From positions 1 through 38,047 of the forward strand of contig CANQHZ010000033.1 in assembly GCA_947623805.1 (NCBI GenBank): a stretch of DNA of 38,047 nucleotides, given 5' to 3'. A program made the translations under genes and the position numbers. Below the pieces are notes generated by a model, which was not told where the DNA came from, ran no database searches, and saw nothing but the letters and a program-made list of their open reading frames with translations. Below are positions 1 to 38,047 of this stretch, piece by piece. How positions within the stretch are numbered: the stretch's first letter is position 1; the number at the start of each line of letters is the position of its first letter. The stretch is from an uncultured Lachnospiraceae bacterium (GTDB lineage Bacteria; Bacillota; Clostridia; Lachnospirales; Lachnospiraceae).

Positions 1-160
1 TGAAAATCCAGTCTTTATAAAGGGTTAAAGGGTGTACGGCTGTTATGGAAAGATAATTAGGCTGTCAAACTTCCGTGCTTAAAAATAAGCAAAATGCTAT
101 AGATATAATGGTGAAATAAAAATAAGGCACAAAATAGTCCTAAAAAGACCTGTTAAAAAA

Positions 161-189
161 TTGACATTTGGCAATATTAGGGATATACT
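161..189 (+). promoter_or_regulatory. Strong promoter for fba
   Basis: A perfect -35 box TTGACA (161-166) is followed by a 17-bp spacer and the -10 box TATACT (184-189). The predicted start of transcription is about 55 nt before the fba start codon. The 160 bases to the left are AT-rich and show no gene. Confidence 0.85.
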
Positions 190-249
190 ATTTTTATCGG
201 TAAAAACAGCGAATCGATTAAATCTAATATTAAATGGAGGTTGGTTTCA

Positions 250-1113
250 ATGTTAGTATCAGCTACAGAGATGCTTAAAAAAGCAAAGGAAGGCCACTAT
301 GCTGTAGGCCAGTTCAACATCAACAATCTTGAGTGGACAAAGTCTATTCTGCTCACGGCACAGGAGTTAAACAGTCCTGTCATTCTCGGCGTTTCAGAAG
401 GCGCAGGCAAATATATGACAGGCTTTAAGACAGTTGCCGCAATGGTAAAGGCTATGGACGAGGAGCTTAAAATCACGGTTCCTGTTGCACTCCATCTTGA
501 CCACGGCACATATGAAAGCTGCTACAAGTGCATCAAGGCAGGCTTTACATCTATAATGTTTGACGGCTCTCACTATCCTATCGAGGAGAACATCGCAAAG
601 ACGACCGAGCTTGTTGCGGTAGCGCATAACTTAGGTCTTTCAATCGAGGCAGAGGTAGGCGCAATCGGCGGCGAGGAAGACGGCGTAGTAGGCATGGGCG
701 AGTGTGCTAATCCCGACGAGTGCAAGTCAATCGCTGATTTGGGCGTAGATATGCTTGCGGCAGGCATCGGCAATATCCACGGCAAATATCCCGCAAACTG
801 GGCAGGATTAAGCTTTGAGACGCTTGACGCTATCCAGCAGAAGACAGGCGTTATGCCTTTGGTTCTTCACGGCGGCACAGGCATCCCCGAGGATATGATT
901 AAGAAAGCTATCTCACTCGGCGTTGCAAAGATTAATGTTAATACAGAGTGCCAGCTTTCATTTGCGGCCGCTACGCGCAAGTATGTAGAGGCAGGCAAAG
1001 ACCTTGAAGGCAAGGGCTTTGACCCTCGTAAGCTCCTTGCTCCCGGCGCAGAGGCTATCAAGGCTACAGTAAAGGAAAAGATGGAGCTGTTCGGCTCAGT
1101 AGGTAAGGCGTAA
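250..1113 (+). CDS. fba: Class II fructose-1,6-bisphosphate aldolase
   Basis: Zinc-dependent glycolytic and gluconeogenic aldolase that cleaves fructose-1,6-bisphosphate to dihydroxyacetone phosphate and glyceraldehyde-3-phosphate in the cytosol. The protein is 287 aa, normal for the family. Family hallmarks are visible in order: the N-terminal GQFNINNLEW stretch, the metal/catalytic segment HLDHGTYE, the glycine-rich EAEVGAIGGEEDG, the GNIHGKY histidine and the LHGGTGIPEDM phosphate/metal loop, then KINVNTE. The ATG at 250 is chosen over an in-frame TTG at 241 because GGAGG at 236-240 lies 9 nt before the ATG and the family begins MLVSATEML. The gene has its own promoter and terminator, so it is probably monocistronic. 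Confidence 0.97.
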   Translation: MLVSATEMLKKAKEGHYAVGQFNINNLEWTKSILLTAQELNSPVILGVSEGAGKYMTGFKTVAAMVKAMDEELKITVPVALHLDHGTYESCYKCIKAGFTSIMFDGSHYPIEENIAKTTELVAVAHNLGLSIEAEVGAIGGEEDGVVGMGECANPDECKSIADLGVDMLAAGIGNIHGKYPANWAGLSFETLDAIQQKTGVMPLVLHGGTGIPEDMIKKAISLGVAKINVNTECQLSFAAATRKYVEAGKDLEGKGFDPRKLLAPGAEAIKATVKEKMELFGSVGKA

Positions 1114-1143
1114 GCTTTTTGAAAAATATAGGGTGTTAAAACC

Positions 1144-1183
1144 AAAACAGGACAAAGGCGGAAGTGGCTTTGTCCTGTTTTTT
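1144..1183 (+). terminator. Rho-independent terminator of fba
   Basis: A 14-bp perfect stem (1144-1157 with 1168-1181) encloses a 10-nt loop, and the descending arm ends in a run of T. It lies 30 nt after the fba stop codon. Confidence 0.92.
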
Positions 1184-1201
1184 GAATATAATAAAAAAGT
1201 T

Positions 1202-1230
1202 TTGCGGTTGTATAATGAATATAGTATATT
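1202..1230 (+). promoter_or_regulatory. Candidate promoter for the gene at 1291
   Basis: TTGCGG (1202-1207), a 17-bp spacer and TATATT (1225-1230) lie 60 bp before the start codon. The -35 match is only moderate. Confidence 0.45.
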
Positions 1231-1290
1231 AAACTGCCGGGAATTTGCAATCAGTCAATGGAGTAAGGGTAATTATAAAAGGAGACAAAT

Positions 1291-2219
1291 ATGGCAAACA
1301 AAAACAATGACGAACTCTCACTGATAGTCCCGTCCGAATATGTGAGAAATTATATGCAGACCACAGGCTGGCGTTTCACTGATGCACAGAAAGCGACACT
1401 TTTGATGTATGGCGGACTCACACTGAAAGAGCAGTATGCTCATTTGCAGGCATTGCAGGAGAGTACTTCAGACCAAGAGCTGAAAGAGCGGCTTGCGAGA
1501 TATTTGGATACAGAAGCTTTAAAATTTCAAGCCTTTAAGGAAAATCCCGACAGGGCATATATTTATATATTGAAGGTGAATGATGACAATGAATCATATT
1601 CTAATATAATGCCCGAAGAATACTTCTTTGACTTTGAGACCGCTTGTGAATGCGGGCATGAAACAGGGCAGCCGTTTAAGGTTGAAAAGTATCTGGTTAC
1701 AGTTTCTGGGCTGACAGCAGTTATGTTTCCAGTGTTACATGGCTTGAATTTAATAAGGAGGGCGAAGCTGTATATTTTTGCGGAAGGCTTTCTGATGAAG
1801 ATGGAGAAATAAACGAAGCCTTTTATGATTTCTTTGAAGTGCCGAACCCGTTTGAAAAAGGGGATATTGTAAGGTTTGTCGGTACAGAGGATTACGGTAT
1901 TGTGTCCGAATCTCAAAAAGACTGGAAAGAATATCTGGACAAATACAGATCTGACGAATGGCGGAAGAAAGGAATTACGCTTGATTTCTCTGACGCGCAG
2001 ATTGTGGTGGAATTTTTGGGAGATGACGGTACATTTGGACATGACCATATCAATCCGATATATCTGGAGCTGTATCAGCCTGAGGCAGATTGGTCCAATC
2101 GCAGTCCGAGGGACAATCTGCTTATAGCTGCCAGTGACCTTCATAGGGGAGAAGGCTCTTTGGAGGGGCTGTATATACTGACGGAGATATACCGCAATCA
2201 TATCAAAGAAACTGAGTGA
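1291..2219 (+). pseudogene. Hypothetical gene split by a -1 frameshift in a G run
   Basis: Two adjacent reading frames form one gene. The first (1291-1812) begins after a GGAGA ribosome binding site. It reads sensibly to EKYLVTVSG and then becomes implausible. The frame one base earlier continues directly from about 1711 with ADSSYVSSVTWLEF and reads on to the stop at 2219, through KGDIVRFVGTEDYGIV. The switch falls at GGG (1708-1710), so loss of one G from a GGGG run explains it. Repaired length would be about 309 aa. I do not recognise the function. The N-terminal part is helical (TDAQKATLLMY..LKEQYAHLQAL). The part after KGDIVR looks like a small beta-barrel of the kind found near KOW/SH3-like folds, but that is a guess. 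It could be a true pseudogene or a sequencing error. Confidence 0.7.
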
Positions 2220-2222
2220 AAT

Positions 2223-3215
2223 TTACATCTTTTCTGATATATATTCCTCTGAAACATCATAATTTTGGGCAATCAGGCGGACTATTCTGTCGTCTGGCAT
2301 TCCTATGCTCCGCAGCATGTCTATGCTGTGTTTTATGTCATTTTCACGGGCTTTATCATAGCCTTCGCTTATACCGCGTTCAAAGCCCTCATTTACGCCG
2401 CGTTTATGTCCCTGCTCAAAGCCCTCATTCATGCCGTGTTTATGTCCATCCTCATAGCCCTCATTATACACGGTCTTTTTGTGCAATTTTTCATCAAATT
2501 CGGTAAGCAGCATACTTTTCACCTCGCTCTTGCATTTGACTAAAATATCTGTCAAAACATCATCTTTTATGCAGTCGTCAATCGCCTTGCTTATCGCGTC
2601 ATGCATAGTACATTTATTGTCGATATATTCGTTTATCCTTGCTATAAAGTAGGAATAATCATGCAGTCGTTTGCAGCTGTTAAGCAGTGTGTTGTTATGC
2701 CCGTAATTGATATTAAGCATTGTTGCCCTACATTCAAGCACAGGCTCGGCGGACAGCTTCGGGGTAAACGCATCTGACAGCCGTAAAATCATCTCATCAG
2801 GGTATTCATCCCTGCCATTATAAAATATGATGAACTGTGGCGTTGGCAGCTTGACAAGGCTTCTGCCGTATATGTCAAGATTATGCTGTTTGATATATCC
2901 CTCGTACAGCCTTGAAAAATACATCAGCCCGCGGACTGGCATATTTGGGTTGAAAGTTGACTGATGCTCGTACAGGTTAAGCGTTGACGAAATTATGAAG
3001 GACATATCATTTTTCATCGACATATAGATGACATCTTCAAGCGTCGTGATTTCAAGATTGTCAGGATTTGTATAGTTTGTGTGGTTTATCGCGTTGTATA
3101 GGTCAAGCAAATCCCTTTTGTCAGCGAATACCCTCTGAAATAGTCTGTCCTTGTGTTTTTTGACTATAGGCAGCCGTTTAAATATTTTGGTGATATTAAG
3201 TTTTTCTGTTTTCAT
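2223..3215 (-). CDS. Rpn-family PD-(D/E)XK nuclease/putative transposase, copy 1
   Basis: 330 aa. The N-terminal 230 residues match the Rpn/PDDEXK_2 type common in Lachnospiraceae. Candidate nuclease residues are D70 in KNDMSFII and E83/Q85 in LYEHQSTFNPNMP, giving an E-x-Q variant of the usual E-x-K. Rpn proteins are known as recombination-promoting endonucleases. Residues 257-280 hold two 12-aa GHK.G..EGFE. units followed by a shortened third, then a 39-aa helical tail. A GGGAG ribosome binding site precedes the ATG. The N-terminal half is nearly identical to copy 3 (5617-6675), but the tail (GMPDDRIVRLIAQNYDV) and stop position differ from the other copies, as does part of the upstream region. 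Confidence 0.88.
   Translation of the reverse strand: MKTEKLNITKIFKRLPIVKKHKDRLFQRVFADKRDLLDLYNAINHTNYTNPDNLEITTLEDVIYMSMKNDMSFIISSTLNLYEHQSTFNPNMPVRGLMYFSRLYEGYIKQHNLDIYGRSLVKLPTPQFIIFYNGRDEYPDEMILRLSDAFTPKLSAEPVLECRATMLNINYGHNNTLLNSCKRLHDYSYFIARINEYIDNKCTMHDAISKAIDDCIKDDVLTDILVKCKSEVKSMLLTEFDEKLHKKTVYNEGYEDGHKHGMNEGFEQGHKRGVNEGFERGISEGYDKARENDIKHSIDMLRSIGMPDDRIVRLIAQNYDVSEEYISEKM
2376..2447 (-). repeat. 36-bp tandem repeats in Rpn copy 1 (2 units)
   Basis: Two 12-codon units of the form GHK-x-G-x-x-EGFE-x encode residues 257-280, followed by a shortened unit GISEGYDK. The unit number differs among the paralogues (2, 2 and 4 full units). Confidence 0.8.
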
Positions 3216-3346
3216 ATTTTCTCCCTTTTAGTATAGTATAATTCGGATTTTTTGTAAAATGGAAATCAACTGAAAATTAAAGAACTTTTTAACTGTTTAA
3301 GCACAAAGAACTTTTGATGATAAATTGATTTGTTTCATTTGTATGT

Positions 3347-3415
3347 AATATAGCATTTAAAGCTGTGTCTGGCAAGCGTTTAAGCGAAAATAGCGATTGA
3401 AATGTAAAAATTAAT
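3347..3415 (-). promoter_or_regulatory. Promoter module upstream of Rpn copy 1
   Basis: On the minus strand: -35 TTGCCA (3375-3370), a 17-bp spacer and -10 TATATT (3352-3347), about 130 bp before the start codon. A conserved 40-bp block directly upstream of the -35 (to 3415) is shared with the other Rpn copies and with the helicase gene ending at 9807. The whole segment 3216-3421 is repeated at 4831-5029 and 6676-6874. A second set of -10-like TATACT hexamers lies at 3230-3240, but it would leave almost no leader before the ribosome binding site. Confidence 0.72.
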
Positions 3416-3529
3416 ACAAATACAAACAGTATAAGAAATTAAAGCATATAAAAATAAGGCAAAGCGGCATAAATACTTCGGACGAATTGCAAGTGAGGAA
3501 TTGTATTTTGTAAAAATTTTTAGTGGCAG

Positions 3530-3558
3530 TTGATTTTGACTGAATAAACGGATATACT
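3530..3558 (+). promoter_or_regulatory. Promoter for the nucleotidyltransferase relic
   Basis: TTGATT (3530-3535), a 17-bp spacer and TATACT (3553-3558), 31 bp before the ATG at 3590. It has survived although the gene it serves is broken. The stretch 3422-3529 is AT-rich with nothing else recognisable. Confidence 0.65.
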
Positions 3559-3589
3559 GAAATCAAAGAAAAGAAGTGGGGTAAGAAAA

Positions 3590-3743
3590 ATGCCGAAAAG
3601 CTTAGATAACATTTTAAAAAGTTGTGTAGATGACATACGCACGCTGTATGGAGAAGGGCTAAAAAAGTTATCTTATATGGTCCTTATGCGAGGGGAGATT
3701 TTGGATGATACAGGCGGGGCTAAGGATGCAAGTGGTGTAAAGA
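3590..3743 (+). pseudogene. Truncated, frameshifted nucleotidyltransferase (N-terminal relic)
   Basis: The reading frame from ATG 3590 gives MPKSLDNILKSCVDDI..LYGEGLKK and then loses sense. Shifting frame near 3665 gives KKVILYGPYARGDFG, which matches the G-S-x-A-R-G-D nucleotide-binding motif of MNT/KNT-type nucleotidyltransferases (GS replaced by GP). A stop follows at once, and the catalytic DxD region and everything after it are absent. A 65-codon frame is open by chance up to 3787. The relic still has a promoter and runs into a terminator. Such domains are often the antitoxin-like half of HEPN/MNT pairs, but no partner is visible here. Confidence 0.65.
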
Positions 3744-3781
3744 AAAAAGCAGCGCAAGGCATTTACGGTGCGCTGCTTTTT
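3744..3781 (+). terminator. Rho-independent terminator after the nucleotidyltransferase relic
   Basis: A perfect 13-bp stem (3744-3756 with 3769-3781), GC-rich in its core (GCAGCGC), flanked by A and T runs so it could act in both directions. Between the two Rpn genes it would mainly stop rightward transcripts. Confidence 0.88.
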
Positions 3782-3843
3782 AATTGAGTGCCAAAAAAAT
3801 TACAATTTCTTAAGAGCTTTTTTGAGCCGATATTGAAGAATTT

Positions 3844-4830
3844 TTATAAGTCCTTGAGTGTGATTAATTTTTGCATTATATATTCTTTTGATATATTATA
3901 GTTTTTGGCAATCAGGCAGACTATTCTGTCATCAGATATCCCCATGCTCCGCAGCATATCTATACTGTGAATGATATAATCTTCACGGGCTTTATCAAAG
4001 CCCTCACTCACGCCGTATTTGTGTCCGCGCTCAAAGCCTTCACTCACGCCATTTTTATGTCCATCCTCGTAGCCCTCGTTATACACGGTCTTTTTGTGCA
4101 ATTTTTCATCAAATTCGGTAAGCAGCATACTTGTCACCTCACTTTTGCATTTGACTAAAATATCCGCCAAAACATCATCTTTTATGCAGTCATCAATCGC
4201 CCTGCCTATCGCATCCTGCATAGTGTATTTGCTGTCTATATATTCGTTTACTTTCGCTATAAAGTAGGAATAATCATGCAGCCGTCGGCAACTGTTCAGC
4301 AGCGTGTTGTTATGCCCGTAGTTGATATTAAGCATTGTCGCCCTGCATTCAAGCACAGGTTCAGCAGACGGCTTCGGGGTAAAAGCATCTGACAACCGTA
4401 AAATCAGCTCATCAGGATATTCATCCCTGCCATTATAAAATATGATGAACTGCGGCGTTGGCAGCTTGACAAGGCTCCTGCCGTATATGTCAAGGTCATT
4501 TTGTTTGATATATCCCTCGTACAGTCTTGAAAAATACATCAGCCCGCGGATTGGCATATTGGGGTTGAAGGTTGACTGGTGCTCGTACAGGTTAAGCGTT
4601 GACGAGATTATGAAAGACATATCATTTTTCATTGACATATAAATGACGTCCTCAAGCGTTGTGATTTCAAGCTCATCAGGATTTGTGTAGTTCGTGTGGT
4701 TTATCGCATTGTACAGGTCAAGCAAGTCCCTTTTGTCCGCAAATATCCTCTGAAACAGCCTGTCCTTGTGTTTTTTGACTATCGGCAGCCGTTTGAGTAT
4801 TTTGGAGATATTAAGTTTTTCCTTTTTCAT
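3844..4830 (-). CDS. Rpn-family PD-(D/E)XK nuclease/putative transposase, copy 2
   Basis: 328 aa, close to copies 1 and 3 along its length, with its own substitutions near the N-terminus (MKKEKLNISKILKR, NPDELE). The D..E-x-Q candidate catalytic pattern (MSFIISS..LYEHQS) is intact. The linker holds two 12-aa GHK.GVSEGF units (residues 257-280) before the tail GISDDRIVCLIAKNYNISKEYI. A GGGGA ribosome binding site precedes the ATG. Same orientation as its neighbours but separately promoted. Expected role by family: endonuclease that stimulates RecA-independent recombination; not shown for this protein. Confidence 0.88.
   Translation of the reverse strand: MKKEKLNISKILKRLPIVKKHKDRLFQRIFADKRDLLDLYNAINHTNYTNPDELEITTLEDVIYMSMKNDMSFIISSTLNLYEHQSTFNPNMPIRGLMYFSRLYEGYIKQNDLDIYGRSLVKLPTPQFIIFYNGRDEYPDELILRLSDAFTPKPSAEPVLECRATMLNINYGHNNTLLNSCRRLHDYSYFIAKVNEYIDSKYTMQDAIGRAIDDCIKDDVLADILVKCKSEVTSMLLTEFDEKLHKKTVYNEGYEDGHKNGVSEGFERGHKYGVSEGFDKAREDYIIHSIDMLRSMGISDDRIVCLIAKNYNISKEYIMQKLITLKDL
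3991..4062 (-). repeat. 36-bp tandem repeats in Rpn copy 2 (2 units)
   Basis: Two units encode GHKNGVSEGFER and GHKYGVSEGFDK. This is the short allele compared with the four-unit copy 3. Confidence 0.8.
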
Positions 4831-4954
4831 ATATTCTCCCCTTTAGTATAGTATAATTCGGATTTTTTGTAAAATGGAAATCAACTGAAAATTAAAGAAC
4901 TTTTTTAACCGTAAAGAACTTTTGATGATAAATTGATTTGTTTCATTTGTATGT

Positions 4955-5023
4955 ACTATAGCATTTAAAGCTGTGTCTGGCAAGCGTTTAAGCGAAAATA
5001 ACGGTTGAAATGTAAAAATTAAT
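4955..5023 (-). promoter_or_regulatory. Promoter module upstream of Rpn copy 2
   Basis: Minus strand: TTGCCA (4983-4978), 17-bp spacer, TATAGT (4960-4955), with the conserved upstream block reaching 5023. It is part of a 199-bp upstream repeat (4831-5029) almost identical to 6676-6874. Confidence 0.75.
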
Positions 5024-5102
5024 ACAAATTCTGTTGAAATTAGAAAAAATTAGATATTAAGAATGTAAATAAGGATTTTTTCGACGCTAATATTGAAAGT
5101 AG

Positions 5103-5193
5103 CTGTCGCACTAAAGAATACAATCACAAGATATAGCATCTTTTGATTTGAATAAAATGTCATATCTTGTATGTTTAATCCTTATTGCGACAG
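5103..5193. repeat. Imperfect 91-bp palindrome, MITE-like
   Basis: The segment starts CTGTCGCA and ends TGCGACAG. The roughly 40-nt arms pair imperfectly and meet at an AT-rich loop near 5146-5153. It sits between the Rpn copy 2 upstream region and the truncated Rpn copy. No coding frame and no clear target-site duplication are visible. It could be a small non-autonomous transposon, or a structured transcript or terminator. Confidence 0.6.
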
Positions 5194-5218
5194 TTCTGGG
5201 TTCATTCTTGAAGAATTT

Positions 5219-5577
5219 TTATAAGTCCCTGAGTGCGCTCATTTTTTGCATTATATGTTCTTTTGATATATTATAGTTTTCGGCAATCAGGCAGATTATT
5301 CTGTCGTCAGATATTCCCATGCTCCGCAGCATATCTATACTATGTTTTATGTCATTTTTGCGGGCTTTATCAAAGCCCTCACTCACGCCGTATTTGTGCC
5401 CGCGCTCAAAGCCTTCAATCACGCCATTTTTATGTCCATCCTCGTAGCCCTCGTTATACACGGTCTTTTTATGCAATTTTTCATCAAATTCGGTAAGCAG
5501 CATATTCGTCACCTCACTCTTGCATTTGACTAAAATATCCGCCAAAATATCATCTTTTATACAGTCGTCAATTGCCC
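5219..5577 (-). pseudogene. 5'-truncated Rpn-family copy (C-terminal third only)
   Basis: Reading on the minus strand, homology to the full-length copies begins abruptly at about 5577 with RAIDDCIKDDILADILVKCKSEV and runs through a two-unit GHK.G repeat to the normal stop at 5219. The nuclease domain and start are missing. The first internal ATG-like start would give only 108 aa. Sequence at the break (5578-5616) is unrelated AT-rich DNA. The homology extends about 13 bp past the stop codon into a segment also found after copy 2, which gives one edge of the duplicated unit. Confidence 0.85.
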
Positions 5578-5616
5578 TGTCATATTGTATAATGTAAACT
5601 GTATTTGGAGAGGATT

Positions 5617-6675
5617 TTATAAGTCCCTGAGTGTGCTCATTTTTTGCATTATATATTCTTCTGATATATTATAGTTTTCGGCAATCAGGCAGACTATTCT
5701 GTCATCAGATATTCCCATGCTCCGCAGCATATCTATACTGTGAATGATATAATCTTCACGTGCTTTATCAAAGCCCTCACTTACGCCGCATTTATGTCCG
5801 CGCTCAAAGCCCTCATTCACGCCGTATTTGTGTCCGCGCTCAAAGCCTTCACTTATGCCGCGTTTGTGTCCACGCTCAAAGCCTTCACTCACGCCACTTT
5901 TATGTCCATCCTCGTAGCCTTCATTATATACAGTCTTTTTATGCAATTTTTCATCAAATTCGGTAAGCAGCATATTCGTCACCTCACTCTTGCATTTGAC
6001 TAAAATATCCGCCAAAATATCATCTTTTATGCAGTCATCAATCGCCCTGCCTATCGCATCCTGCATAGTGCATTTATTGTCGATATATTTGTTTATCCTC
6101 GCTATAAAGTAGGAATAATCATGCAGTCGTTTGCAGCTGTTAAGCAGCGTGTTGTTATGACCGTAATTGATATTAAGCATTGTTGCCCTACATTCAAGCA
6201 CAGGTTCGACGGACAGCTTTGGGGTAAACGCATCCGACAGTCGTAAAATCATCTCATCAGGGTATTCATCCCTGCCATTATAAAATATGATGAACTGTGG
6301 CGTCGGCAGCTTGACAAGACTTCTGCCGTATATGTCAAGGTCATGCTGTTTGATATATCCCTCGTACAGCCTTGAAAAATACATCAGCCCGCGGACTGGC
6401 ATATTTGGGTTGAAAGTTGACTGATGCTCGTACAGGTTAAGCGTTGACGAAATTATGAAGGACATATCATTTTTCATCGACATATAGATGACATCTTCAA
6501 GCGTCGTGATTTCAAGATTGTCAGGATTTGTATAGTTTGTGTGGTTTATCGCGTTGTATAGGTCAAGCAAATCCCTTTTGTCAGCGAATACCCTCTGAAA
6601 TAGTCTGTCCTTGTGTTTTTTGACTATAGGCAGCCGTTTAAATATTTTGGTGATATTAAGTTTTTCTGTTTTCAT
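5617..6675 (-). CDS. Rpn-family PD-(D/E)XK nuclease/putative transposase, copy 3
   Basis: 352 aa, the longest copy because its linker carries four 12-aa GHK-x-G units (residues 257-304). Residues 1-200 are almost identical to copy 1, including MKTEKLNITKIFKR and NPDNLE. The tail (GISDDRIVCLIAENYNIS..) and the upstream region instead match copy 2. This mosaic pattern points to gene conversion within the cluster. The D..E-x-Q candidate active-site pattern is intact. GGGAG precedes the ATG. Confidence 0.88.
   Translation of the reverse strand: MKTEKLNITKIFKRLPIVKKHKDRLFQRVFADKRDLLDLYNAINHTNYTNPDNLEITTLEDVIYMSMKNDMSFIISSTLNLYEHQSTFNPNMPVRGLMYFSRLYEGYIKQHDLDIYGRSLVKLPTPQFIIFYNGRDEYPDEMILRLSDAFTPKLSVEPVLECRATMLNINYGHNNTLLNSCKRLHDYSYFIARINKYIDNKCTMQDAIGRAIDDCIKDDILADILVKCKSEVTNMLLTEFDEKLHKKTVYNEGYEDGHKSGVSEGFERGHKRGISEGFERGHKYGVNEGFERGHKCGVSEGFDKAREDYIIHSIDMLRSMGISDDRIVCLIAENYNISEEYIMQKMSTLRDL
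5764..5907 (-). repeat. 36-bp tandem repeats in Rpn copy 3 (4 units)
   Basis: Four successive 12-codon units: GHKSGVSEGFER, GHKRGISEGFER, GHKYGVNEGFER, GHKCGVSEGFDK. They sit between the nuclease domain and the helical tail and are charged, probably forming an extended or coiled linker. Confidence 0.85.
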
Positions 6676-6799
6676 ATTTTCTCCCTTTTAGTATAGTATA
6701 ATTCGGATTTTTTGTAAAATGGAAATCAACTGAAAATTAAAGAACTTTTTTAACCGTAAAGAACTTTTGATGATAAATTGATTTGTTTCATTTGTATGT

Positions 6800-6868
6800 A
6801 CTATAGCATTTAAAGCTGTGTCTGGCAAGCGTTTAAGCGAAAATAGCGGTTGAAATGTAAAAATTAAT
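6800..6868 (-). promoter_or_regulatory. Promoter module upstream of Rpn copy 3
   Basis: Minus strand: TTGCCA (6828-6823), 17-bp spacer, TATAGT (6805-6800), with the shared block up to 6868. From 6875 to 7172 (about 300 bp) I see only AT-rich DNA without a credible gene. Confidence 0.75.
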
Positions 6869-7172
6869 ACAAATATGGATAAATAAAGGGAGTTTTATTA
6901 TCAAATTATAGCGTGTATTTGCAAAAAATTATAAACTCGGCATAATTTTCACAATAATGCCTAAAAGCTCGAAAATAGATAAAAAGCGTTGGCAGACGGA
7001 AATTCATAAAAAGAACAGGTAATTGAACTAATATCAGCTAATACTAATGAGTAACTATAATTATTGAAGATATGAATTCATTAGTAATGTGAGATAAAAT
7101 AGACAGACGATGACAATTGATGCAAGAAGAAAGAATGACAAGGTTATATCAGAAGTGATAATAAATTCCAAT

Positions 7173-7478
7173 TTATTGTTTTAGCTCTTTGACAATATAA
7201 GCGATACAAGCAATTTGATTATTCGTCAGTGCTTTTAAGTCATTAACTAATTCGTCTAATATTACTGGACTATGGTTTTCGGTATCAAAAAAATCCCTCG
7301 GGGTAATGCCTAAATATTCGCAGATATAAAAGAAAACCTGCATAGAGGGAAAGGCTTTTCCGTTTTCAATTTTGTTGATGTAACTTTCACTTTGTCCTAA
7401 CGATAAGCTCATATCTCTTGCAGAGACGCCTTTCTGAATCCGTAACTGAGTTAATCTTTGCCGAAAAAAATCTTCCAT
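7173..7478 (-). CDS. XRE-family helix-turn-helix transcriptional regulator
   Basis: 101 aa. Residues 8-62 form a Cro/C1-type HTH: RLTQLRIQKGVSARDMSLSLGQSESYINKIENGKAFPSMQVFFYICEYLGITPRDFF, with the recognition helix around SESYINKIENGK. The C-terminal 35 residues (DELVNDLKALTNNQIACIAYIVKELK) are helical and probably dimerise. It is transcribed away from the gene at 7694. A large inverted repeat (7531-7578) overlaps the opposing promoter, so it may repress that gene; this is inference. Confidence 0.9.
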   Translation of the reverse strand: MEDFFRQRLTQLRIQKGVSARDMSLSLGQSESYINKIENGKAFPSMQVFFYICEYLGITPRDFFDTENHSPVILDELVNDLKALTNNQIACIAYIVKELKQ

Positions 7479-7530
7479 TATGTTATACCATCCTTTACAT
7501 ATTATTGTATTCCATATATAATGCAGATAT

Positions 7531-7578
7531 AGATAATTATTTTCTTCATATCTATTGACATAGGGAAAACAATTATCT
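7531..7578. promoter_or_regulatory. Inverted-repeat operator candidate
   Basis: Arms AGATAATTATTTTC (7531-7544) and GAAAACAATTATCT (7565-7578) are complementary at 13 of 14 positions and separated by 20 bp. The right arm fills the spacer of the rightward promoter, and the inter-arm gap contains its -35 box. This is a natural place for the divergent XRE protein to bind. Confidence 0.6.
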
Positions 7579-7583
7579 ATAAT
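7555..7583 (+). promoter_or_regulatory. Consensus promoter for the zinc-ribbon gene
   Basis: TTGACA (7555-7560), exactly 17 bp, TATAAT (7578-7583): both boxes perfect. The leader before the ATG at 7694 would be about 100 nt. Confidence 0.88.
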
Positions 7584-7693
7584 TAAATTTGCAGACAGAT
7601 TTTTGGTTGGTTACAGCGTGTAAATACAATAAAAAGATACCTTGATGCCTGCAATACACAACAATATAGGAAAATAAAAAGGAGCGATGAATC

Positions 7694-7921
7694 ATGAAAA
7701 ACTATCAATGTAAGAAATGTGGAACATTAATCAGCAATGAATCAGTACCAAGCGGAACTGGTTGCCCAGGCGGTGGCAGTCATCAGTGGAATAATTTAGG
7801 AGAGAGCGGGGACATTCGATATCAATGTCAGAAATGCGGAACATTGGTTTACAATAAATCAATACCAAGTTCACTTGGTTGTCCGAGTGGCGGTAGTCAT
7901 CATTGGAATAAACTTCGCTAA
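7694..7921 (+). CDS. Small protein of two tandem zinc-ribbon-like repeats
   Basis: 75 aa built from one motif used twice: YQCKKCGTLISNESVPSGTG-C..GGSHQWNN (about residues 4-34) and YQCQKCGTLVYNKSIPSSLG-C..GGSHHWNK (about 43-73). Each has CxxCG, a third Cys and a conserved GGSHxWN histidine, which suggests a C3H zinc site per repeat. GGAG lies before the ATG. The function is unknown. The strong, apparently repressible promoter implies it can be made in large amounts. It could bind nucleic acid or protein. Confidence 0.82.
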   Translation: MKNYQCKKCGTLISNESVPSGTGCPGGGSHQWNNLGESGDIRYQCQKCGTLVYNKSIPSSLGCPSGGSHHWNKLR

Positions 7922-8090
7922 AAGATAAATGAAATTGTACTACACTTTTTGTATTGTATAAATTGAAAAATTGTATTTTATGTCTTTGAATATAATAAGG
8001 AAAAATTTTTCAAAGACTATAGCGCGAGAAACTGTAAATACGGTGTCAAGCATAAGAACGAGGTATGTTTGCCGGGTATAGATTAGAATC

Positions 8091-8179
8091 TGCCATAAGG
8101 AAATTGTTTATGTAGGATAAAGAAACCAAATGAACCGCTAATCATTGATTTTGAGTATCCTAGAGGGTACAAGGGATAA
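8091..8179 (+). pseudogene. C-terminal relic of the 112-aa family (see 8801-9139)
   Basis: In shifting frames this stretch reads CHKEIVYVG, then RNQMN, then EPLIIDFEYPRGYKG followed by a stop at 8177-8179. The intact gene at 8801 ends ECHKQIMSVKIKNQNDHPLMDIKYPKGYEG. The match in order and spacing shows a decayed paralogue interrupted by a frameshift and a stop. The rest of 7922-8090 is AT-rich with no gene seen. Confidence 0.6.
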
Positions 8180-8196
8180 ATTGAGGAAATGAAACA

Positions 8197-8463
8197 ATGC
8201 ATTTGAAAATTATTGGATTAATTAGTGGCATGTTTATGTTACCGCTCGGGTTTGGCATATTGCTGCTTCTTATGTTTATAGCATATGTGATATTTTTTGC
8301 CTGGTTAGAGATTGTACCTATTTTCAAGGGACACTTTAAAATTATGAGTGAACTGTGGCTTTTAGGTTTAAGGATAGTTTTTAGCTCAATTACATGGAAA
8401 CTGGCAGGGATAGGTATTTTGATTCTTGGCGTTTCACCAGTAGTTATAGCAATGTTCTTATAA
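8197..8463 (+). CDS. Small two-to-three-helix membrane protein
   Basis: 88 aa, strongly hydrophobic. Residues 4-37 (LISGMFMLPLGFGILLLLMF and on) can form one long or two short membrane segments, and residues 60-87 (SSITWKLAGIGILILGVSPV and on) form another. A short charged loop (IFKGHFKIMSEL) lies between. GAGGAA lies before the ATG, and a terminator follows at 8471. No family recognised. Confidence 0.6.
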   Translation: MHLKIIGLISGMFMLPLGFGILLLLMFIAYVIFFAWLEIVPIFKGHFKIMSELWLLGLRIVFSSITWKLAGIGILILGVSPVVIAMFL

Positions 8464-8470
8464 AAAATAT

Positions 8471-8521
8471 AGAAGATGACCTGTCAGTTTTGTAAGCAGA
8501 ATTGAAGTCATCTTCTTTTTT
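8471..8521 (+). terminator. Terminator after the small membrane protein
   Basis: A 10-bp stem (8471-8480 with 8507-8516), 26-nt loop, followed by a T run. It begins 8 nt after the stop codon of the gene at 8197. Confidence 0.75.
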
Positions 8522-8530
8522 ACAATATAA

Positions 8531-8615
8531 TGAAACAGAAGCAATAAAAGACTCAAACGGCAAAATGATGATTTCATAATATTCCCAATCAGCTAATGGG
8601 ATGCAACAAGATATA
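8531..8615 (+). pseudogene. Internally deleted relic of the 112-aa family
   Basis: Bases 8532-8580 read ETEAIKDSNGKMMIS and then a stop, against ETEAIKNSNDKMMIS in the intact gene at 8801. The next bases jump to a sequence matching the intact gene's RDQLMECHK segment in another frame, so about 40 codons have been deleted between. From 8616 to 8780 nothing is recognisable. Confidence 0.7.
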
Positions 8616-8800
8616 TTTAATAAAGAAAACAAAATTAATAAAAATTTTGTGAAATATGCCCAAAAGTCTGCTGGAAGCATACCACAAATCAATAAAATTA
8701 ATGTAAAATAGATTAAAAAGATTTACTGAATGTTCTGCTTTAAAAGCAATAAAGAATAAGATGCATTTTTAAGTCAATTTAGAATAGGAGGCGTTTATTT

Positions 8801-9139
8801 ATGAGCTTATTCGGACTCGGAAAATCACCAAAGAAACTAAAAAAAATACCGTCAGACTTGGTGCCATATATTCAGATTGAAACGGAGGCAATCAAGAATT
8901 CAAATGACAAAATGATGATTTCATCATATTGTATAAGCAAGCTTGATATTGTGAACTGGTATATTGAGCTGTTGGAGAACGGCTCGGATAAGTATATTGT
9001 CCCGCACAGTAAGGCGCAGCTCGAGACGATTCGCGATCAGCTAATGGAGTGCCACAAGCAGATTATGAGCGTTAAAATCAAAAATCAAAATGACCACCCG
9101 CTAATGGATATTAAATATCCTAAAGGATATGAAGGGTAG
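8801..9139 (+). CDS. Hypothetical 112-aa protein, intact member of a local family
   Basis: Starts at ATG 8801 after AGGAGG. It begins MSLFGLGKSPKKLKK, a basic N-terminus, then a largely helical body with the segment KLDIVNWYIELLENGSDKYIVPHSKAQLETIRDQL and ends DIKYPKGYEG. No signal peptide or membrane segment. Two decayed copies lie just upstream (8091-8179, 8531-8615), so the gene has been tandemly duplicated and lost. It leads a run of three small genes that all have strong ribosome binding sites. Function unknown. Confidence 0.8.
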   Translation: MSLFGLGKSPKKLKKIPSDLVPYIQIETEAIKNSNDKMMISSYCISKLDIVNWYIELLENGSDKYIVPHSKAQLETIRDQLMECHKQIMSVKIKNQNDHPLMDIKYPKGYEG

Positions 9140-9161
9140 ACGCATCTCAGGAGGCAGCCAT

Positions 9162-9323
9162 ATGAATAATACAAATCTACTAAAAAAACTCAAACCGCCC
9201 TGCTCCCAATGCCCCTACAAGCTTGGGCAGGTACAGACAGTCGTAAACCCATGTCCTCAGTGTCGGCTCAACAATTACGCGGCTTACGAGCGTTTTCAGC
9301 AGATGATGGGAAAGAAAGCTTAG
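9162..9323 (+). CDS. Small CxxC zinc-binding-type protein
   Basis: 53 aa. ATG 9162 is chosen because AGGAGG at 9149-9154 precedes it; an in-frame ATG at 9129 lacks such a site. The core CSQCPYKLGQVQTVVNPCPQC holds two CxxC pairs 15 residues apart, which looks like a four-cysteine zinc knuckle. The remainder (RLNNYAAYERFQQMM) is helical. It lies 22 bp after the preceding gene, probably in one operon. Function unknown. Confidence 0.72.
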   Translation: MNNTNLLKKLKPPCSQCPYKLGQVQTVVNPCPQCRLNNYAAYERFQQMMGKKA

Positions 9324-9358
9324 AAATATTAGTCGGAGTAATAAGGAGGCAAATTACT

Positions 9359-9559
9359 ATGATAGAAAAGATTAATGAATATCGTAAGATGACAAATGAG
9401 GAGCTTGATGCTGAGCTCAAAAAAGGTCTGAAAGAAGTTGCAGATCTTCTTGATGAGGCATATAAGCATGACCCTGGATGTCAGGGAATTGAGATGTCAG
9501 CTCAGTCAAGAAACGAAGACGAACTTCTCCGTCTTGCTAAAGAGGAAGGATTATTATGA
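9359..9559 (+). CDS. Small helical hypothetical protein
   Basis: 66 aa. ATG 9359 follows AAGGAGG (9343-9349) at 9-nt spacing. Sequence MIEKINEYRKMTNEELDAELKKGLKEVADLLDEAYKH.. is acidic and predicted to be mostly helical. Third gene of the short operon beginning at 8801. After its stop the same frame stays open (ITLNAVDIDDITTGQEV..), so a longer ancestral protein or a downstream partial gene is possible. Confidence 0.7.
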   Translation: MIEKINEYRKMTNEELDAELKKGLKEVADLLDEAYKHDPGCQGIEMSAQSRNEDELLRLAKEEGLL

Positions 9560-9739
9560 ATAACGCTTAATGCTGTTGACATTGATGATATTACGACAGG
9601 TCAAGAAGTATATCAGCTTCTAATGGAAGCAGAAGTTGAAGATATTGGATATCAAGCAGTAAAGAGAATGGCTGACAAAAGTTCAAATGATAAACATTAT
9701 CAGGCAATTAAGGAAAGCAGTCACTTTTGGCTGGAGCGG
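9560..9739 (+). pseudogene. Possible remnant of a downstream gene
   Basis: The frame after the stop at 9559 encodes VDIDDITTGQEVYQLLMEAEVEDIGYQAVKRMADKSSND and on, which looks like real protein. It has no start with a ribosome binding site and runs straight into the hairpin at 9740. It may be the 5'- and 3'-truncated remains of a gene. Confidence 0.35.
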
Positions 9740-9779
9740 GAAACAGGACAAGGCATTACAGCCCAGTCCTGTTTCTTGA
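9740..9779. terminator. Hairpin terminator between convergent genes
   Basis: A perfect 10-bp stem GAAACAGGAC/GTCCTGTTTC (9740-9749, 9766-9775) with a 16-nt loop and a short T-rich tail. The stem sequence resembles that of the fba terminator at 1144. Confidence 0.6.
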
Positions 9780-9806
9780 TTCTTAGCAGGAATATTCAAA
9801 GATTTT

Positions 9807-11744
9807 TCACAGCGCAAATACCAGCTTCGCAATCACCGCCGCGACAGCTATTCCCGCGGGAATGGCAAGCTTTTTAATTGCTCTGATGATTTTTTTATTC
9901 ACTAATTTTCTGCGTCTGCTCTTTTTGCCTGTGCTTTTATTTGCGGCATTGCCCGCGCCTGTTTTTCTGCTCCTGCTGTTTTCAGGCGTGCCTATCTTGG
10001 GCGCTGAGCCTTGCCTGCGCTGCGGCTCGTCTTCCTCTGTCTTTAACTGCGGCTTTTTATATATTGCAAGCGCACTCTGCCACCGATTCCGAAGTTCATC
10101 ACGCTGTTCGGAGAGGGCAAGCGACTTTTCATTTATTTCTGCGACTGTTTCCTCGGTGTATTTACCGCTTAAAACAGGCGCGATGATGTCAAGCCGCTCT
10201 ATGCCGCTTTCAATTGTGTTTTTGCTGTAGTGCAGACCTTGAAAATGCTCCATTCTGCGCTTTAACAGCGTGAGATCCTCGCTTATCTCGTCAGTGTCGC
10301 CTGTGCCGACTGCGCTCTTGATGCCTTTGCGCGGGTTGAGGCAGACGAGGTGCCAGATGTTGCTTGTCTTGTCTGGATTATCCCTGAATATGCGGATGGC
10401 GCGTCCGCGCATCTGGTTGCTTAGCATAAATGAGCCAACAAAGCTTGCCAGTATCAGCGAATTAACGCATGGAGCGTCCCACCCCTCGCCAAGCAGCGAT
10501 TTAGTTCCGATAAGCGCCTGCATATATCCCGCCGTGAAAATGTCCGTGACCGCTCCTGTCAGAAAGTGAGCATTACCGACAGCCTTGACGCTCAGATACT
10601 CAGTCTCTGGAAGTGATCCTATGGCGGAAAAAGTGACCTTGCCCTCACTGCCTACAGCATTCAAAAGCGCTTCCTTTGCGGCGGCGGGAATGATGACAAG
10701 CGTACCGCACAGCACGCCGAGCTTTAGCCCGTCTGTGCCAAAGGCGCGGCGCAGCTGCTCAAAAAACGGCAGCACGCCGAGCGCGTTTACGTCCTGTGTT
10801 TCGTCGCCGACTGCGCGCTCATAATCCCTTTTGATGTAGTCCGTGAGTATCAGCAGGCGGAGGTCTTTGCCCATTGCGGAGTATTCGTGCGCTACAATGC
10901 TGCGTATGCTGTTTGCCTTGCCGATTGAGTTCGCGAGAAGCTTTTTGGACTGCTCTGTATTGCTTTTTTTAAGCAGACGTTCTACTTCTGATTCTTCCTC
11001 GGCGGTAGGGTAGTTAAAATATATATAGTCCTGATGCGGGCAAAGGCTGCCTTCCTTTACAAGTTCAGGGACAGTGATTTCTACATCGATTTCGCCGCAC
11101 ATATTTGTGTAGCGTTTCCAGAGTGACGGCGTGGAGTCATAAGGCGGCGTGGCGGTAAGCGCGATAACCTTTAAGTTGCTGACAGCGCCCTTTACTTCCT
11201 CGAGCGCTTTCCACCATTCCGTGCGCAGGTGGTGACATTCGTCGAGACATAATACGCCGACAGCGTTGTCTTTGAGCATGGAAAAAATGTCAAAGTCGGA
11301 ATAATCTTCGCCATTGTCAGAAGATGCGGCGTTGATCGTGTCGTCATCGTCCGTGTCGGTATCGTCATTGGCAATATCTGCATTTTTTAAACGTTTGACA
11401 GCGCTATGAAGCGATTGGTATGTAACAATGGTAATAACGCGAGGTTCTTTTAAGTCCTGTGACAGGTAATCCTGTGGTTTCAAATCGTTGGCAAGAAAAG
11501 CCTCTGCGATGCGGTCAATCCATTGCTCGCGTATGGTGATTGACGGTGTAAGTACAAGAGCAGGTTTGCCTAGGCGTTTTATCAGCTCGATTCCGAGCGT
11601 GGTTTTCCCAGAACCAGGAGCCGCCACGATATGCACGCGTCCGTCGTCAAGGTATTTCATTGAATTTTCAAGCACCCGCGCCTGATAATCACGCCAGGTG
11701 CCTTTGAATTTTAATATTCTGTCGTAGTTCATTTTTCCTCTCAT
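9807..11744 (-). CDS. SF2 DEAD/DEAH-type helicase with C-terminal hydrophobic anchor
   Basis: 645 aa. Residues 15-60 hold a Q-like region and Walker A (AAPGSGKTTLGIEL). Motif II is DECHH, and motif III is ALTATPP. The RecA-2 half has GTKSLLGEGWDAP and the arginine-finger motif QMRGRAIR. An acidic insert (DDTDTDDDDTINAA) lies before motif II. After about residue 570 comes a basic, low-complexity linker (RRQGSAPKIGTPENSRSRK..), then IPAGIAVAAVIAKLVFAL at the very end, long enough for one membrane segment. Members of this helicase type vary in length and this C-terminus may be shortened. GAGG lies 7 nt before the ATG. The promoter region is shared with the Rpn genes. Confidence 0.9.
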   Translation of the reverse strand: MRGKMNYDRILKFKGTWRDYQARVLENSMKYLDDGRVHIVAAPGSGKTTLGIELIKRLGKPALVLTPSITIREQWIDRIAEAFLANDLKPQDYLSQDLKEPRVITIVTYQSLHSAVKRLKNADIANDDTDTDDDDTINAASSDNGEDYSDFDIFSMLKDNAVGVLCLDECHHLRTEWWKALEEVKGAVSNLKVIALTATPPYDSTPSLWKRYTNMCGEIDVEITVPELVKEGSLCPHQDYIYFNYPTAEEESEVERLLKKSNTEQSKKLLANSIGKANSIRSIVAHEYSAMGKDLRLLILTDYIKRDYERAVGDETQDVNALGVLPFFEQLRRAFGTDGLKLGVLCGTLVIIPAAAKEALLNAVGSEGKVTFSAIGSLPETEYLSVKAVGNAHFLTGAVTDIFTAGYMQALIGTKSLLGEGWDAPCVNSLILASFVGSFMLSNQMRGRAIRIFRDNPDKTSNIWHLVCLNPRKGIKSAVGTGDTDEISEDLTLLKRRMEHFQGLHYSKNTIESGIERLDIIAPVLSGKYTEETVAEINEKSLALSEQRDELRNRWQSALAIYKKPQLKTEEDEPQRRQGSAPKIGTPENSRSRKTGAGNAANKSTGKKSRRRKLVNKKIIRAIKKLAIPAGIAVAAVIAKLVFAL

Positions 11745-11863
11745 TCTGTCGCCTCAGCGGCTTTGTTATTTTCATCGTCCTCTTTTATTTTATCATTCCC
11801 AGCCAATGGTATCAAAAGGCATTAATGGAAATAAGCCAAAAATAAAAAAAGCGTTTGCTATGC

Positions 11864-11932
11864 ACTATATCATTAGATAAGGCAGATGGCAAGCGTTTTG
11901 GAGAAAATATATGCTGAAATGTAAAAATCAAT
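11864..11932 (-). promoter_or_regulatory. Promoter module of the SF2 helicase, shared with Rpn genes
   Basis: Minus strand: TTGCCA (11892-11887), 17-bp spacer, TATAGT (11869-11864), about 120 bp before the start codon. The 46 bp ending at the -35 align without gaps to the same block before Rpn copy 2, with about 38 identical positions. The conserved parts include TTTTTACATTTCA, TATTTTC and AAACGCTTGCCA. Confidence 0.75.
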
Positions 11933-11954
11933 ATATTGAGCCGTGAATAAAAAG

Positions 11955-11983
11955 TTGTCGAATAATAACTGATATGATAATAT
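11955..11983 (+). promoter_or_regulatory. Candidate promoter for the AIM24-family gene
   Basis: TTGTCG (11955-11960), a 17-bp spacer and TAATAT (11978-11983), 54 bp before the ATG. Each box matches consensus at about four of six positions. Confidence 0.4.
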
Positions 11984-12037
11984 ATTCAGGTAAACAATAA
12001 TTTGTATGTATTTTTTATTAAAGAAAGAGGGGGAAAT

Positions 12038-12793
12038 ATGTTTCAGCTTAACAATTTTTTGAACAATCAAAATATGAAGGTAATTGCTCAGAAAGGTCCG
12101 TTTCGTGTATTTGAACATGAAAAAGATTTGAGCGTAACGCCGTCAAATGCTATGGCAGCTTACTATGCGTCACAGATGAATGTCAGGAAACGCCAGTTGT
12201 TTGCGGAGCTTGGCGGCAGCGGCTGTATTACGCAGGCGGGCGCTATGCAGTGGATGCTTGGCAATGTCACAATGGACACAGGCATAAAGGGCGTAGGCAA
12301 TTTCCTGGGTAAGATGGCGAGCGCGGCAGTGACAAAGGAATCCGTAGCAAAGCCTATATACCGCGGCGGTGGAGTGCTTATGCTTGAGCCTACATTTAAG
12401 CATATTCTTCTGATAGACGTATCAGAGTGGGGAACAATTGTGCTTGACGATGGTCTTTTCCTTGCCTGCCAGGATACGCTCACGCAGAAGACGATAGCGC
12501 GCAGCAATCTGTCTTCCGCAGTGCTTGGTAAAGAAGGGCTTTTTAATCTTTCGCTTTCGGGAAAAGGAATAGCAGCGTTGGAGAGTCCCGTGCCTATGGA
12601 AGAACTTATAGAGTTCAACATTGAGAATGATGTCGTAAAGATTGATGGAAATATGGCTATTGCATGGTCAGGCTCTCTTGACTTTACAGTGGAAAAATCA
12701 GGCAAGAGCCTGTTGGGTTCCGCGGTATCGGGTGAAGGTTTTGTAAACGTATACCGCGGCACGGGCAAAATTCTGATGGCACCCACTCTATAA
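12038..12793 (+). CDS. AIM24-family protein
   Basis: 251 aa. The start ATG 12038 follows GAGGGGG; an upstream in-frame ATG at 12002 has no such site. The protein is beta-rich with repeated short glycine-containing strands typical of the AIM24/TIGR00266 fold (GGVLMLEPTFKHILLIDVSEWGTIVLDDGLFLAC, GLFNLSLSGKGIAALESPVP, FVNVYRGTGKILMAP). The related yeast protein is mitochondrial; bacterial members have no settled role. The HEAT-like gene follows about 100 bp later, with the ftsH relic between. Confidence 0.82.
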   Translation: MFQLNNFLNNQNMKVIAQKGPFRVFEHEKDLSVTPSNAMAAYYASQMNVRKRQLFAELGGSGCITQAGAMQWMLGNVTMDTGIKGVGNFLGKMASAAVTKESVAKPIYRGGGVLMLEPTFKHILLIDVSEWGTIVLDDGLFLACQDTLTQKTIARSNLSSAVLGKEGLFNLSLSGKGIAALESPVPMEELIEFNIENDVVKIDGNMAIAWSGSLDFTVEKSGKSLLGSAVSGEGFVNVYRGTGKILMAPTL

Positions 12794-12812
12794 TAACATA
12801 CGTTATCCATAT

Positions 12813-12883
12813 CAATGGCGGCAACGGCTAGAACAATGGCAATGACAGGCGGCGGGACGTTCGGCATGGGCAAAAGTACGGCT
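12813..12883 (+). pseudogene. Tiny ftsH-derived relic with internal deletion
   Basis: Bases 12813-12843 match 16801-16831 (the Asn/Gly-rich N-terminus of ftsH) almost base for base. Bases 12844-12883 match 17281-17323 (encoding TGGGGAFGMGKSTA), so about 450 bp of ftsH have been removed between the two parts. An in-frame TAG interrupts the first part. The RBS of the next gene (GGGAGG at 12888-12893) lies directly after it. Confidence 0.75.
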
Positions 12884-12900
12884 GATAGGGAGGCAGGTAA

Positions 12901-14559
12901 ATGCTCAAAATATTCAACAATATGCAGCGCTTTAAAAGCATAAACAAAGTGGCAGATATAACGCTTAAAACATTTGACAATAAATCCCGACAAAGCTCTG
13001 ATCTGCTCGATTTTATATCAAATACCGCCCTGCCTTTATTTAAAGAGGGAAAAATAGAGGCGGTCTGCGCACTTCAAGAGGCGTTTGCGTTTGAAGACGA
13101 AAAGCAACTCCATATTGAGATTGCAGATGCTTATGTGCATCTGTTGGCTGAGAACACAGTAAAGGGCTTGATTTACATTTCTGAAAACTGCCGCAATTCT
13201 ATGTACGGCTATTTTGATTTTAAGGGAAATGACTGGAAAAATACAGATATGTCAAGAAAGCACTTTGAGCATCTAAGCTGTGAACAGTATATTGCTGTGC
13301 TGAAGCTTGGCACATTTCATTCAGACGGCTACTGCCGCCAAAGGTGTATGGAGGAGCTTGCGGCGTATTCGGGGGCGCTGCCGTTTTTTATATTGAGAAT
13401 GAATGACTGGGTGAAGAAGATAAGGGACAGGGCGTATGTCCTTGCGCTTGGACAGCTTGAACGCTGTGGCATATATGAGCTTTTATATTCTATTCCTATG
13501 CTCGATAAGCTGAGAGGCTCAGGAAGGCGTGACAGGGAATGTTTGCAGAAGTTTGAAGAACTTTTTGCGCAAAGCATTATCAAAAAAATGCCAGAGATAG
13601 AGCTTTGCGAAGTGCATACATATGAGGCTGCGATAAAAAATGCTGTTTACCGTTTTATAAATAAAAACCAACTGTTATCTAATGGGGCAATGGATACGCT
13701 TTTGGACTGTGAGAAGGAAAGCTATGGAAAACGTTTGATAACGCTTGGTATTTTTAAACATTACGACTGCAGCTTTGCCCAGATACAAAAATATCTTGAA
13801 AATAAAAGCGCTGTGGTGCGCTACGAGTCGCTTGTATATTGGTATTATACAAGGGCAAAAGAGCCTTGGGAGGGCTTGGAGCGGCTCTTGATGGATAAGA
13901 CGAAAAGGATAAGGCTTGAAACAGCATATATTCTCAAAAAACATGATGTGCTTGAGCCGATAGAATATTACAGGGGGAAACTTAAAGAGAACGTTACCGC
14001 GGCTGCTTTGTATGGCATAGGAGAACAGGGAAAGCAGGAGGATATAAGCCTGTTGGAGCCGTATCTTGAATGCAGCGATGAGCGTTTGGCAAAGGCTGCG
14101 CTGTCGTCGTATTTAAGCCTTGCGGGCGAGGAGGGAGCGGATATCTGCTGGAAATATCTGACTGGTGACCGCGCTGTCTTCAGGAAAACAGCATATCTTG
14201 CAGCCAAACGACATGATATTCATTACGGCTCTAAGCGCTTATATGATGAGATTTTGAAAAGTAAAGATGAGATGGCAAAGAATTATCTTATAAAGCTTAT
14301 ATGCATAGAGCCATCAACCTGGGAACGCCTGCCGTATCTGTTAAGGCTGTGGGGCAGCAGCAGTCAGGAGGAAGAACAGAATATGCAAGCCGTTTATGCT
14401 GCGATAGGCAAAAGAAGTATGTGGGCAAAGGTAACGCGTGAAAATGCAGAGGAAATAAAACAGGCATTGGCAGATATAGAATATTCTGTAAAATATAAGG
14501 AGGGGTACAATCAGATAAAAAAACAGATATTATTTGAATTGAAGCATGTGACGGTTTAG
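12901..14559 (+). CDS. HEAT-repeat-like protein
   Basis: 552 aa, almost entirely helical. Paired helices of about 30-40 residues recur, for example YLENKSAVVRYESLVYWYY, LLMDKTKRIRLETAYILKKHDVLEP, LEPYLECSDERLAKAALSSYLSLA and YLTGDRAVFRKTAYLAAKRHDIH, which is the pattern of HEAT/Armadillo scaffolds. No catalytic motif, signal peptide or membrane segment. GGGAGG lies 7 nt before the ATG. It ends in a terminator shared with pyrG. HEAT proteins usually act as binding surfaces; the partner is not evident, although its upstream neighbour is the AIM24 protein. Confidence 0.72.
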   Translation: MLKIFNNMQRFKSINKVADITLKTFDNKSRQSSDLLDFISNTALPLFKEGKIEAVCALQEAFAFEDEKQLHIEIADAYVHLLAENTVKGLIYISENCRNSMYGYFDFKGNDWKNTDMSRKHFEHLSCEQYIAVLKLGTFHSDGYCRQRCMEELAAYSGALPFFILRMNDWVKKIRDRAYVLALGQLERCGIYELLYSIPMLDKLRGSGRRDRECLQKFEELFAQSIIKKMPEIELCEVHTYEAAIKNAVYRFINKNQLLSNGAMDTLLDCEKESYGKRLITLGIFKHYDCSFAQIQKYLENKSAVVRYESLVYWYYTRAKEPWEGLERLLMDKTKRIRLETAYILKKHDVLEPIEYYRGKLKENVTAAALYGIGEQGKQEDISLLEPYLECSDERLAKAALSSYLSLAGEEGADICWKYLTGDRAVFRKTAYLAAKRHDIHYGSKRLYDEILKSKDEMAKNYLIKLICIEPSTWERLPYLLRLWGSSSQEEEQNMQAVYAAIGKRSMWAKVTRENAEEIKQALADIEYSVKYKEGYNQIKKQILFELKHVTV

Positions 14560-14730
14560 AATTTATCGCCATGCTGCAGGCTGTCATGCTGTGCTGTGCA
14601 GAACATTTATCATTTATCTTTTAGTGAAGATTTGGCAATGGATTAAGGGCATAAAGCAATTAAAATGAGAAGTATTTAGGAGAAATTAAAAGAAATAAGA
14701 AAAAATAAGAAAAATTCCCCAATCAAGCAA

Positions 14731-14772
14731 AAAAACAGCCGTTATTTTGAATGAATAATAACGGCTGTTTTT
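14731..14772. terminator. Bidirectional terminator between the HEAT-like gene and pyrG
   Basis: A perfect 16-bp stem (14731-14746 with 14757-14772) and 10-nt loop, with A-run on one side and T-run on the other, placed between two convergent genes. The rest of 14560-14820 holds no gene. Confidence 0.93.
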
Positions 14773-14820
14773 GACATCGAAAAAATTTTTATGCTTTCCA
14801 GACAAAATCCTACTAAACAA

Positions 14821-16428
14821 CTAATGTTTTTTATATTCAATCGCCGCCTCAATAAATCCTCTGAAAAGCGGGTGTGGTCTGTTGGGGCGGCTCTTTAATT
14901 CGGGGTGCGCCTGCGTGGCAATAAAGAACGGGTGATTGGGAATTTCAACCATTTCCACTATGCGACCGTCGGGCGAAAGCCCTGATAAAAGCATACCCTT
15001 TTCCGTGATGGCGGCGCGGTAATCATTGTTTACCTCATAGCGGTGCCTGTGGCGTTCGTTGATGACTTCGCTGCCGTAAAGCTTGTACGCCTTTGAGCTG
15101 GGATTGAGGTGGCACGGATATGAGCCAAGCCTTAAAGTGCCGCCGATGTCCTCCACACCGTTCTGATCCGGCATAAGCGCGATGACAGGGTGCGTCGTAT
15201 TGGGATCGAGCTCTACGCTGTGGGCATCGTGATAGCCTACCACATTTCTTGCAAACTCCACGATTGAAAGCTGCATGCCAAGGCACAGGCCGAGGAACGG
15301 GATATTATTTTCGCGCGCGTATTTTATCGCATAGATCATGCCGTCTATTCCCCTGTCGCCAAAGCCGCCTGGAACAAGCACGCCGCTTACATCTTTAAGC
15401 GTGTCCGCGACATTTTCGGGGGTTACAAGCTCTGAGTCAACCCATTTTATATTGACAGTCGAGTGCTGCGGGATACCGCCGTGCTTTAACGCTTCGACCA
15501 CGCTGATATATGCGTCGTGGAGCTGCGTGTATTTGCCGACAAGCGCGACAGTGACCTCCTGAGTGGGGCTCTTTAAGTCCTCCACCATTTTTGTCCAGTC
15601 GTCAAGATCGGGCTCGGGACATTCAAGGTGCAGACATTCGCAGGCTACCTCGGCAAGATGCTCCTTTTCCATAGCAAGCGGGGCTTCGTATAAATATTCC
15701 ACGTCAAGGTTTTGGAGTACGTGGGAGTTTGGCACATTGCAGAAAAGGGCGATTTTATCCTTTATGCTCTGCTCAAGCTCGCGCTCGCTCCTGCATACGA
15801 TAATGTCGGGCTGGATGCCCATGCCCTGCAGTTCTTTTACGCTTGCCTGCGTGGGCTTGGTCTTCATCTCCTGCGACGCGCGCAGGTATGGAATGAGAGT
15901 GACATGTATAAGGATAGCGTTTTCGCGCCCTACCTCGTGCTGGAACTGACGTATCGACTCCAGAAACGGCTGGCTTTCAATATCGCCTACTGTGCCGCCT
16001 ACCTCTATGATGGCTATGCGCATTTCGGGATCGGTGAAATTCCTGTAAAAACGGCTTTTGATTTCATTCGTGATGTGCGGAATGACTTGCACAGTGCCTC
16101 CGCCGTAGTCGCCCCTTCTTTCCTTTTGAAGTACGGACCAGTACACCTTGCCTGTCGTGACGTTTGAATTTTTGTCAAGACTTTCGTCGATAAAACGCTC
16201 GTAATGCCCTAAGTCTAGGTCAGTCTCGGCGCCGTCGTCAGTGACGAACACTTCGCCGTGCTGTATGGGATTCATAGTGCCCGGATCGATATTTATGTAG
16301 GGATCAAATTTCTGCATAGTAACCTTGTACCCCCTCGCTTTCAAAAGACGCCCGAGCGACGCGGCTGTGATGCCCTTTCCAAGCCCTGAAACAACTCCTC
16401 CCGTGACAAAAACATACTTTACCGGCAT
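14821..16428 (-). CDS. pyrG: CTP synthase
   Basis: 535 aa, full length. Makes CTP from UTP with ATP and glutamine, the last step of de novo pyrimidine nucleotide synthesis. The synthase domain starts [17 protein letters not shown] (P-loop), with the UTP/Mg region [38 protein letters not shown]. The class I glutaminase domain starts near residue 290 and shows GGFGDRG, the nucleophile cysteine in GLCLGMQ (about residue 380) and the His/Glu pair in THPEL-like [16 protein letters not shown] lies shortly before the ATG. Divergent from ftsH across about 325 bp. Clostridial and Bacillus pyrG are often controlled by attenuation in the leader; I could not identify a convincing attenuator here. Confidence 0.98.
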
Positions 16429-16691
16429 AACTTTTCATTCCTTTCGTGATAATTAACGCTTTAGGTGTCTGTGAAAATTTTTCAAAATTTCTGTTGGGCG
16501 AGGTTTTTGCAGTTTATATATTCAAAAATTTCGAATGTATTTTCGCGGCAGCCTAAAGTATAAATACAATATATTTGCTTATTATACAACAGTAAGGCAT
16601 AAAAAATCTATAGTTTTTTACAAAATATTTATATATCTTAGGTTGATTTATGAACCTCAAATATCTATAATTAAAATTGAATGTTTTTACT

Positions 16692-16720
16692 TTGGCAAGG
16701 TGAAAAATTTATAATATAAC
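16692..16720 (+). promoter_or_regulatory. Promoter for ftsH
   Basis: TTGGCA (16692-16697), 17-bp spacer, TATAAC (16715-16720), 33 bp before the ATG. The remainder of the intergenic stretch 16429-16691 is AT-rich and contains the pyrG leader; no other gene is seen. Confidence 0.7.
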
Positions 16721-16753
16721 AGTACCCGATACGGAAAGGATATTCTAACAAAA

Positions 16754-19201
16754 ATGGACAACAATCAGTTAAACAATTATGACAACAATTCAAACCGTGG
16801 CAATGGCGGCAACGGTCAGAACAATGGCAATGGCAGCGGCGGCGGGTCAAACGGCGGCAAGGATCCCAAAAAGCAGAGCCTGCTTATTATGCTGATAGCG
16901 GCGCTGCTTTCGCTTCTGTGCATCAGCTATTTTATGCGCGCCGTGACTAACGCCACCAACAGGGTGATAAGCTATAATGAGTTTATCAGTATGGTAGACG
17001 CGGGCGAGGTGGAGTCGGTAACAATCGAATCAAATCAGATAGTTATTGAGCCAAAGACAAAAGAGCCCGAGGAAGGCGTCTTTTACTATTACCAGCCGAC
17101 GATTACCTATACCACGGGCAAGGTTGAGGAGGATGAGACGCTTACAAAGCGCCTTCTTGACGCGGGAGTGGAGGTAAACGGCACCGTGCCTGACGGTTCG
17201 GGCATAATACTGTCGCTTTTGTATTACATTGTTCCCGTGCTGCTTATGTGGGGGCTTTTGAGCCTACTGCTGCGCAAAATGACGGGCGGCGGCGGAGCGT
17301 TCGGCATGGGCAAAAGCACGGCTAAGGTGTATGTGCAGAAGGAAACAGGCATTACTTTTAAGGATGTCGCGGGCGAAGACGAGGCGAAGGAGTCGTTGCA
17401 GGAGGTTGTGGATTTCCTGCATAACCCTGGAAAATACGCCAAAATAGGCGCTAAGCTGCCAAAGGGCGCTCTGCTTGTAGGTCCTCCCGGCACGGGCAAG
17501 ACAATGCTTGCCAAGGCAGTGGCGGGTGAGGCGCATGTGCCGTTTTTCTCGCTTGCAGGCTCTGACTTTATCGAGCTGTATGTCGGCGTGGGCGCGTCGC
17601 GTGTGCGTGATTTGTTTAAAGAGGCGGAAAAAAATGCACCGTGCATTATATTTATAGATGAGATTGACGCTATCGGGCGTAGCCGCGATTCAAAATACGG
17701 CGGCGGCAACGAGGAGCGCGAACAGACGTTAAACCAGCTGCTTTCCGAAATGGACGGTTTTGACGGCAAGAACGGTATTATCATACTAGCGGCGACAAAC
17801 CGCCCTGAAATTCTCGACAAGGCGCTGCTGCGCCCTGGGCGCTTTGACAGGCGTATCATAGTGGATAAGCCGGACTTAAAGGGCAGAGTCAATATTTTAA
17901 AGGTTCACTCAAAAGACGTGCTGATGGACGAGACTGTAGATTTGGACGCTATCGCGCTTGCGACGAGCGGCGCTGTGGGCGCGGACCTTGCGAATATGAT
18001 AAACGAGGCGGCAATCAACGCCGTAAAAGACGGCAGGGATTTTGTGAGCCAGAAGGACTTGTTTAACGCGGTAGAGGTGGTGCTTGTCGGCAAGGAAAAG
18101 AAAGACCGCATTATGAGCAAGGAGGAGCGCAGGATTGTGTCGTACCACGAGGTGGGGCATGCCCTTATAAGCGCGTTGCAGAAAAACTCTGAGCCTGTGC
18201 AGAAAATCACGATTGTGCCGCGCACGATGGGGGCATTGGGTTATGTTATGCATGTGCCCGAAGATGAGAAATACCTCAATACGCAGGCTGAGCTGCACGA
18301 TATGATAGTAGGGCTTCTGGGCGGCCGCGCGGCGGAGGAGATAGTGTTTGACACAGTGACGACAGGCGCGTCAAATGATATCGAGAAGGCGACGAGCATA
18401 GCGCGTTCTATGGTTACGCGATACGGCATGAGCAAGAAATTCGGCCTTATCGGTCTTGAAACGGTTGAGAGCCAGTACCTTGAGGGCAGAAGCGCGCTCA
18501 ATTGCGCGGACAATACGGCTGCGGAGATAGACGCCGAGGTTATGAAGCTTTTGAAGGAGGCGTATGACGAGGCGCTTGCGCTGCTTAAGGATAACCGCGA
18601 CGTGATGGACAAAATCGCCGCGCATCTGATAGAAAAGGAGACAATTACAGGCAAGGAGTTTATGAAGATTTTCCGCGAGGCAAAGGGGCTGCCTGAGCCT
18701 GAGGAAAAGACTGACGAGGCGGAGAAGGCGGATGCGGCAGACAATGCGCAGAGCGGGGAAAACGCAAAGGCGGACGATAAGACGCAGGCAGAGGGAAATG
18801 CTGAGGCAGGCGTTAAAGCGCAGACAGAGGAAAATGCCGAGACGTCAAAAAAGCCAGATGTGACTGATATGCAGCCTAAACCGCAGCCGACGGGAGTTTA
18901 TGTCGGCGGAGCAGGATTTTCAGCAGCTTTAAATAATGCTGAAAATGGTGTTAGCAGCCACATTGACGGAAACAATAGTGAAAGCGATAATGATGGCAGC
19001 GACAATAGCAACAACAGCGGTGACAGTAACAACAGTGGTGACAGTGACAACAGCAATAATAACAATAGTAATGACAGCTCTGATAATGGTGGCATCAATT
19101 ACGGATTTGACAGCGGCAAAGATGTGAGTGGCGGCAAGAAGGAGGAAGGCTCAAAATTTGGCGCAGTCTGGGAGCGGAATATAAACGGGGACAGAAATTA
19201 A
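16754..19201 (+). CDS. ftsH: ATP-dependent zinc metalloprotease FtsH, with unusual low-complexity ends
   Basis: 815 aa against about 640-700 for most homologues. Membrane-anchored AAA+ protease for quality control and regulated proteolysis. Order: an Asn/Gly-rich cytoplasmic N-terminus (about 1-40), TM1 (SLLIMLIAALLSLLCISYFM), an extracytoplasmic domain, TM2 near residues 150-175, Walker A GPPGTGKT (about 243-250), Walker B IIFIDEID, the second region of homology ATNRPEILDKALLRPGRFDR, then the zinc motif HEVGH (465-469). The last 170 residues after FREAKGLPEPEE are acidic, Ala/Glu/Lys-rich, then Ser/Asp/Asn-rich. AAAGGA lies 13 nt before the ATG, a rather long spacing. A deleted relic of this gene is at 12813. 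Confidence 0.97.
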   Translation: MDNNQLNNYDNNSNRGNGGNGQNNGNGSGGGSNGGKDPKKQSLLIMLIAALLSLLCISYFMRAVTNATNRVISYNEFISMVDAGEVESVTIESNQIVIEPKTKEPEEGVFYYYQPTITYTTGKVEEDETLTKRLLDAGVEVNGTVPDGSGIILSLLYYIVPVLLMWGLLSLLLRKMTGGGGAFGMGKSTAKVYVQKETGITFKDVAGEDEAKESLQEVVDFLHNPGKYAKIGAKLPKGALLVGPPGTGKTMLAKAVAGEAHVPFFSLAGSDFIELYVGVGASRVRDLFKEAEKNAPCIIFIDEIDAIGRSRDSKYGGGNEEREQTLNQLLSEMDGFDGKNGIIILAATNRPEILDKALLRPGRFDRRIIVDKPDLKGRVNILKVHSKDVLMDETVDLDAIALATSGAVGADLANMINEAAINAVKDGRDFVSQKDLFNAVEVVLVGKEKKDRIMSKEERRIVSYHEVGHALISALQKNSEPVQKITIVPRTMGALGYVMHVPEDEKYLNTQAELHDMIVGLLGGRAAEEIVFDTVTTGASNDIEKATSIARSMVTRYGMSKKFGLIGLETVESQYLEGRSALNCADNTAAEIDAEVMKLLKEAYDEALALLKDNRDVMDKIAAHLIEKETITGKEFMKIFREAKGLPEPEEKTDEAEKADAADNAQSGENAKADDKTQAEGNAEAGVKAQTEENAETSKKPDVTDMQPKPQPTGVYVGGAGFSAALNNAENGVSSHIDGNNSESDNDGSDNSNNSGDSNNSGDSDNSNNNNSNDSSDNGGINYGFDSGKDVSGGKKEEGSKFGAVWERNINGDRN
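18969..19088 (+). repeat. Ser/Asp/Asn-coding low-complexity tract in ftsH
   Basis: Degenerate short repeats built from AAC/AGC/GAC/GGT codons encode DNSNNSGDSNNSGDSDNSNN and similar. The tract is near the 3' end of ftsH and is likely prone to slippage. Confidence 0.8.
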
Positions 19202-19219
19202 AATTATAAAGCATTGGTT

Positions 19220-19338
19220 ATACACCCCATAAAGACCTTTGAAAAGCGGCGGCGTTCGGCAGGACATTAGCGTTGCTGGTGTCTTTGCGTTAAGCGAAGT
19301 CGGTTTGCGCTTGATTTTCAGGTTTAAGTGGGGTGTAT
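19220..19338. repeat. Inverted repeat spanning the ftsH-uvrC gap
   Basis: ATACACCCCA (19220-19229) is exactly complementary to TGGGGTGTAT (19329-19338), with weaker pairing continuing inward. A smaller hairpin AAGCG/CGCTT lies inside. It could fold the uvrC leader or end ftsH transcripts, but there is no T run typical of a terminator. Confidence 0.5.
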
Positions 19339-19375
19339 GATTATTTCAAGCAGGTGTGCAGTTATGAGGTAAAAT

Positions 19376-21253
19376 ATGTCTGAGGAAAAGGAATTTGACA
19401 TAAAGGAGGAGCTTGCCAAGCTTCCAAAAAAGCCAGGAGTATATATTATGCGCGACGCGGACGATGACATTCTCTACGTGGGAAAGGCAAAAATCCTCCA
19501 CAACCGTGTCCGCTCCTATTTCAAGGAAAATATCGGCAGGGGACCGCAGATTGACAAAATGGTGTCGCTTATCGCGCGTTTTGAGTACATAGTGACAGAC
19601 TCGGAGCTTGAGGCGCTTGTGCTTGAAAACAACCTTATAAAAGAGTACAGCCCCAAGTACAACACTCTGCTTAAGGATGACAAAACATATCCTTATATAA
19701 AGGTCACTCTAGGCGAGGACTATCCGCGCATTATGCTTGTGCGCAAAATGAAAAAGGATAAGGCAAGGTACTTCGGGCCTTTTACGAGCGGCGGGGTAAA
19801 GGAAACGATAGACCTTATAAACAAGCTCTATCTAATCAGGACATGCCGCCGCAATCTGCCGAAGGATTTCGGAAAGGAGCGCCCGTGTCTTAATTATCAC
19901 ATCAACCAGTGCTGCGCGCCGTGCCAGGGGAATATTTCCAAGGAAGATTACGCGCATAGGATAGAGCAGGCGATAGATTTCCTGAATGGAAAGCATCAGC
20001 CAATCGTCAAGGAATTAAAGGAAAAAATGCAGAAGGCTTCCGAAAATATGGATTTTGAGGAGGCGATAAAATACCGCGATTTGATTGAGAGCATCAGGAA
20101 AATCAGCGAAACGCAGAAGATGTCCGACAACGCGGGCGAGGACAAGGACATTATCGCGCTTGCGATAGACGGCAATGAGACAGTGGTTCAGGTGTTTTTC
20201 CTGAGAAACGGCAGGCTTATCGGCAGGGAGCATTTTTATATGACACAGGTGGAGGAGCCGTCGGCGGGCGGCATACTTACAAGCTTTGTCAAGCAGTTTT
20301 ACGCGGGTACGCCGTTTATACCGCGTGAGATTATGCTGCAGGAACCGATAGAGGACATGGAGCTTGTGGAGCAGTGGCTTACTGACAAAAAGGGCGGCAG
20401 GGTGCATTTGAGAGTGCCGCAAAAAGGCGATAAGGAAAAGCTTGTCGATCTGGCGGCAAAAAACGCGCAGCTTGTATTGAGCCAGGACAGGGAGCGCATA
20501 CGCCGCGAGGAGGGCAGGACAATCGGCGCGGTGAAGGAGATAGAGGATATTCTCGGCATAAGCCCGCTTACGCGCATGGAGGCGTTTGACATTTCCAATA
20601 CGAGCGGATTTGCAAATGTCGGCTCTATGGTGGTGTATGAAAAGGGTAAGCCAAAGCGCAGCGATTACAGGAAATTCCGCATGAAGACTGTGGCGGGACC
20701 TGATGATTACGCCTGCATGCGGGAGGTGCTTACGAGGCGTTTTACGCATGGGCTTGATGAGAGGAAAGAGGCTGACGAGCGTTTTGGCAGCTTTACGCGT
20801 TTCCCCGATTTGCTTTTGATGGACGGCGGGCGCGGTCAGGTAAATGTCGCTTTACAGGTGCTTGATGAGCTTGGGATTGATATTCCCGTGTGCGGCATGG
20901 TGAAGGACGACAAACACAATACAAGGGGGCTTTATTTTAACAACAGGGAGCTGCCAATCGACAAGCACAGCGAGGGTTTCAAGCTTATCACGCGTATTCA
21001 GGACGAGGCGCACAGGTTTGCAATCACTTATCACAGGTCGCTTAGGAGCAAGGCGCAGATCCATTCGGTGCTTGACGAGATTAGTGGCGTAGGCCCCAGC
21101 AGGAGAAAGGCGCTGATGAGGCATTTTAAGTCGATTGAGGAATTGAAGGCGGCTGATGTCGGTGAGCTTTCGGCGGTTGAAGGGATTAGTGAGAGAGTGG
21201 CGAAGGAGATTTATGCGTTTTTTCATGATGGTGATGAACGGAGGGAGGGCTGA
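19376..21253 (+). CDS. uvrC: UvrABC excinuclease subunit C
   Basis: 625 aa. Makes both incisions during nucleotide excision repair with UvrB. The GIY-YIG nuclease is N-terminal ([25 protein letters not shown], residues 20-100). Next is a cysteine cluster ([13 protein letters not shown]), the UvrB-binding UVR motif (residues 200-235, [16 protein letters not shown]), the RNase H-like second nuclease ([32 protein letters not shown]) and two C-terminal helix-hairpin-helix motifs ([32 protein letters not shown]). GAGG precedes the ATG. The next gene starts 2 nt after its stop. Confidence 0.98.
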
Positions 21254-21255
21254 TA

Positions 21256-22089
21256 ATGGAGTTGAATTCAGAATTTAAAGGTCTTGTGGAGTATGCGATA
21301 CAATGGGCTGGGCGGACGGGAATAACGCTTGACTACACAAGGGAGAGCATCAGGAGCGTAGATGATATTCTTTTGGCTTATCATAATAGGCTTGATAAAT
21401 TTGACAGTGATGATGGCAAGGATTATTTATGGGACGTGGCATTTGCGTTTGGAATATATGTCGGGGAGGTAATGCTGCGTTCTGGTCTTGCTGAAAAGGG
21501 TTTTACGTGGGATTATGACGATAAAGGCGACGGGATTCCTATACTCAGTAATTCGGAGGATAAAAATAAAATTACGGCTTCACCTGTCACAAAGGCGCAT
21601 AAGTGCATTATTAACGGTGAGGATGACATCGTGGAGTTTTTTGTTGATATGATATTTTCCCTTGCAAATGGCGACAAAATGCCAAAGACGGGAGTGCTGA
21701 GAGTGCCTGATGTTGAAACAAGCAGCGGTAAAATAATCGATAAGGTAGTTCTCAAAGAAACGGATTATTTTATAGACATTGTTGCGAAGGGCGAGGAGGA
21801 TTTTGTGATTTTTAAATCTCATGACGGCTTTTTGCAGTTTTACGGTATCGGCGATCAATTCATATGTGAGGCATGGTTTACTTTGGGAGGCCGCAGGGCG
21901 TATCAGATGATTAATCCAAGCTGTGCAAATCGTGAGCGTGTAAGGCTTGTCACGCCGTATGGCGAATTTACGCCAAGAGAGCGGGGTATTATTTCGCGTG
22001 AACAGCTTGAATTTGCGGTGCGGGAATATTTTTCCAATTTAGACGAGGCGGATTTTCTTGAAAAAGTGCCGCATGAAGATTGTGAGTGA
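21256..22089 (+). CDS. Hypothetical protein downstream of uvrC
   Basis: 277 aa, no signal peptide or membrane helix. The start lies 2 nt after the uvrC stop with GGAGGGAGGG inside the end of uvrC, so translation is probably coupled. The N-terminal 110 residues are helical (LVEYAIQWAGRTGITLDYTRESIRSVDDIL, WDVAFAFGIYVGEVML) and recall DUF3806-like or immunity-type proteins, but I cannot assign a family. The C-terminal half is mixed alpha/beta. Its tie to uvrC is positional only. Confidence 0.85.
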   Translation: MELNSEFKGLVEYAIQWAGRTGITLDYTRESIRSVDDILLAYHNRLDKFDSDDGKDYLWDVAFAFGIYVGEVMLRSGLAEKGFTWDYDDKGDGIPILSNSEDKNKITASPVTKAHKCIINGEDDIVEFFVDMIFSLANGDKMPKTGVLRVPDVETSSGKIIDKVVLKETDYFIDIVAKGEEDFVIFKSHDGFLQFYGIGDQFICEAWFTLGGRRAYQMINPSCANRERVRLVTPYGEFTPRERGIISREQLEFAVREYFSNLDEADFLEKVPHEDCE

Positions 22090-22128
22090 TGCTTATCGCT
22101 GCGGCGGCTAGTGAGGGAAAATTGGCTG

Positions 22129-22157
22129 TGTAAATATATTTTTGATTGTGTTATAAT
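22129..22157 (+). promoter_or_regulatory. Candidate promoter for the aminotransferase gene
   Basis: A perfect TATAAT (22152-22157) lies 32 bp before the ATG, but the hexamer 17 bp upstream (TGTAAA) is a weak -35. Confidence 0.5.
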
Positions 22158-22189
22158 ATGAAAAAAGACAAACGGAGGTAAGTGCAGTT

Positions 22190-23389
22190 ATGGTTTCACA
22201 GAAATACAAGGAAATGCTTAGTGCAAAGTCGGTTATAAGGGAGATGTCGGCGTGGGCTGTAAAGCGCGGGGCAGAGATTGGGTATGAAAATGTGTTTGAT
22301 TACAGCCTTGGCAATCCTTCTGTGCCTGTTCCGCAGGAGTTTACGGACAAGATGATCGAGCTTCTGCAGACGCGCAGCGGCATGGAGCTTCACGGCTACA
22401 GCCAGTCGCAGGGCATTGTGTCCGTGCGTGAGAAATTTGCCGACTATTTGAACAGGACTTTTGGAATGAATTATACCGCGGAGCATATATTTATGACGAC
22501 GGGCGCGGCGGGAGCGATTGCGCATGCGGTACGCGCTGTGACGCAGCCAGGCGACGAGGTTATCACGTTCGCGCCGTATTTTCCTGAGTACAATCATTAT
22601 GTAAACCAGACAGGCGCGGTATTGAAGGTAGTGCCTGCCGACACAAAGAGCTTTCAGATAAATTTTGACGAGCTTGAAAAGCTTTTGAATCCAAAGACCA
22701 TGGCGCTTTTGATAAATACGCCGAACAATCCATCAGGCATTGTGTATTCTACGGAGACAATCAAAAAGCTTGCCGCGCTTCTGGAGGAAAAGCAGAAGGA
22801 GTACGGACATGATATTTTCCTTATATCCGATGAGCCGTACCGCGATATAGTGTATGCGGGCGTTGACGCTCCTTATGTGTCGAAGCTTTATGACAATTCG
22901 CTCTCATGCTATTCTTATGCGAAGTCGCTCTCGATACCAGGCGAAAGGCTTGGATATATAGCAGCCAATCCTAAATGCACGGATTCAGAGCTTATCTCCG
23001 TGATGTGTTCGCAGATTTCGAGGGGCATAGGACACAACTGTCCGCCCTCTATCATACAGATTGCCGTGTCTGAGGTGCTTGGAGTGACGGCGGATTTGTC
23101 TGTGTACGAGAAAAATATGAACATTCTGTATGACGAGCTTGTAAAGCTTGGATTTGAGTGCGTAAAGCCGGGCGGCACATTTTATATTTTCCCCAAGGCG
23201 CTTGAGGAGGACTCTGTTGCGTTCTGCCAAAAGGCGCTTAAATATGACCTCGTGCTTGTGTCAGGCGATTCGTTTGGGTGTCCCGGGTATTTCAGAATGG
23301 CATACTGCATAGAAACGGAAAAGGTAGAGCGTTCGCTTGCGGCATTGCGTAGATTTGTTGAGAAAGAATATAACATTAAGAAACTCTAA
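22190..23389 (+). CDS. PLP-dependent class I/II aminotransferase
   Basis: 399 aa, fold type I. Visible: substrate region SLGNPSVPVP, GYSQSQGIVSVREKFADYL, the cofactor-binding TTGAAGAIAHAV, NTPNNPSGIVYS, ISDEPYRDIVY, the PLP lysine in SYAKSLSIPGERLGY, and the C-terminal arginine motif YFRMAYC. It resembles the aspartate/tyrosine aminotransferase branch; the substrate cannot be stated. GGAGG lies 11 nt before the ATG. The last codons and the stop fall inside the inverted repeat 23371-23427. Confidence 0.93.
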   Translation: MVSQKYKEMLSAKSVIREMSAWAVKRGAEIGYENVFDYSLGNPSVPVPQEFTDKMIELLQTRSGMELHGYSQSQGIVSVREKFADYLNRTFGMNYTAEHIFMTTGAAGAIAHAVRAVTQPGDEVITFAPYFPEYNHYVNQTGAVLKVVPADTKSFQINFDELEKLLNPKTMALLINTPNNPSGIVYSTETIKKLAALLEEKQKEYGHDIFLISDEPYRDIVYAGVDAPYVSKLYDNSLSCYSYAKSLSIPGERLGYIAANPKCTDSELISVMCSQISRGIGHNCPPSIIQIAVSEVLGVTADLSVYEKNMNILYDELVKLGFECVKPGGTFYIFPKALEEDSVAFCQKALKYDLVLVSGDSFGCPGYFRMAYCIETEKVERSLAALRRFVEKEYNIKKL

Positions 23390-23427
23390 GACAGTAAAAG
23401 ACACTGTCTAAGAGTTTCTAAATGTTA
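23371..23427. repeat. 25-bp inverted repeat overlapping the aminotransferase stop
   Basis: Arms 23371-23395 and 23403-23427 are complementary at 23 of 25 positions with a 7-nt loop. The right arm is also the first part of the direct repeat that follows and recurs at 23480-23504, so the left arm could pair with either copy. Confidence 0.85.
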
Positions 23428-23459
23428 AGAAAAAACGCAGGGGCGGCGTTTTTTCGGGC
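23400..23459 (+). terminator. Tandem terminator unit A
   Basis: A 60-bp unit containing AAAAAACGC (23430-23438) and GCGTTTTTT (23446-23454) around a 7-nt loop: a compact rho-independent terminator. It is repeated 17 bp later with one difference. Confidence 0.88.
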
Positions 23460-23476
23460 AGTGTAGACCGTGAAGT

Positions 23477-23536
23477 GACACTGTCTAAGAGTTTCTAAAT
23501 GTTAAGAAAAAACGCAAGGGCGGCGTTTTTTCGGGC
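23477..23536 (+). terminator. Tandem terminator unit B (59/60 copy of unit A)
   Basis: Same 60-bp unit, with one G-to-A change in the loop. Stem 23507-23515 with 23523-23531. The near identity implies recent duplication or conversion. Confidence 0.88.
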
Positions 23537-23592
23537 TGTATATAAACTACAATGCTGCGATGGGATAATTAAGGAAAGAAGGACTGAAAATA

Positions 23593-24447
23593 ATGATTGA
23601 CGCAGGGCTTGTCTTAGAGGGCGGGGGCATGAAGGGGGTATATACCGCTGGAGTGCTTGAATTTTTTATGGAAAAGGACTTGTATTTTAAAAACTGTTAC
23701 GGGGTGTCCGCGGGGGCGTGCCACCTGTGCAGCTATATTTCCAAACAGAAGAAACGCGCGTACAGGGTGGCGCTTGACTACCTTGACGATAAAAACTACT
23801 GCAGCGTGAGAAGTCTTTTGACTACGGGCGACTTATTTAATGTGAAAATGTGCTATGACACAGTGCCAAACAAGCTCGATCCGTATGATTACAAGGCGGC
23901 GGCAATGTATGAGGGAAACGCCTATGCCGTCGTCACAAACATAAGGACTGGCGAGCCAGAATATATGCCGCTGCGCGAGCTGCACAAGGATATCATAGCT
24001 GTGCGCGCGTCTTCGTCGCTCCCGCTTGTGGCAAGGAACGTGAAAATAGGCAATGAATACTATCTTGACGGCGGCATATCAGACGCCGTGCCAATCAGAA
24101 GGGCAGTCGCTGACGGCAATGCCAAAAATGTAGTAGTGCTCACCAAGGAGGTTGGCTATGTCCGAAAGCCTGCTCCAAAATCAAACTTAGGGCTTATCTG
24201 GCTTAAATACGGCAGATATCCCAAGGTCTATGAGCTTATGGCAGACCGCCACACGCGCTACAATGACACACTGGATTTTCTGGAAAAAGAAAGGGCAGCG
24301 GGAAAGGCATTCGTGATACGCCCGAAAAAGCCAAACGACATAGGAAGGATTGAGAAGGACAGAAAGAAGCTCGAGTGGCTTTATGAGATTGGCTATAATG
24401 ACGCGAAAGAAAGCTATGATGAATTAATGCGGTTTTTAGAGCAATAA
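23593..24447 (+). CDS. Patatin-like phospholipase / acyl hydrolase
   Basis: 284 aa, RssA/YjjU-like patatin. The oxyanion loop LEGGGMKGVYTAGVLEFF (residues 8-25), the nucleophile serine in GVSAGA (about residue 39) and the catalytic aspartate in DGGISDAVP are all present, which gives the Ser-Asp dyad expected for hydrolysis of membrane lipid esters. No signal peptide, so likely cytosolic. AAGGA precedes the ATG. The uppP gene follows 21 bp later, suggesting an operon of lipid-related functions. Confidence 0.93.
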   Translation: MIDAGLVLEGGGMKGVYTAGVLEFFMEKDLYFKNCYGVSAGACHLCSYISKQKKRAYRVALDYLDDKNYCSVRSLLTTGDLFNVKMCYDTVPNKLDPYDYKAAAMYEGNAYAVVTNIRTGEPEYMPLRELHKDIIAVRASSSLPLVARNVKIGNEYYLDGGISDAVPIRRAVADGNAKNVVVLTKEVGYVRKPAPKSNLGLIWLKYGRYPKVYELMADRHTRYNDTLDFLEKERAAGKAFVIRPKKPNDIGRIEKDRKKLEWLYEIGYNDAKESYDELMRFLEQ

Positions 24448-24468
24448 TATTTGAAAGGATTTTGGCTG

Positions 24469-25305
24469 ATGTTAGAAATATTAAAGGCTGTTCTTTTTGG
24501 CATTGTGGAAGGCATTACGGAGTGGCTGCCCGTGAGCAGCACAGGACATATGATAATTTTGGACGAATTTATACAGCTTGACTGTACGCCTGAATTTCTT
24601 GAAATGTTTCTGGTGGTGATACAGCTTGGCGCAATAATGGCGGTTGTTATTTTATTTTGGAATAAAATATTTCCGTTTCAGTTCAAGGACAAAACAAAGC
24701 CTGTAATCGAGCAGGATAAAATAATGCTGTGGCTCAAAATCATAGTCGCCTGTGTGCCTGCGGCTGTAGTGGGGCTGTTGTTTGACGAGCTTTTTGAAAA
24801 GCTGTTTTACCACGCTATTCCAGTGGCTATTGCGCTTATCGTGTTTGGCGTCGCGTTTATCGTAGTGGAGCGCATGAACAAGGGCAGACGCGCAAAAATC
24901 AGAAAGCTTTCGGATATAAGCTTTAAGACGGCGCTAATAATCGGCGTTTTTCAGCTTATAGCCGCGATTTTTCCAGGGACATCAAGGTCGGGCGCTACAA
25001 TCGTGGGCGCGCTGCTGATTGGCGTATCGCGTAAGGTGGCGGCGGAGTTTACATTTTTCCTCGCAATCCCCGTAATGTTTGGAGCAAGCCTCCTAAAGCT
25101 TGTGAAGTTTGGCTTTTCATTCACGCCTGACGAGTTTGCTATACTTATCGTAGGAATGGCTGTATCGTTTATGGTGTCGCTGTTTGTGATTAAGTTCCTT
25201 ATGGACTATATAAAAAAGCATGACTTCCAGATATTTGGGTGGTACAGGATTGCGCTCGGGCTGGTGGTTATTGTTCTGGGAGTGACTGGAGTTATCGGGG
25301 TGTAG
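24469..25305 (+). CDS. uppP: Undecaprenyl-diphosphatase
   Basis: 278 aa integral membrane enzyme (BacA type) that recycles undecaprenyl diphosphate to the monophosphate carrier for peptidoglycan synthesis; extra copies raise bacitracin tolerance. Both signature motifs are present: EGITEWLPVSSTGHMII near the N-terminus and PGTSRSGATI in the middle, with about seven or eight hydrophobic helices. The start ATG 24469 is preceded by AAGGA at 9 nt; an in-frame TTG at 24451 has no such site. A terminator follows. Confidence 0.97.
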   Translation: MLEILKAVLFGIVEGITEWLPVSSTGHMIILDEFIQLDCTPEFLEMFLVVIQLGAIMAVVILFWNKIFPFQFKDKTKPVIEQDKIMLWLKIIVACVPAAVVGLLFDELFEKLFYHAIPVAIALIVFGVAFIVVERMNKGRRAKIRKLSDISFKTALIIGVFQLIAAIFPGTSRSGATIVGALLIGVSRKVAAEFTFFLAIPVMFGASLLKLVKFGFSFTPDEFAILIVGMAVSFMVSLFVIKFLMDYIKKHDFQIFGWYRIALGLVVIVLGVTGVIGV

Positions 25306-25329
25306 GATTATTATATTGATGGAAAGCAT

Positions 25330-25369
25330 AAAGGGCTATGAAATTTTTAAGGATTTCATAGTCCTTTTT
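25330..25369 (+). terminator. Terminator after uppP
   Basis: A 15-bp stem with one G-T pair (25330-25344 with 25353-25367), 8-nt loop, ending in TTTTT. It marks the end of the conserved gene block. Confidence 0.88.
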
Positions 25370-25497
25370 AGTGTATTAGGGCGAGACGATAAAAATAAAA
25401 TCTGACAGTAGATAAATAATAGACAATGGTCAGTGAAAAAGCCATAGATAAAAGTAGGCTGTCCTGGAAAAACTGCGGAAGCGCAAGGTGGAAAAAC

Positions 25498-25523
25498 TTG
25501 ACAATATGGGGGGGGGGTAAAAT
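25498..25523 (+). promoter_or_regulatory. Promoter-like site with G10 spacer tract
   Basis: Perfect TTGACA (25498-25503) and TAAAAT (25518-25523) flank a 14-bp spacer made of ATAT plus ten consecutive G (25508-25517). The spacer is 3 bp shorter than the optimum, so present activity should be low. Gain of two or three G by slippage would restore normal spacing. The surrounding region 25370-25640 has no convincing gene. Confidence 0.5.
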
Positions 25524-25644
25524 GTAAGAAACAGGAGGCTGTCCTTGTGTCCGTTGTGGCTGCAATTGTGCTTGATTGCTACAGTCAGCGGTGCGACTGC
25601 CCCTTTTTTCGAGAAGCAGGGACGGACAGAGTTAGGAAGAGATT

Positions 25645-25917
25645 ATGGAGGAAATAAGTAATGAGACTCAGGAGAGCGATGAACACAGCGTCGCAGATAC
25701 GCCCTCTTTGGATATTTACGTTTGCAGTGCAACAGGCGTATCTGCTGGGGCAGGACGACGGAGGATGTTGTAAGTATCAGAAAAATTGAAGACTGGCATT
25801 ACTGAGAAGATTGTAAAAGCGATCCGGAAAGCGAAGATGATTGAGAAAGATATCGGGGAAATCGTTATAAGTTCGAATCTTGATATTAATGAGCTAAAAC
25901 ATAATTTATATAAATAA
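25645..25917 (+). pseudogene. 90-codon frame with an in-frame stop, family unknown
   Basis: From ATG 25645 the frame reads MEEISNETQESDEHSVADTP and on to a TAA at 25771-25773. It then stays open as KLKTGITEKIVKAIRKAKMIEKDIGEIVISSNLDINELK to a stop at 25915-25917. The second half looks like a true helical protein segment. Either the first half is spurious or the gene has a nonsense mutation. It overlaps the small frame at 25661. Confidence 0.35.
25661..25789 (+). CDS. Possible 42-aa small protein
   Basis: ATG 25661 has GGAGG (25647-25651) at 9-nt spacing. It encodes a basic N-terminus, a hydrophobic middle (PLWIFTFAVQQAYLLG) and a C-terminal CC pair (DDGGCCKYQKN). The good ribosome binding site favours translation, but the length is too short to be certain and no family is recognised. 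Confidence 0.3.
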   Translation: MRLRRAMNTASQIRPLWIFTFAVQQAYLLGQDDGGCCKYQKN

Positions 25918-26001
25918 AATTGAATAAAACAATTAGAAACTAAATAAAACTAATTAAATTAATTTAATAAAACAAAAAACGGTGAAAATCAGAAAGAAAC
26001 A

Positions 26002-26030
26002 TTGATGTTTGCAAATGAACGTAGTATAGT
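26002..26030 (+). promoter_or_regulatory. Promoter for the HTH gene and sulfur-transfer relics
   Basis: TTGATG (26002-26007), 17-bp spacer, TATAGT (26025-26030), 70 bp before the ATG at 26101. The stretch 25918-26001 is extremely AT-rich with repeated AATAAAA/TAATT words. Confidence 0.6.
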
Positions 26031-26100
26031 AATAATATTGGAGCTTAAGATTCAGACAGAGAAGTAGACGCTGGTTTTTGTTTTTGAAAGGATTTTACAA

Positions 26101-26292
26101 ATGCAAACAGAAAAGTGGCTTTCAATGAAAGATATATGTAAACATCTTGGTGTGAGTAGAGATACAGTCATCAAATGGGTGAACGAAAAAGGTATGCCGG
26201 GGACACATATTGGTCGGCTGTGGAAATTTGATTCGGATGAAGTTGATGAATGGATGAAAGCCTACAGACAAAAACAACGCGAGGAGAAATAA
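26101..26292 (+). CDS. Excisionase/MerR-like helix-turn-helix DNA-binding protein
   Basis: 63 aa. The whole protein is one winged-helix HTH_17 domain: WLSMKDICKHLGVSRDTVIKWVNEKGMPGTHIGRLWKFDSDEVDEWMKAYRQKQ. AAAGGA lies before the ATG. The PAPS-reductase-like relic starts 2 nt after its stop, so they form one operon. Domains of this type serve as phage/transposon excisionases and also as small regulators at the head of defence operons; position favours the latter. Confidence 0.88.
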   Translation: MQTEKWLSMKDICKHLGVSRDTVIKWVNEKGMPGTHIGRLWKFDSDEVDEWMKAYRQKQREEK

Positions 26293-26294
26293 CT

Positions 26295-27055
26295 ATGTTT
26301 AAAATAAAGTGGGATTTTGACAATAACGGAATCATATTGTCAGAATACATAGAAGAAAATGATTCGTTGAACTCTCCAAGACCGGTGTATATTGACGAAT
26401 TTGATATGTTGGGACTGAGAGATTCTTTTGAAATACCCTCTTAAAATGTTCCGATATGTTGGGAAACAGACCGCAAGTATTTTTATAAAGGAGAGGTTAT
26501 AGCGGAAACACAAAGGGGCAATATTTATGAAGACCCTAAAGTCATTGTTCATGAGGAGCATAAGGGTCGAAAACTTAATCCTATAGATGTGGATTTGGTA
26601 GTGGCAAAAAATAACAAGATGTTATCTGTTGCTGAAGATGAAGCAATGGATTTTATAAAAGAAAAGTATGAATACTATCAAAATAAAGTATCGGGATTTG
26701 TTGTTGCTTTTAGTGGAGGAAAAGATTCACAGGTCATATTGGATTTGGTTAGCAGGGTGATTCCGCATGAGAAATTCACATCTGTCTTCACAAATACGGG
26801 TATGGGACTACCTTGTACAATCGAAATGATGAAAACAACTGAGGCATCAGTTAAAGGGTAAGGCATACAAAAAAGAGTATTTTAATATAAGAAATTATCC
26901 CGCAGTGAGGGAATAAATATATACTCAATTTATACAATCAATGAAGAAACGAAGCACATAGAGGTATTTACTGATTGGGCGGAATATATTGTAAAAAATA
27001 GAAAACGTCTTGTGGAGTGGATAGATAACAAAATTGTTGCGTTTGTCTGGAGGTA
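26295..27055 (+). pseudogene. PAPS-reductase/DndC-SspD-like gene, broken
   Basis: Starts MFKIKWDFDNNGIILSEYIEE after GAGGAG. An in-frame TAA at 26442-26444 interrupts it, and the same frame then continues with NVPICWETDRKYFYKGEVIAETQRGNIYEDP to SFSGG-type ATP-pyrophosphatase motif FSGGKDSQVILDLVSRV (SGGKDS at 26712-26729). It ends at a stop near 26861. A further fragment in another frame, FTDWAEYIVKNRKRLVEWIDNKIVAFVWR, ends at 27055 over the ribosome binding site of the next gene. The SGGKDS domain is that of phosphoadenosine-phosphosulfate reductases, used by DndC/SspD in DNA phosphorothioation. Full homologues are larger, so internal sequence has been lost. Confidence 0.75.
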
Positions 27056-27064
27056 GGATGAGTT

Positions 27065-28170
27065 ATGATATATATAGATAATGCAGCTACTACAGAATTG
27101 GACGAAGATGCATTTGAATTGATGAAAAAATTTTTAAGATATGATTATGGAAATGCATCCCAGCCATATGAGTTTGGGCAGAAAATCAATATGGCAATAG
27201 CAGAAGCCAGGAAAACAATTGCAATGTGTATTGGTGCAGATCCAGAGGAGATATATTTTACATCTTGTGGAACAGAAAGTGATAACTGGGCTATTAAAAT
27301 GGGGTCACGGGGAGTAGAACAGGTCATTACCACCGTTATAGAGCACCATGCAGTCCTGATTCATGTAAAGCTGTAGAGGCAATGGGAAAGATTGTGAAAT
27401 ATCTTTCAGTCAACGATAAGGGAGAGGTACAGCCAAGTGACCTTAACGAGATGTTAGTGGATAAACGTTCGTTAATTTCTGTGATGTATGCTAATAATGA
27501 GATAGGGACTTTAGAACCTATTAAAGACCTTGCTCGTATAGCCCATAATCACGGAGCACTTTTTCATACGGATGCAGTTCAAGCAGTTGGACATGTTCCT
27601 ATTAATGTTCATGAATTGGGTGTTGATATGTTGTCTGCATCTGGACATAAATTTAACGCACCTAAAGGGATAGGTTTTTTGTATATAAAAAAAGGGGTGA
27701 ACATAAAACCTTTAATTGATGGCGGCTCACAGGAAAACAGATACAGAGCGGGAACTGAGAATGTTGCTTCAATAGTAGCTATGGCTTGTGTATTGAAGAA
27801 TAATTATAACAGTATGGCTGAGAATATAAAGCATTTAAATATGTTGGAAAACACAGTTATAATGAGATTAAAAAGTAGTGGGTTAGATTTCATTCGTAAT
27901 GGAAGTACTAATCATATACCCGGAAACATTAATATTTCATTTGCTGGAGCAGATGGAGAGATGATTTTGCATCGGATGGATTTAAAAAAAATTTGTATAT
28001 CTACGGGTTCTGCATGTGATAGTGTGAATACTCAGATTTCTCATGTAATTAAGGTGATAGCTGTTCCGGAAGAATATGCAGAAGGCACTGTTAGAATTTC
28101 TTTCGGAAAAAATAATACAGAATCTGAAGCAGAGGAAGTTGCAGATGCTTTAATAGATATTCTGAAGTAA
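27065..28170 (+). pseudogene. Cysteine desulfurase (DndA/IscS-like), single-base frameshift
   Basis: N-terminal part 27065-27376 (MIYIDNAATTELDEDAFELM.., TSCGTESDNWAIKMG, VIEHHAVLI) and C-terminal part 27382-28170 read as one enzyme if one base is restored between 27358 and 27359: the expected HHAVLHSCKAVEAMGK then appears. The PLP lysine motif ASGHKFNAPKGIGF and the active cysteine in STGSACDS (codon 28015-28017) are intact. The repaired length is about 368 aa. This PLP enzyme supplies persulfide sulfur. Beside the SGGKDS gene it suggests a phosphorothioation-type pair rather than housekeeping Fe-S synthesis. GGAGGT precedes the ATG. Sequencing error is possible, but the decayed neighbour favours real loss. 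Confidence 0.85.
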
Positions 28171-28194
28171 AATCTAATGTTTGCAAAAAATATA

Positions 28195-28273
28195 TGGCAA
28201 AAAGGCCTTTGATATAGATACTTTTGTATGGACACTCGCTGCAGTTCTCACATTTATAAATTGTTTTTTTCGC
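28195..28273 (-). pseudogene. Probable IS1182-type transposase relic
   Basis: On the minus strand the frame reads SEKKTIYKCENCSECPYKSIYIKG. The YxCxxCxxCPYK cluster is characteristic of the cysteine-rich segment in IS1182-family DDE transposases. Only about 25 codons remain, bounded by a stop. Evidence is one motif, so the call is tentative. Confidence 0.4.
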
Positions 28274-28380
28274 TTACATATGATGACAATATATGGAGAG
28301 GTAAAAAATTTGCTTGGTTATGCTCTTATAATGGTTAGATAATCGCGAAACTCACCAAGCTTGTTTGCAATCTTGAATTA

Positions 28381-28434
28381 AAACGAGGAAGGAGCTGTGC
28401 ACGAATCCGTTAGAGCGACAGTTTCCTCTCGTTT
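28381..28434. repeat. Inverted repeat in the leader of the giant operon
   Basis: AAACGAG at 28381 pairs with CTCGTTT at 28428-28434, and pairing continues imperfectly inward (GAAGGAGCTGTGC against GCGACAGTTTCC). It lies 30 bp before the start of the 1527-aa gene and could be an operator or an mRNA structure. No clear promoter was identified in 28274-28463. Confidence 0.5.
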
Positions 28435-28463
28435 ATATTATAAAGGAATTTGGTGATAAATAT

Positions 28464-31400
28464 ATGACTGAAAGAAATATAATCATTTATATTCAAGATT
28501 TGGACATTTCTAATAGAAGCAAAAATGCATTGCTGCGAATGAAGATTATGACCCTCAATGAGCTTGAAAAAAGGGATAGTGAGGACATTTGCGCTGCCAC
28601 GGGTATAGGTGATGACAGTATACAGGAACTTCTGGATGTTCTTGAACATATAGATGAGATTTTCGCCAGATTTGAGTCAAAAAAGCAAAGAATAGATGAA
28701 ATATTTGATGATATAAAGGATTTTGATGTTGATGATATACCATTCTCTAACAGGGCTTTAAATTCTCTGAAGCGGACAAATATCTTCAAAGTTGGCGATA
28801 TGATTCGTATGTCTCAGAAAGATATTATGGAGCTGCGTAACGTGGGTGTCTTGACGCGGGCTGATATTACTGCAGCAATTAATGCAATCATTGCAGAGGG
28901 TAGCGACTACTTTTTACATCCTCATTTGATTGTAAATGCAGATAGTGGTACAGAAGATTTGGCTTCTAACGAAGAACGAGATATGCGTATTGCAATGGTG
29001 ACCGAAGAAGTTGGAAATATTTTGATAGACGAACTTAACTTTAGCACACGCGCATTTCGATGCCTGAAAAATGCGCATATTTTAACTGTCGGTGAGCTTA
29101 TTTGCATGACAGAAAAAAATCTCACAGAAATCCGTAATATTGGAAATTTAACTAGGAATGAGATTCTGTCTATTATCGAAAGTATTATTTCTCAGGGGAG
29201 TTCCTACTTTGATTCGCATAGAATAGAAAAGGTAGATGAACCTGTTGCTATAGTAGGACCGAAAGAAAAAGGATTTGACTTTCCTGTTATTGATATTCTT
29301 TTTGAAAAATTTTTCTTCAAACCGATTTGCATGACAGAGTGGTTTGGACTGTCCCGACAGGGCATCTATAATGCATTGGATAAGAGGTCACCGAAGCGCC
29401 GAGAAAGCTGGACCGGAAAAGAACTTTCTGAACAAGAATATGAGATTCTGAAACAACTGGTCCAAAACAAAAAATTTGATTATAGTGATGACCAAACAAC
29501 TTGCTGCTGCATGAATAACAGGCAGGATGATTTAGCTTGTTTTTTTATATACGAAGATGAGATTAAATGCTTTTTTCTAAAGGATCTTCCAGAGAAACTG
29601 CGAAACGAGATAGTAGTCTCGAATTATCATAGATATACAGAGCGGGAACTATCAGGTGAGGCAGAAGGCAGAATTGTGCATGTTATTACAAAGCCATTTT
29701 TCCTGCCGACTTATCCTGATAAATTCAGGGCGAATGCGCAGATTCGCGGTATGAGTTCAGATGAGTATTCAGTTTTTATTTCTGGGTACCCCGTTGTAGA
29801 TCAGAGAAGTGTAACGGATGATCAGATTACAGCTTTCTTCGACGAGAACCTGGTTGATGGCAAAGTCTACATATCTTCTGATTCAAAAAACCAATGGATT
29901 AGGTCCCTGGCATCCAGAAATGGATATACCATTAAGGATTTTATAGAGCTATTTGGTTATGAGTCAAAACTTGGCGGAACAGAACTCACAACTGATGGAG
30001 CAAGAGAACGACATATAGAAGAACTGAGGCAGCATATTGTGCATGATAACGTGGTGTATATTCCTACCGATTCAAGAATCTATCGATTGCTGCAGACTTA
30101 CACATACAACAAAGGCATTACGATGAATGAATATTTAAGAGATCTTGGATTTGTACGAACTGCTGAGAGACCGGATATGGCGGTAGATATCTTGGAAAAA
30201 GACATGAAAGTGCGCCAGGGGGAAGGAAAGTTTGAGGACAAGGTATTTGCACAGTACCCTTTGATTGGCAGCAAAATCCTTAAACCAGAAATGCTTGATA
30301 AGCTGAATAAATATTCTAGACAATATATTGATACTGTTTTGAGAGAACCATGGGCAAAGCTGTCTCTGCGTGCGGAAATGCAGATAACGTTGGCTTTAAT
30401 CAATAATGCCAAGAACTGGAAAAATGAAGAGAACAGTAATTTTTGGAATTATATCGTTCTTCAATTTGGATACCGTGATGCAAGTGGTTCTGTAGTGCGC
30501 ATTCTGCAGTCATCCCTTGAAAGTGCAATGAAGACGAATCAACGTCTCTTTATAGAGGATGCTAACGGTCGTGCATTTAAGTCCACAGTAGTTATTCACG
30601 CCCTTACAACCCGGAAATCGTGGATGGCACTGTTTGATTTTCTGTTCGATTTTTATAAAAACAATCTGAATTGGAAAATAATTCCGGGGGATTCTTTGAT
30701 TGTAGTTATGATTAGGTCTCTCCAGCAAAAATTGGCTGGAGGTGGTAGCGAAGATACAGAATTGACGATCAGCTCAAGAGTATATTCTTTTCAGGAAGGT
30801 ATTCGTAAACTGGTTCTGTTTAGACCTGTGTTTACCAGAGACCTGTTTGAGAAACTTATATCTAAGATTGCTTCTATGGTCAATTCTGAAAACAGACCGG
30901 TAAAGACCTATGAGGAACAGCTTTGCGAAGAATGGTTTAAGGAAAAGATTACGGCAATCGCTAATACAAAGCGTACGGAGCGTCAAAACCAGGGTGGACA
31001 AAAGGATGTCGCGATTGATTACTCCCGTATTCGTGCAAAGTACATTTTGAAGAATGAAACAGATATTCAGCTCGTTTTGCCAGATATTCGTTTGAAGAGC
31101 GGAGAAATCAACAGGGCCGTTATAACTGTTTATTATAATGGTTCCATTGCCTGCCAACAAAATATGAGCTGGTATGGAAATGAGCTGGGTAAAACTTTGA
31201 ATGGAGTATCATTATCTTTGCCGGCGATTCCTATTAATACTGAGGCAATAGAAATTCAGGTTATAATAACCTGCGACAATGAAGAAATCTATAATTCCAA
31301 GGATACACTTAATCGCAGGACTTGGATTTTTTATGGCGGCGATGAATGTAATACCAGCCAGATAAAAAAAGATAATTATACACTTGTCATATCAAGAGCA

Positions 31401-33047
31401 TCTGTACTGGAAACCGAGAATGCTGAGATTACAAAAATTGACGGATTTAAGAATTTAGGATTGCAGGCATTTTTTCTGGAGTTGAAAGACGGCTATGTTA
31501 TAACAGTTGATGGTAGACTATTTGCTTTTGATAGTGAAAATGGAACAGATATACGTGTGATTGCGCCTTCAGAATCTTTGGCGTTTCCTCATTTAGAAGC
31601 AAACGGACAGGAATACTATTTCGCGTATCATAATAGTGTTTGCAGTATTATTCTGGGTAACTTGGATTATCTTCAACAGTTTGTAATTCTTCGTGATGGA
31701 GAACGGGTAGAATTTTCGTCGCTTCCGTCATCGAATAATGGGTTGGCTTTTACATTTTCTCTGTCGTGTGATAAAGACACTTGCAGACTTCAGGTTATTG
31801 ACCTATCAAATGAACGTTTAATGTTTGATAAGAGCTTTATTCTTATCAAGCAAGCATCATGCAGCTTCGACAAAGAATTCTACTATTCTGTTTCTGATTA
31901 TCAGAATGCCGAGTATCGGATTAACATTGACGATTTTTCAGAAAGTGTGTCATTCGATGCAGATGTCGGAGAAGTTATGATTCCATATAGAAATGGAGAG
32001 CTGCATGTTGCTATTCCAAAGATTGAGGTTCGTGAAACCAGTGGGATATGGATGAATGGTTCCGCACCAGCATGGTATATAGGAGATATTCCACAGACCA
32101 GTCTGCTGAAAGTTTCAGCGCCGCCGAAAGTAGATGTGAAGTTTCTTGTCGGCGGAAAAGATATTATGTATGACGGCCATGGATTGGTTACGCTTGGTAA
32201 TGTCCTTCAATCTTTCTGTGATACCGAAAGTTTCTCTCTTGTAGATGTGCAGATGAAAGTTAGTGGTGTCAAGCAGAACAATGTATATCTGTTAGCCAGG
32301 GTTTGCTACAAAGAGAGATTCCTTGGTCGGCCGGAGTTCTGGACAGAAGCCAATAAGCTTTTCTGGAATCAGGGTGGCGCTTTTATTGGTAAACCTGAAC
32401 GGACATTTACTCTATCGTTGTATGGAGAGGCTGATACTCCGATTGAATTTAAACTGGATGAAAACACAGAGTTTGTTGAGATTCCGGAAGATATGCCAAT
32501 TGGAAATTATCGTTATGAGATTAGCATTATCTCTGGCAGTTTGTTTAAAAAGATGAAAGAAGTTATAGCAGAGGGTGATTGTGTTGTTGGCAATCGGAAT
32601 TTGCTTCGTTTTAAAAATCGCAGAATCGTAGTTGATTCGATTACAGATGAGTTTAATGAAAGTGCCGGACACATACCAATTAAAGCCTGTTATATTGACA
32701 GGATAGAATTCCAAGGGATGGAGGATACCTCTGAAGGATATTGCCCGGTTTACAGTGGTGTGATGTACACCAAAGGATATCACGGGGAGAGATACGAATT
32801 TTCATTTGATAGTTATACCAACAAACAGGGTGTGACTAAAATGATGGTCAATCCGGTTCGAATTGTTTATATTGGCGATATTGCTCTTTGTATAACAGAT
32901 TCAGATGGTGACGGACTTTATTATTACCATTACGATGATAAATATAAAAATACAGTCTATGCGCTGACAGATCACGAGTATACAAAGCAGAACAAGCATA
33001 CTTACGCTAATGCGGATCTGTACTTGTATAGGACGGAAAGGATATAA
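28464..33047 (+). CDS. 1527-aa protein with three RpoA-CTD-like helix-hairpin-helix repeats
   Basis: Residues 8-62, 89-145 and 187-243 are three copies of a fold like the RNA polymerase alpha C-terminal domain: LxISxRxxNxLxxxxIxTxxxL..TxxxLxxxxxIG..S/TxxEIxxxI. Next is an HTH-like segment (WFGLSRQGIYNALDKRSPKRRES, 293-315). An internal duplication follows (VYISSDS..FIELFGYE at 468-500; VYIPTDS..YLRDLGFV at 531-564), then a helical middle and a long beta-rich C-terminal half (about 830-1520). No nuclease, ATPase or membrane motif was found. Its stop is 2 nt from the start of the helicase gene, so the two are almost surely co-expressed. I infer a DNA-reading scaffold or targeting subunit. Family not recognised. 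Confidence 0.85.
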   Translation: MTERNIIIYIQDLDISNRSKNALLRMKIMTLNELEKRDSEDICAATGIGDDSIQELLDVLEHIDEIFARFESKKQRIDEIFDDIKDFDVDDIPFSNRALNSLKRTNIFKVGDMIRMSQKDIMELRNVGVLTRADITAAINAIIAEGSDYFLHPHLIVNADSGTEDLASNEERDMRIAMVTEEVGNILIDELNFSTRAFRCLKNAHILTVGELICMTEKNLTEIRNIGNLTRNEILSIIESIISQGSSYFDSHRIEKVDEPVAIVGPKEKGFDFPVIDILFEKFFFKPICMTEWFGLSRQGIYNALDKRSPKRRESWTGKELSEQEYEILKQLVQNKKFDYSDDQTTCCCMNNRQDDLACFFIYEDEIKCFFLKDLPEKLRNEIVVSNYHRYTERELSGEAEGRIVHVITKPFFLPTYPDKFRANAQIRGMSSDEYSVFISGYPVVDQRSVTDDQITAFFDENLVDGKVYISSDSKNQWIRSLASRNGYTIKDFIELFGYESKLGGTELTTDGARERHIEELRQHIVHDNVVYIPTDSRIYRLLQTYTYNKGITMNEYLRDLGFVRTAERPDMAVDILEKDMKVRQGEGKFEDKVFAQYPLIGSKILKPEMLDKLNKYSRQYIDTVLREPWAKLSLRAEMQITLALINNAKNWKNEENSNFWNYIVLQFGYRDASGSVVRILQSSLESAMKTNQRLFIEDANGRAFKSTVVIHALTTRKSWMALFDFLFDFYKNNLNWKIIPGDSLIVVMIRSLQQKLAGGGSEDTELTISSRVYSFQEGIRKLVLFRPVFTRDLFEKLISKIASMVNSENRPVKTYEEQLCEEWFKEKITAIANTKRTERQNQGGQKDVAIDYSRIRAKYILKNETDIQLVLPDIRLKSGEINRAVITVYYNGSIACQQNMSWYGNELGKTLNGVSLSLPAIPINTEAIEIQVIITCDNEEIYNSKDTLNRRTWIFYGGDECNTSQIKKDNYTLVISRASVLETENAEITKIDGFKNLGLQAFFLELKDGYVITVDGRLFAFDSENGTDIRVIAPSESLAFPHLEANGQEYYFAYHNSVCSIILGNLDYLQQFVILRDGERVEFSSLPSSNNGLAFTFSLSCDKDTCRLQVIDLSNERLMFDKSFILIKQASCSFDKEFYYSVSDYQNAEYRINIDDFSESVSFDADVGEVMIPYRNGELHVAIPKIEVRETSGIWMNGSAPAWYIGDIPQTSLLKVSAPPKVDVKFLVGGKDIMYDGHGLVTLGNVLQSFCDTESFSLVDVQMKVSGVKQNNVYLLARVCYKERFLGRPEFWTEANKLFWNQGGAFIGKPERTFTLSLYGEADTPIEFKLDENTEFVEIPEDMPIGNYRYEISIISGSLFKKMKEVIAEGDCVVGNRNLLRFKNRRIVVDSITDEFNESAGHIPIKACYIDRIEFQGMEDTSEGYCPVYSGVMYTKGYHGERYEFSFDSYTNKQGVTKMMVNPVRIVYIGDIALCITDSDGDGLYYYHYDDKYKNTVYALTDHEYTKQNKHTYANADLYLYRTERI

Positions 33048-33049
33048 GT

Positions 33050-36000
33050 ATGTTCAGTCCAATTTCGGCGGCTAAAAACATAAAAGATGAATTTATTGGA
33101 TACATATCCACATTGTTTCATATCTCTGATAAGGATTATGCGACACAGTTTGTATCTGCATTGCGGGCAGAAGGCGTGGTATCAAAAGGACCATACCTTG
33201 ACGTAAGCGATTCTTATAAAACTGGCAAGAGTTTGGCACAAATGATTGAGGAGGGAGAGGCTTCGCCTCTTTTCAAAACACTGGAAGGTGATATCCCTGA
33301 CGGAGAAAAGGAAATTCAGATTAACAGAGGACTTTATCTACATCAGGAAAGAGCACTTAGAAAAACAAATCAAGGCAAGAATCTGATTGTTACCACGGGT
33401 ACCGGTTCTGGTAAGACAGAATGTTTCATCATTCCTATTATCAATCATTTGCTTAGGGAAGCAGAAGAAGGCACATTAACATCCGGAGTTCGCGCAATTT
33501 TGATTTATCCTATGAACGCTTTGGCAAATGATCAGATGAAAAGACTTCGTAATCTGCTGAAGAGTTATCCGAATATTACCTTTGGTGTCTATAACAGCAG
33601 CACCAAACAGAATGAGCAGGACGGTATTGCAGAATATGGAAAGGTATATAAGGATGCAAATGGCTATCCGCTCAAGCCTATCAAAAATGAGATTATTTCC
33701 CGTGATCAGATGCAGAAAACTCCACCACATATTCTTGTAACAAATTATGCCATGCTGGAGTATATGATGCTCCGGCCGAAAGATGATCTTGTCTTCTCTT
33801 GTGCTAAATTACGCTACCTGGTTCTTGATGAAGCTCATATTTATCGTGGTGCAACTGGAATGGAAACATCCTTGCTTTTGAAGCGTCTAAAGGCTAGAAT
33901 CAGTAATCCAGCAAATGTGCTACACATCCTTACTAGCGCAACGCTTGGAGGAAAAGAAGCTGACGATGATATCGTTAAATTTGCTGATACACTTTGTGAT
34001 ACGAGCTTTCAGGCGGAAGATATTATTCGTTCACAGAGTGTAGTTCCCTCTTATGATAAACCATCAGAGGATATTCCACTTTCTATGTTTGCGGATCTTG
34101 TTGACCCCAAGAAACCGCTGAATGCAATTGCAGAAGATTATGGAATGACCATTCTAGAAGGGCAGCCGGATGCAGAGTTCCTGTATGATCTTTGTGTAAG
34201 TGCATCTGTATATCGTCAACTGCGTAGTATTACCCGTCGACCGATGACTATTCCGGAAATTACCAGAGCACTAAGAATAACGCATGACGTTACGGAGCAG
34301 GACATTGTAAATATTATCAGTGTGGCGACACAGGCCACTAAGAGCAAGTCTGACCTTATTAAGGCACGTTATCATATGTTTGTCAAGGCACTCGAGGGTG
34401 CATATATTACGCTTGGACAGCACAAAAAGTTGATGCTGAACCGCAATCACAGTACAGTGATTAATGGTGAAGAATGGAAAGTGTTTGAATGTGCTGTTTG
34501 TGATGATTGCGGGCGTATTGCCGTAGCCGGCCGCGAAATTGATGGTAAACTGGAGTTTGCAAATGATTCTTATGATCCGGATATCGAATACTATATGCTT
34601 CGCGACAGCCATGATACTGACCTGGATGATGAGGAAGATGATAACTTTGAAATTGGGAAAAATGATTACTTGCTGTGCTCCAAGTGTGGTGCTCTAATAC
34701 ACGAGAGCTTGAAATCAGATCCTCCATGTACATGCGGTTTTAGTCGTTACGTCAGAATTCGAAAGGCAAAGAAAAGCGGAGCCCGCGGTGATGGAAAATG
34801 CCCGAGCTGCAACTTTGGAAATTTCAAGACATTTTATCTTGGTTACGATGCTGCAACAGCAGTACTTGGAACGTCCCTATTTGAGGAACTGCCGGAGAGT
34901 GAGAAGATTCTGAAGAGTAAGCGTACGGAACCTGGAACCAAGAGAAGTCTTTTTGGCTCTTCAAAACGGTCGGCACAGGTAGATATTATAAAAAGAAAGC
35001 GGCAGTTTCTGGCTTTTTCGGATAGCCGTGGTGAGGCAGCATTCTTTGCCTCTTATATGACAGCTTCTTATAGTGAATTTCTTCGCCGTCGTGGAATCTG
35101 GCATGTTGTTGATAAGAACCGTGATAATATGGCTGTGCATCCATGGGAGATTCAGCATTTTGTTGATGAACTGACTGCTTATTTCGATTCCTGCAGGACA
35201 TTTGCAGAGCCTGGTGATAAGGGAACAGAAAACCTTACGGCTATCAGTAGAAAGAATGCCTGGATTGCGGTACTTAATGAGATGGTTAACGCTCGTCGAA
35301 GTACTAGTCTTGTGTCTATGGGTATTATTAAGTTCAACTATAAGGGCAATAGCGAAGAAGCGATGATTGGTGTGGCAGAGAACTATAATCAAAATGTTCA
35401 GGATGTTAAGGCACTCTTTGATTTGCTGGCAATGGATATTGTCTATCATGGTGCCATCGAGGGTGACTGTGAATTGACTGATGCTGATCGAGAGTATATT
35501 TTCTATACAGCAAAAGCGAAACGTGTAAAGCGCTGTAAAGATCTGGATAAAGACAAGAAGAAAGCCTATCTTGCCGGCTGGTCATCAACTGTCAGAAAGA
35601 ATGGGAATCTGCTTAAAAACGGACGCCTGAAAAGAGTAATGAAAGTTCTCGCTCTGGACGAGACATCAGCCAATGAACTTTTGCAGATTTATTGGGATGA
35701 GGTCCTCAGAGGAGATGAACCGCTTTCTACTGCGGGCAATGATGAATTTTATTTTAATACAGAGCGATTTACAATCGGTGCCGGGACAAAAGATGTGCCA
35801 ATCTATGTATGTGATGTTTGCGGCAAGACCAGTATGATAAATTGCAAGGGTATGTGTACAACTCTGAAATGCGGAGGACATCTGAGACAGGTTACACATA
35901 CAAGCTTGCTGGAAGACAATCACTATGCGAAGCTCTATCAGTCAAGGTTAATGCAGCCACTGCATATTAAGGAGCATACGGCTCAGCTTGGCCGTGAAGA

Positions 36001-37900
36001 GCAGCAGAAGTATCAAGAGAGGTTTGTAAATAAAGAGATTAATGCCCTGAGCTGTTCTACAACGTTTGAAATGGGTGTTGATGTTGGTGATTTGGAAACG
36101 GTTTATTTGCGTAATATGCCGCCTTCCCCAGCAAACTATGTACAGAGAGCCGGTCGTGCAGGACGTGGAAAGAACGCCGCGGCATTTTCGTTGACGTATT
36201 CAAAATTGAGTTCGCACGATTTTACCTACTACAAAAATCCGGAGAATATGATTACCGGAAAAATTGGAGTTCCATTGTTCACTGTAAGGAATGAGAAAGT
36301 TATTCTTCGTCATATATTTGCGGTTGCGCTAAGCGATTTCTTTGCAAAGCAGGTGGATGTTTATCATTCCAATAACGCTGATGTGCTCCTGAATGGAGAT
36401 GGATGGGAGCGACTTTGCGCTTATCTACAAAGTAAACCTGAGCACTTGAAAGAAATCTTGAAAGCATCCATTCCGGAAAGTATGCATTCTATTATGGGAA
36501 TCACTGATTATTCCTGGATTGATAAGCTGATTGGGGATGACGGAGTACTGAGGGTTGCAGTGGATGAATTTCGACAAACAGTGCAGTACTATATTGACGA
36601 ATACAACAGGCTTCTTGCAGATGGACTCACTCAAGAGGCCGCTGCAATCGAAAAGAAGTTATGGTCATATCGGCGCAGTAAAGATGATAACCGTGGACGC
36701 AATGAATTAATTGAGTTTCTGGTAAGAAACAATGTTTTGCCGAAGTACGGCTTCCCGGTTGATACGGTAGAGCTTTATCAAAACGCTAACTCAGCAACAG
36801 ATAGGAGATTACAGATGGTACGTGATTTGCAGCTTGCTATTTCGGAGTATGCTCCGGATGCGCAGGTTGTTGCAGATGGGAAGCTGTACACAAGTAGATA
36901 TATTCGTAAACTTCCACAAACTACAGGGCAGGATTGGGAGACTGCTTACATTGCCCGATGTGATAATCTTTCCTGTCTGACTTGGAATCATAGATCCATG
37001 GAACTGGATTCTTTTGGAGAAGAATGTGTTTCCTGCCATGAGATTATTCCAAGATTTAGGTGGAAGCAAGCTATTGAACCGCGTAAAGGTTTTGTGGCAG
37101 ATGCAAAGCCTAAGGATGTTCCAATGCGTAAGCCGGACAAGGCGTATCGAAGTGATGATTTTTATATTGGTGATGCTCAGCGACAGATTATGCAGAAGTA
37201 TGCCTTTGTAATGAACGACGGTAATCGCTTCCAAATGGAAACTTCCGTCAATGATTCTCTGATGGTGGTCTGCAATGATGATTTCTATGTTTGCCCTCAT
37301 TGTGGTTATGCAGAGAGTGCGACGGAAAATATGGAGGCTGCAAACTTTAATTCTCATCAGTGCACGCTGGAAAGGATACATATTACACCCTGGGGAAAGA
37401 AGTGCGAGGTTAAACTTGTTAAGAACAAGCTTTGCCATGTCTTTAAGACAGATGTTGTTCGTCTGGTATTTGCCACGCCTCAGGCTGGAAGTCAAGATGT
37501 AATGCTGTCTGTTATGTATGCGTTATTGGAAGCTTTATCCGCTGTTCTAGATATCGAACGTAATGATATCAAGGGCTGCTTACACAAAATCGTTTATGAT
37601 AACAGACTGATTTATTCAATTGTTCTTTATGATGCGGTGGCAGGTGGCGCTGGCCATGTGAGAAGACTGGTGACAGAAGACGGAATCAAGTTCCGCCAGG
37701 TAGTTGATAAGGCAATCGCTATCACAAAAGGATGCAATTGCTCACCGTCTTGCTATAGTTGCCTGAGAAATTATTATAACCAGAAGATTCATGATAAGCT
37801 GAATAGAAAGTATGCTTATGACTTTTTGGAGAATTATGTAGGTGAGATTGAACCAATAACCAACGAAGAGTTCGAGAAAGGTACCGCTACAGTTTTTTGA
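33050..37900 (+). CDS. 1616-aa DEAH helicase with zinc ribbons and DUF1998-type C-terminus (DrmA/DrmB-, MrfA-like)
   Basis: Walker A TGTGSGKTE (116-124), motif Ib region ILVTNYAMLEYMM, DEAH (260-263), SAT (296-298). The RecA-2 half is late, with FEMGVDVGDLETVYL (about 1003) and QRAGRAGRG (about 1031-1039), as in YprA/MrfA/Hrq1 helicases. Between and after them are several cysteine pairs: CAVCDDCG, CSKCGALI..CTCGF, CPSCNFG, CDVCGKTS..CTTLKCGG, CDNLSCL..CVSCHE, CPHCGY. The C-terminus has DAVAGGAGHVRRL and CNCSPSCYSCLRNYYNQ, the zinc-site signature of DUF1998, the DrmB domain of DISARM. AAAGGA precedes the ATG. It is likely the motor of a defence or repair complex with the 1527-aa partner. The role is inferred. 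Confidence 0.92.
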   Translation: MFSPISAAKNIKDEFIGYISTLFHISDKDYATQFVSALRAEGVVSKGPYLDVSDSYKTGKSLAQMIEEGEASPLFKTLEGDIPDGEKEIQINRGLYLHQERALRKTNQGKNLIVTTGTGSGKTECFIIPIINHLLREAEEGTLTSGVRAILIYPMNALANDQMKRLRNLLKSYPNITFGVYNSSTKQNEQDGIAEYGKVYKDANGYPLKPIKNEIISRDQMQKTPPHILVTNYAMLEYMMLRPKDDLVFSCAKLRYLVLDEAHIYRGATGMETSLLLKRLKARISNPANVLHILTSATLGGKEADDDIVKFADTLCDTSFQAEDIIRSQSVVPSYDKPSEDIPLSMFADLVDPKKPLNAIAEDYGMTILEGQPDAEFLYDLCVSASVYRQLRSITRRPMTIPEITRALRITHDVTEQDIVNIISVATQATKSKSDLIKARYHMFVKALEGAYITLGQHKKLMLNRNHSTVINGEEWKVFECAVCDDCGRIAVAGREIDGKLEFANDSYDPDIEYYMLRDSHDTDLDDEEDDNFEIGKNDYLLCSKCGALIHESLKSDPPCTCGFSRYVRIRKAKKSGARGDGKCPSCNFGNFKTFYLGYDAATAVLGTSLFEELPESEKILKSKRTEPGTKRSLFGSSKRSAQVDIIKRKRQFLAFSDSRGEAAFFASYMTASYSEFLRRRGIWHVVDKNRDNMAVHPWEIQHFVDELTAYFDSCRTFAEPGDKGTENLTAISRKNAWIAVLNEMVNARRSTSLVSMGIIKFNYKGNSEEAMIGVAENYNQNVQDVKALFDLLAMDIVYHGAIEGDCELTDADREYIFYTAKAKRVKRCKDLDKDKKKAYLAGWSSTVRKNGNLLKNGRLKRVMKVLALDETSANELLQIYWDEVLRGDEPLSTAGNDEFYFNTERFTIGAGTKDVPIYVCDVCGKTSMINCKGMCTTLKCGGHLRQVTHTSLLEDNHYAKLYQSRLMQPLHIKEHTAQLGREEQQKYQERFVNKEINALSCSTTFEMGVDVGDLETVYLRNMPPSPANYVQRAGRAGRGKNAAAFSLTYSKLSSHDFTYYKNPENMITGKIGVPLFTVRNEKVILRHIFAVALSDFFAKQVDVYHSNNADVLLNGDGWERLCAYLQSKPEHLKEILKASIPESMHSIMGITDYSWIDKLIGDDGVLRVAVDEFRQTVQYYIDEYNRLLADGLTQEAAAIEKKLWSYRRSKDDNRGRNELIEFLVRNNVLPKYGFPVDTVELYQNANSATDRRLQMVRDLQLAISEYAPDAQVVADGKLYTSRYIRKLPQTTGQDWETAYIARCDNLSCLTWNHRSMELDSFGEECVSCHEIIPRFRWKQAIEPRKGFVADAKPKDVPMRKPDKAYRSDDFYIGDAQRQIMQKYAFVMNDGNRFQMETSVNDSLMVVCNDDFYVCPHCGYAESATENMEAANFNSHQCTLERIHITPWGKKCEVKLVKNKLCHVFKTDVVRLVFATPQAGSQDVMLSVMYALLEALSAVLDIERNDIKGCLHKIVYDNRLIYSIVLYDAVAGGAGHVRRLVTEDGIKFRQVVDKAIAITKGCNCSPSCYSCLRNYYNQKIHDKLNRKYAYDFLENYVGEIEPITNEEFEKGTATVF

Positions 37901-37912
37901 ATTATTGATAAA

Positions 37913-37941
37913 TTTTCACGAACGAATTAAACTAGTATAAT
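37913..37941 (+). promoter_or_regulatory. Promoter for the gene at the right edge
   Basis: TTTTCA (37913-37918), 17-bp spacer, perfect TATAAT (37936-37941). It begins 13 nt after the helicase stop, so the next gene can be transcribed separately. Confidence 0.7.
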
Positions 37942-37977
37942 ACATTCTAATTGGATATACATTTTGCCTGCGATGTG

Positions 37978-38002
37978 GTATCATGTATACATACCATGAT
38001 AC
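37978..38002. promoter_or_regulatory. Perfect inverted repeat before the edge gene
   Basis: GTATCATG (37978-37985) and CATGATAC (37995-38002) around a 9-bp spacer, directly before GGAGGT. The position suits an operator, or a hairpin that covers the ribosome binding site. Confidence 0.6.
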
Positions 38003-38015
38003 GGAGGTGTAACCA

Positions 38016-38047
38016 ATGAAATTTACATTGCAACCTGAAGATAAAAT
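38016..38047 (+). CDS. Start of a gene cut by the window edge
   Basis: ATG 38016 follows GGAGGT at 8 nt and reads MKFTLQPEDK up to the edge. Too short to identify. Its own promoter and operator-like repeat suggest a regulated, separate unit. Confidence 0.6.
   Translation, partial: MKFTLQPEDK

Follow-up and report, generated by a model that had tools for sequence, protein, structure and literature searches.

Two adjoining genes at the end of a contig from an uncultured Lachnospiraceae bacterium, here called A and B, probably form a two-gene defence against phages that targets DNA and is of the same kind as Druantia and DISARM (YprA helicases); A would serve in it as a head plus adaptor. B is a DruE-like helicase, and the C-terminal module of A (C-module) is the constant partner of B-type helicases, joined to N-terminal domains that vary. 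The partner family of A appears to be undescribed in the literature examined, and its motor is Druantia-like.

Results

Locus and gene content

The window analysed is the entire contig, 38,047 bases. A and B are both intact and lie on the same strand near the contig end, with 2 nt between the stop of A and the ATG of B (Table 1); the coordinates given by an earlier sequence-only reading, which had described two intact frames of 1527 and 1616 codons 2 nt apart, were confirmed, and open frames as long as these are beyond chance. The contig stops at 38047, 147 bases past B, and genes 3' of B thus fall outside the sequence, where a third gene could sit. G+C content across A and B was 36-44%, against 41-53% at 9-25 kb of the window, and parts of the first 9 kb were equally AT-rich (32-45%); the contrast behind the AT-rich setting described earlier is therefore not unique to the pair. 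Sulfur-transfer genes upstream, read earlier as broken, are indeed a PAPS-reductase fragment and a cysteine desulfurase of NifS/DndA kind split in two ORFs, of which the larger matched PADLOC models of DndA and SspA at 9e-84 and 1e-82, respectively. These broken genes look like remnants of another system, with no link to A and B in evidence. A search of the window for tRNA genes returned none. Scans of the window were performed with Pfam on seven proteins and with PADLOC on three (A, B and the desulfurase piece).

Table 1. Features of the window, with positions counted from its first base
Feature	Position	Strand	Evidence
PAPS_reductase piece, broken	26445-26858		Pfam 1.5e-6
Cysteine desulfurase, split in two ORFs	27065-27376 + 27382-28170		Aminotran_5 in both
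A, partner protein	28464..33047	+	1527 aa, ATG start; ORF calling, Pfam, homologues
alpha-CTD-like copy 1 of A, residues 8-62	28485..28649	+	RpoA-CTD profile i-E 9.8e-6; Pfam stretch
alpha-CTD-like copy 2 of A, about residues 84-145	28713..28898	+	
alpha-CTD-like copy 3 of A, about residues 181-240	29004..29183	+	
Middle (M) module of A, residues 266-572	29259..30179	+	tblastn to HNH proteins; alignment A6
C-module helical part of A, residues 573-842	30180..30989	+	AlphaFold2 model; alignment A4
C-module tandem Ig/FN3-like beta-sandwich region of A, residues 857-1527	31032..33044	+	
B, DruE-like YprA-family SF2 helicase	33050..37900	+	1616 aa, ATG start
DEAD/DEAH helicase domain of B, residues 98-305	33341..33964	+	PF00270 3.5e-26
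Helicase_C domain of B, residues 967-1040	35948..36169	+	PF00271 3.9e-13
MZB zinc-binding domain (DUF1998-type) of B, residues 1489-1572	37514..37765	+	PF09369 3.8e-12

The helicase B

Pfam found DEAD, Helicase_C and MZB domains in B, in keeping with its first description as a DEAH helicase with DUF1998; the MZB (MrfA Zn-binding) domain of Pfam is here taken as equal to DUF1998. The helicase common to all Druantia types, DruE, is present as B: seven DruE models of PADLOC matched it at 4e-169 to 1.5e-113, followed by SngC (2e-25), DpdJ (6e-24), BrxH (2e-22) and DrmA (4.5e-17) among the best 25 of 49 matching families. The best PDB sequence match was 9tu7, a 2108-aa 'DEAD/DEAH box helicase' (6e-72), presumably E. 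coli DruE, since 9tud, an entry adjoining that series, carries the name DruH; other matches were 9wae (a 1970-aa helicase, 1e-42) and YprA 6znp (751 aa, 1e-17). In an alignment of eight clade members, the Walker A, DEAH, SAT and QRAGRAGR motifs and three of the four MZB cysteines were invariant. B stops 38 residues past the last zinc motif and contains no recognised nuclease domain, and therefore lacks PLD domains such as E. coli DruE is reported to carry (PMC12458937; PMC13192584). The sequence-only reading had pointed to DISARM and to MrfA-like repair as the settings in which DUF1998 helicases occur; B does belong to a defence family, but resembles DruE more than the helicases of DISARM or of the YprA/MrfA branch.

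A tree built from 23 helicases placed B in one clade with 11 relatives (bootstrap 100, SH-aLRT 100). Outside it stood helicases of Druantia I (three), Druantia III (four), ARMADA (two) and cyanobacteria (two); the four of Druantia III formed a clade of their own (100/100). Twelve rows of the B clade were kept and most others omitted in this tree, and the first helicase tree was built without L067 and L070; rows omitted from the trees and the fold alignment described here were near-duplicates or fragments, or were dropped to limit run time. A joint clade of B and its relatives with Druantia III was not rejected (p-AU 0.149), and the tree holds long branches that make its deeper branching order unreliable.

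The partner A

A contains three RNA_pol_A_CTD stretches (Pfam, 1.7e-35), two of which matched true alpha-CTD structures of RpoA at an rmsd of 1.0-1.4 A, which agrees with its earlier description as a triple RpoA-CTD-like protein; copy 1 had no structure match of its own among the matches listed. The M module is found elsewhere fused to HNH nucleases, as seen from its tblastn match to two plasmid HNH proteins and from an HNH_2 domain in L048, and had no fold match of its own among the matches listed, which were filled by alpha-CTD matches. The C-terminal repeats of this module may resemble homing-endonuclease-associated repeats. The C-module, about 955 aa, is predicted to be helical and then to form tandem Ig/FN3-like sandwiches; the AlphaFold2 model on which the helical part is based had a mean pLDDT of 77.7 and a pTM of 0.42, and the alignment used for folding was made without L070, L077 and L079.

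The DNA-contact residues of the alpha-CTD are kept only in part in the copies of A, and this pattern would also fit alpha-CTDs that bind host transcription factors instead of DNA, with A sensing the take-over of host transcription by a phage. We regard this as unlikely: alpha-CTDs do touch both DNA and regulators in solved structures (Spx and CAP complexes), but the adjacent M module is common to HNH nucleases and is a better fit to DNA reading. As to the earlier proposal that the first protein reads DNA, the N-terminal third of A does look DNA-reading, but most of the protein appears to be a helical/Ig scaffold, and since several partners (L062, L078, L080, L101 and L116) have this scaffold without alpha-CTDs or M module, DNA reading cannot be what all partners have in common as their function.

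Pairing and distribution

A search with full-length A drew in housekeeping RpoA (190 of 200 family genomes matched), and among the matches listed only those of L003, L004 and the window extended beyond the alpha-CTD region; later searches were therefore carried out with residues 247-1527 or with the C-module. A scan of species genomes, built on one peptide pattern and thus not a census, gave 71 pattern matches, 20 of which were confirmed as loci by C-module alignment. A DruE-like gene lay directly 3' on the same strand in 16 of these 20. As for the other four, L076 has DrmAB in place of DruE, the C-module gene of L077 ends early with no DruE in the remaining locus, and no partner gene is seen at L079, which lies at a contig edge, or at L081, which sits at the start of a contig and shows no DruE over the following 6 kb. 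Searching 392 genomes of the order with B yielded 13 genomes, that of the window included; a C-module gene stood immediately upstream of the helicase in all ten with readable upstream DNA (again including the window), and in the other three (G309, G466 and G439) the upstream DNA was cut by contig ends. The core of A was found in 7 of the 392. A C-module profile matched 4 of 398 genomes of the phylum, namely that of the window and three more, and all three carry a C-module with a DruE-like helicase.

More distant partners were linked by profile comparison. A profile of four of them aligned to the C-module over 840 columns with an hhalign probability of 99.2%, and the L101 partner did so at 99.4%, with reversed decoys at 0.1-0.2%. 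Single-protein BLAST of the G202 partner against the C-module gave nothing at 1e-3, and it is counted as a C-module relative solely via the group profile. The L117 partner gave a weak, partial profile match (211 of 956 positions, 8e-11) and a BLAST match at 4e-9, and was not among the matches listed in the local profile search. Named C-module loci come mainly from Lachnospiraceae and other Clostridia; one uncultured Chloroflexi assembly holds two copies and a Synergistaceae assembly holds a fragment. The locus L071, which includes a NERD gene, belongs to the cultured strain Anaerotignum lactatifermentans DSM 14214. The three pairing tests agree (13/392 and 4/398 genomes among their counts), and the A-B system is therefore rare and patchily distributed.

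The sequence-only reading had proposed comparing the neighbourhoods of homologues and had named two outcomes that would speak against it, that homologues of A never pair with the helicase or that the pair already has a name. Neither occurred: C-module proteins recur beside a DruE-like helicase, with the relatives of A and B repeatedly in the same order, and no named system in the literature examined matched this exact pair.

Variable heads on a conserved module

Five relatives (L063, L064, L065, L066 and L069) were 62-68% identical to the window in A and 82-87% in B, so that A changes faster than B. Within A, identity to the same five was 76-82% for the helical part of the C-module, 57-73% and 67-78% for its first and second Ig stretches, 66-71% for the M module, and 22-46% for the first 265 residues, the last value being depressed by copy-number changes. 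The closest relative by helicase, L062 (91%), has a C-module 80-81% identical to that of A and only 39 residues ahead of it, in which no alpha-CTD was found; a separate preceding ORF has Sel1 repeats. L078, L080, L101 and L116 have little or nothing ahead of the C-module, and no alpha-CTD was detected by Pfam in L078, L080 or L101. L104-L106 carry a different N-terminal extension of about 150 residues, with no alpha-CTD by Pfam; L115 has one alpha-CTD-like stretch and an acidic linker (judged by eye) and no M module match; and L075 and L076 give weak alpha-CTD matches (E 0.004-0.26).

NERD helicases and the tail of the helicase

Of 25 loci whose helicase is full-length, 7 have a NERD-type UvrD-like helicase as the gene that follows it; such genes were called from their likeness to the L047 protein (25-100% identity). 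The L047 protein matched PF08378 at 4e-14 and the PADLOC model RTasNERD-Hel at 5e-79, and the L115 protein matched RTasNERD-Hel at 1e-64; this PADLOC scan covered two of the seven DruE-linked proteins and the DrmAB-linked one. The tail past the last zinc motif measures 146-219 aa in every one of the seven helicases that stand next to a NERD gene. Among the 18 counted as having none, 16 have a tail of 19-40 residues and 2 (L072 and L074) a long one (Fisher p 7.5e-5, uncorrected for ancestry and with the window scored as NERD-less though the DNA beyond its helicase is missing). In a single clade, tail and NERD gene are both present in L104 and L106 and both absent from L103 and L105. We infer from this correlation that the long tail recruits the NERD nuclease. 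The tail of B is short (38), and no NERD gene is therefore expected in the missing downstream DNA; NERD-UvrD helicases (PADLOC RTasNERD-Hel, C3a187) adjoin helicases of the clade, but none is visible beside B in the 147 readable bases.

C-modules beside DrmA-DrmB

At two divergent loci, the C-module accompanies another helicase. In Pseudobutyrivibrio (L042, the same as L076), an A-like protein with a weak alpha-CTD, an M module and a C-module follows DrmA (2.2e-138), DrmB (1.6e-44) and a NERD helicase, with no DruE. In G942 (L136), a C-module 28% identical to that of L042 is found in one protein with a UvrD-like helicase (recognised by eye and by a weak BLAST match). DrmA-like (26%, 3e-55), DrmB-like (21%, 2e-6) and NERD-like genes come after it, with identities given relative to L042. 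Both C-modules were nested among DruE-partnered ones in a quick tree (SH-aLRT 96-99, no bootstrap) built without L066, L067 and L070, in which they sit on fairly long branches of 1.4-1.5. Given this nesting, the C-module appears to have switched its YprA-type motor at least once. No C-module was found near the DrmA-like genes of L137 (DrmA-DrmB-NERD), L138 or L139.

One account of these loci is that A is a helicase-agnostic adaptor or effector of several YprA-family systems, forming its own family instead of a Druantia type and paired with an exchangeable helicase. The two DrmA-DrmB partnerships, their nesting in the tree and the presence of NERD helicases at DruE-like and DrmAB loci alike are all consistent with it, but the loci number just two, on long branches of a tree without bootstrap, and DrmA-like genes without a nearby C-module do exist; we judge this account somewhat unlikely. 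Somewhat better placed, and still offered tentatively at rather below an even chance, is the reading that C-module proteins make up an undescribed class of swappable-head sensors, in which one conserved helical/Ig-like adaptor rides on DruE-like or DrmA-DrmB motors, a tail-docked nuclease-helicase may join, and the heads would differ: RpoA-type alpha-CTDs in several copies, a DNA reader of the kind associated with HNH, other N-terminal regions, or a fused UvrD-like helicase. The exchangeability of the sensor-adaptor in this reading is drawn from the same two loci.

Relationship of A to DruH

With cut-offs of E 0.1 for A, E 10 for five A homologues and E 1 for five distant partners (the filters of the program drop most matches above 0.1), no PADLOC DruH model matched, and two true DruH proteins run as controls matched 10 and 11 DruH models. 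By hhalign, A, its C-module and the distant partners all scored at decoy level against seven DruH proteins. DruH 9tud, present in the PDB set, was not among the best 50 Foldseek or VIA matches of the C-module, which carries no weight against a likeness in fold. Homology of A to DruH was thus sought with the PADLOC models and by profile-profile comparison, and neither of these sequence-level tests revealed it. Searches of the literature, mostly open-access and without supplements, returned no paper joining Druantia with an alpha-CTD, and the accessible text of PMC12458937, PMC13192584, PMC13316683 and PMC8565338 describes no Druantia with an alpha-CTD or an A-like partner.

Comparison with known systems

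Druantia III, in which DruE acts with a large partner containing Ig-like domains, is anti-phage by experiment (PMC13192584; PMC13316683) and shares with A and B the layout of a two-gene operon, a very large partner and then a YprA-family DruE. Both partners change faster than their helicases, as is reported for DruH relative to DruE (PMC13192584), and DruH is described as having helical and Ig-like domains (PMC13192584). No sequence or profile relation connects DruH with A, however, and the alpha-CTDs and HNH-associated module belong to A; the E. coli DruE has PLD domains, whereas B is without them and falls in another clade. The Druantia III of M. smegmatis, with a DruE of 1667 aa, protects although neither protein has a canonical nuclease domain (PMC13316683), and B resembles this DruE in having none. 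A distinct, mostly nuclease-free branch of Type III-like helicases has also been reported (Bell et al. 2025, PMC12458937); compared by description, this Type III-like or III-B branch is like B in being DruE-like and usually nuclease-free. RpoA, RNA polymerase, DruH and Bacillota do not occur in the main text of PMC12458937, and its accessible part names no partner like A for the III-B branch. The system described here may overlap this published "Type III-B" branch. Two plasmid helicases considered as possible III-B members were set aside, L140 having the gene content of ARMADA I next to DISARM and L141 that of ordinary Druantia III.

A and B could accordingly be an ordinary Druantia III, or the published III-B or III-like type, whose DruH has simply diverged so far that it is no longer recognised and has acquired a DNA-binding extension at its N-terminus. 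The layout, with a partner of about 1000-1500 aa and then DruE, the likeness of the predicted helical and Ig-like make-up of the C-module to the description of DruH (PMC13192584), the mostly nuclease-free Type III-like branch (PMC12458937) and the joint clade of the B rows with Druantia III, which was not rejected (p-AU 0.149), are all compatible with this. Set against them are the absence of any DruH model match to A, the five homologues and the five distant partners under working controls, the decoy-level hhalign scores and the separate helicase clade (100/100), and we judge it somewhat unlikely.

Other types were also compared. Neither DruA-D nor DruF, DruM/DruG and DruL (Druantia II / IV) matched A, B or the desulfurase piece by PADLOC, in a contig that ends 147 bases after B, and B lies outside the three Druantia I helicases in the 23-helicase tree. 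DISARM resembles the pair in its YprA-family helicase and DUF1998-type module, and two C-module relatives adjoin DrmA-DrmB, but DISARM splits DrmA from DrmB, and in the window the helicase and MZB are one protein, on which DrmA scores 4.5e-17 as against 4e-169 for DruE; DrmA with a separate DrmB was present in the relatives L042/L076 and not in the window. ARMADA helicases belong to the YprA family and to the same broad defence branch (PMC12458937); the gene before B is A, not the BrxHII-like helicase or PglX-like methylase of ARMADA I and II, and the two ARMADA helicases fall outside the B clade.

Defence neighbours and the repair alternative

Ten neighbour proteins at eight loci were picked by eye as likely defence genes, a selection that gives no measure of enrichment. 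On either side of the L117 pair stand a class II pAgo and the R and S subunits of type I restriction; a GmrSD-type protein adjoins L104, a type IV DUF3427 enzyme L105, Vsr L115 and an HKD-Snf2 helicase L047. The DrmA of L076 was also among those scanned, and neighbours of L063 and L068 gave weaker matches to candidate families. Of the earlier suggestion of a defence or DNA-processing system, the conserved pair, the DruE family of B and the defence genes near some relatives favour the defence half, so far as it can be read from sequence.

The pair could also be read as MrfAB-like and not defensive, B being a helicase for DNA repair or genome maintenance that works with a DNA-binding cofactor. 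The MrfAB/YprA repair branch is said to consist of a short YprA helicase alone or with the MrfB exonuclease. It belongs to the MZB helicases, and alpha-CTDs and HNH-associated modules are general DNA binders. A short helicase, alone or with MrfB, is also what the accessible part of PMC12458937 gives for this branch, unlike B with its 1616 aa and its match to 9tu7 at 6e-72 against 1e-17 for YprA 6znp. With its best PDB match so far above YprA/MrfA, a strong DruE match, a patchy spread (7/392 by the core of A, 13/392 by B, 4/398 by profile) and defence genes near some relatives, the pair is very improbable as a repair system.

Discussion

In the two-gene anti-phage reading that we prefer, B would be the motor: as an SF2 helicase of DruE-like type it would load onto foreign or replicating DNA and unwind it; purified E. 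coli DruE unwinds 3'-tailed substrates (PMC13192584). The C-module would dock to the helicase and control it, its Ig-like adaptor holding B and blocking its action until engaged. The N-terminal head, three alpha-CTDs and the M module, would bind DNA and help to set where and when the motor acts, its target perhaps being AT-rich or structured DNA, or a modification read by the M module. As heads are lost, gained or replaced among relatives, the trigger is probably not the same in every system. Some relatives would be joined in trans by a NERD nuclease-helicase, apparently via the C-terminal tail of the helicase. B has no such tail and no NERD gene is visible, so damage would come from unwinding itself, from a cryptic nuclease in A or B, or from host nucleases; the DruH dimer has been reported to cut DNA, and the monomer weakly (PMC13192584). 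The strongest doubt arises from the heads, which are dispensable in relatives, and sensing may for that reason reside in the Ig-like region, the head merely adding DNA affinity. DruH was recently proposed to be a protein sensor by way of its Ig-like region (PMC13192584).

These findings bear on how YprA-family defence helicases (DISARM, Druantia and ARMADA) pick their target DNA. If C-module proteins were swappable-head sensors, Druantia-like and DISARM-like defence would share an exchangeable recognition subunit, and with predicted DNA-binding heads on a conserved adaptor and two YprA-type motors, the role of the head in target choice is directly testable. The pair also adds a mostly clostridial lineage that PADLOC DruH models miss. 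A published Druantia III survey demanded PADLOC matches to both DruE and DruH (PMC13192584); A has no DruH match, and that survey would therefore have missed its family, as DruH-requiring surveys in general would not count it.

Phage and plasmid records were searched as well. The core of A had no match in 50,697 phage records, A matched plasmids by its M module only (2 records annotated as HNH endonucleases), and of 69 stretches in viral contigs that fitted the pattern with A1 none was confirmed. The helicase alignment recovered 12 distant relatives from viral contigs, at 24-36% identity.

Sulfur-transfer remnants and modules of the partner protein

Directly upstream of the pair formed by the partner protein and its DruE-like YprA-family helicase, the window holds the remnants of a sulfur-transfer (DndA-like) cassette (coordinates of this and other features are tabulated below). 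The middle (M) module of the partner protein also occurs fused to an HNH_2 nuclease (locus L048). Its neighbours there are a protein resembling an enzyme of the MutH/Sau3AI type and a likely DNA methyltransferase (both assigned by eye), and this arrangement suggests that the M module recognises DNA targets. The C-terminal module (C-module) was found fused to a UvrD-like helicase (L136), with DrmA-like, DrmB-like and NERD-like genes adjoining.

Features of the window and of loci in other genomes or plasmids
Locus	Coordinates	Strand	Feature
Window	26101-28170		Small ORF (HTH-like by eye), then PAPS-reductase-domain piece, then cysteine desulfurase in two ORFs
L048	46-4640	minus	HNH_2 nuclease with M module
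L051	4161-14357		Cyanobacterial plasmid locus
L063	17849-20074		LRR plus BRCT protein
L074	5220-14805		RUG11948 pair copy
L075	3764-15103		RUG11948 pair copy
L085	4364-14240		Cyanobacterial plasmid locus
L087	4970-16010		Leisingera plasmid; DruA gene, short opposite-strand gene, DruE-like helicase, in that order
L117	205-14992		C-module/DruE-like pair and flanking genes
L136	7699-12435	minus	1578-aa C-module/UvrD-like protein
L140	1-19831		Nocardioides plasmid pNOCA01

NERD genes and defence neighbours

On the Leisingera plasmid, a NERD-domain gene directly follows the DruE-like helicase; Druantia I-like loci may thus be a further setting in which NERD proteins occur. The two different pair copies of RUG11948, one uncultured Chloroflexi assembly, lie on separate contigs, and a NERD gene is present with one and absent with the other. 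The L117 pair has type I restriction genes on one side and, on the other, a class II prokaryotic Argonaute. Adjoining the L063 pair is the LRR plus BRCT protein, whose C-terminus matches PDC-S48, a candidate defence family (1.6e-10). At another locus, L104, the N-terminus of the partner protein gives a weak match to this model (1.1e-4).

Other plasmid loci

Within 20 kb, pNOCA01 combines an ARMADA I-like trio with genes annotated as DISARM. On each of the two cyanobacterial plasmids, proteins of ~900 and ~307 aa precede a DruE-like helicase; the 3 of these 4 partner proteins that were scanned matched no PADLOC defence-system model at 1e-5, and the loci possibly represent another unclassified Druantia-like type.
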